Source: Mangrovibacillus cuniculi (GTDB lineage Bacteria; Bacillota; Bacilli; Bacillales; R1DC41). Taken from it: 64,000 nt of DNA. The notes beneath the pieces were generated by a model, which saw nothing but the letters and a program-made list of their open reading frames with translations, had not been told where the DNA came from and ran no database searches. The first letter of the stretch is position 1. Every line of letters begins with the position of its first letter. The position numbers and the translations under genes are program-made. Below are positions 1 through 64,000 of this stretch, in pieces. Where the stretch lies: positions 1,911,277-1,975,276 of the forward strand of contig NZ_CP049742.1 of NCBI RefSeq assembly GCF_015482585.1. Direction: 5' to 3'.

Positions 1-31
1 ACAAAATAAAAACAAAAAGGAGGAGTCTCTC

Positions 32-634
32 ATGGCTCGTTATACAGGTCCAGCTTGGAAACTGTCTCGTCGTCTTGGAATCTCTCTAAGCGGCACAGGT
101 AAAGAATTAGAAAAACGCCCTTACGCACCAGGACAACACGGTCCTAACCAACGTAAGAAAATCTCAGAATATGGTTTACAATTACAAGAGAAGCAAAAGC
201 TTCGTCATATGTATGGTGTAAACGAGCGTCAATTCCGCACGTTATTCGATAAAGCTGGTAAAGCTCAAGGTAAACACGGTGACAACTTCATGTCACTTCT
301 AGAAGCTCGTCTTGATAACGTAGTATACCGTTTAGGTCTTGCTCGTACACGTCGTCAAGCTCGTCAGCTAGTTAACCACGGTCACGTTATGGTTGATGGC
401 AAGCGCGTTGACATTCCTTCTTACAGCCTAAAAGCAGGTCAAACGATTACTCTTCGTGAGAAATCTCGTAACCTTTCTATCGTTAAGGAAGCTATCGAAG
501 TAAACAACTTCGTACCTGACTTCTTAACTTTTGATGCTGATAAATTAGAAGGTTCTTTCACTCGCTTACCAGAGCGTTCTGAGTGTCCTGCTGATATCAA
601 CGAAGCTCTTATCGTTGAGTTCTACTCTCGTTAA
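32..634 (+). CDS. rpsD: 30S ribosomal protein S4
   Basis: Primary 16S rRNA-binding protein of the small subunit, 200 residues, the normal length for Bacillus S4. The N-terminal third is the basic S4-specific region (starts [10 protein letters not shown], with a YAPGQHG motif near residue 30). The S4 RNA-binding fold begins near residue 92 ([13 protein letters not shown], then the Arg-rich [16 protein letters not shown]). An AGGAGG ribosome binding site lies about 9 bp before the ATG. It stands alone, followed by a strong terminator. In Bacillus, S4 represses its own mRNA through the leader; only 31 bp of upstream sequence is in the window, so that leader cannot be judged here. Confidence 0.98.
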
Positions 635-663
635 TCTTTCTAGATGGCAGAGTAATGCACCTA

Positions 664-709
664 AATCCCTTGAAATGTTGTTTCAACAACGTTTCAGGGG
701 ATTTTTTTT
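664..709 (+). terminator. Rho-independent terminator of rpsD
   Basis: A GC-containing stem of about 17 bp (AATCCCTTGAAATGTTG pairing with its complement after a short TTTC loop) is followed by a run of eight T. It starts 30 bp after the rpsD stop. Confidence 0.9.
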
Positions 710-818
710 GCCATTATAATTGGATAATGAATATTCTATACAATAGTAAATCTCTCACCCTTGAAATGTTTTGTATATGTATGGGAAAACTAAAAAAAAC
801 AATTATATGGGGTGACAT

Positions 819-944
819 ATGAAAAAAGCCAAAAAATTAGTAAAATGGGCTTTTTATAGCCTAGCATCGGTTTGTTATTTAGCTGTTTTATATGGGGTAT
901 TACAAGATTTGTTTAAATTAATCACTGGATTCTTTTCATCTTAA
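819..944 (+). CDS. small single-pass membrane peptide, 41 aa
   Basis: An ATG preceded by GGGGTGA opens a 41-codon frame starting MKKAKKLVKW, followed by a hydrophobic stretch (AFYSLASVCYLAVLYGVL, about residues 11-28), and ending in TAA. The Lys-rich start followed by one hydrophobic helix predicts a small inner-membrane peptide with its N-terminus inside. Its stop is 17 bp before the start of the alpha/beta hydrolase, so the two are probably co-transcribed. I do not recognise a family. The evidence is the ribosome binding site, the membrane-helix pattern and the tight spacing only. Confidence 0.5.
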   Translation: MKKAKKLVKWAFYSLASVCYLAVLYGVLQDLFKLITGFFSS

Positions 945-961
945 TGTGATAGAGGTGCTGT

Positions 962-1693
962 ATGAAAAAAAGTAGACTGCTATCCCTTTTCATTATTGGA
1001 GTTATATTCCTTACTCTTACTAGCTTTTTTATTTGGACGCAGATGACATATAAAGGAACGGAGAATCTATCAGCAATGTTAGAGGAAGTTCCGTTGAAAG
1101 AGAACAGTACGTATATTTTTACACCGGAAAAAGAGAGTGATATAGGTATCATTATCTATCCTGGTGCCAAAGTAGAGCCAGAAGCTTATTTTTATTTAGG
1201 GCAAGAACTATCTGAAAGTGGTTTTATGGTAGCTATACCTTCCATGCCACTAAACTTGGCGATAACAAATGTAAATAAAGCTAAGGGTATTATTGATAAC
1301 CATGAAAGCATTGATCAGTGGTTCATTGGCGGACATTCACTTGGTGGTGTGGCAGCTGCAAGCTTTGCTTTTGAACAGCAAGATAATTTGAAAGGATTAA
1401 TTTTATTGGCTTCCTATCCAAGTGGAAAAAGTGATTTCTCTAATACTAATTTTCCAATATTAAGTATTTATGGAGAACGAGATGGATTAACAACTTACGA
1501 AGAAATAGAAAAAAATGCAAGATTGTTATCTAAAAATACAATCATTCATGAAATAAAAGGTGGAAACCATGCACAATTTGGTGTATATGGAGAGCAAAAA
1601 GGTGATAATACAGCAGGAATCAGTGTTAAAGAACAGCAAGAGGAAATCGTGTCTACTATTACAAGTTGGATCAATGAAGGATTAGGTAAATAA
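962..1693 (+). CDS. membrane-anchored alpha/beta hydrolase
   Basis: 243 residues. The N-terminus is a signal-anchor (MKKSRLLSLF, then a hydrophobic segment to about residue 28). An alpha/beta-hydrolase domain of the Abhydrolase_5 type follows. The nucleophile elbow GGHSLGGVA (Ser near residue 123), an acid candidate in YGERDGL and a histidine in GGNHAQFG complete the expected Ser-Asp-His triad order. It is likely displayed on the outer face of the membrane. The ribosome binding site is GAGGTG. It follows the 41-aa membrane peptide closely. The substrate is unknown; such enzymes are usually annotated as carboxylesterases. Confidence 0.8.
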   Translation: MKKSRLLSLFIIGVIFLTLTSFFIWTQMTYKGTENLSAMLEEVPLKENSTYIFTPEKESDIGIIIYPGAKVEPEAYFYLGQELSESGFMVAIPSMPLNLAITNVNKAKGIIDNHESIDQWFIGGHSLGGVAAASFAFEQQDNLKGLILLASYPSGKSDFSNTNFPILSIYGERDGLTTYEEIEKNARLLSKNTIIHEIKGGNHAQFGVYGEQKGDNTAGISVKEQQEEIVSTITSWINEGLGK

Positions 1694-1754
1694 AGGATTG
1701 AGTTACTTTACAAGTATGTGGTTGTGCCTATGAGAGCCATTTCTTTGGATATTT

Positions 1755-1820
1755 TCCTACGGCTTCGGCTTAAAGCCGTATACCTTCCTTCTCTCTTCCT
1801 ACGGCTTCGGCTCTAAGCCA
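1755..1820. repeat. two direct copies of a small hairpin
   Basis: The string TCCTACGGCTTCGGCT occurs at 1755 and again at 1797, 42 bp apart. The first copy continues into TTAAAGCCGTA and can pair TACGGCTT with AAGCCGTA; the second copy has a degraded right arm. No T-tract follows, so this is not an obvious terminator. It sits between the convergent hydrolase and the 79-aa membrane protein. Confidence 0.6.
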
Positions 1821-1839
1821 CAATTTAAGAAGAAATAAT

Positions 1840-2079
1840 TTAGCATCGACGGATAACTATAAAACTTATACTACCCATCATACTAATTAACCCTAAAGTA
1901 AACCAACCCAATAACGGGAAAAACTGAAATGCTGTCCATGTTTGATAACTAAACACTATGAGTAAAATAGTCAAAAAGACTATACCATTCCTTACATTTT
2001 TCTTAAAAACAGAAGTGAATATAGCAAACAATAAAGCTACTTGAATCAATAAGACTACTGCAAGCAGTGCATAAAACAC
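1840..2079 (-). CDS. small membrane protein of unknown function, 79 aa
   Basis: The frame encodes three hydrophobic segments (from the FYALLAVVLLIQVALLFAIF helix onward), predicting a small polytopic membrane protein. I place the start at GTG (2079) because an AAAGGAGAG ribosome binding site lies 7 bp upstream; the frame is open further upstream to a possible TTG/ATG, but those codons overlap the ribosome binding site. It lies downstream of tyrS on the same strand, beyond the tyrS terminator. No family recognised. Confidence 0.45.
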   Translation of the reverse strand: MFYALLAVVLLIQVALLFAIFTSVFKKNVRNGIVFLTILLIVFSYQTWTAFQFFPLLGWFTLGLISMMGSISFIVIRRC

Positions 2080-2129
2080 TTTATCTCTCCTTTCCATAAA
2101 ATACGCTATTTTATTTACAAGACACATCA

Positions 2130-2179
2130 AAAAACCATTCTATAAGAAGCGTATCACACTTCTCCGTAGAATGGTTTTT
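2130..2179 (-). terminator. tyrS terminator
   Basis: Perfect 13-bp outer stem (AAAAACCATTCTA with TAGAATGGTTTTT) enclosing a second small stem (AGAAG...CTTCT), with T-runs on both strands. It starts 12 bp beyond the tyrS stop codon. Confidence 0.85.
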
Positions 2180-2191
2180 ACATTAACTGAA

Positions 2192-3463
<1,272 letters not shown>

Positions 3464-3545
3464 TTAAAATTCTATCTGAATGATTTGTTTACTTACTTTT
3501 AGAAATGTAATGGTCACGTTTACAGCTAAGTTTGTTTTGAGTTTA

Positions 3546-3782
3546 TTGCTTAGTGTCCTCACATTAAGGATACTCAGTTAAGTACGGGCCACTTCTGCAA
3601 CTGGCTTTGGTTGGGTTTGGTTGCTTAGTGATCATTACATTAAGGATACTCAGTTAAGGGCAGGCCACTTCTGCAACTGGCTTTGGTTGGGTTTGGTTGC
3701 TTAGTGATCATTACATTAAGGATACTCAGTTAAGGGCAGGCCACGTCACGTGGCCAACACTGAGTTGTTACTTCACGTAACA
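3546..3782. repeat. tandem ~76-bp repeat ending in a terminator-linked palindrome
   Basis: A unit starting TTGCTTAGTG and running through ACTCAGTTAAG, a GGCCAC motif and CTGGCTTTGGTTGGGTTTGG recurs at 3546, 3621 and 3697 (spacings 75 and 76 bp). Copies 2 and 3 are almost identical. The third unit ends in the full palindrome: GGCCACGTCACGTGGCC, then ACTGAGT pairing with ACTCAGT, then GTTACTTCACGTAAC. That palindrome abuts the tyrS T-box terminator. Read in the tyrS direction, this is 5' untranslated sequence between terminator and start codon. See the related copies at 17658, 27901 and 50936. Confidence 0.85.
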
Positions 3783-4018
3783 AAAAACGCCCCCACAATA
3801 AATGCAGGGACGCTTGAAAGCGCGGTACCACCCAGCTTAAAACTTTAAAAAGTTTTCGCTTTAAACCTGTAACGAAGGTTAAACGTTAGTTCACGTTAGC
3901 AAACTAATGCTCCAGGGTGTAATTCAATATAAACGAATGGACGATTCGCAGCTACCATCGTCTTTCTTAACAGGGTCGTTTATATTTACTTAGCCTTTCT
4001 ACGCTCGATATAAAAGTT
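3782..4018 (-). promoter_or_regulatory. T-box riboswitch (tyrosine) upstream of tyrS
   Basis: Read on the minus strand, the leader contains the hallmark T-box sequence GGGTGGTACCGCG (3821-3833), which pairs with the uncharged tRNA acceptor end in the antiterminator. It is followed by a terminator hairpin and six T (3782-3812). A candidate Tyr specifier codon TAC lies at 3919-3921 in the context GAATTACACC, the right distance upstream. Uncharged tRNA-Tyr would stabilise the antiterminator and raise tyrS expression. The specifier assignment is inference from position; the T-box core is directly visible. Confidence 0.92.
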
Positions 4019-4024
4019 ACTCAA

Positions 4025-4053
4025 ATTATAGATAGAAGCATAATCTTTGTCAA
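4025..4053 (-). promoter_or_regulatory. SigA promoter of the tyrS T-box transcript
   Basis: On the minus strand: TTGACA (4048-4053), exactly 17 bp, then TATAAT (4025-4030). Both hexamers match the consensus perfectly, and the T-box leader starts a few bases downstream. Confidence 0.9.
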
Positions 4054-4078
4054 CAGCTGTAGTGAACTATGCTATAAT
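4050..4078 (+). promoter_or_regulatory. probable SigA promoter of the class A PBP gene
   Basis: Plus-strand TATAAT at 4073-4078, with TCAACA (4 of 6 consensus) 17 bp upstream at 4050-4055. The -35 box overlaps the -35 of the divergent tyrS promoter, so the two back-to-back promoters probably compete. The PBP start codon is 25 bp downstream. Confidence 0.6.
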
Positions 4079-4103
4079 TAATCTGTTCTAAGGAGGATTC
4101 GAC

Positions 4104-7019
4104 ATGAATAGAGCAAATTTGCATGCTAGTTTACAACGAATATCAACTTGGTTAAAGCAGAAGCGAGTCAGTCAAAAAGCTCGTATTACATACGGTGTTA
4201 TTGGGAATGTGCTATTACTTTTCTTTGTAATGGCTACATTAGGTGTTGCATTTGTAGGAGCAACCGGTGCCGGATATTTTGCATCATTAGTAAAAGAAGA
4301 ACCTATTCGTTCCTACGAAAGTATGGAGAGAGATATTTACAACTACGAACAAACTTCTGAATTATACTTCTCAGATAATGTGTACCTAGGAAAAATGAGA
4401 ACAGACCTAGAACGTGAAGAAGTATCACTTGAGAATATTTCCCCTTATGTAAGAGAAGCATTAATTGCAACAGAAGATGAATATTTCTTTGAGCACGAAG
4501 GCGTTGTGCCTAAAGCTATTGCTCGTGCATTAATACAAGAATTCACGAACTCTTCCGTTCAAACAGGTGGTTCTACCTTAACACAACAATTAATCAAAAA
4601 CCAAATATTAACAAACGAAGTATCCTTTGATCGTAAAGCAAAAGAAATCCTCTTAGCTTTACGTTTAGAAAGATTCTTTGAAAAAGATCAAATATTAGAA
4701 GCTTACTTAAATGTCTCCACTTTTGGGCGTAATGCTAATGGTCGTAATATTGCAGGAATTCAAGCCGCTGCCAAAGGAGTTTTTGGAGTCGAAGCAAAAG
4801 ACTTAACCCTTCCCCAAGCTGCCTATTTAGCCGGATTACCACAAAGTCCATTTGGCTATACACCATTTACGAATAAAGGGGAAGTGAAACAAGACTTAAG
4901 TCCTTCTATCGATCGTATGAAAACAGTACTAGAAAGAATGAAAAGAGAAGAGTTTATTACGGAAAAGGAATTTAATGAAGCAATTTCCTACGACATCAAA
5001 TCTAATTTAGCTAAGCCTATCGCTACTTCTAATGAAAGATATCCTTGGCTTTCAGCTGAAATCGAAGAACGTTCTAAGCACATTCTGAAGTATATTCTTG
5101 CAGAACAAAATGGGATAACAAGAGAGCAGTTAGATCAAGATGAAGCTGAGATGGGACGCTATGAGACACTGGCTTCTCGTGCGTTACGACAAAATGGATA
5201 TCGTATCCATACAACAATCGATAAACAGATTTTCGATAAAATGGAAGAAGCAAAAGATTCTTATCAAGGATATGGACCAACTGTTACTGTCACAAATGAG
5301 GACGGTGAAGCGGAGGAACAACCTGTTCAAGTAGGAAGTATTTTAATAGAAAATTCTACTGGTAAGATTTTAAGTTTTACAGGTGGTCGTGACTTTGAAA
5401 CGAGTCAAATCAACCATGCGACGCAAGCTTATCGTTCGAATGGTTCCACTATGAAACCTTTATTATCCTATGCCGTTTCGTATGAACTAGGAGAAGCTAG
5501 TCCAGGAACAGTTTGGGCAGATATACCAGTAACGATACAAATTCCTGGGCAACCACCATATGAACCAGGTAACTACAATAATCGTTTCCATGGATTAGTT
5601 TCATCTCGTTTTGCATTAGAAAAATCATATAATATACCTGCGATTCAGCAATATAGAACAGTTATTAATCAATCACCACTTGAATACCTAAAGAAGATGG
5701 GGTTCTCAAGAATAGATGATGCAAATGACAGTGGTCCAGCTGTCGCTATTGGTGGCCTAACAAACGGTGTAACGGTTGAACAAAACGTTAATGCCTTCGC
5801 AACCTTTGCAAACCAAGGAAAGTTTATCGATGCATATTTAATTGAACGAATTGAAGATACGCAAGGAAATATATTATTTGAACATAAACCAGAACCTGTG
5901 GATGTCTTTAGTCCACAAACAGCTTATTTAACATTAGATGTCATGCGAGGCGTTCTTACTAGAGGGACTGCTGGTTCCGTTCCAGGACAACTTGCCTTTT
6001 CTTCCGACTGGGCTGGGAAAACTGGTACCTCACAAGAAACAAAAGATGTATGGTTCGTTGGAACAAATCCAAACGTTACTTTCGGAACCTGGTTAGGATA
6101 TAAAACACCACGGTCACTAGAAGCTAGAGGTGTAGAAAGTGCTTCCAGAAGAAACTTAACAGTATGGAGTAGGCTTATTAATGCAGCGTATGAAGCAAAA
6201 CCAGAGGTAGTAGATCCTAATGAGCAATTTAAGATGCCAGGGGGAATTGTTCGTCGTTCTTACTGTGCCATCTCTGGTCTGTTACCATCTGAAGCATGTT
6301 CGCAAGCTGGTTTAGTAGAAACCGACATTTTTAATGCTAAATTCGCTCCAACGAAGACAGATGACAGTTTAATCAACACAAACTATGTAACGATTGGTGA
6401 TAAAAAGTATATTGCTTTAGATTCTACACCTGCAGAGTTTGTACAAAAAGGCTTATTGTTAGCCCCTGAGTATGTAGAATCCTTAACAAATGGACAAGAA
6501 ATAGACTTACAAACATTACTTCCAGATAACCCAAAATGGAATAATATTATACTTGCAGATGATACTATTTCGGATGACGGTTCAGTACCACAGACCGTTA
6601 ATGCAGTTGTTAGAAACTCCTTATTAGCTTGGACTCCTTCTACTAGTCCTGATGTTGTTGGCTACTATGTCTACCGAGTGGATGGTGGCAAAATAACAAG
6701 GGTAGCAGCCGTTAAAGCTGGAGAGGAAAGAAGATTGACCGTATCTAGTGGAACGTATGTGGTTCGAGCGGTAGATGTTGCCGGAAAAGAATCTGCTAAT
6801 TCAAATCAGTTAACATTTGGTCAATCAAAACCAGCGGATCCACCAGCAACAAGTAAACCACCTAAAGAAAAACCACCAGAGAGCAACCCTCCTGCCGACC
6901 CACCAACAGATGGTGGAGGAGATGAAGAAAATCCTGGAGATGGAAATGGGGATGGAAACGGAGAAGAGCCTACTGATCCTACCGATCCAAGTACCCCACC
7001 GGAAGATAATCCTGAGTAA
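4104..7019 (+). CDS. class A penicillin-binding protein (PBP1A family) with FnIII-like domain
   Basis: Bifunctional peptidoglycan synthase, 971 residues. A cytoplasmic Lys/Arg-rich start precedes one membrane anchor (about 30-58). The GT51 glycosyltransferase domain shows TEDEYFFEHEG (catalytic Glu124) and GGSTLTQQLIKNQ (about 155-167). The transpeptidase domain shows SxxK as GSTMKP (Ser448), SYN (Ser508-Asn510) and KTGTS (Lys639). After about residue 830 comes a fibronectin type III-like module. A Pro/Gly/Glu-rich low-complexity tail ends the protein and may thread into the wall. The ribosome binding site is AAGGAGG. It is divergent from tyrS. It is not B. subtilis ponA by context (no recU), so no symbol is given. 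Confidence 0.93.
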   Translation: MNRANLHASLQRISTWLKQKRVSQKARITYGVIGNVLLLFFVMATLGVAFVGATGAGYFASLVKEEPIRSYESMERDIYNYEQTSELYFSDNVYLGKMRTDLEREEVSLENISPYVREALIATEDEYFFEHEGVVPKAIARALIQEFTNSSVQTGGSTLTQQLIKNQILTNEVSFDRKAKEILLALRLERFFEKDQILEAYLNVSTFGRNANGRNIAGIQAAAKGVFGVEAKDLTLPQAAYLAGLPQSPFGYTPFTNKGEVKQDLSPSIDRMKTVLERMKREEFITEKEFNEAISYDIKSNLAKPIATSNERYPWLSAEIEERSKHILKYILAEQNGITREQLDQDEAEMGRYETLASRALRQNGYRIHTTIDKQIFDKMEEAKDSYQGYGPTVTVTNEDGEAEEQPVQVGSILIENSTGKILSFTGGRDFETSQINHATQAYRSNGSTMKPLLSYAVSYELGEASPGTVWADIPVTIQIPGQPPYEPGNYNNRFHGLVSSRFALEKSYNIPAIQQYRTVINQSPLEYLKKMGFSRIDDANDSGPAVAIGGLTNGVTVEQNVNAFATFANQGKFIDAYLIERIEDTQGNILFEHKPEPVDVFSPQTAYLTLDVMRGVLTRGTAGSVPGQLAFSSDWAGKTGTSQETKDVWFVGTNPNVTFGTWLGYKTPRSLEARGVESASRRNLTVWSRLINAAYEAKPEVVDPNEQFKMPGGIVRRSYCAISGLLPSEACSQAGLVETDIFNAKFAPTKTDDSLINTNYVTIGDKKYIALDSTPAEFVQKGLLLAPEYVESLTNGQEIDLQTLLPDNPKWNNIILADDTISDDGSVPQTVNAVVRNSLLAWTPSTSPDVVGYYVYRVDGGKITRVAAVKAGEERRLTVSSGTYVVRAVDVAGKESANSNQLTFGQSKPADPPATSKPPKEKPPESNPPADPPTDGGGDEENPGDGNGDGNGEEPTDPTDPSTPPEDNPE

Positions 7020-7021
7020 CG

Positions 7022-7065
7022 AAAAAAGCTGAAACGACTTAAAATTAGTCGTTTCAGCTTTTTTT
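7022..7065. terminator. bidirectional terminator between PBP and acsA
   Basis: An AAAAAAGCTGAAACGACT stem pairs with AGTCGTTTCAGCTTTTTT, with A/T runs on both sides. It serves the PBP gene on plus and acsA on minus; its left side touches the acsA stop codon. Confidence 0.9.
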
Positions 7066-8782
7066 AATCTTCCATTGTACTTAAGTCACCTGTTGGCAAA
7101 TCTAATTCCCAAGCTTTTAATACTCGGCGCATGATTTTGCCACTTCTTGTTTTCGGAAGTTTATCCTTAAATTCAATTTCTCTTGGTGCTGCATGTGCAG
7201 CTAAACCTTTTTTCACGAACTGACGAATTTCTTCGCTTAGTTCATCCGTCACTTCATACCCTTCACGTAAAGCAATAAATGCCTTAATGATTTCCCCTCG
7301 AACGGGATCTGGTTTCCCAATAACACCTGCCTCTGCAACAGCAGGATGTTCTACCAACTTACTTTCTACTTCGAATGGACCAACGCGTTCTCCAGACGTC
7401 ATGATGACATCATCAATTCGTCCTTGGAACCAGAAGTACCCTTCTTCATCCATATAAGCGGAATCTCCTGACACATACCAATCACCTGGCATAAAATAAG
7501 ATTCATACTTTGCTTCGTTATTCCAAATCGTATGCATCATAGATGGCCAACCACGTTTAATAGCTAGATTCCCCATTCTATTTGGTGGAAGTACATTACC
7601 TTGATCATCCACAATAGCAGCTTCTACTCCAGGAATAGGTTTTCCCATCGAACCTGGCTTAATTGGCATAGATGGATAGTTACAAATTAATTGACTACCT
7701 GTTTCCGTCATCCACCACGTATCATGAATACGCTTATTAAAAACTTTCATTCCCCATCTTACCACTTCAGGGTTTAAAGGTTCTCCAACGCTTAATACAT
7801 GGCGTAAAGAAGATAAATCATGCTCTTTTACTAAAGCATCCCCCGCTCCCATTAACATACGGAAAGCAGTTGGCGCACTATACCAAACTGTTACCCCAAG
7901 TGATGCAATAACTTTATACCAATTTTCTGGTTTAAATCTTCCACCAACAATGACATTTGTTACACCATTTAACCATGGTCCAAAAATACCATAAACTGTT
8001 CCTGTTACCCATCCAGGGTCAGCAGTACACCAATAGATATCTTCTTCTTGCAGATCCAATACCCATTTAGCAGTTTGATAATGTTGTACCATTGCTTGGT
8101 GAACATGAAGTACACCTTTAGGTTTTCCTGTAGAGCCAGATGTATAATGAAGAAGCAATCCATCTGTCTTCTCCATCCATACTGGTTCAAACGAAGTACT
8201 TGCTTCATTCATTCGTTTGTTCAAATCAAGGAACTTCCCCTCTTCCTCGATTCCATCTCCCACTAAGAAGATGTGCTCTAGTGCAGGTAATTGATCATAT
8301 GGCACTCGTTCCATTAATTCAGGTGTTGTAACTAACACCTTTGCATCGCTATCTTCTAGACGATCTTTTACGGCTCCTTCCATAAAAGCTTCAAAAAGCG
8401 GTCCTACAATTGCTCCTGATTTTACTGCTCCTAAAATCGTAAAATATAATTCAGGTGTTCGTGGCATAAATACAAAAACACGATCTCCTTTTTCAACGTT
8501 TCCATATTGCGTTAAAACGTTCGCAGCCTTATTAGAGTTCTTCATCATATCAAAGAATGTATAAGACTCTGAACGATTTTCATCTCGGTAATATAGAGCT
8601 ACTTTATTCTTTCTAAAAGATAATGCATGTCGATCAATCGCTTCATAAGCTGCATTCATTTTCCCCGTCATAGACCATGAAAAAACCGACTCAACATCAG
8701 ACCACGAGAAGGATTCTCGTGCTTCTTCATAAGATGGTAATTGATAATTACCTGGTACAATTGGTAGCGCTTCCACTTTCAT
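7064..8782 (-). CDS. acsA: acetyl-CoA synthetase (AMP-forming)
   Basis: Activates acetate to acetyl-CoA through acetyl-AMP. It has 572 residues, the same length as B. subtilis AcsA. Visible motifs are the P-loop-like HYTSGSTGKPKG (about 209-220), TADPGWVTG, WMTETG, and the A8 hinge region GRIDDVIMTSGERVGPFE. The C-terminal acetylation motif PKTRSGK places the catalytic lysine at residue 549, the position acetylated by AcuA in B. subtilis. It is transcribed divergently from acuA-acuC, which encode the enzymes that acetylate and deacetylate this lysine. A CodY-like box overlaps the presumed -10 region. Confidence 0.97.
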   Translation of the reverse strand: MKVEALPIVPGNYQLPSYEEARESFSWSDVESVFSWSMTGKMNAAYEAIDRHALSFRKNKVALYYRDENRSESYTFFDMMKNSNKAANVLTQYGNVEKGDRVFVFMPRTPELYFTILGAVKSGAIVGPLFEAFMEGAVKDRLEDSDAKVLVTTPELMERVPYDQLPALEHIFLVGDGIEEEGKFLDLNKRMNEASTSFEPVWMEKTDGLLLHYTSGSTGKPKGVLHVHQAMVQHYQTAKWVLDLQEEDIYWCTADPGWVTGTVYGIFGPWLNGVTNVIVGGRFKPENWYKVIASLGVTVWYSAPTAFRMLMGAGDALVKEHDLSSLRHVLSVGEPLNPEVVRWGMKVFNKRIHDTWWMTETGSQLICNYPSMPIKPGSMGKPIPGVEAAIVDDQGNVLPPNRMGNLAIKRGWPSMMHTIWNNEAKYESYFMPGDWYVSGDSAYMDEEGYFWFQGRIDDVIMTSGERVGPFEVESKLVEHPAVAEAGVIGKPDPVRGEIIKAFIALREGYEVTDELSEEIRQFVKKGLAAHAAPREIEFKDKLPKTRSGKIMRRVLKAWELDLPTGDLSTMED

Positions 8783-8857
8783 TGACCCTTCCCCCTTATG
8801 TAAGATATTTCAACTTAAGTATACATGAATCTACTAGTCAGTTCCAATTAAAGATTA

Positions 8858-8876
8858 AATTTTCAGAACCATTATA
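8858..8876 (-). promoter_or_regulatory. acsA promoter -10 with overlapping CodY-like box
   Basis: On the minus strand TATAAT (8871-8876) is followed immediately by ATGGTTCTGAAAATT (8858-8872), a 15-mer with three mismatches to the CodY consensus AATTTTCWGAAAATT. A site at or just after the -10 would block transcription. B. subtilis acsA is known to be under CcpA and CodY control; assigning this box to CodY is inference. No convincing -35 at ideal spacing was found. Confidence 0.5.
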
Positions 8877-8958
8877 TAAATTTACAATAATTACAATACT
8901 GCTAGATTAAATAATACGATGTTTAGTGAAAAAATCCTTCTTCATAAGAAATCTTTGT

Positions 8959-8988
8959 TATAATAAGGTTATATTGTAAACGCTTACC
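8959..8988 (+). promoter_or_regulatory. acuA promoter -10 and downstream cre-like operator
   Basis: TATAAT at 8959-8964 is followed 10 bp later by TGTAAACGCTTACC (8975-8988), which matches the CcpA cre consensus TGWAANCGNTNWCA at every defined position except the last. A cre just downstream of the start site acts as a roadblock or repression site, consistent with known glucose repression of the acu operon. The gene for CcpA lies 4 kb away in this window. The -35 is weak. Confidence 0.7.
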
Positions 8989-9030
8989 CTTTTCGTTTAA
9001 CCACATTACATGATGAGGTGATACAGGTTG

Positions 9031-9663
9031 ATGGATCATGTTAAACGTTATAATGTAATCGAATTAAAGTCTTCTTTTGGCACAATTGTCGTGGAAGGTC
9101 CAATATCATCAAGAGAAATTGGGCGACTAAACTTTCATGACGGATTAGTTGCATTCCGTCCTGCTTCACAGCAGAAGGAAGCACTCATGGAAATTGCTGA
9201 TTTACCAGAAGGAAGAATCATTATTGCACGACTGCATGACACCATAATTGGATATGTTACGTACTTATACCCTGATCCATTAGAACGTTGGTCGGAAGGT
9301 AAAATGGCGAACTTAATTGAGTTAGGTGCTGTAGAAGTCGCTAGTGCCTATCGTGGTGCTTCAATAGGAAAGCATCTCCTACGTGTTTCCATGATGGATG
9401 ATGCAATGGAAGATTATATTATTATTACTACAGAGTACTATTGGCATTGGGACTTAAAAGGAACTGGCTTGAATGTATGGGAGTATCGAAAAATCATGGA
9501 GAAGATGATGAATGCAGGTGGATTAGAATATATGGCTACCGATGATCCCGAAATTAGTTCTCACCCAGCTAATTGTTTGATGGTTCGCAAGGGAAAGAGA
9601 ATTGAGCAAGAAGATATGGAAAAATTTGATCGAATACGATTTAAAAATCGATTTATGTATTAA
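9031..9663 (+). CDS. acuA: acetoin utilization protein AcuA, protein acetyltransferase
   Basis: GNAT-fold acetyltransferase that inactivates AcsA by acetylating its catalytic lysine. It has 210 residues from the ATG at 9031; a TTG directly before it is possible, but the ATG aligns with the B. subtilis start (MDHVKRYN against MEHHKTYH). Conserved blocks include YVTYLYPDPLERWSEG (about 70-85), the acetyl-CoA loop SAYRGASIGKHLL, TTEYYWHWDLKG and the C-terminal DDPEISSHPANCL. It is the first gene of acuA-acuC, with the next start 13 bp after its stop, and sits behind a cre-like operator. No acuB follows. Confidence 0.95.
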   Translation: MDHVKRYNVIELKSSFGTIVVEGPISSREIGRLNFHDGLVAFRPASQQKEALMEIADLPEGRIIIARLHDTIIGYVTYLYPDPLERWSEGKMANLIELGAVEVASAYRGASIGKHLLRVSMMDDAMEDYIIITTEYYWHWDLKGTGLNVWEYRKIMEKMMNAGGLEYMATDDPEISSHPANCLMVRKGKRIEQEDMEKFDRIRFKNRFMY

Positions 9664-9676
9664 GGGGGGAGAACTA

Positions 9677-10840
9677 ATGGATAAGACTGCTCTTGTATAT
9701 TCTGAAGATGCTCTAGGCTATCGATTTTCCCCCACTCATCCTTTTAATCAACTTAGATTAAAAGTTACATATGATCTGCTAGAAAAAATGAAAGCTTTTT
9801 CACCTGATCAAATTCATTTACCAAGACATGCTACGGAAGAAGAGTTAGAACTTGTACACCATCATTCTTTTATAGAAGCAGTGAAGAAAGCGGGAAAAAA
9901 TGAGCTATCGCAAGAGAAAGCAGAGTCATTTGGATTAGGTACAGAAGATACACCAATTTTTCCTCACATGCATGAAGCATCTTCTTTACTAGTTGGGGGC
10001 ACTTTGACAGCAACGGAACTAGTAATGAGTGGAAAAGTGAAGCATGCGTTCCACTTAGGTGGTGGACTGCATCATGGCTTTAAGGGTAGAGCTTCTGGTT
10101 TCTGTGTATATAATGATAGTTCTGTGGCCATTCGTTATATTCAGCAGAAGTATCAAGCGAAAGTCTTATATATTGATACAGATGCTCACCACGGGGATGG
10201 CGTTCAATTTACTTTTTATGACGACCCTTCTGTTTGCACATTTTCTATTCATGAAACAGGTCGCTATCTGTTTCCTGGTACAGGTAATGTGAATGAATGG
10301 GGTGTTGGAAAAGGGTACGGAACTTCTTTTAATATCCCATTAGATGCTTTTACAGAGGATGATTCGTGGCTAGAATGCTTTGAACAGAGTGTGAGAGATG
10401 TAGCTGAATTTTTTAAGCCTGACGTTATTCTGACACAAAACGGTGCTGATTCTCACTTTTGGGATCCATTGACTCATTTATGTGCTTCCATGAACATCTA
10501 TCATCGTATTCCAGCTATAGCGCATGAACTTGCTCACAAATACTGTGATGGAAAATGGATTGCCACTGGTGGAGGCGGATACGATATTTGGCGAGTTGTT
10601 CCTAGAGCTTGGGCTTTAATTTGGATGGAGATGAATGCTATATCTCCTGAAGAAAACCCAATTCCAAGTAGTTGGATCGATTCCTGGACTGAGGAAGCAA
10701 ATGTAAAACTACCGACTTCTTGGTGGGATGATCCCGCTATTATGAAGCCTGTACCCAGGAAGCTAGATATTGAACAAAAGAATCGAGAAATGACCAAAAG
10801 AGCATTGCAGCCAATTAAACCTAGATCTGAGGCTAGATAA
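9677..10840 (+). CDS. acuC: acetoin utilization protein AcuC, NAD-independent deacetylase
   Basis: Class I histone-deacetylase-like enzyme, 387 residues, expected to reactivate AcsA by removing the AcuA-added acetyl group. The zinc/charge-relay signatures are intact: HHGFKGRASGFCVYND, DTDAHHGDGVQ (metal Asp and His) and TGGGGYD near the C-terminus. The start is the ATG at 9677 with ribosome binding site GGGGGGAG; the frame is open further upstream into acuA, but those codons are not part of the family. The gene directly follows acuA; the usual intervening acuB (CBS-domain protein) is absent. Confidence 0.95.
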   Translation: MDKTALVYSEDALGYRFSPTHPFNQLRLKVTYDLLEKMKAFSPDQIHLPRHATEEELELVHHHSFIEAVKKAGKNELSQEKAESFGLGTEDTPIFPHMHEASSLLVGGTLTATELVMSGKVKHAFHLGGGLHHGFKGRASGFCVYNDSSVAIRYIQQKYQAKVLYIDTDAHHGDGVQFTFYDDPSVCTFSIHETGRYLFPGTGNVNEWGVGKGYGTSFNIPLDAFTEDDSWLECFEQSVRDVAEFFKPDVILTQNGADSHFWDPLTHLCASMNIYHRIPAIAHELAHKYCDGKWIATGGGGYDIWRVVPRAWALIWMEMNAISPEENPIPSSWIDSWTEEANVKLPTSWWDDPAIMKPVPRKLDIEQKNREMTKRALQPIKPRSEAR

Positions 10841-10852
10841 CCTGAAACGCTA

Positions 10853-10892
10853 AAAGCCATTTATGAAGTAACATCATTTCATAAATGGCTTT
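10853..10892. terminator. bidirectional terminator between acuC and motS
   Basis: A 15-bp stem, AAAGCCATTTATGAA with TTCATAAATGGCTTT, around a 10-nt loop. It ends three bases before the motS stop codon and can serve both convergent genes. Confidence 0.85.
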
Positions 10893-10894
10893 AT

Positions 10895-11638
10895 TTATTG
10901 CCCTGGTTCCGTTATGCTTTCATAACTTGGATCCGAAATAATTAATTCGACTCGGCGATTCTTTAACCAGTTTTCCTCTGTCGTATTCGGGACAATAGGA
11001 CGGGTATCACCATATCCTACTGCAATAAATCGTTCAGGCTCCAGACCATGTTGTTCTAGCAAGAAGCGAATTACACTACTCGAACGGGCACTTGATAACT
11101 CCCAGTTAGACGGATAACGCGAAGTAGATATTGGTCGATTATCGGTATGACCTTCCACTTTCACCATATTAGGAATAGATGTAAGCAACTCTCCAACCTT
11201 ATCCATAAAGGCATAAGCTTGTGGCAAAATCGTAGCTTCTCCACTAGCAAACAAGACCTGTTCTTGTAAAACAAGAACTACCCCACGCTCTGTTCTTGTG
11301 GCTACAGCAACATCGGACAACTCATTTACCTCTAGATAATTTTGAACTTCTTCCACAAGATTATCTAAGTCATCTTTTCCGTCTTGATTTTGGTCTGTAT
11401 TGGACTGGATATCCGGCTGGGTAGGAGGATTTTCTGTTTTTATGATAGATGGATAAAATTCTAAGATTTGGCGTTCGCGAAAGGAATCTGCCAATGCCTT
11501 AAACTTTACCATATCGATTTGGGACATCGAAAATAACAGGATAAAGAAAACAAGAATTAATGTAACAAGGTCAGAAAAAGTAACCATCCATAAAGGAGCA
11601 CTCTTTTTATTATCAGGTCTCGGCTTTCTATGCTTCAT
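10895..11638 (-). CDS. motS: flagellar stator protein MotS (MotB family, sodium type)
   Basis: 247 residues. A short cytoplasmic basic start precedes one membrane helix (about 15-40, WMVTFSDLVTLILVFFILLF) containing the ion-binding Asp of the MotB family. A linker follows, then an OmpA-like peptidoglycan-binding domain (EGHTDNRPI, NWELSSARSSSVIRFL, GYGDTRP). Together with MotP it forms the sodium-driven stator known from B. subtilis and alkaliphilic Bacillus. Placement after ccpA and motP matches the B. subtilis ccpA-motP-motS operon and distinguishes it from MotB. It overlaps the end of motP by 11 bp, suggesting translational coupling. Confidence 0.93.
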   Translation of the reverse strand: MKHRKPRPDNKKSAPLWMVTFSDLVTLILVFFILLFSMSQIDMVKFKALADSFRERQILEFYPSIIKTENPPTQPDIQSNTDQNQDGKDDLDNLVEEVQNYLEVNELSDVAVATRTERGVVLVLQEQVLFASGEATILPQAYAFMDKVGELLTSIPNMVKVEGHTDNRPISTSRYPSNWELSSARSSSVIRFLLEQHGLEPERFIAVGYGDTRPIVPNTTEENWLKNRRVELIISDPSYESITEPGQ

Positions 11639-12440
11639 TCGTCATCGACTCCGAATCCATCGCATCTACTCGCAATCTATCATTCTCTGACAAAAAGGCA
11701 CTTAATTTTTCTTCCAAGATCTTAGGGTTCTGACCTGATTGAACGCCAATTACTCCCTCAATGACAATTTGCTTATAAAAGACTTCTTCTTCCGTCTTTT
11801 GCGATAATTTAGCTGCCATCGGAATAAACACTAAATTTGCTAAAAGAGAACCATAAAAAGTAGTCAAAAGCGCAATGGCCATATTTGGTCCTAGAGTAGT
11901 AGGATCATCTAAGCTTTTTAACATGAGGATTAAACCGATTAATGTACCGATCATCCCCCATGCGGGTGCATACTCACCTGCTTTTTCAAGTAGGCTTCGC
12001 TTCTTTCTATGTCTCTCTTCTAAAGCAATAATCTCTGCATTTAAAATATCAACTATCATATCTGGTTCTATACCATCTACTGCCAGTAAGACTCCTTTTC
12101 TCATAAAAGGATCCTCTACTTGCTCTATATCTGCTTCTAATGCTAATAAACCTTCTCTTCTAGCTCGATCAGATAATTGAACAAATGTCTTAATGAGAGA
12201 AGCAATGTCTAGGTCCTTTGAGTGGAAAGCTTGTCTCATAGTTAATACCAATGACTTCAATTCTTTCAGAGGAAAACTTACTAACATTGCAGCAAACAAA
12301 CCACCGATTACAATGAGAATAGACGGAATATCCACAAAGGAGGCGAATCCTTCTGTTCCTCCTGAAGTGAATATTGCTAAAAATACTAAGCAAATTCCGA
12401 CCAACATACCAAAGGGGGTGAATCCATCAAACTTTTTCAT
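11628..12440 (-). CDS. motP: flagellar stator protein MotP (MotA family)
   Basis: 270 residues with four membrane segments (about 9-27, 33-53, 150-170, 182-205) and the large cytoplasmic loop between helices 2 and 3 typical of MotA. The conserved GEYAPAWGMIGTLIGLI block precedes helix 3. It pairs with MotS to form the ion-conducting stator. It lies 50 bp downstream of ccpA and overlaps motS by 11 bp, so all three are likely read as one transcript. The ribosome binding site is GGGAGAAAG. Confidence 0.94.
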   Translation of the reverse strand: MKKFDGFTPFGMLVGICLVFLAIFTSGGTEGFASFVDIPSILIVIGGLFAAMLVSFPLKELKSLVLTMRQAFHSKDLDIASLIKTFVQLSDRARREGLLALEADIEQVEDPFMRKGVLLAVDGIEPDMIVDILNAEIIALEERHRKKRSLLEKAGEYAPAWGMIGTLIGLILMLKSLDDPTTLGPNMAIALLTTFYGSLLANLVFIPMAAKLSQKTEEEVFYKQIVIEGVIGVQSGQNPKILEEKLSAFLSENDRLRVDAMDSESMTNEA

Positions 12441-12490
12441 TTACTTTCTCCCTGCACGAATCCGTCTTTCTCCTAATATCGACAGGTTTT

Positions 12491-13489
12491 TTATTTTGTT
12501 GAGTCACGTTCCTCAATTCGGTGTGGCAATATAACCGTTTGTTCTTCTACCGATTCTTTACTCATATACTTTGTTAACAAGCGCATTGCCACAGCTCCGA
12601 TGTCATATAAAGGTTGGACAACAGATGTAAGCTGAGGACGAACCATCATCGCAAGTTTTGTATTATCAGACGTAATTACTTCTAAATCAGTTGGAAGAAC
12701 TTTACCTGCGTCTTGTGCACCATGAACTACACCTAATGACATTTCATCATTTGATGAATAAACCGCTGTCACGTTAGTAGGAAGTTCACTTAAACGTTGC
12801 CATGCTTCTAACCCAGAGTCATACGTATAATCACCTTCAATGATATACTGATCATTCACTGTAATGCCCGCATTTTCTAACGCATCTTTATATCCGGCTA
12901 ACTTCAACTCACGATTAATTACATCATGGAAAGGTCCAGAAATGAATGCAATTTCTTTATGTCCTTTTTCAATAAACATAGTTACTGCGTCATAGGTAGC
13001 TTGACGATAGTCAATATTTACAGAAGGGATTTGTTGTTGTTCATCAACAGAACCTGCTAGAACGATTGGCACACTACTACGTTTGAATTCTTCTACATGC
13101 TCCTCTGTAATATTTCCACCCATGAACACAATTCCGTCTACTTGCTTTCCAAGCATTGTATTTAATAAATGCAACTCTTTTTCTTTATTTTGATCAGAGT
13201 TACTAAGAATAATGTTGTATTTATACATTGTCGCAATATCTTCAATACCACGTGCTAGTTCTGCGAAGAAAATGTTAGAAATGTCAGGGATAATTACACC
13301 AACTGTAGTTGTCTTTTTAGAAGCTAGTCCACGAGCTACAGCATTGGGACGGTACCCTAGTCTTTCAATCACTTCTAATACTTTCTTTCTAGTAGCTGGC
13401 TTAACGTTAGGGTTGCCATTTACTACTCTTGAAACAGTTGCCATAGAGACGTTTGCCTCTCTTGCTACGTCATAAATCGTAATATTCAT
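12491..13489 (-). CDS. ccpA: catabolite control protein A
   Basis: LacI/GalR-family master regulator of carbon catabolite control; it binds cre sites with HPr-Ser46-P as corepressor. It has 332 residues from the ATG at 13489 ([20 protein letters not shown], an intact helix-turn-helix with hinge helix ARGLASKKT). The periplasmic-binding-protein-like core keeps [20 protein letters not shown] and the near-invariant [20 protein letters not shown]. The AAAGGAG ribosome binding site is 11 bp from this ATG; a GTG 12 bp upstream overlaps the ribosome binding site and is unlikely. A candidate target (the cre at 8975) is within this window. Confidence 0.97.
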
Positions 13490-13700
13490 GTATGTATGCA
13501 CTCCTTTGTCTTTTCAATCTTCTATATTTATCTAATTTTAGATGAATGTAATTATGAATACTGCCTTTTATCATACGATACGAGCGTTGATACTGCAATG
13601 AATTACATAAGAAATTACGGGGATTTTACAATTGTTTTTTATTATTATTCACAATGCTGTGTACTTTACTCTTTTTAGGTAAAAATACATTCAAATATCC

Positions 13701-13848
13701 AAGTGACTGCACAGGGATTTCCGCTGCAGGGGGACGCTTTCCACGGGGCGGGTTGCTGAGCCTCCTCGTCGCGATAGTACGCGCTCCTGTGGGGTCTCAG
13801 TAACCCACCTTTCCCGTAGGAGTCGCCCCCTTCCGCTACAATCCCAAA
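13701..13848. repeat. GC-rich hairpin repeat, copy 1 (short form, ~148 bp)
   Basis: Starts AAGTGACTGCACAGGGATTTCC and ends CGCTACAATCCCAAA. The two halves are imperfect reverse complements: GGGATTTCCGCT near the left end pairs with CCGCTACAATCCC at the right, and GGGTTGCTGAG pairs with CTCAGTAACCC in the middle, so the whole unit can fold as one long hairpin. It lies in the 530-bp gap between ccpA and aroA, beyond the aroA terminator. Its base composition is far more GC-rich than its surroundings. Confidence 0.9.
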
Positions 13849-13900
13849 TTTTAATTATGTAAAATCACTTTCTGCACTATGATGAATTCAAATATAACGT

Positions 13901-13952
13901 AAAAAAGTACCCTACAGAGAGCACTATTTAAGTGTCTACTCTATAGGGTACA
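13901..13952 (-). terminator. aroA terminator
   Basis: Minus-strand stem GTACCCTATAGAG pairing with CTCTGTAGGGTAC, followed by six T. It lies 66 bp past the aroA stop codon. Confidence 0.85.
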
Positions 13953-14017
13953 TCTTACTTTTGAATGAACTTTTTTAGTTTTGTTCCAAACCAACTTTTA
14001 TTAGCTTAAAAACCGTA

Positions 14018-15097
14018 TTAAAGTTGGTAAGCCTTAACCGTCTTCATGATTTGCTCGTAGAAGTCATCGAATTGATTGAAGTCCATTTGTTGAGCAGAAT
14101 CGGACAATGCTACTGCTGGGTCTGGATGCACTTCTGCCATCACTCCATCAGCTCCAATTGCTAAAGCTGCTTTTGCTGTTGGTAATAGTAAATCACGACG
14201 ACCAGTTGAATGTGTTACGTCTACAAATACTGGTAAGTGCGTTTCTTTCTTTAAGATTGGCACCGCAGAAATGTCTAATGTGTTACGTGTTGCTTTCTCG
14301 TACGTACGAATACCACGTTCACATAGGATAATTTGTCCATTTCCACGAGACATAATGTACTCCGCAGCATTGATGAATTCTTCAATTGTTGCAGCTAAAC
14401 CACGTTTTAAAAGAACCGGTTTATTTACAGAACCTGCAGCTTTCAACAATTCAAAGTTCTGCATGTTTCGTGCACCAATTTGAATAACATCTACATAATC
14501 AACTGCTGTTTCAATATCAGCAGGGTTAACAATTTCACTTACTACTCGAAGGTCGTACTCGTCCGCAACTTGCTTTAGAATCTTTAATCCATCTAATCCA
14601 AGACCTTGGAAATCGTAAGGTGATGTACGAGGTTTATATGCACCTCCTCGTAACATTGTTAATCCTTTCGCTTTAATTTCTTTTGCTACGGCAGCAACTT
14701 GATCGTAACTTTCTACTGCACAAGGACCGAAGATAAACGTTGGAGTACCGTTTCCAATTTGTTCACCATTCACATTTACAATTGTATCTGTAGGTTGTTT
14801 TTTACGTGAAACTAACAAAGCTTTCTGATGGTCATCAGATTGAAGCTCCACCCCAGCTTTAAAAATTTCTTTGAAAATATGGAGAATTGTAGAGTCCTCA
14901 AACGGACCATCATTTAATTGTTTAATTTTATCTAACATGCCTCGCTCACGAACTGGATCATATCGATTGCCACCATGTTTTTCTTTAATTTTACCTATTT
15001 CTTGAACAACCGTAGCACGCTTGTTAATTAACTCTAATAACTGTTGATTCATTTCATCTACTTGTGCACGTAATTGTTCTAATGTTTGCTGACTCAT
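14018..15097 (-). CDS. aroA: bifunctional chorismate mutase / DAHP synthase
   Basis: First step of the shikimate pathway (3-deoxy-7-phosphoheptulonate synthase) fused to an AroQ-type chorismate mutase that senses end products; 359 residues. Residues about 1-85 are the all-helical mutase ([20 protein letters not shown]). Residues about 115-355 are the KDPG-aldolase-like DAHP synthase, with [43 protein letters not shown] and [14 protein letters not shown]. The ATG at 15097 has AAGGGTGGAG upstream; the frame is open 14 codons further but without a ribosome binding site. B. subtilis calls this gene aroA; it is unrelated to the EPSP synthase of that name in enterics. Confidence 0.96.
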
Positions 15098-15324
15098 CTG
15101 TTTCTCCACCCTTCTCTGTGCTTCTATATTATCTTTCAAGAGAATCTAAATTATGGTACATTTTCTCTATAGATAAAAATGATAACGAAGCAACTTCTAA
15201 CTTATTAATTTATGTCATTATAAATCACGTTGGAGCAAATGTCACGTAAAAATACTTTTTTAATTAAACGCTTTTAAGCGATAAAGTAAACTGGGTGTTT
15301 TTTCTCAAAGAAAGGGTGTTATCT

Positions 15325-17487
15325 ATGCAAAATACAGAAACTATTTTTGCACTGGACATAGGTACGCGTTCTGTCGTTGGAGTTATTGTCAAAAAGATTG
15401 AAGGTCAATACCATGTGGAGAAAGTGATTGTAGAGGAACATAGTGAACGTTCGATGCTTGATGGACAGATTCACGATGTCATTGCTGTCTCAAATACTAT
15501 TACTTCCATAAAAGAGACACTAGAAGAAACATATGGAGAGTTATCAAAAGTTTGTGTAGCTGCAGCAGGAAGGTCATTAGTGACAATGAAGAAATCTTTT
15601 TCTAAAGAGATAAAAGGTAAGCCATTGCTAACGAACGAAGACGTCTTACATATGGAATTGTCCGCTGTTCAAGAAGCACAAAGTGACGTTGCAGATACAG
15701 ATAAAAAATCTAATCACGTAAATAACTATTATTGTGTTGGTTATTCTGTTTTAAAATATTATATTGATGGCCAAGAGATTGGTAATTTAGTAGACCAGCG
15801 TGGTGAATGGGCTACAGTAGAAGTCATTGCCACGTTCTTACCAAGAGTGGTTGTAGACTCTTTGTTATCCGCACTATCACGTGCCTCTTTACAACTTGAT
15901 GCACTGACTCTTGAACCAATTGCAGCGATAAATGCCTTGATCCCAACTTCCATGAGAAGATTAAACATAGCATTAGTAGATATTGGAGCTGGTACTTCTG
16001 ATATTGCCTTAACGAAAGAAGGCACCATTATAGCTTACGGAATGGTACCAACTGCTGGAGACGAAATTACCGAAGCTGTGAGTGATGCATTTTTATTAGA
16101 TTTTACGAAAGCAGAAAGTGTAAAACGCTCATTGAGATTACATGAAGAAGTGTTAGTAGAAGACGTTTTGGGCTTTGAAAATAGGATTCCTTCTATGGAA
16201 GTAATTCGGGAAATTAAGCCAGCTGTGGAACATTTAGCAGCAGAAATAGGGAAAGAAATTAAGTTCCTGAATGGCAACGAATCTCCTAAAGCTATAATGT
16301 TAGTTGGAGGAGGCAGTTTAACTCCTTGCTTATCTGATCAATTGGCAAGTTACCTTGAACTTCCAGTTAATCGAGTAGCTGTAAGGGGATCAGATGCCAT
16401 TCAACATGTAAGCTTTGCAGACGGGATTGTAAGTACTCCGGAATTAGTGACTCCTGTTGGTATTGCGCTTGCTGCGCAAACTACTCCCATTCACTATGTT
16501 ACAGTAACCGTAAACAATACAACCGTTCGTTTATTTGAGTTAAATGAGTTAAAGGTTTCCGATTGTTTATTGGCTTCTGGGGAACGTGTATCCAAGTTAC
16601 ATGGAAAACCTGGTTTAGCAACTTTCATTACCTTTAACGGACAACCGATTCAAATACCTGGTCAACATGGAAAACCACCTATCGTGCATGTGAATGGAGA
16701 ACTAGCTACTTTACAATCTATTGTCAAAGACCAAGATAAGCTAACAGTCGAAAAAGGAGTAGATGGTACATTTGCAGAGATATATGTAAAAGACTTCTTA
16801 GATGCTTCCTCTCATTTCACTGTATCTGTCAATAACGAACCAGTCGAGGTAATGCCTACTGTTTGGATTAATGAGCGTAAAGGGAGTATTCACGACCCGC
16901 TTCATGATGGAGATAACGTTCGAGTGACTTTTACGTCTACGATTGAACAATTAGTAAAAAGGTTCGCATCCACTTTTGATTTAGAACAAGGAATGAAGAA
17001 GTTTTTTGTTACAATAAACGGAAAGCAAACATCTATCCCTAAGTATGGTGTTCAAATTAAGAAAAACGGTGTCTCTGCTAATGTAAGTAGCCAATTACAA
17101 AAAGGGGATTCCATCGAAATTATTATTCCAAAGAAACCAACTGTCAGGGAAGTAATGAATTGTCTACAAACATCACTTGAACAGCGAATTACTGTTTTTA
17201 TTGATAATAAAGAGATAACAATTTCTCGAAATCTTTCTGTAATAAAAAAGAATAATAAAGATGTAACGATAGAAGAAACAGTAAGTAGTGGAGATTCTAT
17301 TACATTCACTTCCCAGAATCAAACCTCATTTATTTTTCAAGATGCTCTTCCTTTTCTGTCCGTTGAAAAACCAGGTGAAGGGTATACATTTACTCTAATG
17401 TACAATGGTAGTCCAGCTACATTTGATACTCCTATCTTCTCTGGCGATGAGTTGGCGATTGAATGGAAGAAAGTGATGAAAGTGTAG
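15325..17487 (+). CDS. FtsA-like actin-fold protein with C-terminal repeat domains
   Basis: 720 residues. Residues 1 to about 390 form an FtsA/PilM-type actin-like ATPase: ALDIGTRSVVGVIV (phosphate 1), ALVDIGAGTSDIAL (phosphate 2, near 215) and MLVGGGSLTP (adenosine loop, near 325). Beyond about 400 the protein lacks the FtsA membrane helix. It contains instead about five weakly repeated units with a hydrophobic strand, an NG or NN turn and an LxxGDxI-like end (DGDNVRV, QKGDSIEII, SSGDSITF, FSGDELAI). These resemble small beta-grasp folds. The ATG at 15325 has an AAAGGGTG ribosome binding site. It is divergent from aroA and is not the divisome ftsA, since no ftsZ is adjacent. Its role is unknown. 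Confidence 0.82.
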   Translation: MQNTETIFALDIGTRSVVGVIVKKIEGQYHVEKVIVEEHSERSMLDGQIHDVIAVSNTITSIKETLEETYGELSKVCVAAAGRSLVTMKKSFSKEIKGKPLLTNEDVLHMELSAVQEAQSDVADTDKKSNHVNNYYCVGYSVLKYYIDGQEIGNLVDQRGEWATVEVIATFLPRVVVDSLLSALSRASLQLDALTLEPIAAINALIPTSMRRLNIALVDIGAGTSDIALTKEGTIIAYGMVPTAGDEITEAVSDAFLLDFTKAESVKRSLRLHEEVLVEDVLGFENRIPSMEVIREIKPAVEHLAAEIGKEIKFLNGNESPKAIMLVGGGSLTPCLSDQLASYLELPVNRVAVRGSDAIQHVSFADGIVSTPELVTPVGIALAAQTTPIHYVTVTVNNTTVRLFELNELKVSDCLLASGERVSKLHGKPGLATFITFNGQPIQIPGQHGKPPIVHVNGELATLQSIVKDQDKLTVEKGVDGTFAEIYVKDFLDASSHFTVSVNNEPVEVMPTVWINERKGSIHDPLHDGDNVRVTFTSTIEQLVKRFASTFDLEQGMKKFFVTINGKQTSIPKYGVQIKKNGVSANVSSQLQKGDSIEIIIPKKPTVREVMNCLQTSLEQRITVFIDNKEITISRNLSVIKKNNKDVTIEETVSSGDSITFTSQNQTSFIFQDALPFLSVEKPGEGYTFTLMYNGSPATFDTPIFSGDELAIEWKKVMKV

Positions 17488-17547
17488 AGATGATTATCTC
17501 GGTTACTGAGAAAGAATTAATCCAGTCGAAATGACCTTGATCATGAT

Positions 17548-17647
17548 ACGTGTGCTCTTCATGGAGTTTTCTACTCTTAGAGCGCACGTTATTTTTTTAA
17601 CGTGTACTCTTCACCGACTCTTCTACTTCTTGAGCGCACGTTAATTT
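17548..17647. repeat. duplicated hairpin downstream of the FtsA-like gene
   Basis: Two direct copies, 52 bp apart, of a hairpin with arms ACGTGTGCTCT/AGAGCGCACGT (17548) and ACGTGTACTCT/TGAGCGCACGT (17600). The first is followed by seven T and can act as the terminator of the FtsA-like gene. The second is followed by AATTT only. Confidence 0.75.
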
Positions 17648-17657
17648 GGAGACTCCT

Positions 17658-17712
17658 CTAAATGCAAGTCACATTACGTGACTAACGAAGAATTCTTGCT
17701 GGTCACGTAACA
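17658..17712. repeat. terminator-linked palindrome, divergent copy
   Basis: Contains AAGTCACATTACGTGACTAACG and the end motif GGTCACGTAAC, directly abutting the A-run of the ytxJ terminator. Read on the minus strand, it begins right after the T-tract as GTTACGTGACC, like the copies at 3721, 27901 and 51016. Confidence 0.7.
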
Positions 17713-17753
17713 AAAAAAGCTTCTGAGAATTTAAGATTCTCAGAAGCTTTTTT
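17712..17753 (-). terminator. ytxGHJ operon terminator
   Basis: Near-perfect stem GCTTCTGAGAATCTTAAATTCTCAGAAGC on the minus strand, followed by seven T, placed 7 bp past the ytxJ stop. Confidence 0.9.
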
Positions 17754-17759
17754 GCTAAA

Positions 17760-18077
17760 CTATCGTACCCAACTCACTAACAAATTTTCTTTAATGGAGG
17801 TATGGCTAGTAGATTCTACTACTTTACCATCCTTAAAGTAAAACACCTGTGGCGATTCATGACGTATTCCTGTTACTTCTTCAATATAATTACTTAAGGG
17901 TCTAGATGTTTGAACAGTAATAAAGTAAGCCGGAGCATCTAGATTATTTTTTACAAAGAAACGGAATTCTTGAAATGCTCGTGCTGAAATTGGGCATGTA
18001 CTACTATGTTTAAAAAGAAATCCCGAATAAGAGTCTTTTACATTCTCCCACTCTTGGATTGTGTGTAATTCTTTCAT
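17760..18077 (-). CDS. ytxJ: bacillithiol-system redox protein YtxJ
   Basis: 105-residue thioredoxin-fold protein of the YtxJ (monothiol bacilliredoxin-like) family. The active site reads HSSTCPISARAF near residue 27: a single cysteine followed by Pro-Ile-Ser, the CPxS pattern of the family. It also keeps the cis-Pro region HESPQVFYFKDGK. It is thought to act with bacillithiol in thiol homeostasis. It is the last gene of ytxG-ytxH-ytxJ, 11 bp after ytxH, with ribosome binding site AAGGAG. Confidence 0.92.
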   Translation of the reverse strand: MKELHTIQEWENVKDSYSGFLFKHSSTCPISARAFQEFRFFVKNNLDAPAYFITVQTSRPLSNYIEEVTGIRHESPQVFYFKDGKVVESTSHTSIKENLLVSWVR

Positions 18078-18088
18078 GATGACACTCC

Positions 18089-18529
18089 TTATTTAGAGTA
18101 CTCCATTTCTTTCGCTGGTTCCTCTTCTTGTGATTCTGCTACAACTTCTTCACTAGTAGGAAGAGGGATAGTCGTTACCTGTTCTTCTTCCAATTGTGAC
18201 AGTTCTTCTTGTACGGAAGCTCTTCTAAATTCTTTTACTTTTCCCACAACGTCGTTCGTTTCTTGTTGCACCTTTTGAACAAGTGATAAAGAAGTCTGTT
18301 TGGCATTCTCAGCAAGTTCTGTACTTTTACCTTTCACTTGCTCGGTCCAAAGTTCAGAGCGCTCTTTTACATTCTTTGCTTGTTCTGTTAAGTCATTACG
18401 TAATTCTTTTCCCGGTTTTGGAGCAAGGAATAATGCAGTTACAGCACCTACAACTCCACCAATAATAGTCCCTACTAAAAATCCATTTGACGTTTGCTCT
18501 TGGTCACGTTGCTCTTGATTTGCTGTCAT
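18089..18529 (-). CDS. ytxH: YtxH family general stress protein
   Basis: 146 residues. A short polar N-terminus leads into one membrane helix with the YtxH signature (NGFLVGTIIGGVVGAVTALFLAPKPGKELR, about 15-44). A long amphipathic Lys/Glu-rich helix and an acidic tail follow. It is likely membrane-tethered; the biochemical role is unknown. It is the middle gene of the ytxGHJ operon, which is a SigB/SigH general stress operon in B. subtilis. The ribosome binding site is GAAGGGAG. Confidence 0.9.
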   Translation of the reverse strand: MTANQEQRDQEQTSNGFLVGTIIGGVVGAVTALFLAPKPGKELRNDLTEQAKNVKERSELWTEQVKGKSTELAENAKQTSLSLVQKVQQETNDVVGKVKEFRRASVQEELSQLEEEQVTTIPLPTSEEVVAESQEEEPAKEMEYSK

Positions 18530-18558
18530 GTTCTCTTCTCCCTTCAGAATCTAGAATC

Positions 18559-19020
18559 TTATTCGTACTGTCTTACACGTTGGGGTGTTTCTTTTTCTTC
18601 TGTGTCTTTTACTTTTTTAGACTTAAAGCGATCACGTAGGTCCATAAATACATTACCCCACTGGACAACTTGTGTAACAGTTTCTGTGTTTTTCTCTAGT
18701 TGGCTAGTTACCGAACCTGTAATACGCCTTACAGAAGTGTTTAAGTCTTGAATACTTGTGCCTACACCTTGAACTGCGTGTACTACACTATTTAATTTCT
18801 CCGCCTTACCCTGAATATCCTCTGCCAAAGCGTTAGTTTTGTTTAAAAGTTCTGTCGTTTCATTTGTTACACCTTGTAATTGACCTTCTAATCCATTTAA
18901 TGTCTTTGCCACACTATCCAGAGTTCCGTTTAAGGATCGAAGTGTTCTTGAAATATTCACCACCAAAATAAAGAAAGCTACAGCAATTACAGCAATACTA
19001 ACGTATAAAAGCCATTCCAT
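18559..19020 (-). CDS. ytxG: YtxG, DUF948 family general stress protein
   Basis: 153 residues. One N-terminal membrane helix (WLLYVSIAVIAVAFFILVV, about 2-22) is followed by a long coiled-coil region rich in Thr/Asn/Leu (SLNGTLDSVAKTLNGLEGQL onward), typical of DUF948. The ATG at 19020 has GGAGGTG 8 bp upstream; five extra in-frame codons upstream lack a ribosome binding site. It is the first gene of the operon, behind a SigB-like promoter. Confidence 0.9.
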   Translation of the reverse strand: MEWLLYVSIAVIAVAFFILVVNISRTLRSLNGTLDSVAKTLNGLEGQLQGVTNETTELLNKTNALAEDIQGKAEKLNSVVHAVQGVGTSIQDLNTSVRRITGSVTSQLEKNTETVTQVVQWGNVFMDLRDRFKSKKVKDTEEKETPQRVRQYE

Positions 19021-19045
19021 CTCTAGCACCTCCAATTACTTTTCT

Positions 19046-19071
19046 TTTCCCATACTAAAATTATGTAAAAC
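19046..19071 (-). promoter_or_regulatory. candidate SigB promoter of ytxGHJ
   Basis: Minus strand GTTTTA (19066-19071), 14 bp, GGGAAA (19046-19051). This is 5 of 6 for the SigB -35 (GTTTAA) and a full match to the degenerate -10 GGGWAW, at the preferred spacing. It lies 26 bp upstream of the ytxG start. B. subtilis ytxGHJ is a known SigB operon, so conservation of control is expected. Confidence 0.65.
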
Positions 19072-19224
19072 CTATTATGTCTTATTTTAGAGTAGATTGT
19101 TGCAATTTGCCAATCTTTGCGTAAAAGTATGAAAAATAATAGTTAGACACACGAAAAAACGCTAGGCCGTTTTTTAAAGAAATAGGGTACAATAGAGTGG
19201 TAATTTATATTTGGAGGTATACAT

Positions 19225-20340
19225 ATGAGAGATTCTAGAATTGCTACTTTAGCAAAAAACTTAATTAACTATTCCGTTCAATTGCAACCTGGTGAAAAAG
19301 TGTTAATTGAGAACTTTGGTGTTCAAAAAGAATTAGTAAATGAGTTAGTAAAGGCTGCTTACGAAGCTGGAGGTCATCCTTTTGTTTCTTTAAAAGAACC
19401 TTCTTTAGACCGCACGTTATTACTTGGTGCAACAGAAGAGCATTTCTCCTTAATGGCTGAATTCGAAGCAAATGTGATGAGTAAAATGGACGCTTATATC
19501 GGTCTTCGCTCTGGTGACAATATCAATGAGCAAGCAGATGTACCTGCTGACAAGTTAAAAATCCACGGTTCTACAATAGGAAAGAAAGTTCATCGTGAAA
19601 TTCGTGTACCTAAAACAAAATGGGTTGTACTTCGCTATCCAAATCCATCCATGGCTCAACTTGCTAAAATGAGTACAGAAGGTTTCGAAGACTTCTACTT
19701 TGACGTTTGTAATTTGGACTACGGTAAGATGGATAAAGCGATGGATAACTTAGTGGAACTAATGAATAAGACGGATAAAGTTCGTATCGTTGGCGAAGGT
19801 ACGGATCTATCTTTCTCCATTAAAGATATTCCAGCAATCAAATGTGCTGGTCGCATGAACATTCCTGATGGAGAAGTGTACACAGCTCCTGTTAAAACTT
19901 CTGTAAACGGAACAATTACTTACAATACTCCATCTCCATACCAAGGGTTTACATTTGAAAATATTAAACTTACTTTTGAAGATGGTAAAATTGTAGAAGC
20001 AACGGCGAATGACAGTGAGCGTATTAACGATATCTTTGATACAGATGAAGGCGCTCGTTATATTGGAGAGTTTGCTATTGGGGTAAATCCTTATATCTTA
20101 CACCCGATGCAAGATATTCTATTCGATGAGAAAATCGCAGGAAGCTTCCATTTCACTCCTGGACAATGTTATGAGGAAGCAAGCAATGGAAATGACTCCA
20201 ACATCCACTGGGATATCGTAAACATTCAACGCCCAGAATACGGTGGAGGAGAAATCTACTTTGATGATGTACTAATCAGAAAAGACGGTTTATTCGTGAT
20301 CGATGAATTACAAGCATTAAATCCAGATCAGTTGAAATAA
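19225..20340 (+). CDS. M29 family aminopeptidase (AmpS/PepS-like)
   Basis: 371-residue metallo-aminopeptidase of the thermophilic M29 family, a cytoplasmic peptide-trimming enzyme. Metal-ligand and family blocks visible include RIVGEGTDLSFSIKD, GRMNIPDGEVYTAPV (about 211-225), GEFAIGVNPYI, ILFDEKIAGSFHFTPGQCY, and NIHWDIV near the end. The ribosome binding site is TTGGAGG, 9 bp before ATG. It is convergent with murC; a long-form GC-rich repeat and a bidirectional terminator separate them. I give no symbol because the B. subtilis ampS locus is elsewhere. Confidence 0.9.
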   Translation: MRDSRIATLAKNLINYSVQLQPGEKVLIENFGVQKELVNELVKAAYEAGGHPFVSLKEPSLDRTLLLGATEEHFSLMAEFEANVMSKMDAYIGLRSGDNINEQADVPADKLKIHGSTIGKKVHREIRVPKTKWVVLRYPNPSMAQLAKMSTEGFEDFYFDVCNLDYGKMDKAMDNLVELMNKTDKVRIVGEGTDLSFSIKDIPAIKCAGRMNIPDGEVYTAPVKTSVNGTITYNTPSPYQGFTFENIKLTFEDGKIVEATANDSERINDIFDTDEGARYIGEFAIGVNPYILHPMQDILFDEKIAGSFHFTPGQCYEEASNGNDSNIHWDIVNIQRPEYGGGEIYFDDVLIRKDGLFVIDELQALNPDQLK

Positions 20341-20344
20341 ATCA

Positions 20345-20618
20345 AAAGAGGCTGGGACAAAACCCGAAAGTGACTGCACTGGGATTTCCGCTGCAGGGGG
20401 ACGCTTTCCACTACGAAAAGCGAAAGGCGCGCGTTCAGCCGCGGCAGAAAAGTTTGGAAGACCGAGGAGGCAGCTCTTCAGCCACCGGAGGGCTTTTGGA
20501 CTTTTCCGAGCGGTTGCGCACCTGCAGCTGGACACGGCATCACTTTGCGTACGCTCCTGTGGGGTCTCAGCTACCCACCTTTCCCGTAGGAGTCGCCCCC
20601 TTCCGCTCCATTCCCAAA
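20345..20618. repeat. GC-rich hairpin repeat, copy 2 (long form, ~270 bp)
   Basis: Begins AGAGGCTGGGACAAAACCC, then GTGACTGCACTGGGATTTCC, and ends CCGCTCCATTCCCAAA. It shares both ends with the short form, but the central GGGGCGGGTTGCTGAGCC segment is replaced by a longer one beginning ACGAAAAGCGAAAGGCGCGC and including GAAGACCGAGGAGGCAGC. It fills the 387-bp gap between the M29 gene and the murC terminator. Open frames across it are repeat artefacts. Confidence 0.9.
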
Positions 20619-20684
20619 CAAGTTTGGATTGTAGAAACCATTCTTCTAAAAGTTTTTGTCAAGTTACTTTAGTTTAGCTATATA

Positions 20685-20723
20685 AACAAAAAGATGCATC
20701 TAAGTTAGATGCATCTTTTTGTT
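20685..20723. terminator. bidirectional terminator between the M29 gene and murC
   Basis: ACAAAAAGATGCATCT pairs perfectly with AGATGCATCTTTTTGT; A/T runs on both flanks. It ends 5 bp before the murC stop codon. Confidence 0.9.
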
Positions 20724-20727
20724 TAAT

Positions 20728-22026
20728 TTATTTACACAATCCCTCATAAGCACTTTGGAACTTTTGGATGTCTCCCGCTCCCATGAAAATTAGTACGCCT
20801 GTTTCATGCTTTTGCAATACAGCAGTCTCTTCTTCTTCTAACAACTCCGCACCTGGAATTTTCTCCTGTAGGTCTTTAATAGAAAGTTTTCCATGGTTTT
20901 CACGAGCTGAACCAAAAATATCACATAAATATACCTGATCTGCTCCATTTAAGCTGTCAGCAAACTCCTGTAAGAAGGTTTGCGTACGAGTAAATGTATG
21001 TGGTTGAAACACCGCTACTATTTCTCTATCTGGATATTTCTGTTGTGCTGCTTGAATCGTTGCCTTAATTTCTGTTGGATGATGAGCATAATCATCAATG
21101 ACCACTTGATCTCCAACTTGTTTTTCCGTAAATCGACGTTTCACACCAACGAAAGATAACAATTGTTCTTGAATGATATCTGCTTCAATATCCTCATAAT
21201 GACAGATAGCAATAACTGCTAGTGCATTTTGAACATTGTGATCACCGTAAGTTGGAATTTTAAACGTCGCATAATATGTGTTTCGGACAAAGACATCAAA
21301 CGTTGTTCCCGTAGTTTCTTTCACAACATTTCTTGCTTGGAAATCATTCTCCTCATTGAAACCATAGAAAAGAACAGGAACGTTCGCTTGAATTTTCTGT
21401 AACTGTTCGTCGTCGCCACAAGCTATGATACCTTTTTTTACTTGCATAGCCATCTCTTGGAAAGCAGAGAATACATCATCTATGCTAGCAAAATAATCTG
21501 GATGATCGAAATCGATGTTTGTCATAATCGCATAGTCTGGTTCGTACGACAAGAAATGTCTTCTATACTCACATGCTTCAAAAACGAAGTAATTCGCATT
21601 TGGTGCACCTTGACCTGTACCATCGCCAATTAAATAAGAGGTAGGTTTAGCACCTTTCATCACATGAGCAAGTAGTCCAGTAGTGGACGTTTTACCGTGT
21701 GCACCGGTAACAGCAATGCTTGTGAACTGATTCATAAATTCACCTAGGAATTTATGATAACGAATAATCGGTAAGTTTAATTCTTTTGCTGCTTCAATTT
21801 CCTCATGTGTGTCAGGGAAAGCATTACCAGCAATTATTGTCATACCTTCTTTAATGTTGTCCTTACTAAACGGCATAAAAGGAATGCCATTCTCTTCAAG
21901 TGCTGTTTGAGTAAAGAAAAATTTATCTACATCTGAACCTTGAACGTTATACCCAATTTGGTGAAGGATTTGAGCTAATGAACTCATTCCTGATCCTTTA
22001 ATGCCTACAAAATGGTATATTGTCAT
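20728..22026 (-). CDS. murC: UDP-N-acetylmuramate--L-alanine ligase
   Basis: Cytoplasmic Mur ligase that adds L-Ala to UDP-MurNAc; 432 residues. The N-terminal Rossmann domain starts [19 protein letters not shown]. The ATP-binding P-loop is [15 protein letters not shown] (near 108). [10 protein letters not shown] provides the catalytic Glu/metal region, NIDFDHPDY the conserved Asp-His, and [14 protein letters not shown] the C-terminal signature. The ATG at 22026 has GGAGGTTC upstream; 15 in-frame upstream codons are not needed. It lies 180 bp downstream of sftA on the same strand, as in B. subtilis. Confidence 0.97.
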
Positions 22027-22206
22027 AAATGAACCTCCAACCATTGTCGATCTGTAAGCAGTATATGACACAAACCTATATTTTGCTAAAATCTAAGGTT
22101 TTGTTTGTGTATACATACTTCACATGTCGTATCTCTCAAATTTGTGCGGTCTAATTATATCACTTTTTCACAGTAACTCCTATACCCTACCACGCTTCAA
22201 CAAATC

Positions 22207-24546
22207 CTACAAGTTTTCTAAGTCCATGTCGTTAATTAACACATCTCTTGGCTTACTTCCACGGGCCTCGGAAATCACTCCTTGTGACTCCATCATCTCC
22301 ATCAATCTAGCTGCACGATTGTATCCAATGCGGAATCTACGTTGAAGGGATGACGTAGAAGCAGAACCTTGTTCTACCACAAATTCACAAGCATCAGAAT
22401 ATAAATCGTCATCGTCTTCCACTAGTTGAATCTTTTTTAATAGTTCGTCCTGATGGAACAGGAACTCTGGATCTTGTTGATTTCTTACATGATGGACAAT
22501 TTTTTCAATTTCATCATCCGTCACAAAAGTCCCTTGAAGACGAACAGGCTTTGAAGCTCCATTGTCTAGGAACAACATATCTCCCCTACCTAATAATCGT
22601 TCTGCACCAGCCGAGTCAATGATGGTTCTGGAGTCTACTTGTGAAGACACAGAAAATGCAATTCGAGTTGGTACGTTAGCTTTAATTAATCCTGTAATAA
22701 CATCTACAGAAGGACGTTGTGTGGCAATAATTAAATGGATACCACAAGCTCTTGCTTTTTGAGCAATTCGACAGATCGCATCTTCTACATCATTCGGTGC
22801 CATCATCATTAGATCTGCCAACTCATCAATTACTACTACGATAAACGGAAGTTTTTGAGAGTACTGTCCTGCTTCCATAGCTTTATCGTTAAAGCGTTTA
22901 ATGTCTCTTACTCCAGTATGTGCAAATAGCTCGTAACGTCGCTCCATTTCTTCTACTGTCCACTTTAAAGCAGCTGTAGCAGTTTTGACATCTGTGATCA
23001 CTGGTGTCACGAGATGAGGAATACGATTATAAGGTGCAAGCTCTACCATCTTTGGATCAATTAACAGAAGACGAACGTCTTCTGGCGTAGCTTTATATAA
23101 CAAGCTCACGAGAATACTATTAATACAAACACTTTTTCCAGAACCTGTTGCTCCAGCGATTAATCCATGCGGCATTTTGTTTAAATCTGTTACAACTGGT
23201 TTACCTGAAATATCTAAACCTAGTACGGTAGTTAAAGGTGACTCTGAATGACGAAAAGCCGGGTCTTCTAAAATCTCACTTATAAAAACAGGACGGCTAA
23301 CTGGGTTTGGTATTTCAATCCCTATCGCCTGTTTTCCTGGAATAGGTGCTTCCATACGAATATCTCTTGCTGCCAAACTTAATTTCAAGTCATCTGATAA
23401 GTTAGTTATTTTATTTACTTTAACGCCTGGCTCTGGTTGTACTTCAAACCTAGTTACAGAAGGTCCTTGGCTAACGTGAACTACTTTAGCTCTTACATTG
23501 AAATGTTCAAGTGTCTGATCTAAGAGTGCGGACTGTTCTTCTAACCACTCTTGGTCTCCTTCTCGAATGATAGGAGGAGTTAGAAGTTCGGTACTTGGGA
23601 AGTAGTAATTTTCCGCTGTTTCTTCTCTTTTAGTATCTTGTGATAGTATCTTCTCTTTATTCTCTTTTGTTGGTACAACCTTTTCCACTTGTTCTGATGG
23701 TGTACTCTCTTGTGTTGGTAAAACTTTTTCTGGTTGTTTACGTTTATCAGAGTTCAACATTAGGACATTAAAAGGAACTTTGCTTCTTTTTCTCTCTGGT
23801 TGTTTTTCTTTCTCTACAGTCCCTTCGCTTTCTTCAGGTGTTTCCATTACTACAGTTTTTTTGATTGGAGCTTCTACGACTTTTTCTTCTTCTAGAGTAT
23901 CTTCTCGGGATAGCGCATGGAACTCTATGTCTTCCTCTTGAAGCACGTGTAACTCTTCTTCAAGGAATTCTTCATGACTATCATGAGGTTCTTCTATTTT
24001 CACATTCACTGCCGTTTCTTCATTTACTTCGGACTCAACTACTATTTCTTCTTCACTATGTATAGATAAATTATCCGAAACAGCTTGTACAGCTTCTTTC
24101 TCTACCTCTTCTTTCTGTTCCCACTCTTGTCTCATCGTTTGTAACAACTCTTCAGAATCGACAGCGGGGCGAGATCGAAACCCATAAATAGGAGACGGGA
24201 TCTGAGAGGGCTTAAATGGTTTCCTATGTTCTATCGTGTCTATCTTAACTGTACTTTGGTTAGTAGTTGGATTATATGTACTCTCTCTCTCTGGCTGTTT
24301 ATCAATCTTTGTATCTTCATAAGCTTTGGGCTTTTCATCCACATGTCCAAGCTGACCAGTCCTTGCTTCCTTTTCCTCATCTGGAATCAATGGAAACTTA
24401 AATTCATTCTTAGGATAATGATAAGCGACATGTGATTTAGGCGGTGTTAGCTCCTCTTCTGCAACCTCTTGCGTCACAGCAACCTCTTCCTCCGCCACAC
24501 GATCATCATAATCAACTTTCGCAATCAACTTCTTTAACCATTTCAT
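22207..24546 (-). CDS. sftA: DNA translocase SftA (FtsK/SpoIIIE family)
   Basis: Septum-associated soluble FtsK-type motor that clears chromosomal DNA from the closing septum; 779 residues. Unlike SpoIIIE it has no membrane helices. Residues about 1-310 are a Glu/Lys/Thr-rich, low-complexity, probably disordered linker. The motor starts near 320 (VSQGPSVTRFEVQPEPGVK); Walker A is GATGSGKSVCINS (near 465) and Walker B is IVVVIDELADLMM. The C-terminal gamma winged helix (RRFRIGYNRAARLMEMME) should recognise polar guiding sequences. The linker is the divergent part relative to the longer B. subtilis protein. Confidence 0.94.
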   Translation of the reverse strand: MKWLKKLIAKVDYDDRVAEEEVAVTQEVAEEELTPPKSHVAYHYPKNEFKFPLIPDEEKEARTGQLGHVDEKPKAYEDTKIDKQPERESTYNPTTNQSTVKIDTIEHRKPFKPSQIPSPIYGFRSRPAVDSEELLQTMRQEWEQKEEVEKEAVQAVSDNLSIHSEEEIVVESEVNEETAVNVKIEEPHDSHEEFLEEELHVLQEEDIEFHALSREDTLEEEKVVEAPIKKTVVMETPEESEGTVEKEKQPERKRSKVPFNVLMLNSDKRKQPEKVLPTQESTPSEQVEKVVPTKENKEKILSQDTKREETAENYYFPSTELLTPPIIREGDQEWLEEQSALLDQTLEHFNVRAKVVHVSQGPSVTRFEVQPEPGVKVNKITNLSDDLKLSLAARDIRMEAPIPGKQAIGIEIPNPVSRPVFISEILEDPAFRHSESPLTTVLGLDISGKPVVTDLNKMPHGLIAGATGSGKSVCINSILVSLLYKATPEDVRLLLIDPKMVELAPYNRIPHLVTPVITDVKTATAALKWTVEEMERRYELFAHTGVRDIKRFNDKAMEAGQYSQKLPFIVVVIDELADLMMMAPNDVEDAICRIAQKARACGIHLIIATQRPSVDVITGLIKANVPTRIAFSVSSQVDSRTIIDSAGAERLLGRGDMLFLDNGASKPVRLQGTFVTDDEIEKIVHHVRNQQDPEFLFHQDELLKKIQLVEDDDDLYSDACEFVVEQGSASTSSLQRRFRIGYNRAARLMEMMESQGVISEARGSKPRDVLINDMDLENL

Positions 24547-24663
24547 CTATGTCAACATCCTTCATTTGTGAATATTCGTCACATCAAATTGTAGCACAAT
24601 AAACAGAAATTACGAGTGGCTTTTGTTATGGTAGAAATGTGATGGCCAAAACAAGCTTTGTAA

Positions 24664-24802
24664 ATTTTCGGCTCATTTAGGAAGATGTGTAGGAAGTCGC
24701 AGGGAAAGCTAGCTTTCCTAAAAGACTTCCTACACATCTTCCTACCTTTCAGCAAAGCTGAAAGGCGTGTGAAGCAATGCTTCACACGAATGAGCCGAAA
24801 AT
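24664..24802. repeat. 139-bp three-armed palindromic element
   Basis: Closing stem ATTTTCGGCTCATT (24664-24677) pairs perfectly with 24789-24802. Inside are three abutting arms. Arm 1 (24679-24743) has a 20-bp stem, AGGAAGATGTGTAGGAAGTC with its complement, capped by the perfect palindrome GGAAAGCTAGCTTTCC. Arm 2 (24745-24765) is CCTTTCAGC/GCTGAAAGG around AAA. Arm 3 (24766-24788) is CGTGTGAAGCA/TGCTTCACACG. It lies in the 323-bp gap between sftA and the end of ytpR. No gene is supported there; frames crossing it are artefacts. No second copy was noticed in the window. Confidence 0.85.
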
Positions 24803-24868
24803 GGTGCAGTCACTCAGCATATAAAAGAAAAAACACCCCAAGAATGGAAGTGTCTTTTCGTCCTAAAC

Positions 24869-25483
24869 CTATTTACCTACCGGAAACTCAGTTCCAACCA
24901 CTGCATCATCACCAAGAACTAAAATTCCCTTCACCTCTGGAGCATTTGGAATTGCCAACTCACGAGCGGAACAAATCATGCCTGAAGAAGGTAAACCGCG
25001 TAGCTCTGCATCTTTAATTAACATACCGCTTGGCATTACGGCTCCAACCTTTGCTACCACTACTTTCTGCCCAGCTTCTACATTTGGCGCACCGCAAACA
25101 ATCTGTACCTTCTCATCGCCTAAATCCACTTGGCACACACTTAACTTATCTGCATTAGGATGTTTCTCTTTTTCCACAACATGTCCAACAACAAACTTAG
25201 GAGATAAATCAGCTACTAACAGATCCTCAAAGCCCTCTGCTTTAATCAACTCATTAACTTGATTCACTAACTCCTCCGTTAGCTCAACTTGTCCATTCGC
25301 TTCTAATGAAAGGTGAAAAGAAACCTCAAAAATATTGTATCCAATCGTCTCATTCGAAGAAGTTTCGATAACACGAGCTACATTTCCTTTTCGATCTACA
25401 TGAACTTTCTCTTGTCCTACCTCTTTAGAAGTAGCTAATAACACGTCACCAATACCTTCTTTGTTATAAAACATATGCAACAT
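24869..25483 (-). CDS. ytpR: YtpR, tRNA-binding-domain protein
   Basis: 204 residues. The N-terminal half ([16 protein letters not shown] onward) is a YtpR-specific domain. Residues about 95-200 are a tRNA-binding EMAP/OB-fold like that of PheT, with [23 protein letters not shown] and [14 protein letters not shown]. It may bind tRNA or act in trans-editing; the function is not established. The ribosome binding site is AAAGGAG, 9 bp before ATG. It forms a tight pair with ytpQ, six bases upstream of it in the transcript. Confidence 0.92.
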
Positions 25484-25489
25484 TTCTAC

Positions 25490-26299
25490 TTACTCCTTTT
25501 CTACACGTCTATTTTTTCCTAATATAAAAATAGGTTCTAGTTCTGAAGACTCATATAAAAATGACAGAGCCGTAATCGGAACGTGACCATTTGAGAAAAA
25601 ACTCATTGTCAACTGTGCAAGTATATCATAACCAGTTTCATTTTGAATATCTGCTAATATTAGTACATCTTGATGCGGCACAGCAACTGCCATTTTTCCA
25701 GTAACACTCTCTGAAAACTCTTCTAAAAAGCGTTCATTTAAAATTCTACTTGCATCGTATCCATCTTTCGTTGCTAAGAAATAAAAATGATTTCCTGCAA
25801 CTGTATCTTTCTTTAAAGGTGTAGATAGTTTTTTCACATTAAACCTTGCCACTTCTTTTACTTGTTCTTCTGTCCAGCCTTCTTTTTCTAGGAAAGCTTG
25901 ATCAATTAATCGATACGTTGTTCCCAGGTCAACGGAATAATACACTCTTGTTTCTGCCGTATGCTCTGAAACAATAAAAGCAGAACCTCTCTCTGATTCA
26001 TTCGGAAAAGAAGTAGAACGAATGACAGGGAAGATATTTTGTTCTTGTCCATTTAATCCTTGTTGGTCAGTCATTGCGTGCAAGGCTTCTTCGACATAGT
26101 AAACAATCTCGTCAAATGCTTTTTCTTTCGTTCTCTCCCATTTAACAATCATGTTAGGGATGGAAAGCGTCACCCCTTTACCAGTCTTCGTATCCTCAAT
26201 TCGTAGCTGGTCTTCTTTCTTATTATAAGTAATCGAACGCTCTTCTTTTTGTAAGCGATTCGTTAACGTTGTCTTCATTAACTCCGAAGTCATCTTCAT
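25490..26299 (-). CDS. ytpQ: YtpQ, DUF1444 family protein
   Basis: 269-residue cytoplasmic protein of the DUF1444 family, function unknown. The family blocks are recognisable: a Glu/Lys-rich start with [15 protein letters not shown], an [22 protein letters not shown] segment in the middle (about 125-145), and [20 protein letters not shown]. The ATG at 26299 has GGAGG 7 bp upstream; six earlier in-frame codons overlap that ribosome binding site. Translated just ahead of ytpR. Confidence 0.88.
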
Positions 26300-26335
26300 C
26301 GTCATTCCTCCATTCATGATAAAAGGATATTAATA

Positions 26336-26375
26336 GTTTACGTAACAAAAGACCCCAACACCAAGTTAGGGTCTT
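26336..26375 (-). terminator. ytpP terminator with adjoining GTTACGTAA motif
   Basis: Minus-strand stem AAGACCCTAACTTGGTGTTGGGGTCTT, then TTTTG. The T-tract runs straight into GTTACGTAAAC (26336-26345), the start motif of the terminator-linked palindrome family, but the rest of that element is missing. Confidence 0.8.
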
Positions 26376-26383
26376 GAAATGAA

Positions 26384-26701
26384 TTACTTCGTTGCTTCTT
26401 GCAAGAATTTTTCAATCTCTTCTTGCGTTTTACGATCTTTACTGACAAATCTTCCAGTCTCAGTTCCATCCGTAAACACTAGGAAGCTCGGAATTCCGAA
26501 AATGTCATGCTGGATACATTGGTCCAAAAACTGATCTCGATCTACATAAATAAAATGATATTCGCTAAATTTACTCTCTACCTCAGGTAAAATTGGCTCG
26601 ATTACTCGACAGTCTGGACACCAATCAGCAGAAAACATAAATACATATTTTCCTTCTTGTTTAAATGATTCAAATTGTTCTACACTCTCAAGCTTTTTCA
26701 T
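26384..26701 (-). CDS. ytpP: thioredoxin-like protein YtpP
   Basis: 105 residues, single thioredoxin fold. The active site is [14 protein letters not shown] (Cys-Pro-Asp-Cys near residue 30) and the cis-Pro loop is [12 protein letters not shown]. Cytoplasmic thiol-disulphide reductase; B. subtilis YtpP is linked to bacillithiol metabolism. Its ATG overlaps the stop of the upstream membrane protein gene by 4 bp (ATGA), indicating coupled translation. Confidence 0.92.
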
Positions 26702-27720
26702 TTTTGGGTGCCTCCTGTATCAATAGTCATTTGTCCATATTTAATGTACTGTTTCTTTCTCATCCATTCTGATATTAATAAGGATAACACAGCAGGACCA
26801 ATGATGTGGAGTAAAAGAACTTTTATCAATACATCTACACTAAATCCCATCGTGGTAAAAGTCATTATTTGACCTACTAAACCACTCGTACCCATCCCTG
26901 CTCCAGCTGCATTATTTTCCATCGCTAGCCACGCCGTTCCAATGGGAGATAGAACGACACCAGCTATTGTTGGAGGAATAATAATGAGAGGGTGCCTTAA
27001 AATGTTTGGTACCTGAAGCATGGAAGTTCCTATCCCCTGTGCGATAAGACCTCCAATCTTATTTTCCCGATAACTAGACACCGCAAATCCAACCATTTGA
27101 GCACTACACCCAATCGTCGCTGCACCCGCTGCTAATCCACTCAAATCTAACATGAAAGCTATGGCTGCACTAGAGATTGGTGCAGTTAAAGCCCACCCCA
27201 TTAATAATGCAACTATTATTCCCATGATAATTGGTCTTTGTTCTGTCGCCCAACTAATAGTTTCACCTAACGAAGTCATAAAAAACGAGACTGGTGGCCC
27301 AACAATCGAAGCGATAAAGTAACCCACCAAAATAGTGACAAGTGGTGTTACCAAAATATCTACTTTTGTTCGTTTACTAACTAACTTACCGAACTCCGTT
27401 GCTATCACAGATGTAACATATGCTCCAGCTGGACCTCCTAAAGTAAAACCGACACTACCTGCAATTACGGCAGAGAATAATACTAATGGAGGTGCTTGAA
27501 GTCCATATGCAATCGCGACCCCAATTGCAGGTCCAGCTAATCCCATTGTGATAGTTCCTATTTCCACTAGAATAGAAACGCCTAATTGCTCTCCAATAGT
27601 CTTAATAATAACACCGATTATTAAAGAACTAAAAAGTCCTAATGCCATATACGTAAGTGCATCAATTACATATGCTTTTACAGAAAGAGATACACCTTGC
27701 TCTTTTATGTATTTCTTCAT
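26698..27720 (-). CDS. PTS_EIIC_2-type membrane protein
   Basis: 340 residues with about nine to ten membrane segments and Gly/Pro-rich loops ([62 protein letters not shown]). This is the pattern of the EIIC_2 family, annotated as PTS transporter subunit IIC, but no EIIA or EIIB gene is adjacent. Transport of a small solute is therefore only inferred, and PTS coupling is doubtful. The ATG at 27720 has GAGGAG upstream. It overlaps ytpP by 4 bp. Confidence 0.8.
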
Positions 27721-27900
27721 AACCATTCTCCTCACTTTCTATTCAAGTGTAAAGACAGATGTAATAAATGTCTAGAGGAAAATATGTAAGGCAATCACTT
27801 GTTACCTTACCCCAAATGAGGAAAAGGATACTACACTAAATTTTTAATCAGGGACTTACTCATTAGGAGGATATCTTTTCTTTATGGGACTCGATAAGTA

Positions 27901-27962
27901 TACTCATCTAAGTGCAGACCACATCACGTGGTCAACGATGAGTTGTTACTGATCACGTAACA
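27901..27962. repeat. terminator-linked palindrome, copy next to the lipoprotein terminator
   Basis: TACTCATCTAAG, then GACCACATCACGTGGTC, then GATGAGT, then GTTACTGATCACGTAAC, running into the A-run of the terminator at 27962. The outer arms ACTCATC/GATGAGT have changed in a compensated way relative to ACTCAGT/ACTGAGT at 3731 and ACTCGGT/ACCGAGT at 51023, so pairing is kept. Confidence 0.85.
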
Positions 27963-27995
27963 AAAAAGCTGCCAGAGGATTCCTGGCAGCTTTCC
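27962..27995 (-). terminator. terminator of the lipoprotein gene
   Basis: Minus-strand stem AAAGCTGCCAG with CTGGCAGCTTTTTT (a 6-nt loop), 7 bp past the stop codon. Confidence 0.9.
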
Positions 27996-28001
27996 AACAA
28001 T

Positions 28002-28508
28002 TTATTTACTTACATCAGATGAACGTAACATGGTTACCATTGTTTTCACACTAGAAAGAATAGTATCTCCACTTGACTCAGTAGTTACTTTAACTCCTCC
28101 TCGTCCTATAATGATTCGATATCGATCATCCTCGATAGAATCAATAAACGAATAGTAATATCCTTCATCTGTTTCCTTTACTGTTGAGAGTGTAACATTC
28201 TCTCTCCTACTTTTTTCTTCTTCATAGAGAGATTTACTAAATTCATCTTCAAATGGATTAAAGAAGACAATATATGTTTGATTATTTCCTTCTAATATAA
28301 TATTACTAGGTGAAGTTTCTATAATTTTCACATTAGAAGGCAAATGAAAACTTAATCCTTCTGTTGATTCATTTGGTGCAGCAACTTCAATAGTTGATGG
28401 CTCTTCTAAAATAGACTTTGATCCCTTTAGCTGATCTTCCACGCTTCCTTGACAACCAGCTAAAAATAGTATGGTAAGTAAGGCGAATAGCCCTTTTCCT
28501 TTCAACAT
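28002..28508 (-). CDS. putative lipoprotein
   Basis: 168 residues beginning MLKGKGLFALLTILFLAGCQGS: a lipoprotein signal peptide with lipobox LAGC, Cys19 being the lipid-modified residue. The mature part is a small, mostly beta, acidic domain (FHLPSNVKIIETSPSNIILE) resembling secreted stress or PepSY-like proteins, but I do not recognise a named family. The ATG at 28508 is preceded by GGAGGGAG; the frame is open 44 codons further upstream without a credible start. It lies 106 bp after the DUF84 gene on the same strand. Confidence 0.75.
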   Translation of the reverse strand: MLKGKGLFALLTILFLAGCQGSVEDQLKGSKSILEEPSTIEVAAPNESTEGLSFHLPSNVKIIETSPSNIILEGNNQTYIVFFNPFEDEFSKSLYEEEKSRRENVTLSTVKETDEGYYYSFIDSIEDDRYRIIIGRGGVKVTTESSGDTILSSVKTMVTMLRSSDVSK

Positions 28509-28614
28509 TCTCCAAACTCCCTCCAACCCTTGACTACAATATATGTTAATCATAGCGTTTTCATAGAATGCATGCAATAAGAGGTTGTCGAAAATTGGAG
28601 AAAGAGAGGAATAT

Positions 28615-29121
28615 TTAGCGACTTTCTTCCCATTGACCAATCAGTGGAAGTACCACTTGAACAAATAAATCTGTACGTTTCACTCGATTATTTGTCAGAA
28701 TCCCAGCTATACCTTCTTGGTGTTTTGTATTCTGTCTATTCCAAAATTGATCTACCAGTGGACCTAACTCTTCACCAGCATGCAAGTGTTCATATAAAAA
28801 GTTTGGAAGTGGCAAGAGAAGGCCTCCAGCTACAAATAATTCGCCTGAGGAATGAACCAGCGCGCCCCAGTTGCACAGATAGTATGCGTCGTCCATAATG
28901 ACTATTCCAGCTTCTAATCCAATTCCAATATCATTCCCAATTACTGCCTGTTTCGCCCGATTAATGGCACCAAGCTTAGTCTCTTCATGTCCAATAGGTT
29001 GAGCAGAAACAAATGAGGGAATATCACTACCCTGTACTTCTATTTTGTATTCACACGAAATAAATGCATTTGTTACTGCTTCTATTTTTGTAGGGTTCTT
29101 GGAGCCTACCATCACTTTCAT
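28615..29121 (-). CDS. DUF84 family inosine/xanthosine triphosphatase
   Basis: 168 residues of the YjjX/DUF84 nucleoside-triphosphatase family, which hydrolyses non-canonical purine triphosphates such as ITP and XTP. The signature start MKVMVGSKNPTKIEAVTNAF carries the substrate-binding SxNPxK motif. QPIGHEETKLGAINRAKQA, IGLEAGIV and the C-terminal TNNRVKRTDLF match the family. It sits 13 bp after ytoP, probably in the same transcript. Confidence 0.85.
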   Translation of the reverse strand: MKVMVGSKNPTKIEAVTNAFISCEYKIEVQGSDIPSFVSAQPIGHEETKLGAINRAKQAVIGNDIGIGLEAGIVIMDDAYYLCNWGALVHSSGELFVAGGLLLPLPNFLYEHLHAGEELGPLVDQFWNRQNTKHQEGIAGILTNNRVKRTDLFVQVVLPLIGQWEESR

Positions 29122-29134
29122 ATTGGGAAACCTC

Positions 29135-30208
29135 TTACGCTTGGCTTTTAATGGTCTTCACAGTAGAAGCATCAGCCGATTTCACTAATTTCACAATTAA
29201 CTCTTTTGCTGCAGCATAATCATCTACATGAACGATAGAAGAGGACGTGTGAATGTATCGAGAGCAGATACCAATTACAGCACTTGGTACACCGTTGTTT
29301 GACATATGCACTCTACCTGCATCTGTTCCACCTTGGGAAACAAAGTATTGATAAGGAATTTTATTGCTTTCAGCAGTGTCTAATACAAATTCTCTCATTC
29401 CACGGTGTGTAACCATAGATCGATCTAGAATTCGAAGTAACGCACCTTCTCCAAGTCTTCCGAATTCTTTCGGATCGCCAGTCATATCATTTGCTGGAGA
29501 TGCATCTAAAGCAAAAAACAGATCTGGGTTAATCATATTTGCAGCAACTTGCGCTCCACGCAACCCAACCTCTTCTTGAACAGTAGCTCCAGAATACAGT
29601 GTGTTAGGCAGTGTTTCTCCTGCAACTTCTTGTAAAAGTTCCAAAGCAAGACCACAACCGTAACGGTTATCCCAAGCTTTCGCCATAATTTTCTTTGGAT
29701 TTGCCATTGGTGTAAATGGGCAAACCGGTGTAATCATTTGACCTGGTTTTACGCCAAGTGCTCTAGCGTCTTCTTCATTGTCTGCTCCAATATCGATTAA
29801 CATATTTTTAATATCCATCGGTTTTTGACGAATTTCTTCTGTTAATAAATGAGGTGGGATAGAGCTAATGACACCATCAATTGGTCCGTTCGTTGTCATG
29901 ACTTGAACTCTTTGTGCAAGCATTACTTGGTTCCACCATCCACCAAGCGTTTGGAATCTGATTAATCCTTGCTTAGTGATGGACGTAACCATAAACCCAA
30001 CTTCATCCATGTGTCCTGCAACCATAATAGTAGGTCCGTTTTCAGGTCCTTTTTTCAGTCCAAACACGCCACCAAGATTATCTTGAACTACTTCATCTGA
30101 AACTTTCGCTAACTCTTCTTTCATAAATTTACGAACTAGATGTTCTTGTCCAGGAACTCCCGGTAATTCTGTTAGTGTTTTAAATAAAGATAATGTTTTT
30201 TCATTCAT
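29135..30208 (-). CDS. ytoP: M42 family aminopeptidase YtoP
   Basis: 357-residue di-zinc aminopeptidase (glutamyl aminopeptidase / endoglucanase-like M42). Metal ligands are visible: [11 protein letters not shown] (His/Asp near 68), [15 protein letters not shown], the catalytic Glu pair in [27 protein letters not shown], and the final His in [16 protein letters not shown]. Cytoplasmic, expected to form a dodecameric shell and degrade peptides. Preceded on the opposite strand by ytzB. Confidence 0.94.
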
Positions 30209-30291
30209 TATGTAATCGTCCTTTCATGTGACTTACACATTGTATATTATTTGGTATACTTATAAATAGGTTAATAAAGGAGTTGTTGGTT

Positions 30292-30606
30292 GTGAAGAAT
30301 TCATCTTTTCTATTAGGTTTACTTGTTGGCTCTGTCAGTTCTGTTCTTGCATATCAAGTGACACAAAAAAAAGTAAATGCTTCTCCTGAAAAAGCACTTC
30401 AACGGGTAAAGAGTGCCTTTCAACAACATTATACGGTAACAGGCTCTTGGATTCACTTAAAGCCTGAAACATTGGTACGGGAAAAAATTGAGACATCCAT
30501 TTATAATGCTGGGCTTACAGTAAAAGATCAAGACACGATGAGATCTTTTTCCCTGCAACTAGATGCCTCTACTGGTGCTGTTATTTCTATACATTTAGAA
30601 AAGTAA
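30292..30606 (+). CDS. ytzB: YtzB, PepSY-domain membrane-anchored protein
   Basis: 104 residues. One N-terminal hydrophobic anchor (SSFLLGLLVGSVSSVLAY) is followed by a single PepSY-like domain (SPEKALQRVKSAFQQHYTVTG ... LDASTGAVISIHLEK). Likely extracytoplasmic; may inhibit a peptidase. The GTG at 30292 with AAAGGAG 9 bp upstream is the best start; TTG codons just before it overlap the spacer. Divergent from ytoP and followed by its own terminator. Confidence 0.88.
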   Translation: MKNSSFLLGLLVGSVSSVLAYQVTQKKVNASPEKALQRVKSAFQQHYTVTGSWIHLKPETLVREKIETSIYNAGLTVKDQDTMRSFSLQLDASTGAVISIHLEK

Positions 30607-30611
30607 GCTTT

Positions 30612-30655
30612 AAAAAGATGTCTAGATCGGGATTCCGATTTAGACATCTTTTTTG
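30612..30655 (+). terminator. ytzB terminator
   Basis: A 13-bp stem AAAAAGATGTCTA with TAGACATCTTTTT around a loop, then T-run; it starts 5 bp after the stop codon. Confidence 0.9.
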
Positions 30656-30684
30656 TTATATAAACAAAGAAAGCTTTTCATAGT

Positions 30685-31524
30685 TTATTCACGTTTAATG
30701 GATTCTTGTATCGTTCCATCAGATGAAAACTTCACCGCACGGAACACCGCGTCATGATAAAAAGTAAACCAAGCATCTTTTTCTATTTGAGGCTGTATGA
30801 ATCGTTGTTTTTGCTCAATGGATGTCATTGGATAATCGTCATAAGCTAGAACCCATAGCGGGGAAAAATGGGCATGCGTTGGCATCAGATCTCCCATATG
30901 AATGAGGTGTTCCCCTTCTGAAGAAATGGTAACTACACTGTGACCATTACTATGTCCACCTGTATGAGTCATTTTTAAGCCTTCTACAATGGTGATTTCT
31001 TCTTTAAATGTTTTCACTTGTTTTTCTATAGGTCGATAATTCTCTTCCCAGTATGTATTACGAGAACGGATATTAGGGTTTTGCATTTCGTTCCATTCTA
31101 CTTCGCTTATGTAAATTTCCGCATTGGGGAACATGCTAGTTCTTGTGCCACCTTGCATTTTAGAAAGTCCCAATACATGGTCAAAGTGCACATGTGTCAT
31201 ACATACAATATCAATGTCGTTTGGAGTTAATCCTAGAGACGTTAAGTCTTGTTCAACAAGTGATTCCTCTGACACACCATAGTTTCTTTGTTGTTTTTCT
31301 GTTAATAAATCGTTTCCTATGCCAGCTTCCAATAAAATATTTTTCCCTTCTACTTGAATAAGTAAAGGATCTGTTCTTAATGGAATTTGATTTTTTTCAT
31401 TGTGAGGATACTTTTTCGACCATAAAGGTTTAGGAACAACACCAAACATTGCCCCACCATCCATCTGAGTAATACCGCCGCGAAGCCAAGTTACAGCAAA
31501 TTTACCAATATGAAGCTTTTCCAT
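30685..31524 (-). CDS. ytnP: metallo-beta-lactamase fold lactonase YtnP
   Basis: 279 residues, MBL-fold hydrolase. The zinc motif [10 protein letters not shown] (near 107-116), [23 protein letters not shown] and a final FYHDAVF histidine give the full ligand set. B. subtilis YtnP degrades acyl-homoserine-lactone-type signals; lactonase activity here is inference from homology. The ATG at 31524 has GGAGGGG 7 bp upstream; eleven in-frame codons further upstream are not supported. Confidence 0.92.
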
Positions 31525-31663
31525 CCTATCCCCTCCTATTACTATTGTATCACGCATGTAGGTATTTGGCAGAATATTTGCATTTCCCTACTTATTTAGT
31601 ATATGAGCTATAGACGTTATCTCGGGTTTCTTCTTTTCCATCCTCTGGCACACAAACAAAAAG

Positions 31664-31699
31664 AAAAAGGTACATTCAATAAAACGAATGTACCTTTTT
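31664..31699. terminator. bidirectional-type terminator in the trmB-ytnP gap
   Basis: AAAAAGGTACATTC pairs with GAATGTACCTTTTT. It lies downstream of trmB, beyond repeat copy 3, and is the likely end of the trmB transcript. The same GGTACATT stem core is used at 47165, 55028 and 59724. Confidence 0.85.
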
Positions 31700-31754
31700 C
31701 ACGTTATATTTGAGTTACTATTATTGCAGTATTAGTGCATTTACATAATAAATC

Positions 31755-32026
31755 TTTGGGATTGGAGCGGAAGGGGGCGACTCCTACGGGAAAGGTGGGT
31801 TACTGAGACCCCACAGGAGCGTACGCAAAGTGAGGCCGTGTCCAGCTGCAGGTGCGCAACCGCTCTGAAAAGTCCAAAAGCCCTCCGGTGCCTGAAGAGC
31901 TGCCTCCTCGGTCTTCCAAACTTTTCTGCCGCGGCTGAACGCGCGCCTTTCGCTTTTCGTAGTGGAAAGCGTCCCCCTGCAGCGGAAATCCCTGTGCAGT
32001 CACTTTTGGGTTTTGTCCAAGCCTCT
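31755..32026. repeat. GC-rich hairpin repeat, copy 3 (long form, inverted)
   Basis: Reverse orientation of the long form: begins TTTGGGATTGGAGCGGAAGG and ends GTGCAGTCACTTTTGGG, then TTTTGTCCAAGCCTCTTT. Very similar to copy 2 over its whole length, including the GAAGACCGAGGAGGCAGC inner segment. It abuts the stop codon of trmB (32035). Frames across it on both strands are artefacts. Confidence 0.9.
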
Positions 32027-32034
32027 TTCATTCC

Positions 32035-32682
32035 TTACTTTTCAGATGGGAACTTAGCTTCCACACGGTATATTCTATATCCTTGCGAAGAGAACTTCTC
32101 TTCGTATTCAGTCATGATATTACCTTCTATGTCACTTTTATGAAGGTCCAAACTTAACCAATTTAAACTTAAACCATACCACGAAAAACTTTTTAACGAG
32201 TATTCAAAGAGCCCTTGATTATCTGTCTTAAAATGAAGTTCCCCACCATCAACCAACACTTGCTTATATAAATCTAAAAAAGATTTATGTGTTAAACGAC
32301 GCTTTTCATGTCTAGTTTTTGGCCAAGGATCAGAAAAATTCAAGTAAACTCTGCCAATTTCTCCATCTGCAAAGAAATTAGTCAGTTCTCTTGCATCAAT
32401 ATTAATTAATTTAAAATTAGGAATGTCTTCATCAATAACTTTTTGTACTGCACTAACAATGACACTCTCATACATCTCAATACCAATGTAGTTTACTTCT
32501 GGATTTGCTTTTGCCATACCAGCTAAGAATTGTCCTTTACCAGTTCCTACCTCAATATGAATAGGGTGGTCGTTTCCAAAAAGTTCTTTCCATTTTCCTT
32601 TATAGTCGAATGGATTCGAAATCGCGATGGAGTTATGCTCCTGTAAGAAATCACTTGCCCAAGGCTTATGACGTAATCTCAT
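32035..32682 (-). CDS. trmB: tRNA (guanine-N7-)-methyltransferase
   Basis: 215-residue SAM-dependent methylase forming m7G46 in tRNA. Motif I is [16 protein letters not shown] (about 40-55), followed by [11 protein letters not shown]. The [18 protein letters not shown] block (about 116-133) is the TrmB catalytic signature. The ATG at 32682 has GAGGTGAA upstream; three earlier codons (GTG start) would overlap it. B. subtilis name ytmQ. Confidence 0.95.
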
Positions 32683-32777
32683 CTCGTTCACCTCTATGAA
32701 GAATAATTAAAAAGGGAACACACACACTATGGTTATGTCCCCAAATGGTTCAAATTGAAATCGAAAGGAAGAATAAT

Positions 32778-33062
32778 ATGCCTTTACAAACATCTGATCA
32801 AGTACGCTTACTAGCAGATCTTTTGCAAAACCAACAAACCGATTGTTGTGGATCTAATCAAGAATGTGAGCAAATGGAAAGGCTAGTCCAATCTTTATTG
32901 TCTAATCCAAATACCGAACAAGAAATGAAATCAATACTGGAAGATATTTCTGTTTATAGTAAATCCGGTAGCACTTCTCAACAATTAGATCAACATATCT
33001 CTTCTTATCAATCTAATCTTGGAGATTGGGCTACACAATTGAACAACCATTATAAATTATAA
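32778..33062 (+). CDS. ytzH: YtzH-like protein
   Basis: 94 residues, soluble, Gln/Asn-rich, starting MPLQTSDQVRLLADLLQNQQ, with a CCGSNQECEQMERL segment containing the characteristic cysteines. Matches the YtzH family by sequence and by position between trmB and ytmP. Function unknown. The ATG at 32778 follows GAAAGGAAG; 11 upstream in-frame codons are not needed. Its last 6 bp overlap the convergent ytmP. Confidence 0.85.
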   Translation: MPLQTSDQVRLLADLLQNQQTDCCGSNQECEQMERLVQSLLSNPNTEQEMKSILEDISVYSKSGSTSQQLDQHISSYQSNLGDWATQLNNHYKL

Positions 33063-33836
33063 GCATTTTTCTAAAAAGGCGAGACTACTTTTCACTTCGT
33101 GGTCTCGATTTTGTTCTTTAGACCACTGGATGGAAAGTAATGTTTGACCTATCATGTACCACTTTAATCGAAGCAAGAGGCTTTCATTCATATCTAAACC
33201 ATAATGATGTAACCAATCAGCCCACTCGTCTTTTTCTACATACCAATATAAAATCATACTTAAATCTAAAGCATGGTCCGCAATTACGGCGCCTTCCCAA
33301 TCAATCAAATATAATTGGTTCGCCTCAGTTAACAGCCAGTTGTTATGATTTAAGTCTCCATGGCATACTACCAAATCCTCCGTATACACTTCATCTACAT
33401 GTTGATCTAGATAACTCAATGCAGCTTGAACGCTTGGATGTAGCACAACTTCTTTCGTTAGAGTCGTCTCGATTTGCATCAACATTTCATAAGGCGTGTA
33501 CGGTTGTTTCCCAATGCGCTTTAACATCGTTAACAAAGGCTTAGATTGATGTATTTTACTTAGAAGGTCACCAACAAGCGGCATACGCATATCAGCAGGC
33601 TTTAATTCTCTACCTTCAAGCCACTCTTGTGCTGTAATGACGTCCCCACTTTCTAGTCGTTTCGTCCAGACAAGTTTAGGAACAATTCCCTCCGCGGACA
33701 GAACCGCAATAAACGGGGAAGCATTGCGCTTTAAGAAAAGCTTTTGATCATCATGTATAGCAAAGAACGCTTCTCCAGTCGCTCCGCCAGCCGGGATTAT
33801 CTCCCATCCCTGTCCAAATAAATAGTCCAACTTCAT
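33057..33836 (-). CDS. ytmP: phosphotransferase-family protein YtmP
   Basis: 259 residues of the aminoglycoside phosphotransferase / choline kinase fold. The catalytic loop is CHGDLNHNNWLL (near 160-171) and the metal-binding motif is LIDWEGAVIADHALDLS (near 178). It is likely a small-molecule kinase; the substrate is unknown and antibiotic resistance is not implied. Convergent with ytzH, overlapping by 6 bp. Confidence 0.88.
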   Translation of the reverse strand: MKLDYLFGQGWEIIPAGGATGEAFFAIHDDQKLFLKRNASPFIAVLSAEGIVPKLVWTKRLESGDVITAQEWLEGRELKPADMRMPLVGDLLSKIHQSKPLLTMLKRIGKQPYTPYEMLMQIETTLTKEVVLHPSVQAALSYLDQHVDEVYTEDLVVCHGDLNHNNWLLTEANQLYLIDWEGAVIADHALDLSMILYWYVEKDEWADWLHHYGLDMNESLLLRLKWYMIGQTLLSIQWSKEQNRDHEVKSSLAFLEKCL

Positions 33837-34012
33837 TCACCTTCGTTTATTCCGCTTAAAGCGTTAATATCATACCGTCTTTTGCCTTGTAGCATGTGTA
33901 ACAAAAAAAAGCAATTGAGGACAAAGATACCCCAAAAGCCACCTTACATCATATTATCGTTTCTGGCAACCTTTCGTCAAGAAGTTTCGACATAAACCTG
34001 TCAAAAACACCC

Positions 34013-36079
34013 TTATGTTTTCACGACAATAAATTCAGGACCTTGTACCTGTTTATCTATAAACACATTGTTGGAAGCGTTCGATAGCGTAAACAATACT
34101 TCTCCCTCATAGATTGGTACATTCACTTTATTTCTCCCAACCGTACAAAAGAAGGAAAGTGTTTCCCCGTTACCGTTGGTTAATTGCCATGATATCCATT
34201 TTTCTTGATGATGGATCCCAATAGGAAGAGATTTACTCTCTGGTTCCCAGAAAACAGAAAAGTTATTTCTTACTTTTAATGCTAGTTTTACTTTTTGTAT
34301 ATAGCTGAGATTATGCACAGCTAAATCCCAATCTACTTGATTAATACTATCAGGAGATTGGTAACTATTCTCTACTCCTTCTTTAGTCCGAAAGAATTCC
34401 TGACCAGCATGGAGAAAAGGGATCCCATTAGAAAAAATAACTAAGCAAGTTGCTAAAAGGTGTCGTAATTTCCTCTCTTCTTCGTTTAAGTATGGAGCTG
34501 CCAGTGAAAATTTATCCCACAGTGTGTAATTATCATGACATTCTACATAATTAACTGCTTGATGAAATGGTAGATAGTGATCTTGTCGTAAAAAGTGTTT
34601 ATACAATAACTCTAACTGGTCCGTAACACCTAACGCAATTCCATGCGACAACTCCTCAAATGTATTCCCTTTAATCATGTCTCGAAATCGATCATGGAAG
34701 AAGTACATGCCTGGAACCTGGCTTGCATGGTATGTGGTCGTTTTCTTTTCTTGCGGAAGCTCTGTTGGTAAATCCCAGCCTTCTCCTAACAGTAATAAAG
34801 AAGGAGCCTCCTCATCACGCCATTTAATTATTTCATTTGTCATATCTAAGTCAAAAATACCTAATAAATCAAACCTATATCCATCTACATGATAAGTAGA
34901 ATACCAATAGCGGAGGGATTGTAAAATAAACTGTCTTACCATTCGTCTTTCTGTAGCAACATCATTTCCAACACCCGTCCCATCAGATGGGGTTCCATGA
35001 ATGTTATGTCTAAAAAAGTAGCCTGGAACAATCTTCTCAAAGGCTGACAATTCTCTATCATACACATGATTGTACACCACATCGACAATAACCCCTATAC
35101 CATTGTCATGCATAACATCTACAAGCTTTTTAAACTCTTCCATTGTATGAAAAGCATCAGAAGGGATAGAGCCGTAAGCATTCTTCAGGGAATTGAAATA
35201 AAGTGGATTGTACCCCCAATTATACGCTTCTAAACCATTCTCATCGTCCACTCCGAAGAATGAGTTGATTGGTAATAGTTCCACATGAGTGATACCTAAA
35301 TCTTTCAAGTAATTTAACCCTGTAGAAAAAGATTTGTTATGGGAATGAACGGTGTTTGATTCTACAAATCCATTAAAAATGGCTTTTTGCTTTACTCCAC
35401 TATTAGGATGTATGGTCCAATCTCGTAAATGAACCTCATAAATAATAGGAGTATGGTGAGCATTCTCTAACTTAGAAGGTGCTATCCAATCAGAAAAATC
35501 TTTTATTATTCCAAATTCATTATTAGGAGTTGTGCATACTGCAAATGGATCCACAGTCTCATACCAAACTAGGTTGTGTTTACAAAGGAATGTATATTTA
35601 ATTCCTGAAAGGTTTTGGTTAATTTGAAAATTCCAAACACCTTTATCCTCTCGTTTTAAAGAATAATCCACTGTTTCAGAACTATACAAACGAACTTTTA
35701 CTTCTGTAGCTGTAGGACTCCACAACTTAAAAATTGTGGTTTCCGTATCTACCCAAACTCCGAATCTTTCTTCGTTCGAATGCCACTTCTCATCAAAATC
35801 ACTTGTTCTAACCACAGCACCTACCTGAACATCTACACTAGTTTGTATGTCATCCTGAATCCAAATTGTCTCTCCAAATTTCCATTCAAAATTCAGTTGT
35901 AAAATAAATTTCTTCGCGCCTTCCAACATCTCTGTATGAATAATGGGTAACGGAGTATCCGTCTTATGAACAAAAGTAAAAAAAGGGTTTCGATCTTTCA
36001 TATAATCAAATGGCATAATGACAGTTAGCGTGGTTAATGTATCTACAAAAACAGAATATGGACGATCTATTTTGAGCAT
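34013..36079 (-). CDS. amyX: type I pullulanase
   Basis: 688-residue GH13 debranching enzyme that cleaves alpha-1,6 links in pullulan and limit dextrins; no signal peptide, so intracellular. An N-terminal accessory region and a CBM48-like domain (about 100-190) precede the barrel. GH13 regions are visible as DVVYNHVYDR (I), GYRFDLLGIFD (II, nucleophile Asp), LLGEGWDLP (III, acid Glu) and VECHDNYTLWD (IV). The pullulanase signature YNWGYNPLYF is present. The start codon has an AAAGGAGC ribosome binding site. Lies downstream of the NERD-like gene. Confidence 0.94.
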   Translation of the reverse strand: MLKIDRPYSVFVDTLTTLTVIMPFDYMKDRNPFFTFVHKTDTPLPIIHTEMLEGAKKFILQLNFEWKFGETIWIQDDIQTSVDVQVGAVVRTSDFDEKWHSNEERFGVWVDTETTIFKLWSPTATEVKVRLYSSETVDYSLKREDKGVWNFQINQNLSGIKYTFLCKHNLVWYETVDPFAVCTTPNNEFGIIKDFSDWIAPSKLENAHHTPIIYEVHLRDWTIHPNSGVKQKAIFNGFVESNTVHSHNKSFSTGLNYLKDLGITHVELLPINSFFGVDDENGLEAYNWGYNPLYFNSLKNAYGSIPSDAFHTMEEFKKLVDVMHDNGIGVIVDVVYNHVYDRELSAFEKIVPGYFFRHNIHGTPSDGTGVGNDVATERRMVRQFILQSLRYWYSTYHVDGYRFDLLGIFDLDMTNEIIKWRDEEAPSLLLLGEGWDLPTELPQEKKTTTYHASQVPGMYFFHDRFRDMIKGNTFEELSHGIALGVTDQLELLYKHFLRQDHYLPFHQAVNYVECHDNYTLWDKFSLAAPYLNEEERKLRHLLATCLVIFSNGIPFLHAGQEFFRTKEGVENSYQSPDSINQVDWDLAVHNLSYIQKVKLALKVRNNFSVFWEPESKSLPIGIHHQEKWISWQLTNGNGETLSFFCTVGRNKVNVPIYEGEVLFTLSNASNNVFIDKQVQGPEFIVVKT

Positions 36080-36195
36080 AGAAGTAGCTCCTTTCTACAA
36101 TACATACTTCCATTCTAGCCACCGTCTCTAAAAAATAGCCATTTACCTTTCTTCTACTTTATTCTTTTACCCTGTCCGGTTTTACAGGCAATGTG

Positions 36196-37181
36196 TTATT
36201 CTTCTTTTTCAGCAGGACTTTCATCTACTTCCATCACAAAAGGATTGACTTCTTCGTCATGTAAAGGAGACCTCCTAAAGCTACTTGTCTGTGCATGTTT
36301 TAAAATGGCGTCCGCGGCACGAATTTGACTGTTCTTAATTGGCGACCTCATCTTTCGTTGTAGCATAAACCATTCCGGGTACGTTCGTTTATCTAATATG
36401 GTTAAATCAGTTGGGGGCTTGGGTAATCCACATATCCAGTTCTTGAGATAACAACTTTCTTTATAGGTAAATCCACTTGATGATGTTGAAAAATAGAGTG
36501 GACAATGCTTTCCATTCTGTTTAGGGCTACAACAGGATTTAACACTTTTGCAGATGAATCCCCAAACTTCTTTTCCCAAAACCTCTCCTTTGATCCTATA
36601 TAGGCTTCATTTTCTTTCCCTTCTAGAAAAACAATGCACCATACATCTGTTGGAGAGATCAAGATTGTGTGGCATTCCACAGGAGCCTTTTTTATTAATA
36701 AAATCGGTTCATATAAAACTAAAAAGGTATCTGGAAATCTTTGAAGCAAATATCGTAACGTAGGATCATATTGATATTTTCTATCCATGATAGATCGCTG
36801 TGTAAACGTTGAGCTGGCCCAAGTTAACTGAAAAGAATACAGTTGATCTAAGAAAAACTGCTTTAATTCTTCTTCCGTATCTGGTACATAACTTAAATGA
36901 GGTAAAAAGGTAAAAGCAGGTCTCTCTTCTCCTTTTTCTTCCACTGCACTATCGAGAAGTTTAGAAGGTTTTTTCTTCACAAATTCTCTCATTTTAGTAA
37001 AGAGACTAATTTTTGTTTCTTCCACGATAATGGTTTCATTCTCTGGCCATTCGTCCTTTAACCACATTTCTAAAAGAGCGTCCCAATGTTGTTTCTTTAA
37101 TCGTACATACTGTGATGGATAACGATAAATATCCATCTCATACCTTGATATATAATCTTGACATTTAATTAATTGTGCCAC
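36196..37181 (-). pseudogene. NERD-like domain gene, apparent single-base frameshift
   Basis: Two overlapping reading frames make one protein of about 328 residues. The first runs from GTG 37181 (AGGTGAT ribosome binding site) to a stop at 36402; the second continues it in the next frame to 36196. The switch falls at a run of five G/C (36413-36417): one extra base gives VDYPSPPTDLTILDKRTYPE. The span is two bases over a multiple of three, as expected for one missing base. The middle (VWCIVFLEGKENEAYIGSKE, then LNPVVALNRM) resembles a nuclease-related NERD domain. The tail is acidic. Either a true frameshift or a homopolymer sequencing error. Confidence 0.7.
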
Positions 37182-37289
37182 ACGTATCACCTAATTTCTT
37201 TTCAATCTATTAGTTGTATCGGCTTTTTGAATTCTTTCTACATATTCAAAATAATTACCATTTCTTACTATAGCAATCGACTCGAATAT

Positions 37290-37319
37290 TTGAAAGATAT
37301 CTTGTTATTTATGTACAAT
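37290..37319 (+). promoter_or_regulatory. SigA promoter of the cysteine synthase homologue
   Basis: TTGAAA (37290-37295), 18 bp, TACAAT (37314-37319), both close to consensus, 55 bp upstream of the start codon. Confidence 0.65.
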
Positions 37320-37374
37320 AAGTACTATAGAAAATGCATCAAACGAATCAGAGTATCTTGCAGGAGGAATTAGG

Positions 37375-38304
37375 ATGAAAGTAGTTCACAATATAGCCGA
37401 TTTAATCGGAGATACACCATTAGTAAAGTTACAACGTTTAGCAGATCCAAATGGAGCAGATGTTTATTTAAAATTAGAATATTATAACCCAAGTAAAAGT
37501 GTTAAAGACCGTGCTGCGTTTCAAATGATTATCCAAGCAGAAGAGCAAGGGTTATTGAAAGCAGGTTCTACCATAATTGAACCAACTAGTGGAAATACAG
37601 GAATAGGGTTAGCCATGAATGCAGCAGCAAGAGGATATCGAGCAATCTTAGTGATGCCAGATACGATGACGTCAGAGCGTATTAACTTACTTAAAGCTTA
37701 TGGTGCAGAAGTGGTTCTTACGCCAGGTGATGAAAAAATGCCAGGTGCTATTAAGAAAGCGAAAGAATTAGTAGATGAAATTCCTAATAGCTTTATGCCA
37801 ATGCAGTTTGAAAATGATGCAAATCCTGAAGCTCATAGACGTTCTACTGGTCCTGAGATTATTGAGGCAGCAAATCAACTAAACCAACCTTTAAGTGCAT
37901 TCATTGCAACTGCAGGTACGGGTGGGACTATAACAGGTACTGGAGAAGTGTTAAGAGAAGAATACCCAGATGTGGAGATTCATGTAGTAGAACCAGCAGG
38001 ATCTCCCGTTCTTTCAGGTGGAAAACCTGGTAAGCATAAACTAGTGGGAACTAGCCCAGGTTTCATCCCTGAGATTTTAAACCAAGACATCTACAATAAG
38101 ATTCATCAAATAAAAGATGAAGAAGCATACGAAACGGTGAAAAGACTAGCGAGTGAAGAAGGCATCCTGGTAGGTCCATCATCCGGTGCTGCATGTTTCA
38201 CAGCCATCAACGTAGCAAAAGACTTGCCAAAGGGAAGCTTCGTTGTATGTATCGCTTGTGATACGGGCGAGAGATATCTATCCAGTGACTTGTTTTCCGA
38301 GTAA
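37375..38304 (+). CDS. ytkP: cysteine synthase family protein (CysK-like)
   Basis: 309-residue PLP-dependent beta-family enzyme; converts O-acetylserine and sulphide to cysteine or a related reaction. The PLP lysine is in NPSKSVKDRAAF (Lys near 43). The phosphate loop region is EPTSGNTGIGLA, TAGTGGTITGTGE forms the PLP-phosphate clamp, and VGPSSGAACF is near the end. Position next to dat and pepV matches B. subtilis ytkP, whose exact activity is less certain than cysK. The ribosome binding site is AGGAGGAA. Followed by a strong terminator. Confidence 0.9.
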   Translation: MKVVHNIADLIGDTPLVKLQRLADPNGADVYLKLEYYNPSKSVKDRAAFQMIIQAEEQGLLKAGSTIIEPTSGNTGIGLAMNAAARGYRAILVMPDTMTSERINLLKAYGAEVVLTPGDEKMPGAIKKAKELVDEIPNSFMPMQFENDANPEAHRRSTGPEIIEAANQLNQPLSAFIATAGTGGTITGTGEVLREEYPDVEIHVVEPAGSPVLSGGKPGKHKLVGTSPGFIPEILNQDIYNKIHQIKDEEAYETVKRLASEEGILVGPSSGAACFTAINVAKDLPKGSFVVCIACDTGERYLSSDLFSE

Positions 38305-38349
38305 TAGTCTACAGAGTATCATTTGGCTGACTAAAGTTGAGACCGATAT

Positions 38350-38388
38350 AAAAAACAGGTGGGCCTTTTAGAGGACCTACCTGTTTTT
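38350..38388 (+). terminator. terminator of the cysteine synthase homologue
   Basis: AAAAACAGGTGGGCC pairs with GGACCTACCTGTTTTT around a short loop, followed by GG. It starts 45 bp after the stop codon. Confidence 0.85.
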
Positions 38389-38460
38389 GGATAATATAAT
38401 ATATCTAAGTTCTTATAAAACATTAGATTGCAGTTCTAATGCTTTTCCTCTGTCAATCTT

Positions 38461-38608
38461 TTGGGATTGGAGCGGAAGGGGGGCGACTCCAGCGGGATTG
38501 AAGCGGTAAGTCGAGACCCCACAGGAGCGCGCCCTTTAGCGACGAGGAGGCTCGGCACCGCCCCGCGGAACGCGTCCCCCCTGTAGCGCAAATCCCCTTG
38601 TAGTCACT
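38461..38608. repeat. GC-rich hairpin repeat, copy 4 (short form, inverted, diverged)
   Basis: Begins TTGGGATTGGAGCGGAAGG and ends ATCCCCTTGTAGTCAC, in reverse orientation. The inner part carries GACGAGGAGGCTC, as in the short form, but it is the most diverged copy (for example GTAAGTCGAGACCCC in place of the usual GGTTACTGAGACCCC). It lies in the 334-bp gap between ytkP and dat. Confidence 0.85.
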
Positions 38609-38638
38609 ATGGTGTTTCTCTACAACTCTAATTTGTTT

Positions 38639-39490
38639 TTAAACTAAACAAGATTGCTCAATTAATGAAGTGAATAACGATTGGCACTTTCTTGTAATTG
38701 GACCAACTTCCCCACTTGAAACTAAGTCGTTATCAATTTGTACAATCGGCATTACTTCAGATGTCGTACTCGTTAAGAAACACTCGTCTGCTAAACGTAA
38801 CTCATCTAAAGTGAAAGGCTTCTCCACAACTGTTAGACCAGCTTTCCTACATACTGCCAACAACACTTGTCTGGTAATCCCGTTTAAAATTAAATTTGTA
38901 GCAGGATGCGTATAAATTACATCATTTTTCACCATGTAAAGATTAGAAGACGAGCCTTCTGTAACAGTACCATCACGATGTAATACCGCTTCGAAAGCGT
39001 CATGCTTCGTAGCTTCTTGCTTAGCAAGGACATTCCCTAAAAGGTTTAAGCTTTTAATATCACAACGTAACCATCGAATATCATCTGTTATATGTGCCTT
39101 TACACCTTTCTCCATTAAAGATGCCGGTCTAGGCATCTCTTTCGTATATCCCGTTACAACAACAGGCGTATCAGCAGGTGGGAACCAGTGTTGTCTCGCA
39201 TGTGTTCCACGAGTTACCTGCAAGTAAATCATCCCATCCTGCAAACCATTCTTCTCGACTAGTTCTTCTAAAAGGCGATGTAAATTACTTAAATCAAAGG
39301 GCGTCTCCATCCCTATCTTTTGCATACTTTGACCAAGTCTCGTAAGATGTTCTTTCGCGGTAAAAAGGGCACCATTATACACCTTTACTACTTCGTAAAC
39401 CCCATCTCCAAACTGATACCCGCGGTCCTCTATATCAATCTTAATTTGGTTCTTATCTACCAATTGGTCATTCCAAAGATATAATGTCAT
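38639..39490 (-). CDS. dat: D-amino acid aminotransferase
   Basis: Fold type IV PLP enzyme, 283 residues, making D-glutamate from D-alanine for peptidoglycan. Visible blocks: YQFGDGVYEVVKVYNG (about 26-41), TRGTHARQHWFP, the PLP lysine in DIKSLNLLGNVLAKQEA (near 145), VTEGSSSNLYMV and CFLTSTTSEVMPI. The B. subtilis order dat-pepV is kept, with pepV 19 bp upstream, so the two are co-transcribed. Confidence 0.95.
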   Translation of the reverse strand: MTLYLWNDQLVDKNQIKIDIEDRGYQFGDGVYEVVKVYNGALFTAKEHLTRLGQSMQKIGMETPFDLSNLHRLLEELVEKNGLQDGMIYLQVTRGTHARQHWFPPADTPVVVTGYTKEMPRPASLMEKGVKAHITDDIRWLRCDIKSLNLLGNVLAKQEATKHDAFEAVLHRDGTVTEGSSSNLYMVKNDVIYTHPATNLILNGITRQVLLAVCRKAGLTVVEKPFTLDELRLADECFLTSTTSEVMPIVQIDNDLVSSGEVGPITRKCQSLFTSLIEQSCLV

Positions 39491-39509
39491 CGTGAGCCCC
39501 TCACAATCT

Positions 39510-40916
39510 TTATTTTTCTACTGCTAATTCATAAATTGCTTGCGCATAAATGGCTGTCGCTTTCCATAAATCTTCTAATTCCATATATTCATCTTTCTGA
39601 TGAGCAACATCTGGACGACCAGGGAACATGGCACCAAAAGCAACTCCTGTTTCCAGAGAACGTGCATATGTTCCCCCACCAATTGTTAGTAACTCTGCTT
39701 TTTCACCTGTTTGCTCTTCATACACCTTAGACAGCGTTTGAATAAATGGATCGTCCTTTGCTACGTGGTGAGGTGTCATGTGCGTCTTTAAAGACAACGT
39801 GTAAGATAGCGCTTCTACTTCCTTCTTCCATTGGTCAAACTGAGGTAAAAACTCAAATGTAACAGGGTAGCGCATATTTACTCCTACCTTGCCACCTGAT
39901 TCTTTATTGTAACTCATCGTACCAATGTTTACAGTTAGATCACCAGTAATATCATCTGAGTAACGGAAACCTATTCCCTGTCCTCTACTTTGACCGAAAA
40001 ATGAAGATGATAGGAACCCTACAAATTTTTGTCCACCTTCATCTAATGGAAGTTTAGCTAAAATGTTCGCTAAATGTAATCCTGCATTCACCCCATTTTC
40101 TGGCTCCATTGCATGGGCAGAAACTCCTTCTACGGTTAAAACAATATGACCATTTTCTACTTCTACACCACCCGTTAATTTATTTTCTTCTAAATAATCA
40201 CGGAACATTTGTAACCAATGTGTAGTTCTCTCTTCTCCACTTAGGATAGCCTTCGCACGATCAGGTACCATATTAAATCGTTGACCTGATTGGAAGGAAA
40301 GTAAAGCAAGTTCACCGTTGTTTACTTCACTACCTGGAATATTTACCACCATGTCAACTAATCCTTTTTCCGCATGTATGATTGGAAAGTCAGCGTCTGG
40401 AGCAAAACCAATAGTTGGCATTTCCTCTTCTTTAAAATATGTATTCACGCAACGCCATTCACTTTCCTCATCAGTACCAATAATCATTCGAACTCGTTTA
40501 TTCAATGTGAATCCTAGTTCTTTGATAATGTTCATTGCGTAATATGCTGCCATCGTTGGACCTTTATCATCAATTGCACCACGAGCATAAATGCGTTCAT
40601 TGTCTATGACACCTTCAAACGGAGGATAAGACCAACCTTCTCCTTCTGGAACAATATCTACGTGACAGAGGATTCCAACACTTTCTTCTCCTTGTCCCAT
40701 CTCTAAGTGTCCAGCAACATTTTCTACTTCTTCTGTTTCATAGCCATCTCGTTTTCCTAAATCAAGCATATATGTAAGAGCTTTTTTCACTTCTGGTCCG
40801 AATGGTGCATCTTCTGTGGCTGTTGATTCGTCTAGCACACTACGGATTGCTAACAATCCTCGTAAATCTTCAATCAACTGATCTTTTCGTTTTTCTACTT
40901 CTTTTTGCCAATCCAT
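39510..40916 (-). CDS. pepV: dipeptidase PepV (M20 family)
   Basis: 468-residue zinc dipeptidase. Metal and catalytic motifs: GILCHVDIVPEGEGW (first His-Asp), YARGAIDDKGPTMAAYYAM (bridging Asp), IGTDEESEWRC (catalytic Glu and ligand), FAPDADFPIIHAEKG, and the final His in DVAHQKDEYM. An inserted lid domain (about 180-380) is consistent with PepV. The ribosome binding site is AAAGGGGTG. Upstream is GC-rich repeat copy 5. Confidence 0.94.
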   Translation of the reverse strand: MDWQKEVEKRKDQLIEDLRGLLAIRSVLDESTATEDAPFGPEVKKALTYMLDLGKRDGYETEEVENVAGHLEMGQGEESVGILCHVDIVPEGEGWSYPPFEGVIDNERIYARGAIDDKGPTMAAYYAMNIIKELGFTLNKRVRMIIGTDEESEWRCVNTYFKEEEMPTIGFAPDADFPIIHAEKGLVDMVVNIPGSEVNNGELALLSFQSGQRFNMVPDRAKAILSGEERTTHWLQMFRDYLEENKLTGGVEVENGHIVLTVEGVSAHAMEPENGVNAGLHLANILAKLPLDEGGQKFVGFLSSSFFGQSRGQGIGFRYSDDITGDLTVNIGTMSYNKESGGKVGVNMRYPVTFEFLPQFDQWKKEVEALSYTLSLKTHMTPHHVAKDDPFIQTLSKVYEEQTGEKAELLTIGGGTYARSLETGVAFGAMFPGRPDVAHQKDEYMELEDLWKATAIYAQAIYELAVEK

Positions 40917-41004
40917 GTAAACACCCCTTTATCTTGTTAGACACATTGTACTGATTTTTTTGGAAGAAGGAAAGCGTTACTCACTGTGTAAAATAGCCAA
41001 ACAA

Positions 41005-41267
41005 AAGAGGCCGGGCCAAAACCCGAAAATGACTGCACAGGGATTTCCGCGGCAGGGGGCTTCGAAAAGCGGAAGGCACGCGTATAGCCGCGGCAGGAAA
41101 CTTTGGAAGACCGAGGAGGCAGCTTTTCAGCCACAACAGGGCTTTCGGAGTTTCCCGAGCGGTTGCGCACCTGCAGCTAGACATGGCATCTCTAAGTTGA
41201 CGCTCCTGTGGGGTCTCAGTAACCCACCTTTCCCGTAGGAGTCGCCCCCTTCCGCTCCAACCCCAAA
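41005..41267. repeat. GC-rich hairpin repeat, copy 5 (long form)
   Basis: Begins AAGAGGCCGGGCCAAAACCC and ends CCGCTCCAACCCCAAA, with the long-form interior (GAAGACCGAGGAGGCAGC, GAGCGGTTGCGCACCTGCAG). Shortened by about 12 bp near the left end compared with copy 2. It lies in the 472-bp gap upstream of pepV and downstream of the M48 gene terminator. Confidence 0.9.
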
Positions 41268-41343
41268 TATGTGTATTTTCTAAGCTAGAAGTCTGCTAGG
41301 CGGTGATTTTTATTAAGTTCCTTCTTTACTTATAGACACAAAT

Positions 41344-41378
41344 AAAAAAGGAGAATTTTTAAGAATTCTCCTTTTTTA
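41344..41378 (-). terminator. terminator of the M48-ankyrin gene
   Basis: AAAAAAGGAGAATT pairs with AATTCTCCTTTTTT; it lies 10 bp past the stop codon and is symmetrical. Confidence 0.9.
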
Positions 41379-41388
41379 TGGTTATCAT

Positions 41389-42654
41389 TTATTCAAAAGT
41401 CTCTAAGTACTCTTCATTACCCATTTCTTCTGCAACATTATATGCATTATAAGACATATCAGGAGCTAGCGGGTCTGCACCGTTCTCTAATAATAACTCT
41501 ACTACTTCTTTTGTGCTAAAGGAGATTGCATCCATTAGCGGGGTATATCCATAATCATCTGTTGCATTTATATCTAATCCTTGATCAATTAAATATAGTA
41601 TTGTCTTTTCATCAGAGTAAGCTACTGCATGGTGAAGTAATGTTTGCCCCATTTCATTTGTTTCTTCTAGATTAGACCCCTGGTTAACTAGAGTCTCAAC
41701 TTCCTCTATATCACTATTTTCTACGGCCAAGAACATTGGGGATAGATCTACTGTTGAGAACTCTTCTTCACTGAATTCCCATGGAGAAGAAATAACTGCA
41801 TACGTAACCCATACAATTGATCCGATGTAGAAAAGGACAACCAAAGCGATAGAGATATACACAGTAGCATTTGGCCCTTTTAGTTTTCCTTCATAACTAG
41901 TATCAAAGTGACGTTTTAGTTCATGAACACGCTTTGGTAAAGGTGGGTGAGTAGATAGCCACTCACTTAATGTAGCAAAGAAGCCTCGCTCTGCTTCTTG
42001 TTGCTGAATAAAAGCGCTCATGTTTACTCTTCGATAAAGTTGCTTACCAATGGATAATACAGCTAATCCATTTTCCCCAGCGGAAGGAGTAGTGTAGTAA
42101 GCAGCCATACGATCACAAGTAAACTCACAAGCTCTTGAATACGCTGTTCCAACGAACGGTACTAGCATAAATGGAATAATTAATCCTTGAGATACAATGT
42201 GTCTACGCTTAAGATGAGCAAATTCATGTGCAAACACAAATAACACTTCCTCTTCTGCACCTTCTTCCATTAGTTCGAAAATAGTAGAATAGACGACTAC
42301 CATGTTTCTACGAACAAATCTTGTAGCGAAAGCATTTAACATCCCTTGAGATTCCATCACATAACAATCTGGAACAGACTTTAACCCCATGTTACTGGAA
42401 AGGGTTTCTAATTTCTCATATAACTCTGGAAATTGTTCCGAAGATAGCTTCACAGCATTTTGGCGAATCATTGCCATATTTAATCCATGAATAAATAAGA
42501 AAAATAGAATGATTCCTATAATAATGGGTATTCCTACAATTGTTAAAGCAAAGATTACATACGATAGAATACTGAAGACTAATGCGATACCAAACCATCT
42601 AGATTCTGATGGATGGATGAGATCGACTGGACGATCCGAAAATGTATTGTTCAT
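41389..42654 (-). CDS. M48 family membrane metalloprotease with C-terminal ankyrin repeats
   Basis: 421 residues. Two hydrophobic segments (about 23-60) are followed by the HtpX/Ste24-type zinc protease domain: GMLNAFATRF, then the HExxH motif in FVFAHEFAHLKRRH (near 140-153), and a third-ligand region ACEFTCDRMAAYY. WLSTHPPLPKRVHEL closes the domain. One more membrane helix (about 262-285) leads to about four ankyrin repeats (EMGQTLLHHAVAYSDEKTIL, DDYGYTPLMDAISFSTKEVV, LLLENGADPLAPD) at the C-terminus. It is probably a membrane-protein quality-control protease with a protein-binding tail. RBS AAAAGGAG. Confidence 0.88.
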   Translation of the reverse strand: MNNTFSDRPVDLIHPSESRWFGIALVFSILSYVIFALTIVGIPIIIGIILFFLFIHGLNMAMIRQNAVKLSSEQFPELYEKLETLSSNMGLKSVPDCYVMESQGMLNAFATRFVRRNMVVVYSTIFELMEEGAEEEVLFVFAHEFAHLKRRHIVSQGLIIPFMLVPFVGTAYSRACEFTCDRMAAYYTTPSAGENGLAVLSIGKQLYRRVNMSAFIQQQEAERGFFATLSEWLSTHPPLPKRVHELKRHFDTSYEGKLKGPNATVYISIALVVLFYIGSIVWVTYAVISSPWEFSEEEFSTVDLSPMFLAVENSDIEEVETLVNQGSNLEETNEMGQTLLHHAVAYSDEKTILYLIDQGLDINATDDYGYTPLMDAISFSTKEVVELLLENGADPLAPDMSYNAYNVAEEMGNEEYLETFE

Positions 42655-42973
42655 TTTTCCAACTCCTTTTTATCACTGGGTTAATTATACAGAAAAATAC
42701 AATAGAGGAAATATGAAATTTCACCCATTTAACATTCCTCACAATTTCGTAACGATTATTTTAAAGTTTTGTAAATTTCTCCGAAAAAACTAGAAAACTT
42801 TAATAATAATGGGTACAATATAATTGTCAGACGATTCAAGGTAAATTTTTTACTAAAAGGAGTTGTCCGCCCATCCTAGATTCTACATATAATTGGTTCA
42901 CACATGAGCGTTGCAGTATGTAAAATGCCGTCCGCAGTCTTTGACTATCAAAAAAAGATGAGGGAGTGGTTTT
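42655..42973. other. 319-bp intergenic region upstream of ytzE
   Basis: No gene or repeat-family member seen. A possible SigA promoter for ytzE is TAGAAA with TACAAT 17 bp downstream, ending about 42819. The remainder up to the ytzE ribosome binding site would be a leader of roughly 145 bp. I could not recognise a known riboswitch in it. Confidence 0.3.
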
Positions 42974-43195
42974 TTGAAACCTTCAACTAATCGCATGTTA
43001 ACCCGTATTAAATCTGTTTATATGTTTATCAAGGATCATGGGGTTGTCACGACACAAGATCTTGTTGATGAATTTGGTATTACACCACGTACAATTCAAC
43101 GTGACTTGAATGTCTTAGCTTACAACAACTTAGTAGAGAGTCCTTGCCGTGGCAAATGGACAGCAACCGAAAAAAAAGTGAAACTGACTTCCTAG
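42974..43195 (+). CDS. ytzE: small DeoR-type HTH regulator YtzE
   Basis: 73 residues, a lone DeoR-family winged helix-turn-helix without an effector domain (TRIKSVYMFIKDHGVVTTQD, then VDEFGITPRTIQRDLNVL as the recognition helix). The start is TTG at 42974: AGGGAGTGG lies 5 bp upstream and the encoded MKPSTNRML matches the family start. Targets unknown. Followed by its own terminator. Confidence 0.88.
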   Translation: MKPSTNRMLTRIKSVYMFIKDHGVVTTQDLVDEFGITPRTIQRDLNVLAYNNLVESPCRGKWTATEKKVKLTS

Positions 43196-43253
43196 TAAAG
43201 TAAATCCGCCAAACGCGGTATTCCATAATTTTATACTACATTACCGTGTAAAA

Positions 43254-43284
43254 TGAAAAAAGCGCATCTGATTAGGTGCGCTTT
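43254..43284. terminator. terminator between ytzE and ytzG
   Basis: AAAAAAGCGCATCT pairs with AGGTGCGCTTTT; serves ytzE and possibly the convergent ytzG. Confidence 0.8.
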
Positions 43285-43304
43285 TCTCATTTTAAGCATC
43301 TATC

Positions 43305-44027
43305 TCAAGAAAGTGAAGATCCATCTCGCAGTAATTGCACTTCTTCTTCGTCTAACTCACGATATTCTCCCTCTTGTAAATCTTCATCTAAAGCTAGAGG
43401 CCCCATAGAAATCCTCTTTAGATAGGTCACTTTCTTCCCAACAGATTCAAACATCCTTTTTACCTGATGGAACTTTCCCTCCATTATGGTCAGTTCAATC
43501 TCTGATGTCTCTCCTGTTTGAAGAATAGTTAACTTTCCAGGCTTTGTAACGTAGCCATCATCTAACGTAACACCTTCTGCAAAAGCTGCCACATCTGAAT
43601 CTGTTACTTTTCCGTCAATTTTAGCAAAGTATGTCTTCGGTACATGCTTCTTTGGAGATAGTAATTGGTGTGTCAATTGCCCATCATTTGTTAGAAGCAA
43701 TAGACCAACTGTGTCTTTGTCTAGTCTACCAACAGGATGTGGATCCATAATGCGATCTTCGAATTCCAATAAATCTACTACTGTTTCATCACGATGATCT
43801 TCTGTCGCAGAAATTACCCCAGGTGGCTTATTCATCATTAAATAAACGAACTCCCTGTATTCCACTTTTTCACCGTGAACTTCAATAGAGGCATTCTTCG
43901 TGTCTACATGCTTTTTTGCATCTTTAATTGCAACACCATCTACTACAAGAGCACCCGCTTTTAACAGGTGCTTTACTTCCTTTCTACTACCATAGCCTAA
44001 ATGAGCTAATAATTTATCTGCTCTCAT
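43305..44027 (-). CDS. ytzG: RsuA-family rRNA pseudouridine synthase
   Basis: 240 residues. An N-terminal S4-like RNA-binding domain (MRADKLLAHLGYGSRKEVKH, about 1-60) is followed by the pseudouridine synthase core. The catalytic Asp is in HPVGRLDKDTVGLLLLTNDG (near 102), and EGKFHQVKRMFESVGKKV is the RsuA/RluB family signature. Probably modifies 16S rRNA, as RsuA does. Located 20 bp downstream of ytgP on the same strand, so likely co-transcribed. Confidence 0.9.
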   Translation of the reverse strand: MRADKLLAHLGYGSRKEVKHLLKAGALVVDGVAIKDAKKHVDTKNASIEVHGEKVEYREFVYLMMNKPPGVISATEDHRDETVVDLLEFEDRIMDPHPVGRLDKDTVGLLLLTNDGQLTHQLLSPKKHVPKTYFAKIDGKVTDSDVAAFAEGVTLDDGYVTKPGKLTILQTGETSEIELTIMEGKFHQVKRMFESVGKKVTYLKRISMGPLALDEDLQEGEYRELDEEEVQLLRDGSSLS

Positions 44028-44046
44028 TCAAAACTCCTCATTTCTC

Positions 44047-45680
44047 TTACGCTTCTTCTAAGCGAAGTTTACGCCTTACTTTTTTCATCTGACTCCCAAA
44101 TAGCTTATCAGCCAGTCTTAATCGAAGTGCTAGTAGAAAATATAAAACCATCCCCACTAATCCACACACTGCTGTAATGGCTATCGCTTCCATTCTCACA
44201 CTCACATCTAATACATTTTTTAAGCCTAAATATAATATCGCCGTTGCTCCTAACATGACGAGATTCATCAAAATCATTAACAACACCCGTCTAAAGACTA
44301 AAGTAAATTGATAATCGATACTTCTTCTGATTACGATAGCATTCATTACGATTGAAACTGTAAACCCAACTATATAGGATAGAATTAATCCAGTCTCTTC
44401 TACCATATACACTAACGGAACCGTTAAAGCTAGTTTACACACAAATCCTATCAAGAAACTGAACACTGTAAATTTTTGCTTGTTTATTCCTTGTAGGATC
44501 GCTGCAGATACAGAAAAAAGTGCAAAGCCGATTGCTACCGGAGCGTATTGTCGTAAAATATCGCCACCGATTTCACTGTACCCAAAAAATGCTGTGTATA
44601 AAGGTTCCGCTAGTAAGCTCATACCTAGCGCAGCAGGGATCGTTAAGAACAACAAAATCTGAAAAATTGTATCAATTTGCTTCTTTAATTGTTTCGGTTC
44701 TTCTCTTACAAATGAAGCTGTAATAAGTGGGACAAGGGTTAACGAAAATGCTGTAGCTAACGAAACTGGGATCATCACAAGTTTATGGGAAGAGAAACTC
44801 ATCGCCCCAAGTAGTGATAACGCACTCGTTTTAGCTTCTCCAGCTAACTCCATTGCTCTTGTAAACAATAATGTATCTATCATTTGATATAGAGGAATAG
44901 CAATCCCAACAATCACAAAAGGAAAAGCTGACTTAACAATCTCTTTATACATTTCAGGTAAGGATACTGTAAGCTCTCCTTTATCTTGTTCCAGAAGTTT
45001 GTCCAAATGGGGTTTTCTTTTTTTCCAATACCAAAATAAAACACATAAACCGCCTATTGCACCTACAAATGCTGCAAAGGTAGCTGCTTGGATAGCTAAT
45101 ACTCTGCTACCCCAAAAACTTTTACCACTAAAAATGCTCCTGTAAGTAAGAATGCAATTCGAACTATTTGCTCAACAACTTGGCTTACTGATGAAGGACC
45201 CATTGATTGATGCCCTTGAAAAAAACCTCTAATAATACTCAGAAATGGAACCAAAATCAAAGCAAAGCTAACTGTACGAATGACATTGATTACATCTTTC
45301 TCTGTAAATGGCCCTCCATTTAAATCTCCAATCGCGAGTTTAACATATAATGGTGCGAGTAAAAATAGAAAGAGGAAAGCTAAAGTACCCGATAACAGCA
45401 TCAACTTAACGCTTGACCTGAATAGCTTTCTACCTATAGCATACTCTTCTACAGCATTATATTTTGCTATGTATTTAGAAACGGCAAGTGGTAATCCGCC
45501 AGTAGCAATGGAGATAAAGATGGTATAAGGGACATATCCATAATTATATAATTGAAGGAAATCTTCAGAATCCGCACCAATAATCATAACAAAAGGAATG
45601 ATATAAAAAAGACCTAAAAACTTTGAAACGAACGTTCCTAACGTCAAAATGAACGTTCCACGTAACAATTTTGATGACAT
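44047..45680 (-). pseudogene. ytgP: YtgP, MurJ/SpoVB-like lipid II flippase family, apparent frameshift
   Basis: Polytopic membrane protein of the MOP superfamily; YtgP can flip lipid II in Bacillus. Here the coding sequence is split. Frame one runs from ATG 45680 (MSSKLLRGTFILTLGTFVSK) to a premature stop at 45096. The family sequence continues in the next frame (GSRVLAIQAATFAAFVGAIG ... to 44047). The break is at the run TTTTTGGGG (minus strand, 45110-45118). Adding one base restores about 544 residues, the length I recall for B. subtilis YtgP. Some 14 membrane helices are expected overall. Because it is conserved and only one base is missing, a sequencing error is as likely as real loss. 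Confidence 0.85.
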
Positions 45681-45847
45681 AGTGATCCCTTCCAAGGAGG
45701 AAAAATATCCTCTATCTTTAAATTCATAAGTTTAGTCTATCGTTTCTATAGATTTAAAACAAATTTTATCATACCATGGTTTAATGAAAAGAAAAGTAAA
45801 AGAGAAACTAGAAATGTTTTCTTATTTAAGAAAGTTAGGTGAAGATT

Positions 45848-47140
45848 TTGGCATATGATGTAATCGTTATAGGCGGAGGTCCTTCTGGTTTAATGGCGGC
45901 AATTGCTGCTGGTGAAGAAGGTGCTCGCGTATTACTTGTTGATAAAGGGTCTAAATTAGGAAGAAAATTGGCTATTTCAGGTGGCGGTAGATGTAACGTA
46001 ACCAATAGAAAGCCAGTTGATGAAATCATTCAGCACATTCCAGGAAACGGACGTTTTCTATACAGTGCTTTTTCGGTATATAACAACGAAAATATTATTG
46101 AATTCTTCGAAGGACTAGGCATTGCTTTAAAGGAAGAAGATCACGGAAGAATGTTTCCTGTAAATAACCAGGCTCAGTCTGTGGTCGACGCGATGCTAAG
46201 ACGCTTAGACGAGTTAAATGTGGATCGACGAGTAAATACAAAAGTTGCAGACTTGTTATTTAACGAAGAAAAAGAAATCTCTGGGATTCTTCTACAAGAC
46301 GGAAAGGAACTACATGCTACTTCCGTTGTGATTGCAGTTGGGGGTAAATCTGTTCCTCAAACAGGTTCTACTGGAGATGGGTATCCTTGGGCAGAACGCG
46401 CTGGACACACGATTACCACACTTTTCCCAACCGAAGTTCCTTTAACCTCTAGTGAACCATACATTCGCAACAAATCTCTTCAAGGACTAGCACTAAGAGA
46501 TGTTGCGGTTAGTGTATTGAATAAAAAAGGACGTCCTATCGTAACACACCAAATGGACATGTTATTTACACATTTTGGATTATCCGGCCCTGCTATTCTC
46601 CGTTGTAGTCAATATGTGGTAAAAGAACAATGGAAACGAGAAGAAAAGGAAATCTCAATAAAAATAGACAGCATGCCTTCTCAAAATGAAGAGCAAGTTT
46701 TCCAAGAAATACGCTCCATTCAGTCTAATAACGAAAAGAAAGCAGCCAAAAATGCGTTAAAAGGATTAGTTCCAGAACGGTATTTACTCTTCTTATTAGA
46801 ACATGCAGAAGTAGATGCTGAGGCACCGATGAATACGATAAGTCAAGAACGAATGCGGGCGTTAGCCGGCTTTATCAAAGGATGGATTGTCCTTGTTGAC
46901 GGTACTTTATCTATTGAAAAAGCTTTCGTGACAGGTGGGGGTGTGTCAGTGAAGGAAGTATTCCCGAAAACGATGGGTTCCAAATTTGTTAGAGGATTAT
47001 ATTTCTGTGGAGAAGTATTAGACCTGCATGGATACACAGGTGGTTATAATATAACTTCTGCACTAATTACAGGAAAACTAGCCGGCATGAATGCGGGACA
47101 ACTTGCCACACTTGGATATAATGAGTTGGAGTATAGTTAA
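45848..47140 (+). CDS. ytfP: NAD(P)/FAD-dependent oxidoreductase YtfP (HI0933/BaiN family)
   Basis: 430-residue flavoprotein. The N-terminal dinucleotide-binding motif is [20 protein letters not shown]. It continues with the family-defining [18 protein letters not shown] (about 36-53), [24 protein letters not shown], and the C-terminal FAD motif [19 protein letters not shown]. The natural reaction is not settled. I prefer TTG 45848 (AGGTGA ribosome binding site) as start; GTG 45839 is the alternative. Divergent from ytgP. Confidence 0.9.
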
Positions 47141-47164
47141 TAAGAAAAAGCTTAATACAGAGCT

Positions 47165-47202
47165 AAAGGGGTACATTTCAAAAACGAATGTACCCCTTTT
47201 TT
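47165..47202. terminator. terminator between ytfP and cse60
   Basis: AAAGGGGTACATT pairs with AATGTACCCCTTTTTT; T-run on plus. It is the end of ytfP and shares the GGTACATT core with other terminators here. Just beyond (47250-47272), AATCCCTGTGCAGTTACTTT looks like a worn fragment of the GC-rich repeat end. Confidence 0.85.
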
Positions 47203-47307
47203 AATATGCTAAATATTTTAACTGATACTATGACACTGCAGAATGAATGCATATGCTAAAATCCCTGTGCAGTTACTTTGACAGTTCAATTACATTACCA
47301 TTTTCTA

Positions 47308-47493
47308 TCATTTCTTATACAAAACCATTGAACTAAAGCAATATACTTGATCACGATCTTGGTCATCCGGAAATGCAGCCACATGATATTTTATATCTAC
47401 TACATTATCCGCTCGTACTTTCTTCAAAAATGCATTCATCTTTTCTTCTAGCTCTAGCTCTGTTTCTTCATCGAATAATTTAACCTGAATCAT
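47308..47493 (-). CDS. cse60: sporulation protein Cse60
   Basis: 61 residues starting MIQVKLFDEETELELEEKMN, a small acidic/basic mixed protein matching the Cse60 family (60 residues in B. subtilis, made in the mother cell under SigE). The ATG at 47493 has a perfect AAGGAGGTGA ribosome binding site; a GTG 9 bp upstream lies inside that ribosome binding site. I could not find a convincing SigE promoter by eye. Confidence 0.82.
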   Translation of the reverse strand: MIQVKLFDEETELELEEKMNAFLKKVRADNVVDIKYHVAAFPDDQDRDQVYCFSSMVLYKK

Positions 47494-47542
47494 GCAAATC
47501 ACCTCCTTATCAGAATAGACAGGAGGTGCACTATTTAGTCAA

Positions 47543-48019
47543 TTATTCAGAATTTTCTTGATACCTTGTTACAAAATTTAAGAATGCTCGGGAAAACCAG
47601 AAATAACATGTTAATGAAATGAAAGTAATCGGGGTATTCCAGCCTCTATAATCAATCAACCTTGTTTTTCTTTCTATTATATGTTCGACAATAGTCATTG
47701 GAATTGTAAAGGCAAATACTTTATAGAAAGCCTGTGTCCATGTATCTTTAAATGTCCACTGATTATATAACACACACGTTATCGGAAAAAGAAGTCCATC
47801 AAATAATACACTAATCTTAAATACACGCCCTAAAAGTCGTACGGGATATCGTAATCTTTTGTTAGAAACAGCGAGTGCGTCTACAGCAGAAGAAGTAAAT
47901 GCCACAAAGAAGTAGACGATGATCCAATTCTTAAAATATTTCTTTTGAATGTTAGCAATAACAACTAATAGAATGACACCAAGTCCAACTAACCCTCTTA
48001 GAATCTTCTTCTCGGACAT
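47543..48019 (-). CDS. CBO0543-family membrane protein
   Basis: 158 residues with about four to five hydrophobic helices (LVGLGVILLVVIANI, WIIVYFFVAFTSSAVDALA, FDGLLFPITCVLYNQW, FAFTIPMTIVEHIIERKT, TFISLTCYFWFSRAFLN). The pattern of WTFKDT, EHIIERKTRLI and YRGWN matches the spore-former CBO0543 family, function unknown. RBS GGAGGAGG. Lies 50 bp upstream of cse60 on the same strand. Confidence 0.72.
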   Translation of the reverse strand: MSEKKILRGLVGLGVILLVVIANIQKKYFKNWIIVYFFVAFTSSAVDALAVSNKRLRYPVRLLGRVFKISVLFDGLLFPITCVLYNQWTFKDTWTQAFYKVFAFTIPMTIVEHIIERKTRLIDYRGWNTPITFISLTCYFWFSRAFLNFVTRYQENSE

Positions 48020-48079
48020 ATACCTCCTCCTTTCTGGGCGTTACTATTTATAGTCTGTACCTCTTTTAGGTAAAAATAC

Positions 48080-48119
48080 AAAAAAAGCGAGGCCACATAT
48101 AATGCGGCATCGCTTTTTT
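48080..48119 (-). terminator. leuS-ytwF terminator
   Basis: AAAAAAGCGATGCCGCATTA pairs with the complementary TATGTGGCCTCGCTTTTTT; it lies just past the ytwF stop. Confidence 0.88.
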
Positions 48120-48125
48120 ATCTAT

Positions 48126-48434
48126 TTATTCCTTCGTTGTCGTTTTGCCTTCCCATTCAAGCATGCCACCAACCATGTTTACAACATCATGACCTTGTTC
48201 TTGAAGGTAAAGACACACATTCTCACTTCTTCTTCCAGATCGACAAATGTAAATCGTCTCTTTGTCTGCATCTAGCTGTTCTAGTGAGGCAGGAATATCT
48301 CCCATACGAATATGTTTTGCTCCAGGAATAATCCCTTCCGCTACCTCATCGTCTTCACGAACATCGATTAACGTTAATTCTTCACCGTTCTCTAATTTTT
48401 CTTGAAGTTCTTTTGTCGTAATAGTTTTTATCAT
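48126..48434 (-). CDS. ytwF: rhodanese-domain protein YtwF
   Basis: 102 residues, a single rhodanese fold. LIDVREDDEVAEGIIPGAKHIRMGDIP is the entry motif region, and the active loop YICRSGRRSENV holds the catalytic Cys near residue 68. Possibly a persulphide sulphurtransferase. It starts 12 bp after leuS and shares its transcript and T-box control. Confidence 0.9.
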   Translation of the reverse strand: MIKTITTKELQEKLENGEELTLIDVREDDEVAEGIIPGAKHIRMGDIPASLEQLDADKETIYICRSGRRSENVCLYLQEQGHDVVNMVGGMLEWEGKTTTKE

Positions 48435-48446
48435 GGAAATCCTCCT

Positions 48447-50861
48447 TTAGCCAACAACAATGTTTACTAATTTTTGTGGAACAGCAATTACTTTACGAAC
48501 AGTCTTACCTTCCATGGATTCTACTACACGTGCATCATTTAATGCAATTTCTTGCATTTCTTCACGAGTAGCTGTCGCAGGAATAAGAAGTTTTGCTTTT
48601 ACTTTTCCATTTACTTGTACTACGATTTCTATTTCATTATCCACTAATTTAGACTCATCGAACGTTGGCCAAGCTTCATATGTTACCGTTTCTGAATAAC
48701 CAAGCTTCTCCCAAAGTTCTTCTGCAAGATGAGGAGCGACAGGTGATAGTAACTTCACGAAACCTTCTGCATGCTCTTTTGAAATTGTCTCTGCTTTATA
48801 TGCATCGTTAATGAATACCATCATTTGAGAAATAGCTGTATTAAAACGTAATCCCTCATAATCTTCTGTTACTTTCTTCACAGTTTGATGATAGGACTTC
48901 TCTAATCCATCATTAGCACCAGATTGAACTTTAGATTGAAGGTTACCTTCCTCATCAACAAGTAAACGCCATACGCGGTCTAAGAATCTTCTTGCGCCAT
49001 CCAATCCATTAGTTGACCACGCCACACTAGCTTCTAGTGGTCCCATAAACATTTCGTAAAGACGAAGCGTATCTGCACCGTGACTTTCTACTACAGAGTC
49101 TGGATTTACTACATTCCCTTTAGATTTACTCATCTTTTCATTATTCTCTCCAAGAATCATCCCTTGGTTAAATAATTTTTGGAACGGTTCTTTTGTCGGT
49201 ACTACTCCGATATCATAAAGGAATTTATGCCAGAAACGAGCGTATAGAAGGTGAAGGACAGCATGTTCTGCTCCACCGATGTAAATATCTACAGGTAACC
49301 AATGTTTTAACTTTTCTTGTGAAGCTAATGCTTCTTCATTTGTTGGGTCGATATAACGTAGATAATACCAGCAGCTCCCTGCCCATTGTGGCATCGTGTT
49401 TGTTTCGCGACGACCTTTTTTCCCTGTAACTGGATCGACAACGTTTACCCAATCTGCAATATTTGCAAGTGGAGATTCTCCTGTTCCGGATGGTTTTATG
49501 TTCTTTGTTTTCGGAAGCATTAATGGAAGTTCGCTTTCCTCCACAGCACTCATTGTGCCATCTTCCCAATGAATGACTGGAATTGGCTCTCCCCAATAAC
49601 GTTGACGGGAGAATAACCAATCACGTAGGCGGTACGTTACTTTCTTTTTACCGATTTCTTGTTCTTCTAACCAAGTAATCATGTTTGTAATAGCTTCTTC
49701 TTTACCAAGTCCATTTAGGAAATCAGAGTTAACATGTTCACCGTCACCTGTGTACGCTTCACTTTCTACATCTCCACCAGCTACCACTTCGATAATTGGT
49801 AAGTCGAATACTTTTGCAAACTCATAATCACGCTCATCATGCGCTGGGACTGCCATAATCGCTCCAGTTCCATAACTCGTTAAAACGTAATCTGCGATCC
49901 AAATCGGCATTCTCTTTCCACTTACTGGGTTAACAGCAAATGCACCTGTGAAGACACCAGTTTTCGTTTTTGCTAAATCCGTTCTTTCTAAGTCGCTTTT
50001 TAATTTTACTTGATTTACATAAGCATCAACTGCTTCTTTTTGCTCATCTGTTGTAATTACATCAACAAGAGCATGTTCCGGAGCTAGTACTGCATATGTT
50101 GCACCAAATAACGTGTCCGGACGAGTGGTAAACACGTCAAATGTTTCATCCGTTCCATCAATCTTAAATGTTACTTCTGCACCTTCCGAACGACCAATCC
50201 AGTTACGCTGCATATCTTTTAAGCTTTCTGGCCAGTCTAGATCTTCTAAATCTTCAAGTAAACGGTCTGCGTATGCTGTAATTTTTAACATCCATTGTTT
50301 CATTGGACGTCTCTCTACTGGATGTCCTCCACGCTCACTTACACCGTCAATTACTTCTTCATTTGCTAAAACTGTTCCAAGTGCTTCACACCAGTTTACT
50401 GGTACCTCGTCAACATACGCTAATCCTTTTTCATATAACTTAAGGAAAATCCATTGTGTCCACTTGTAGTAAGATGGATCGGTTGTATTTACTTCTCTGT
50501 CCCAATCATAAGAAAAACCTAATGCTTGAATTTGTCTTTTAAACGTATTGATGTTGATTTCTGTAAATTCTGCTGGATCATTTCCTGTATCGATTGCATA
50601 CTGCTCTGCTGGAAGACCAAAAGCATCCCACCCCATTGGATGTAAGACATTGTATCCTTGCATACGTTTCATACGAGAAAGAATGTCCGTTGCAGTATAC
50701 CCTTCTGGATGTCCTACATGAAGTCCAGCTCCAGAAGGATATGGGAACATGTCTAATGCATAAAATTTCGGTTTACCGATTTCGTCTGCTGTTTTAAATG
50801 TTTTGTTTTCTAGCCAATGTTTTTGCCACTTTTTTTCTACTTCTAAATGTTGAAAACTCAC
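48447..50861 (-). CDS. leuS: leucyl-tRNA synthetase
   Basis: Class Ia synthetase with editing domain, 804 residues, the B. subtilis length. HIGH motif is [10 protein letters not shown] (His48-His51). The CP1 editing domain shows [23 protein letters not shown] is at residues 576-580 in [13 protein letters not shown]. The anticodon-binding and C-terminal domains follow ([14 protein letters not shown]). The start is GTG 50861 with AGGAGG 7 bp upstream; the frame is open 24 codons further without a ribosome binding site. A leucine T-box lies upstream, with palindromic repeats between T-box terminator and gene. Confidence 0.97.
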
Positions 50862-50935
50862 TGTTATTCCTCCTAGTGATTTAGTTATAAAGATGTAAGG
50901 TTTAGGGATGAGATATTTGTTATAGGTAAACATTC

Positions 50936-51083
50936 ATTAATGAGACTCAGTTAAGTACGGGCCACATCACTGTGTGCATCCGAATTTGCTTGGCTCGTTT
51001 GCATAGTTACCTCAAATTAATGATACTCGGTTAAGTACAGGCCACATCACGTGGCCAACACCGAGTTGTTACTTCACGTAACA
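50936..51083. repeat. terminator-linked palindrome with partial tandem copy
   Basis: A full copy at 51016-51083 (ATTAATGATACTCGGTTAAG, GGCCACATCACGTGGCC, ACCGAGT, GTTACTTCACGTAAC) abuts the leuS T-box terminator. A partial copy of its far end (TTAATGAGACTCAGTTAAG ... GGCCACATCAC) lies about 80 bp away at 50936-50970. The arrangement mirrors the tyrS leader at 3546-3782. Confidence 0.85.
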
Positions 51084-51335
51084 AAAAACGCCACTCATCC
51101 CTAAATAAAATAGGGACGAGAGGCGTTTTCTCCCGCGGTACCACCCACATTAGTGCACAACTGCACTCGCTTCGTTACTCCTTAACGCGGAAAACGGTCT
51201 ACCCTACTGTAAGTTCAGGTAAACATCTCAAAGGCGAGTTCATACATTCCGCTGTTGACTTGCACCAACCGTCAACTCTCTGCATTAGGAAGAGGTACTA
51301 CTACTCCTTTTCACCGATCAAATCTATTATGACAT
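51083..51335 (-). promoter_or_regulatory. T-box riboswitch (leucine) upstream of leuS
   Basis: Minus-strand leader with T-box core GGGTGGTACCGCG (51134-51146), a terminator (51083-51129; stem AAACGCCTCTCGTCCCTA with its complement and six T) and a stem I region. The specifier loop GAACTCGCC contains the Leu codon CTC at 51236-51238. A possible promoter with -10 CATAAT is near 51330 (TTCAAA about 18 bp further up). Antitermination by uncharged tRNA-Leu should raise leuS-ytwF expression. This leader fills the 509-bp gap with the adjoining repeat. Confidence 0.93.
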
Positions 51336-51370
51336 TATTCTATGCTTAGTTTGAAGGAAAATCAAGTGTA

Positions 51371-52558
51371 TTATGCAGCAATGGAGGAAGATTGGGCTTT
51401 TGTCTTTATTCCTCTATCATATATAGCCGTAAAGACAAAACCTAAAAACCCAATACCCATTAGTACCATAAATAAAGGTGCCATTCCATAAGAATCCACG
51501 ATAATACCACCTAATAACGGTCCAATCATTCTTCCACCTGTAGCAGTACTATTCACAATACCTTGATAGAACCCTTCTCTACCTTCTGGAGCTAAGGAAC
51601 TCGCGATAGTTGGGACAGCTGGCCAAACTAACATTTCACCTATTGTCAAAATAATCATTGAAACGGCAAAAATGGTAAAGTTTTGCGCAAAAATTAAAAT
51701 GAAAAAAGAAAGAGTGAATATGGCAATTCCAACAAGCATTTGAGCCTTAATATGATTTTGCATTCTATTTATAATAGGCTTGATTAAAGGTTGACCAAGT
51801 ACAATTAATCCACCATTTAAAGTCCAAAGTAATCCGTACTGATTTAAAGAAATACCTAGCTCTTGTGTGTATGTGGAAATCGTGGATTGCCATTGGACAT
51901 ATCCAATCCAACACATTATATATCCAGCACACAATAACGCCAGTGCTATAATTCTTGATTTATTTTTTATTGGCTTTGCTTCTTGAATAACAGATGTCTG
52001 TATTGCTCCTTCTACTTTAATCGTTTTATATCCAAATAAGGCTAAGAAGAAGAAAATGACATACATCCCAAAGTTGGCCATAAATATCCAGTCAAACGAG
52101 AATTTAGCAACAAAAGCCCCTAACGCTGCACCTAAGGCAACTCCTACGTTCTGTGCTACATAAATAGCATTAAATGGTTTTCTACCACCTTCTGGCCAAA
52201 CAGTGCCGGCCATTGCATAAACTGATGGAAAAACCATACCTGAGCCAAAACCAACAGTTGCTAAAAAGATGACATAATAAGGCCAATCATGCCAAAGTGA
52301 TAAGCCAGCTAGTGAAATGACGGAAATGGTTGCACCAGTAATAATGGATCGATAGCCGCCTATTTTATCAAATAGCCAACCACCCACTAAGTTACCAACT
52401 ACACTTGTTCCCGCATTAATCATTAACACCAATCCTGCAACGGTTAATGATTTACCTAATTCTTGATGAATGTAAATAGCATTTAATGGCCATAAAAAAG
52501 AAGCTCCCGTGACATTTATCATCATTCCAATTACCAAAAGCCAAAGTGATTTAGGCAT
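51371..52558 (-). CDS. yttB: MFS transporter
   Basis: 395 residues, twelve predicted membrane helices in two halves with the usual cytoplasmic loop (KTIKVEGAIQTSVIQEAKPIK, about 185-205). The MFS loop 2-3 motif is GWLFDKIGGYRSII (near 65), and GRMIGPLLGGIIVDSYG lies in the second half. Likely a drug/proton antiporter, but the substrate is unknown. The ATG at 52558 fits the AAAGGAG ribosome binding site best. The symbol is given because this position beside leuS matches B. subtilis yttB. Confidence 0.8.
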   Translation of the reverse strand: MPKSLWLLVIGMMINVTGASFLWPLNAIYIHQELGKSLTVAGLVLMINAGTSVVGNLVGGWLFDKIGGYRSIITGATISVISLAGLSLWHDWPYYVIFLATVGFGSGMVFPSVYAMAGTVWPEGGRKPFNAIYVAQNVGVALGAALGAFVAKFSFDWIFMANFGMYVIFFFLALFGYKTIKVEGAIQTSVIQEAKPIKNKSRIIALALLCAGYIMCWIGYVQWQSTISTYTQELGISLNQYGLLWTLNGGLIVLGQPLIKPIINRMQNHIKAQMLVGIAIFTLSFFILIFAQNFTIFAVSMIILTIGEMLVWPAVPTIASSLAPEGREGFYQGIVNSTATGGRMIGPLLGGIIVDSYGMAPLFMVLMGIGFLGFVFTAIYDRGIKTKAQSSSIAA

Positions 52559-52653
52559 GAACATACGCTCCTTTATATAACTTCCCTTAAGCATTGTAAC
52601 GCATCTTGAAGTGGGAATATATATAAAAGAAATATCAGAAAAAAGAGTTAGAC

Positions 52654-52688
52654 AAAAGACCCAGCAATTATGATAATTGCTGGGTCTT
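52654..52688 (-). terminator. ytzC operon terminator
   Basis: AAGACCCAGCAATTAT pairs perfectly with ATAATTGCTGGGTCTT, followed by TT; it overlaps no gene and ends 6 bp before the small SASP-like gene's stop. Confidence 0.85.
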
Positions 52689-52694
52689 AGTTAC

Positions 52695-52829
52695 TTAATA
52701 ATCTTGCTGAGCTCTCTTACGATTAGCTTTTTTCACTTGATCCACAGGAGATTGATGATTTGCAAATTCTTCTCTTCCACTACTTGTCTTTTGCTCTGGA
52801 TTAGCTTGATCTGATTTTGGTTTTACCAT
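52695..52829 (-). CDS. 44-aa peptide, possible gamma-type SASP-like
   Basis: An ATG with AGGAGGG 8 bp upstream opens 44 codons starting MVKPKSDQANPEQKTSS and ending KANRKRAQQDY. It is very hydrophilic, rich in Lys/Gln/Ala/Asn, with EFANH...DQVKKAN, which recalls the EFASETxxQxVxxxN repeat of gamma-type small acid-soluble spore proteins. That assignment is tentative. The start is one base beyond the ytzC stop, and its ribosome binding site lies inside the ytzC 3' end, so it is the second gene of a ytzC operon. Below usual ORF-size cut-offs. Confidence 0.6.
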   Translation of the reverse strand: MVKPKSDQANPEQKTSSGREEFANHQSPVDQVKKANRKRAQQDY

Positions 52830-52830
52830 C

Positions 52831-53124
52831 TTAGTACCCTCCTGTAAACTTTTCTGGACGATCATGATTTAAAAGGATCATTTCATTCTGAAGACTTTGA
52901 AGTTGTAGACGCATACGATGAAGTTGTTCCTTTTGTTGCCAGTTTGCACTTTCTGTCAACTTTAACACTTCATTGACAGCAGTCTCTAATAGACCTTGAG
53001 CTTCTACATACTCCAAATCATGATAATGCTCTTGTCTGTTTGCTTCAACAAACTGTTCTTGAGCTAATCTCAATGCATCTTCACAATGTTGTAAACACTC
53101 TTCTACTGATTTACGTGTTGCCAT
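52831..53124 (-). CDS. ytzC: YtzC, DUF2524 family protein
   Basis: 97 residues, entirely helical and charged: MATRKSVEECLQHCEDALRL, then QFVEANRQEHYHDLEYVEAQ, then a coiled-coil-like Gln/Glu/Leu segment. Matches YtzC/DUF2524 by sequence and by its position divergent from ytqA. Function unknown. The ATG at 53124 has GGGAG 8 bp upstream; 50 earlier in-frame codons have no ribosome binding site of their own that fits. Co-transcribed with the 44-aa gene. Confidence 0.85.
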   Translation of the reverse strand: MATRKSVEECLQHCEDALRLAQEQFVEANRQEHYHDLEYVEAQGLLETAVNEVLKLTESANWQQKEQLHRMRLQLQSLQNEMILLNHDRPEKFTGGY

Positions 53125-53272
53125 CGTCATCTCTCCCTTGAGCCAATAATGGAATTGCTCCCCTTTAGATTGAACCAAAAGACAAGTTTTCATGTTGGAA
53201 AGTACATGAAATACTCTTCCTTCCATGCTAAAATGGTGGTCATTAGGAACACTTATAGAGAGGACATTAAAC

Positions 53273-54220
53273 ATGACAAACCAAATTAGCCTCCCCTTCG
53301 ATATAAAAGAACAACGATTTTACTCATGGAACACGCAATTAAAAGAACACTTCGGTCAAAAAATTATTAAAGTCTCCCTTGATGGCGGATTTGACTGTCC
53401 TAATAGAGACGGTACTGTGGCTCATGGTGGTTGTACGTTTTGCTCAGCTGCAGGTTCAGGTGATTTTGCTGGCAACCGAGTAGAGCCACCCCCCGTGCAA
53501 TTTCAAAAAGGTGTAGAAAAAATGTCTTCTAAGTGGAAATCTGGTAAATATATTGCTTATTTCCAAGCTTTCACTAACACGCATGCGCCTGTAGGAGTAT
53601 TACGTGAACGATTTGAATCTGTACTTACATTAGATGGTGTTGTAGGAATTTCTATTGCTACAAGACCTGATTGTTTACCAGATGATGTGTTAGATTATTT
53701 AGAGGAACTTCACCACAGAACTTATTTGTGGGTAGAATTAGGACTTCAAACCATTCATGAAAGAACTGCACTTTTAATAAATAGAGCTCATGATTTAAAG
53801 ACGTACGATAAAGGGGTACAAGCACTACGCAAACGAGGCATTCGCGTTTGCACACATTTAATTAACGGATTACCTCTCGAAAATTACAATATGATGATGG
53901 AAACAGCACAATATGTTGCCGACCAAGATATTCAAGGTGTTAAACTTCATTTGCTACATCTTTTAAAAGGAACACCAATGGTAAAGCAATACGAAAAAGG
54001 ATTAGTCGAATTTATGTCCCAACAAGACTACATTGAATTAATCTGTGATCAGTTAGAAATATTACCTTCTTCTGTCACCATACATCGTATTACTGGTGAT
54101 GGTCCGCTCTCTCTCATGGTTGGCCCAATGTGGAGCTCCGATAAATGGAGTGTATTAAATGGAATCAATCAAGAGTTACGCAATCGTGATAGTTGGCAAG
54201 GAAAGAAAGTGCGAGGTTAA
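53273..54220 (+). CDS. ytqA: radical SAM protein YtqA (TIGR01212 family)
   Basis: 315 residues. The iron-sulphur cluster region is GGFDCPNRDGTVAHGGCTFC; the widely spaced first Cys and the CTFC pair are characteristic of the YhcC/YtqA subfamily. The SAM-barrel blocks GISIATRPDCLPDDVL, ELGLQTIHERT, THLINGLPLE and LHLLKGTPM follow. The reaction is unknown; some family members act with tRNA. The ATG at 53273 has GAGAGGA upstream; sixteen earlier in-frame codons overlap the ytzC promoter region. ytqB follows after 4 bp. Confidence 0.92.
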   Translation: MTNQISLPFDIKEQRFYSWNTQLKEHFGQKIIKVSLDGGFDCPNRDGTVAHGGCTFCSAAGSGDFAGNRVEPPPVQFQKGVEKMSSKWKSGKYIAYFQAFTNTHAPVGVLRERFESVLTLDGVVGISIATRPDCLPDDVLDYLEELHHRTYLWVELGLQTIHERTALLINRAHDLKTYDKGVQALRKRGIRVCTHLINGLPLENYNMMMETAQYVADQDIQGVKLHLLHLLKGTPMVKQYEKGLVEFMSQQDYIELICDQLEILPSSVTIHRITGDGPLSLMVGPMWSSDKWSVLNGINQELRNRDSWQGKKVRG

Positions 54221-54224
54221 AGAC

Positions 54225-54797
54225 ATGACGTTAGATAGAGTGATGACATTTGCAAAAAAACTATTGACTGAACGAGTCATATCCGGAGATTGTGTAGTTG
54301 ATGGCACGATGGGAAACGGACATGACACTGCGTTCTTAGCAGGGTTAGTTGGAGATAATGGAAAAGTTTTAGCGTTTGACGTACAGAATCAAGCAGTGGA
54401 AAATACCACTACTCGCTTGAAAGAATTAGGTCTCCTAGAACGAGTCAACTGTATTTTAGACGGACATGAGAATGTAGCAACATATTTGTCTGCTTACGAA
54501 GAAAAACCTCTACGTGCAGCAATGTTTAACCTAGGCTATTTGCCAGGCGGAGATAAATCAATTGTTACAACGCCTGATACTACAATTACTGCGATTAATG
54601 TATTGTGTAAAAAAATAGAAAGAAAAGGCATTATAGCGCTTATTGTTTATCATGGACATGAAGAAGGCAAAATAGAGAGAGATGCAGTAGTGTCTCATGT
54701 ATCGCAACTAAATCAAAAAGAATTCGACGTAGCAAAGTATGAATTCATCAACCAAGTAAATGATCCTCCGTTTTTGTTGTTGATTTCTAAAAAATAA
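54225..54797 (+). CDS. ytqB: rRNA methyltransferase family protein YtqB
   Basis: 190 residues, a Rossmann-fold SAM-dependent methyltransferase. Motif I is VVDGTMGNGHDTAFLA (about 25-40), followed by VLAFDVQNQAV; the catalytic-region motif AMFNLGYLPGG (NLGYLP, near 105) is the family signature. TrmB-like target not known, though homologues methylate the tRNA wobble uridine (MnmM type). The ATG at 54225 follows the ytqA stop by 4 bp with GCGAGG upstream, so it is translationally linked. Confidence 0.9.
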   Translation: MTLDRVMTFAKKLLTERVISGDCVVDGTMGNGHDTAFLAGLVGDNGKVLAFDVQNQAVENTTTRLKELGLLERVNCILDGHENVATYLSAYEEKPLRAAMFNLGYLPGGDKSIVTTPDTTITAINVLCKKIERKGIIALIVYHGHEEGKIERDAVVSHVSQLNQKEFDVAKYEFINQVNDPPFLLLISKK

Positions 54798-54806
54798 TTA
54801 TGAAAT

Positions 54807-54973
54807 AGAGTCTTGGACAAATCCTGAAAGTGACTGCAATGGGATTTCCACTGCAGGGGGACGCTTTCCACGGGGCGGGTTGCTGAGCCTCCTCGTCGCT
54901 GAAGAACGCTCCTGCGGGCTCTCAGTAACCCACCTTTCCCGTAGGAGTCGCCCCCTTCCGCTCCAATCCCAAA
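54807..54973. repeat. GC-rich hairpin repeat, copy 6 (short form)
   Basis: AGTCTTGGACAAATCC leads into GTGACTGCAATGGGATTTCC and the short-form interior GGGGCGGGTTGCTGAGCC, ending CCGCTCCAATCCCAAAG. About 95 bp further, past the terminator, TTTTGTCCAAACCTCT (55070) is an inverted match to the GGACAAA leader, so the larger unit may include the terminator. Confidence 0.9.
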
Positions 54974-55027
54974 GTTATATTCTGTAAATTTATAATTCTG
55001 CAATATTATAAATTTAGATCCAACGTC

Positions 55028-55066
55028 AAAAAGGTACATTCGTTTTTTTCGAAATGTACCTTTTTT
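55028..55066. terminator. bidirectional terminator between ytqB and desR
   Basis: AAAAAGGTACATT pairs with AATGTACCTTTTT (loop CGTTTTTTTCGA), T-run both ways; 20 bp from the desR stop. Confidence 0.88.
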
Positions 55067-55086
55067 GTTTTGTCCAAACCTCTATG

Positions 55087-55686
55087 TTATTTAAACCACC
55101 CTTTTTCCTTCGACTGCGTGATGGCCTCTATTCGATTTTTCACTTCTAATTTGTCTAGAATAGTGGAGATATAATTCCTTACTGTCCCAGCCTTTAGCTT
55201 TAAACTATCCGCAATTTCTTGTGTGTTTTTCCCATTTGCAACTAATTCTAAAACTTCTATTTCTCTCTCCGTTAATGGATTTTCCGGCGCATAGACGTCC
55301 TCCATTAACTCTGGCGCATAAATTTTTCTCCCAGACATGATATTTCTAATGGAATTCGCTAACTCTTCTGACGGTCTATCCTTTAACAAATATCCTTGCA
55401 CTCCTGCTTTTAAAGCTCTTTGAAAATAACCGGATCGAGCGAAAGTCGTTAAAATGATGACCTTACAATCGGAACCTTTTAATTGCTCTGCAGCGTCTAA
55501 TCCACTTCCACCTGGCATCTCAATATCCATCAAACAAATATCCGGTTGTAACGTTCTCACCAATTCTAACGCTTCTTCTCCATTGGTCGCTTTCCCAACT
55601 ACTTCCATATCATCTTCTAAATTCAACAATGATCCGAGTGCTCCGAGTAGCAATTGTTGATCTTCTGCAATCACTATTTTAATCAT
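55087..55686 (-). CDS. desR: response regulator DesR
   Basis: 199-residue NarL/LuxR-type regulator of the membrane-fluidity system. The receiver domain has the acidic pocket VIAEDQQ and phosphoacceptor Asp54 in CLMDIEMPGGSG, with Thr near 80 and Lys near 102 in GYLLKDRPS. The C-terminal HTH is LTEREIEVLELVANGKNTQEI (about 130-195). Phosphorylated DesR activates des. The ATG at 55686 lies one base beyond the desK stop with GAGGAG inside desK. Probable binding sites are at 57938-57971. Confidence 0.93.
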   Translation of the reverse strand: MIKIVIAEDQQLLLGALGSLLNLEDDMEVVGKATNGEEALELVRTLQPDICLMDIEMPGGSGLDAAEQLKGSDCKVIILTTFARSGYFQRALKAGVQGYLLKDRPSEELANSIRNIMSGRKIYAPELMEDVYAPENPLTEREIEVLELVANGKNTQEIADSLKLKAGTVRNYISTILDKLEVKNRIEAITQSKEKGWFK

Positions 55687-55687
55687 C

Positions 55688-56821
55688 TTACTTCTCCTCA
55701 CTTTTCGGCTTTGCATCATTTGGTACGACTATCGTAACCTCAGTTCCATTTTCTGTATCAATAGAAATAGATCCGTTCACGAATGCTACGCGTTCTTTCA
55801 TTCCTAAAATCCCGCTTCCTAACACTTCATCTGGCTTTCGTTTTTGAAACATACCGTTATCACGAATCACTAACTGTACATCTTTAAATCTTGGATCAAT
55901 GGAAACTTCACATCTTGAAGCAAGGCTATGCTTTACAACATTCGTTACAGCTTCTCGCAAACACATACTCAAAATGTTTTCCGTTAATGGACTTAATTTA
56001 TGTTCCGTTGCCGTTTGGTGAATAATTAGGGTAATATTAGCTGCAGTTAACAATTGTTCTACCCTTAACAACTCATCTTGCAACCTTACTTCTCTCATAG
56101 AAGAAACCATTTTCCTTACTTCATTTAAAGCTGTTCTGGCCGTTTGTCCAACATCTTTTAACTCTTGTTTTGCTTGCTCTGGATTTTTCGTCACAAGTTT
56201 GCGAGCTAAGTCACTTTTCATCCCAATTAAGGAAAGTTTCTGCCCCAACGTATCATGTAAATCTCTCGCAATCCGTTGTCTTTCTTCCAGCTTACTTAAA
56301 TCCGAAATACGCTTATTCGCATCTTCTAGCTTCTCTGTTAACACATCACGCTCATTTCGGTTATGAATACTAAACGGCAAAAGGATAACAGCAATCCAGA
56401 TGATGACAACAAAAGGAAACTGACGCAAAAACACAGCGTCTTGTTGAACGATAGAGATATTTATGATAATGGAAGTACTGACTAAATGAATAAAATATAA
56501 GGTGAGAAAAGGAACTCTATTTTTAATATTTCCAATAAAATGCGCCAAGAAAAACGCAAAGTAGATGTAACTAAATAAACTTGTTGAAGCAATAGAAATC
56601 CCCATCAAGAGAATTCCCCAAACATAAATTCCCCATCTTTTTGCGCGCAACGCAATGCGGTAAAAAAGGAAGAATAAAACGGTTAAAAGGATACCGGCTA
56701 CAATCGCAGCCGGTGATTCCAACTGAAAAATAAAATAAAAAGGTAAGATAAATAAAATCATCCAAATGTATGGAGATATTCCTGTTTTCGCTTGAATGTC
56801 ACTTAATTTTTTCCTGACCAT
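55688..56821 (-). CDS. desK: thermosensor histidine kinase DesK
   Basis: 377 residues. About five membrane helices (17-34, 38-56, 63-85, 88-97, 107-150 region) sense membrane thickness and fluidity. A coiled linker (TEKLEDANKRISDLSKLEE) connects to the HisKA_3 dimerisation domain with phosphoacceptor His189 in RQRIARDLHDTLGQKLS. The HATPase domain shows REAVTNVVKHS (N box), RDNG and GSGILGMKERV (G boxes). It phosphorylates DesR when the membrane becomes ordered in the cold. The des-desK-desR order equals the B. subtilis operon, though at a different chromosomal place. Confidence 0.94.
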   Translation of the reverse strand: MVRKKLSDIQAKTGISPYIWMILFILPFYFIFQLESPAAIVAGILLTVLFFLFYRIALRAKRWGIYVWGILLMGISIASTSLFSYIYFAFFLAHFIGNIKNRVPFLTLYFIHLVSTSIIINISIVQQDAVFLRQFPFVVIIWIAVILLPFSIHNRNERDVLTEKLEDANKRISDLSKLEERQRIARDLHDTLGQKLSLIGMKSDLARKLVTKNPEQAKQELKDVGQTARTALNEVRKMVSSMREVRLQDELLRVEQLLTAANITLIIHQTATEHKLSPLTENILSMCLREAVTNVVKHSLASRCEVSIDPRFKDVQLVIRDNGMFQKRKPDEVLGSGILGMKERVAFVNGSISIDTENGTEVTIVVPNDAKPKSEEK

Positions 56822-56835
56822 TGTCCAACTCCTAT

Positions 56836-56862
56836 AAAAAAAGAAAGCATATCCTGCTTTCT
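56836..56862 (-). terminator. hairpin/terminator between des and desK
   Basis: Minus-strand AGAAAGCA, loop GGATA, TGCTTTCT, then a T-run, immediately before the desK ribosome binding site (AGGAG). It is short, so partial read-through is likely; it would give more des than desK-desR mRNA. Confidence 0.7.
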
Positions 56863-56872
56863 CTTCATACTA

Positions 56873-57871
56873 TCATTTTTGCAATGTTCGTAGGTCACCA
56901 AAACTGACAAACTTTTTCTGATTCTCATCATATAGTCTAAACTTTAAAGACTTTAAGGATGACCAAAGAGTAATGGTTGGTACGTTTTGTAACGGTTCTG
57001 AAGAGTTGTGCACATCCTCTAGCTTATAGTTTGGTACACGTGGACTCAAGTGATGCACATGATGGTAACCAATGTTACCTGTGAACCACTGAAGAACTTT
57101 CGGTAGTTTGTAATACGAACTACCTTCCACTGCTGCCGAAACATATTGCCAGTTCGCATCTGGCTCAAAGTATGAGTCTTCAAACGTATGTTGAACGTAG
57201 AACAACCAAACACCGATGGTTCCTGAGATTAGGAAGATTGGAGCTTGCACCAATAAGAATGCTTGCCAACCGATTGTTAAGCTAAGAATAGTCGCAATAA
57301 GTACAATTAATATATTTGTTAGGTACGTGTTTAGTCTTTCTTCTTTTCGTGCACCTTTACGGTTAAAACGATACGAGATAAGAAATACATATGTTGGTCC
57401 TAAACCAAACATCACTATAGGATTTCGGTATAATCGATAACCAATTTTCGTCCAGATGGATGCTTCTTGATATTCTTTTACCGTTAGAACCCAAATGTCG
57501 CCGACTCCACGCTTGTCTAAGTTACTACTAGTAGCATGGTGCATAGCATGTTCGTGCTGCCACTGTGAATAAGGTACTAGTGTTAATACTCCTGTTAAAG
57601 TGCCAACCCATTTATTTAGTTTACGATTTTTAAAAAACGAGTAGTGACAGCAATCATGGAAAATGATAAAGATCCTAGTTAATAAACCTGCGTTCACAAC
57701 CGCTAATCCTAATGTTAGCCAATACGATACAGAAAGACTCCAATAGGCTACTACCCAAATTGCAAGAAAAGGAAGTAAGGTGTTACACAATTGTCGTACA
57801 CTTCTCATCATTTCTGCTTTTTCATAAGGAGCAACTTGTTTTCGAAGTTGTCGTTGTTCTACTTGTGTCAT
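56873..57871 (-). CDS. des: fatty acid desaturase Des (acyl-lipid delta-5 type)
   Basis: 332-residue membrane di-iron desaturase that introduces a cis double bond into phospholipid acyl chains on cooling. The three His boxes are HDCCHYSFF (near 78), HEHAMHHATS (near 114), and HHVHHLSP (near 270). Four to six membrane helices are arranged around them. The ATG at 57871 (MTQVEQRQLRKQVAPYEK) has AAGGATG 8 bp upstream and aligns with B. subtilis Des; an ATG 8 codons earlier has no ribosome binding site. Activated by DesR from the boxes just upstream. Confidence 0.94.
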   Translation of the reverse strand: MTQVEQRQLRKQVAPYEKAEMMRSVRQLCNTLLPFLAIWVVAYWSLSVSYWLTLGLAVVNAGLLTRIFIIFHDCCHYSFFKNRKLNKWVGTLTGVLTLVPYSQWQHEHAMHHATSSNLDKRGVGDIWVLTVKEYQEASIWTKIGYRLYRNPIVMFGLGPTYVFLISYRFNRKGARKEERLNTYLTNILIVLIATILSLTIGWQAFLLVQAPIFLISGTIGVWLFYVQHTFEDSYFEPDANWQYVSAAVEGSSYYKLPKVLQWFTGNIGYHHVHHLSPRVPNYKLEDVHNSSEPLQNVPTITLWSSLKSLKFRLYDENQKKFVSFGDLRTLQK

Positions 57872-57905
57872 TGAGTGTTCATCCTTCCGTGACATCTTTT
57901 TTTTA

Positions 57906-57971
57906 AGTATATCTAGGAAAGAAAACCTTGTGCAGTCATGACTGTCATATCATATTTATGACAAATGTCAT
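57906..57971 (-). promoter_or_regulatory. des promoter with two DesR-like palindromes
   Basis: Minus strand -35 TGCACA (57929-57934), 17 bp, -10 TATACT (57906-57911). Directly upstream are two palindromes, ATGACTGTCAT (57938-57948) and ATGACAAATGTCAT (57958-57971). Their centres are about 21 bp apart, two helical turns, on the same face. This is the position expected for two DesR-P dimers contacting polymerase. The assignment to DesR is inference from context and symmetry. Confidence 0.75.
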
Positions 57972-58070
57972 ATCACTAGCCATTATTAGCAGATACTAAG
58001 ATTTTTATATTCTTATCCATATAGAAGAAACTATTTTGCTCTCTTTTCAAACTCAGAAAAATTACAATAA

Positions 58071-58161
58071 ACCGAAAGTGACTGCACAGGGATTTCCGCT
58101 CCAGGGGGACGCGTTCCACGGGGCGGGTTGCTGAGCCTCCTCGTCGCGTAAGATCGCGCTC
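58071..58161. repeat. GC-rich hairpin repeat, copy 7, left part
   Basis: ACCGAAAGTGACTGCACAGGG through GGGGCGGGTTGCTGAGCC to CGCGCTC. The short-form repeat is interrupted here by the IS element; it resumes at 59593. The last three bases CTC are the left copy of the target duplication. Confidence 0.92.
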
Positions 58162-58214
58162 TGAACTGCACCCCAATTGTTGGACACACATTCCACAGTT
58201 GGAGGTGTGTTTTT

Positions 58215-58709
58215 TTGTCCCAATTTTCTAAAGAACAAAAGTTACTTGCTGTTTATCGATATCAAACTGAAAATGTAAGTTATCGCTCGTTATCCAAAGA
58301 ACTAGGAATTGATCCTTCGGTCCTTCGACATTGGGTGGCATTAGTTCACTATCATGGAGATACTGCGTTTTCCTTTCCCTATACAAACTATTCTTCAGCC
58401 TTTAAACTAAAAGTAATTAAATCCGTTAAAGGCTTGGACTATTCTATTAGGAAAGCAGCTGCTATTTTTCAAATTCCTGATCCTTCTATGGTGCGTAAAT
58501 GGATTAGGAAGTGGGAAAGTCAAGGATCCCAAGCCTTTCAAGAAGAAGTGAGGCTAGTAGACATGACCAAATCAAAAAATACCAAACAAGATAAACAATC
58601 AAATCCATCAATAGAAGAACTTCAAAAAGAACTGGATTATCTGAGAATGGAAAATGCTTATTTAAAAAAGTTGAAAGCCTTAGTTCAGGAAAAATCACCA
58701 AAGAAATGA
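58215..58709 (+). CDS. IS3-family transposase OrfA
   Basis: 164 residues. Two helix-turn-helix segments of the InsE/OrfA type (SYRSLSKELGIDPSVLRHWV, about 19-38, and SIRKAAAIFQIPDPSMVRKW, about 77-96) bind the terminal inverted repeats. A leucine-zipper-like tail (IEELQKELDYLRMENAYLKKL) precedes the frameshift site. The start is TTG with GGAGGTG 7 bp upstream. It overlaps orfB by 4 bp (ATGA). Confidence 0.93.
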   Translation: MSQFSKEQKLLAVYRYQTENVSYRSLSKELGIDPSVLRHWVALVHYHGDTAFSFPYTNYSSAFKLKVIKSVKGLDYSIRKAAAIFQIPDPSMVRKWIRKWESQGSQAFQEEVRLVDMTKSKNTKQDKQSNPSIEELQKELDYLRMENAYLKKLKALVQEKSPKK

Positions 58710-59560
58710 AAGCCAAGGTAATATATGAACTAAGGCATGAATTCCCCGTTAAAGACCTAGTTAAAGTAGCTAGAATTTCAAGAAGCACTTACTATTTCAT
58801 TGTGAAGTGTTGGCAAAGAAAAGATCCTGATCGAAAATGGAAACGACGCATTAAATTCATCTATAAAAAACATAAAGGTCGATTAGGATATAGACGAATT
58901 ACAGACATTCTCCAAGAAAAGGGTCACTGTATAAACAAAAAGAAAGTCTATCGTATCATGGGTGATTTGGGGTTACGCTGTATAGTAAGAATGAAAAAAT
59001 ATCAATCGTACATCAGTGGGTTCGGAAAAGCTTCTGAAAACATATTAAATCGTAATTTCCATGCCTCAAAGCCCAATCAAAAATGGGTGACAGATATTAC
59101 GGAATTTAAACTATTTGGACAGAAACTATATTTCTCACCTATATTAGATTTATTTAATGGTGAGATTATTTCCTATACCCTTCAAACAAGACCGACATAC
59201 GATCTAGTAGAAGATATGATGCTCCAAGCCCTTACTCGTAAAAAAACAAGTGATGATTTATTAATTCACTCAGATCAGGGGTGGCATTATCGAATGCCCC
59301 AATATCGTCGATTATTGAAAGATCACAATATCACCCAAAGTATGTCTAGAAAAGGAAACTGTTACGATAACGCAGTTATAGAGAACTTCTTTGGGATATT
59401 TAAATCAGAATTTATACAGTTAGAACAATTTGAGAGTGTAGAGCACTTCATACATGAATTAGAAAATTACATTTTTTACTACAATAACTTAAGAATTAAA
59501 TCGAAACTAAATAGAAAAAGCCCAGTTGCCTATAGAAGAAATTATGAGCAAGCTGCTTAA
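58706..59560 (+). CDS. IS3-family transposase OrfB (DDE integrase)
   Basis: 284 residues from its own ATG. An HTH_21-type region (KHKGRLGYRRITDIL) is followed by the rve integrase core with the DDE triad: WVTDITEF (first Asp), LLIHSDQGWHY (second Asp), and NCYDNAVIENFFGIFKSE (Glu). It lies in the -1 frame relative to orfA. A shift at A AAA AAG (58664-58670) reads through without a stop to make an OrfAB fusion, the active transposase in this group. Confidence 0.94.
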   Translation: MKAKVIYELRHEFPVKDLVKVARISRSTYYFIVKCWQRKDPDRKWKRRIKFIYKKHKGRLGYRRITDILQEKGHCINKKKVYRIMGDLGLRCIVRMKKYQSYISGFGKASENILNRNFHASKPNQKWVTDITEFKLFGQKLYFSPILDLFNGEIISYTLQTRPTYDLVEDMMLQALTRKKTSDDLLIHSDQGWHYRMPQYRRLLKDHNITQSMSRKGNCYDNAVIENFFGIFKSEFIQLEQFESVEHFIHELENYIFYYNNLRIKSKLNRKSPVAYRRNYEQAA

Positions 59561-59592
59561 ATAATCTGTGTCCAATTTCAGGGGGCAGTTCA

Positions 59593-59657
59593 CTCCTGTG
59601 GGGTCTCAGTAACCCACCTTTCCCGTAGGAGTCGCCCCCTTCCGCTCCAATCCCAAA
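59593..59657. repeat. GC-rich hairpin repeat, copy 7, right part
   Basis: CTCCTGTGGGGTCTCAGTAA to CCGCTCCAATCCCAAAG, the remainder of the short-form repeat split by the IS. It starts with the right CTC target duplicate. Confidence 0.92.
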
Positions 59658-59723
59658 GTTTAATTTAACGAAAGCAGTATTTCTGCAGTTTTAAAAAGTA
59701 AATTACCTTTAAACATTATCAAC

Positions 59724-59756
59724 AAAGAGGTACATTCGTTTTGAATGTACCTCTTT
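59724..59756. terminator. terminator of the flavin monooxygenase gene
   Basis: AAAGAGGTACATTC pairs with GAATGTACCTCTTT around a 5-nt loop; 7 bp past the gene's stop on minus. Same GGTACATT core as other terminators here. Confidence 0.85.
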
Positions 59757-59762
59757 GACAAA

Positions 59763-60770
59763 TTATTGATTTAACATAGCCTCTGCTACAAGCTCATAGG
59801 AACGTTTTCTTTTTTCGTAGTCGTACATAATTGTCACTAACATAAACTCATCTACGTCATACTGCTTTTGCAAATGAAGTAATTTATCCCTTACTTGCTC
59901 TTTTGTTCCCACAATCATTCTTTCTCTATTTTGTCTTACTCGTTGTTGTTCAAAGAACGAATATGGATACGTACTCGCAACCTCTGGATTAGGAGTACCC
60001 TTTGAAGGCATTCCTTGTTCCAGCTGTATCAAGGATAAATCAATGCTAGAAGCTAGATAGTTTGCTTCTTCCTCTGTCTCTCCACATAAAACAAACACAG
60101 CTAGCATGCTATACGGATATTTAAGGTTGGCAGATGGCTTAAACTGCTGTTTATACGTTGTTAAGTTATGACCTGTGTACTCTGCCTGGATAAACTGAGC
60201 ATACGTATACGGCAAACCAAGCTCCGCTGCCAACTCCGCACTTGATGGACTGGATCCAAGTAGCCAAAGATCCGCTTTACTTTTAGGGATAGGTGTTGCC
60301 TTTAATCCATGATAAGGATGATTTATATCTACATCATCCTGTAAATATGCTCGCAATTCTTCTACTTGATCTTTAAACTGGTGGGTCATTGGTCTATTGC
60401 CATTGTTTAATGCAAGTGTTGCTCGTGGCATTCCACCTGGTGCTCGTCCAACGCCAACATCTACTCTCCCATGCGCTAGTGTCGCTAACACATTCATATT
60501 TTCCGCTACTTTATAAGAACTATAGTGAGGTAGCATAACTCCGCCAGAACCTACTCTAATCTTAGAAGTGTTAGCTGCTAGAAAACTCATTAGTACTTCT
60601 GGTGAAGAACCAGCTAGAGTGGAAGTATCATGATGTTCTGAAACCCAGAAGCGCATATACCCCAATTTTTCTACTAGTTTTGCTAATTCTACTGTTTCTT
60701 GCAATGCTTTTTCAGGAGACTTTCCTTCGGCTATCGGTGACTGATCTAGTACACTTAATTTTATACTCAT
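59763..60770 (-). CDS. LLM-class flavin-dependent oxidoreductase
   Basis: 335-residue luciferase-like monooxygenase (TIM barrel, FMN-using). Family blocks: LSVLDQSPIAEGKSPEKALQ at the start, YMRFWVSEHHDTSTLAGSSP (about 38-57), GGVMLPHYSSYKVAENMNVL, GRVDVGVGRAPGG and WLLGSSPSSAELAAELGLPY. These are typical of the YceB/YddN group of unknown substrate. The ATG at 60770 has GGAGGGGG 8 bp upstream. It lies downstream of ytpB on the same strand. Confidence 0.88.
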   Translation of the reverse strand: MSIKLSVLDQSPIAEGKSPEKALQETVELAKLVEKLGYMRFWVSEHHDTSTLAGSSPEVLMSFLAANTSKIRVGSGGVMLPHYSSYKVAENMNVLATLAHGRVDVGVGRAPGGMPRATLALNNGNRPMTHQFKDQVEELRAYLQDDVDINHPYHGLKATPIPKSKADLWLLGSSPSSAELAAELGLPYTYAQFIQAEYTGHNLTTYKQQFKPSANLKYPYSMLAVFVLCGETEEEANYLASSIDLSLIQLEQGMPSKGTPNPEVASTYPYSFFEQQRVRQNRERMIVGTKEQVRDKLLHLQKQYDVDEFMLVTIMYDYEKRKRSYELVAEAMLNQ

Positions 60771-60839
60771 CCGTTCCCCCTCCAATTCATGCCTTTTACT
60801 CTACAAGTGTTTGTATGTAACGTCTAGTAAATTGCTCAA

Positions 60840-61940
60840 TCAACTAATTGCTTTGGAAGGGCGAATGATTGGCTTAATTATTCGTTTAAATACATTTCTG
60901 TAAGCAAGACCATTCCAATAGAAGAAGTAACTCTCAAAGCCACCTTTTTTTAACACAGCCTTAGCCAATTTCTTGACGTGAGCCTGTTGTTCCACTTTTT
61001 GATCTGATAGATAAATTCCGACAATACCTCTATGAATCATCTGATGGAAACGCGCCTCTGGAAGTTGATTAATCGCTATATCAGCTTCCTCCATAAAATG
61101 CACTATTCTTTTAAACATTGTCTCTTGATCTGGGTAATACGTACAGAAATTTAAATCTCCGCCCTCGATGTCCTCTTGTTGATCAATAACATAATCTAAT
61201 AGAATGTGGACTCCTTGAACGTACGGAAAATACCCATTCATTATGCGCTTTGCTGTTTCCCTCGTAAAGTCAGTTTGATGAGCATGTGCAACCAATGAAA
61301 AAATACCAAGCGTGGAACCACTACATGCCGAAAATTCATGCCAGCCCATTTCTGGAAGATCTGATACATGTTTGTTATGCCAATTTTGCAAACGTGGCAC
61401 CCGTTCCTCGTGCGCAACATGTTTATGTATTTGTAAGTCACAATAATAACTGCACAAAGTATGGAGGTAACCCTTTATTATTGGATAATTAGGAAGTTGT
61501 TCAAGCGTATTTTGACAAGTTTTCACCAAATCAGCTAAATATCCTCCATCTTCTTGCTCTGCACGATACCTATAATACCGTTGAATAGGAGCACCCGGTG
61601 TCAATGCATCTTTCATCGATTGATGAAGCGCAGCAAAGTCTTTTGGGTCTAATGAGGTACTTCGATCACAAAGATTATCTAAGTAATCACTGATTGTTTG
61701 ATAAGCAACAATAAACGATATTATTGGTTCTTTTGCGTGTATGGAAACTAAAGCTAAAATACCCCCACCTTCACAGTGAAATGTTTTATCTTCAATACTC
61801 GCTAATGCTTGGGAGCGTAATTCTTTATCGGGAATTAGATGAGCTCTATTCTTCCAAGTTCTAATCTCATGATGTACATAAGGCAATACATGACGATAAA
61901 TCTTTGCCATTAAAGTAAATGGCTGTGTAGGGGTTTTCAT
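60840..61940 (-). CDS. ytpB: tetraprenyl-beta-curcumene synthase YtpB
   Basis: 366-residue DUF2600 terpene synthase, the first enzyme of C35 sesquarterpene synthesis; it converts heptaprenyl diphosphate to tetraprenyl-beta-curcumene. Conserved blocks: DKTFHCEGGGILAL, YQTISDYLDNLCDRSTSLDP (about 80-99, an Asp-rich metal region), FSACSGSTLGIF, HILLDYVIDQQEDIEGGDLNFC (near 240) and FFYWNGLAYR. Together with ytpA 16 bp upstream it forms the ytpA-ytpB operon of B. subtilis. Products are linked to membrane stability and spore resistance. Confidence 0.93.
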   Translation of the reverse strand: MKTPTQPFTLMAKIYRHVLPYVHHEIRTWKNRAHLIPDKELRSQALASIEDKTFHCEGGGILALVSIHAKEPIISFIVAYQTISDYLDNLCDRSTSLDPKDFAALHQSMKDALTPGAPIQRYYRYRAEQEDGGYLADLVKTCQNTLEQLPNYPIIKGYLHTLCSYYCDLQIHKHVAHEERVPRLQNWHNKHVSDLPEMGWHEFSACSGSTLGIFSLVAHAHQTDFTRETAKRIMNGYFPYVQGVHILLDYVIDQQEDIEGGDLNFCTYYPDQETMFKRIVHFMEEADIAINQLPEARFHQMIHRGIVGIYLSDQKVEQQAHVKKLAKAVLKKGGFESYFFYWNGLAYRNVFKRIIKPIIRPSKAIS

Positions 61941-61956
61941 CTTTGTTCTCCTTTCC

Positions 61957-62763
61957 TTAATCTACTACGTATCCTAATAATTTTAGCTGTGTACGAACAA
62001 ATTGTTCTGCATACATAAATACGTCTTCCCGCTCTGGCTCATTAAAGATTTCATGATATAAGTTCGGCCATTCTTTAAAATGAAGATCTGAACCTCTTAG
62101 CTGGTAAAACCACTCTTTCACAAGATCTTTATTTACAACTTGATCATCCCCAGCCTGCATTAGAAAAATAGGGATATCCTGTGTTTCTTGAATCTGTTCA
62201 AAAGCTATACCTATTGTCTTCACTAATTCTTGATACCATCTAACGGAAACTTTTGTTATATATAAAGAATCATTTGCTTCGAGTTCTTTTACTATTTGAT
62301 TTCTAGTAGCCATGTCTAAAGTTAATCCTGTTTTAAACTTTAATGTTGGAGAAAGAACATTTAGTCCTTTGGCCATAAGCTTTAGAAAGTTTGGTGGTTG
62401 TTGAATTAAGCCTAAGCAAGGAGATGATAAAATAACACCTGCTACATTCAGCTTTGATGTTTGTAACAAACGAATAGTAACTAATCCCCCCATACTATGA
62501 CCTAACAAGAATACTGGCACTTCAAACTGATAAGCTGCTTGCAACCACTGTTCAACTTCGTCTAAATATTGTTGAAAGGAGTCAATGTGTCCACGATCCG
62601 ACCTAGACTTAGCACCTTGACCAGGCAAGTCGCCCATGACAACGTGATAACCTGATGAACGCCACATTTCAATGAGCCAGCTATATCTACCGTGATGCTC
62701 CATTGCACCGTGTACAATCACCACAACGCCTTTAGGATTTCCTTCCGTTTCCCATTTCCACAT
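61957..62763 (-). CDS. ytpA: phospholipase/lysophospholipase YtpA (alpha/beta hydrolase)
   Basis: 268 residues. Monoacylglycerol-lipase-like hydrolase: oxyanion region VVIVHGAMEHHGRY (about 14-27), nucleophile elbow LLGHSMGGLV (Ser near 94), acid in QAGDDQVV, and catalytic His in YHEIFNEPER. In B. subtilis it makes the lysophospholipid antibiotic bacilysocin. Start ATG 62763 with GGTGAT upstream is preferred; the frame is open 37 codons further into the ytoA promoter. First gene of ytpA-ytpB, divergent from ytoA. Confidence 0.9.
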   Translation of the reverse strand: MWKWETEGNPKGVVVIVHGAMEHHGRYSWLIEMWRSSGYHVVMGDLPGQGAKSRSDRGHIDSFQQYLDEVEQWLQAAYQFEVPVFLLGHSMGGLVTIRLLQTSKLNVAGVILSSPCLGLIQQPPNFLKLMAKGLNVLSPTLKFKTGLTLDMATRNQIVKELEANDSLYITKVSVRWYQELVKTIGIAFEQIQETQDIPIFLMQAGDDQVVNKDLVKEWFYQLRGSDLHFKEWPNLYHEIFNEPEREDVFMYAEQFVRTQLKLLGYVVD

Positions 62764-62872
62764 ATTTATCACCATTCCTCTTTCCACAATAAAACTTATC
62801 ATACACGTAAATAATTTAAATAGCCAAACTTTAACTGATATACTTATAGTACATAAAAAAGGAGGGAAATTC

Positions 62873-63400
62873 ATGTTATATCCTTATCTAGATAAGTATC
62901 CCCAAATCGCTGAATCCGCCTTTATCGCCGATTACGTTACTATTTCAGGGGATGTTACAATCGGGGAAGAATCAACTGTTTGGTTCCAAACCGTTATTCG
63001 TGGAGACGTTTCTCCAACCATTATAGGGAATAAAGTAAATATTCAAGATTTGTGTTGTTTACACCAAAGCCCAAAATTTCCATTAATCATTGAAGATGAA
63101 GTAACGGTTGGACATCAAGTGACGCTCCATAGTTGTCACATTAAAGAAGGTGCCTTAATAGGAATGGGCTCCATTATTCTTGATGGAGCAGAGATTGGGG
63201 AAGGTGCTTTTATAGGAGCAGGTAGTTTGGTTCCTCCTGGAAAAGTCATCCCTCCGAATACGTTAGCCCTTGGAAGACCTGCAAAAGTCATTCGTGAACT
63301 TACAGAAGATGATAAAAAAGATATGAAACGCATTGTCCGTGAATATGCTGAAAAAGGACAGGTATATAAATTGCACCAAAAAAACGCAAGTCGTACATAA
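62873..63400 (+). CDS. ytoA: gamma-carbonic-anhydrase-like protein YtoA
   Basis: 175 residues, left-handed beta-helix of hexapeptide repeats (SGDVTIGEESTVWFQTVIRG, then IGNKVNIQDLCCLHQ). The zinc ligands of the gamma class are present as a His in CCLHQSP (near 64), and two in GHQVTLHSCHI (near 81-91). Catalysis is unproven for many homologues. RBS AAAGGAGGG, 8 bp before ATG; a TATACT -10 box lies at 62839-62844. Divergent from ytpA. Confidence 0.92.
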   Translation: MLYPYLDKYPQIAESAFIADYVTISGDVTIGEESTVWFQTVIRGDVSPTIIGNKVNIQDLCCLHQSPKFPLIIEDEVTVGHQVTLHSCHIKEGALIGMGSIILDGAEIGEGAFIGAGSLVPPGKVIPPNTLALGRPAKVIRELTEDDKKDMKRIVREYAEKGQVYKLHQKNASRT

Positions 63401-63410
63401 AGGTATCCTT

Positions 63411-63437
63411 CGATGCCAATGCTCTCCATTGGCATCG
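63411..63437 (+). terminator. weak hairpin after ytoA
   Basis: CGATGCCAAT pairs with ATTGGCATCG around a 7-nt loop, but only ATTCTAT follows, so termination would be modest. It lies 11 bp past the ytoA stop. Confidence 0.5.
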
Positions 63438-63500
63438 ATTCTATCATTGGTTGCAGTAATCCATACCTTTTCGCAACATAGTATGAAAGGGCGTGTAGTA

Positions 63501-64000
63501 ATGAAAAAGCCATTATTACTAGTAAGTATAATCACAACTAGCAGCTTTTTATTCTACTATACTGTAGAAAACTCTTTTTCCCCCTTACCCCAACCAACAT
63601 TCTCAGATGTAGATTATGAAGTCATAAAATTAGCTCCAAATGTATTGTTAGATGCTCCACTTATAAAACAAATGCCTGAATTACCTAGAGGTTGTGAGGT
63701 AACCAGCCTTGCTATGCTTCTTCAGCACGCTGGTGTGTCCGTTAACAAACTAACTCTTGCTGCGGAAATCCAGAAAGATCCAACACCTAAATTCGTAAAA
63801 GATGGAAAAACGTACTTTGGCAACCCACAAGTAGGGTTTGTTGGAAATATGTACACCTTCTCTAAACCAGGATACGGAGTGTATAGTAAACCGATTTCTG
63901 ACCTAGCAGAAAAATATTTGCCAGGGAAAATAGTTAATCTGTCCAATCGTTCCTTTAAAGAGCTTCAACTGTCTTTAACACTTGGAAAGCCAGTTTGGGT
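63501..64000 (+). CDS. C39-like peptidase, partial (runs off the window)
   Basis: The first 166 codons are present; the gene continues past the window edge. MKKPLLLVSIITTSSFLFYY is a signal peptide or anchor. The mature part begins near residue 45 (VLLDAPLIKQMPELPRGCEV), with the catalytic Cys in PRGCEVTSLAMLLQHAGV (near 62). This is the Peptidase_C39_2 (YvpB-like) pattern of secreted papain-fold proteins, whose His and Asp would lie beyond the window. RBS GAAAGGG, 10 bp upstream. Confidence 0.8.
   Translation, partial: MKKPLLLVSIITTSSFLFYYTVENSFSPLPQPTFSDVDYEVIKLAPNVLLDAPLIKQMPELPRGCEVTSLAMLLQHAGVSVNKLTLAAEIQKDPTPKFVKDGKTYFGNPQVGFVGNMYTFSKPGYGVYSKPISDLAEKYLPGKIVNLSNRSFKELQLSLTLGKPVW

Follow-up and report, generated by a model that had tools for sequence, protein, structure and literature searches.

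In the genome of Mangrovibacillus cuniculi, a three-armed palindrome of 139 bp lies between ytpR and sftA. What kind of sequence pairs almost every one of its bases, and what keeps it paired? The window analysed here, 64,000 nucleotides long, encodes both neighbours on the - strand; domain matches identify them as a tRNA-binding protein (ytpR) and an FtsK/SpoIIIE protein (sftA). The palindrome is probably an old, end-eroded copy of a non-autonomous, MITE-type element that is widespread in Bacillales, with arms homogenised by DNA template switching.

The structure comprises a closing stem and three arms, which meet at a junction with zero unpaired bases (Table 1). The initial annotation had described a four-way-junction design too regular to be chance. 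This description is borne out: the RNA folding energy is -98.5 kcal/mol (z = -13.6), and none of 200 shuffled sequences is equally stable. The stems lie at the positions first given, except that arm 1 has 21 bp rather than 20.

Table 1. Parts of the element and its immediate surroundings (window coordinates).
Feature	Positions	Strand	Remarks
Closing stem, 5' side	24664-24677	+	ATTTTCGGCTCATT; 14 bp, 100% paired with the 3' side; identical to the inner portion of the extended terminal repeat of the family
Closing stem, 3' side	24789-24802	+	AATGAGCCGAAAAT
Arm 1, 5' side	24678-24698	+	21 bp, 100% paired with the 3' side; hypervariable among copies
Arm 1, palindromic cap	24703-24718	+	16-bp palindrome GGAAAGCTAGCTTTCC
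Arm 1, 3' side	24724-24744	+	
Arm 2 hairpin	24745-24765	+	CCTTTCAGC aaa GCTGAAAGG; 9 bp (24745-24753 with 24757-24765)
Arm 3 hairpin	24766-24788	+	CGTGTGAAGCA a TGCTTCACACG; 11 bp (24766-24776 with 24778-24788)
Remnant flank GGTGCAGTCACT	24803-24814	+	probable eroded right end of the element; also present at c2 and c3, and at c4 on the opposite side
Terminator-like hairpin and T-tract, 3' of ytpR	24827-24859	-	neighbour of the element, not part of it

The palindrome has company. A genome-wide search for further copies, suggested at the outset and made with the 158-bp region, found seven more, giving a family of eight in this genome. All are intergenic, measure 139-142 bp between the outer stem ends, and lie between co-directional genes (eight of eight). 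They adjoin ytpR/sftA, polC/rimP, mreB/mreC, atpA/atpG, ileS/lspA, hprK, rpoE, and one further pair, as named by reading the protein sequences. Among these copies the sequence is similar in the outer 14-bp stem and in arms 2 and 3; arm 1 is almost wholly different, yet complementary. Overall, pairing extends to 96.8% of cells, and two-sided changes occur at 23 of 54 pairs; neither value is reached by any of 500 shuffles.

The ends of the family point to its origin. A complete copy is about 195 bp long: terminal inverted repeats that begin GGCTNTGTTA bound it, the target is duplicated over 8 bp, and the core measures 139-146 bp. Among 28 copies listed, from G044 and other genomes, the terminal repeats lie mostly 23 nt to the left and 29-31 nt to the right of the core, and the duplication is exact in 11 copies outside M. 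cuniculi. Target duplications of 8 bp are typical of the IS1595 family. Moreover, IS1595 transposase fragments occur near the same terminal motif in two genomes, G104 and G018 (NF033547; E = 4.7e-17 and 7e-10). These fragments are degraded, with Pfam matches below the curated cut-off; the G018 genome also contains an IS1/IS1595-type zinc-binding remnant inside an element of about 725 bp with ends of the GGCTNTGTTA type. An intact autonomous partner was found in none of nine genomes searched. Together, the terminal repeats, target duplications, and transposase fragments mark the family as MITE-type and probably mobilised by an IS1595-type transposase, which would have acted on the terminal repeats.

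The copies in M. cuniculi are more worn. One of them, c6, retains both ends, the right one nearer (20 nt), with seven of eight bases of its target duplication matching; most of the others are without recognisable ends. A search of the M. cuniculi genome for an IS1595 transposase gave no match to the IS1595 DDE domain. On these two grounds the family looks immobile there. In the window copy, neither terminal repeat nor target duplication is recognisable, so its insertion is presumed from the family: it has only a short remnant, GTGCAGTCAC, on the right, shared with c2 and c3. In c4 the same remnant is on the left, which would suit an inversion of the whole core.

Several known repeats resemble the element in part. 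RUP, NEMIS, bcr1, ERIC/YPAL, Nezha, and EFAR (listed in PMC3733652) are likewise short, non-coding, intergenic, and multi-copy, and share terminal inverted repeats, target duplication, and presumed mobilisation in trans. What sets the present family apart is a core of four helices that is paired almost throughout, one arm being hypervariable and the loops present in both orientations. Among intergenic stem-loop repeats of Bacillus genomes (bcr1 of the Bacillus cereus group, Bcr1, Bant-1, and Bhal-1; PMC2267715), bcr1 is of similar size at 147-167 bp, whereas Bhal-1 and Bant-1 are units of 72-74 bp (PMC2267715). Insertion sequences of the IS1595 family are linked to the element by the transposase fragments beside its terminal motif; unlike them, it has no coding capacity, and no transposase of that family was found in the M. 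cuniculi genome. Literature on IS1595 MITEs in Bacillus, on cruciform MITEs, and on EFAR yielded no description of this four-stem family.

Covariance models built from the M. cuniculi copies were used to search 399 sampled genomes of the order. The 139-146 bp core was found in 69 of these, spread over 19 of 135 genera; eight candidates were scored per genome, so copy numbers from this survey are lower bounds. A class-wide sample of 400 genomes gave six positives, all from the same order, and plasmid and phage collections gave no match to the element. Counting both strands, matches reach 64 in the G097 genome and 47 in G104. Shorter matches of about 75-90 bp also exist, including some of about 90 bp in G097; one of them (L086, 1501-1574) lacks arm 1 and consists of just the closing stem with arms 2 and 3. 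The sftA loci of 30 relatives yielded no family copy, and the other seven M. cuniculi copies adjoin unrelated genes, so a particular connection to sftA, whose proximity the initial annotation had noted without evidence of a link, is unsupported. That annotation had also set absence from close relatives, with no trace of insertion, against the element. The absence fits a lineage-specific insertion, given that family members elsewhere have terminal repeats and target duplications.

Strong covariation is seen throughout the family. Across 87 copies, 96.5% of cells pair, and two-sided changes affect 49 of 54 pairs (none of 500 shuffles does as well), which amply answers the call in the initial annotation for a covariance test. 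Two-sided changes account for 1045 cells, against about 35 one-sided. Several arm-1 pairs occur as all four Watson-Crick types with zero G-U. When folding is done without allowing G-U, the mismatches in 4081 interior pairs comprise 24 G.T and 28 A.C, equally rare. With the strand set by co-directional flanking genes, and thus the presumed transcribed strand, they number 20 and 16, respectively. G-U makes up 1.3-2.3% of element pairs, compared with 11% in two T-box leaders of the same window. The loops add a second pattern: between copies they are identical or reverse complementary about equally often (144 and 127 pairs for arm 1; 169 and 152 for arm 2; 80 and 52 for arm 3), and at least five loops have flipped in situ between orthologues, as defined by the flanks beyond the ends. 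The initial annotation had left open whether the structure acts as DNA or RNA; wobble counts and loop flips favour DNA, and the stems are likely to be maintained at that level.

From these sequence patterns we infer a template-switch mechanism. The arms would form hairpins in DNA, and the polymerase would switch templates to copy one arm from the other, so that the stems would stay Watson-Crick perfect as arm 1 drifts and a loop would now and then be inverted. Template switching between inverted repeats gives both arm homogenisation and spacer inversion (PMC8604942), and has been proposed to maintain perfect stems (PMC8794818). Quasipalindrome template-switch mutation shows the same two effects (PMC7202029, PMC8604942, PMC8794818); it is known from experiments and at scattered sites, whereas here all hairpins of a whole repeat family would be affected, in many genera.

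Could a mobile element instead have spread a structured non-coding RNA or RNA leader, whose pairs are maintained by selection on RNA? The very strong covariation would ordinarily say so, as would two further observations: in three genera the core is better conserved than its flanks, and in one genus (g62) an orthologous copy sits in a conserved region upstream of sufC, with promoter-like and terminator-like motifs around it. Nevertheless, the reading is improbable. G-U pairs are too scarce beside those of the T-box leaders; G.T is not in excess over A.C on either strand or on the presumed transcribed strand; copies stand in both orientations relative to genes; and loops appear about equally as a sequence or its reverse complement. 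Nor does Rfam recognise the element: at curated gathering thresholds it has no match in the window or in relatives, where only sub-threshold microRNA-type matches fall on hairpins. (For the g62 locus, an RNA model extended to a promoter and a terminator was dropped, as it amounted to suggestive motifs only. On the sense strand of sufC, 17 A.C and 2 G.T were counted there, most of them repeats of a few shared changes, and these wobble counts lend no support to a sense-strand RNA.) An intrinsic, possibly bidirectional terminator of ytpR or sftA is far less credible still, to the point of being nearly negligible. Such very stable hairpins between two co-directional genes do invite the idea, but, as the initial annotation had recognised in judging this no ordinary terminator, a T-tract follows the closing stem on neither strand. 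Furthermore, one of the other M. cuniculi copies separates atpA from atpG, and a terminator there would interrupt the operon. The companion claim that no other terminator is present was wrong: ytpR has a terminator-like hairpin and T-tract of its own, which is probably its terminator, although this is a motif match of which the scan expects 0.6 by chance.

Template switching by itself does not explain why some orthologous cores are more conserved than their flanks. Four genera (g62, g39, g20, and g86) each keep one syntenic copy across species: upstream of sufC in g62 (matches in 18 of 21 species, with synteny checked in six); between ileS and lspA in g39 (matches in 7 of 12 species, some at other places); between an alcohol dehydrogenase gene and pgi in g20; and upstream of nuoA in g86. 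Core identity, compared with the two 80-nt flanks, is 0.90 versus 0.79 and 0.73 in g62; 0.88 versus 0.68 and 0.80 in g39; and 0.96 versus 0.83 and 0.73 in g20. The excess in these three genera (0.88-0.96 over 0.68-0.83) makes selection on the core possible in some lineages. Old copies might then be host DNA elements, retained for an extruded four-way DNA junction near promoters that relieves supercoiling, insulates, or offers a site to a structure-specific protein. We consider this unlikely, if less so than an RNA. The retention of copies beside sufC, lspA, pgi, and nuoA speaks for it, as does a mismatch pattern that agrees with DNA pairing. Copies between convergent genes are also rare, with 54 of 77 classified copies between co-directional genes, 19 between divergent, and 4 between convergent ones, by a crude ORF call and as counts that stand without a null expectation. 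Against it, neighbour genes differ from genus to genus, and many genomes have no element. In g86, moreover, the core (0.84) is no more conserved than its flanks (0.85 and 0.81). We know of no protein or phenotype associated with the four-stem element. Greater conservation than the surroundings has also been reported for inverted repeats in proteobacteria generally (PMC8604942). A narrower version is a shade more doubtful: that upstream of housekeeping genes (suf, lspA, pgi, and others) the host has adopted old copies as four-way DNA junctions, selection keeping the extruded junction rather than the sequence or an RNA, and template switching keeping that junction perfect.

As a MITE-type family with arms probably homogenised in DNA, these copies form a large natural data set in which strong covariation, usually taken as proof of RNA function, coincides with marks of template switching in DNA, in that the arms are perfect, wobble intermediates almost absent, and loops turned into their reverse complement. 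The family can thus serve RNA-discovery pipelines as a control, and in it the correction of arms and the inversion of spacers can be measured directly in bacteria. The long-kept copies beside suf, lspA, and pgi are deletion targets for asking whether a DNA cruciform helps its host.

Two of the conserved loci have further features. The M. cuniculi copy c7 (L070) and the g39 copies (L177-L180) occupy the same ileS-lspA gap in the same orientation, with arms 1 and 3 that differ strongly; this may reflect a shared old insertion or a target preference. Near the copy upstream of sufC (L200-L216), another conserved hairpin, CGCC[AT]TTCAGCT..AGCTGAA[AT]GGCG, in which paired changes occur, resembles arm 2 and is situated some 100-200 nt right of the element.

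The window contains other repeats as well. A second interspersed family, G+C-rich, about 270 bp long, and 85-97% identical, is present at 20345-20618, 31755-32028, and 40999-41267, with related pieces near 13701-13907, 54828-55033, 58064-58161, and 59593-59756. Its opening part includes GTGACTGCAC, a ten-base sequence found also in the flanks of the window palindrome and of c2, c3, and c4. Beside each of the two T-box leaders (- strand; 3714-4010 and 51015-51323), 22-27 nt away on the opposite strand, is a match to Bacillaceae-1 RNA, and the two regions are partly alike (3633-3791 and 50931-51092, 79%).
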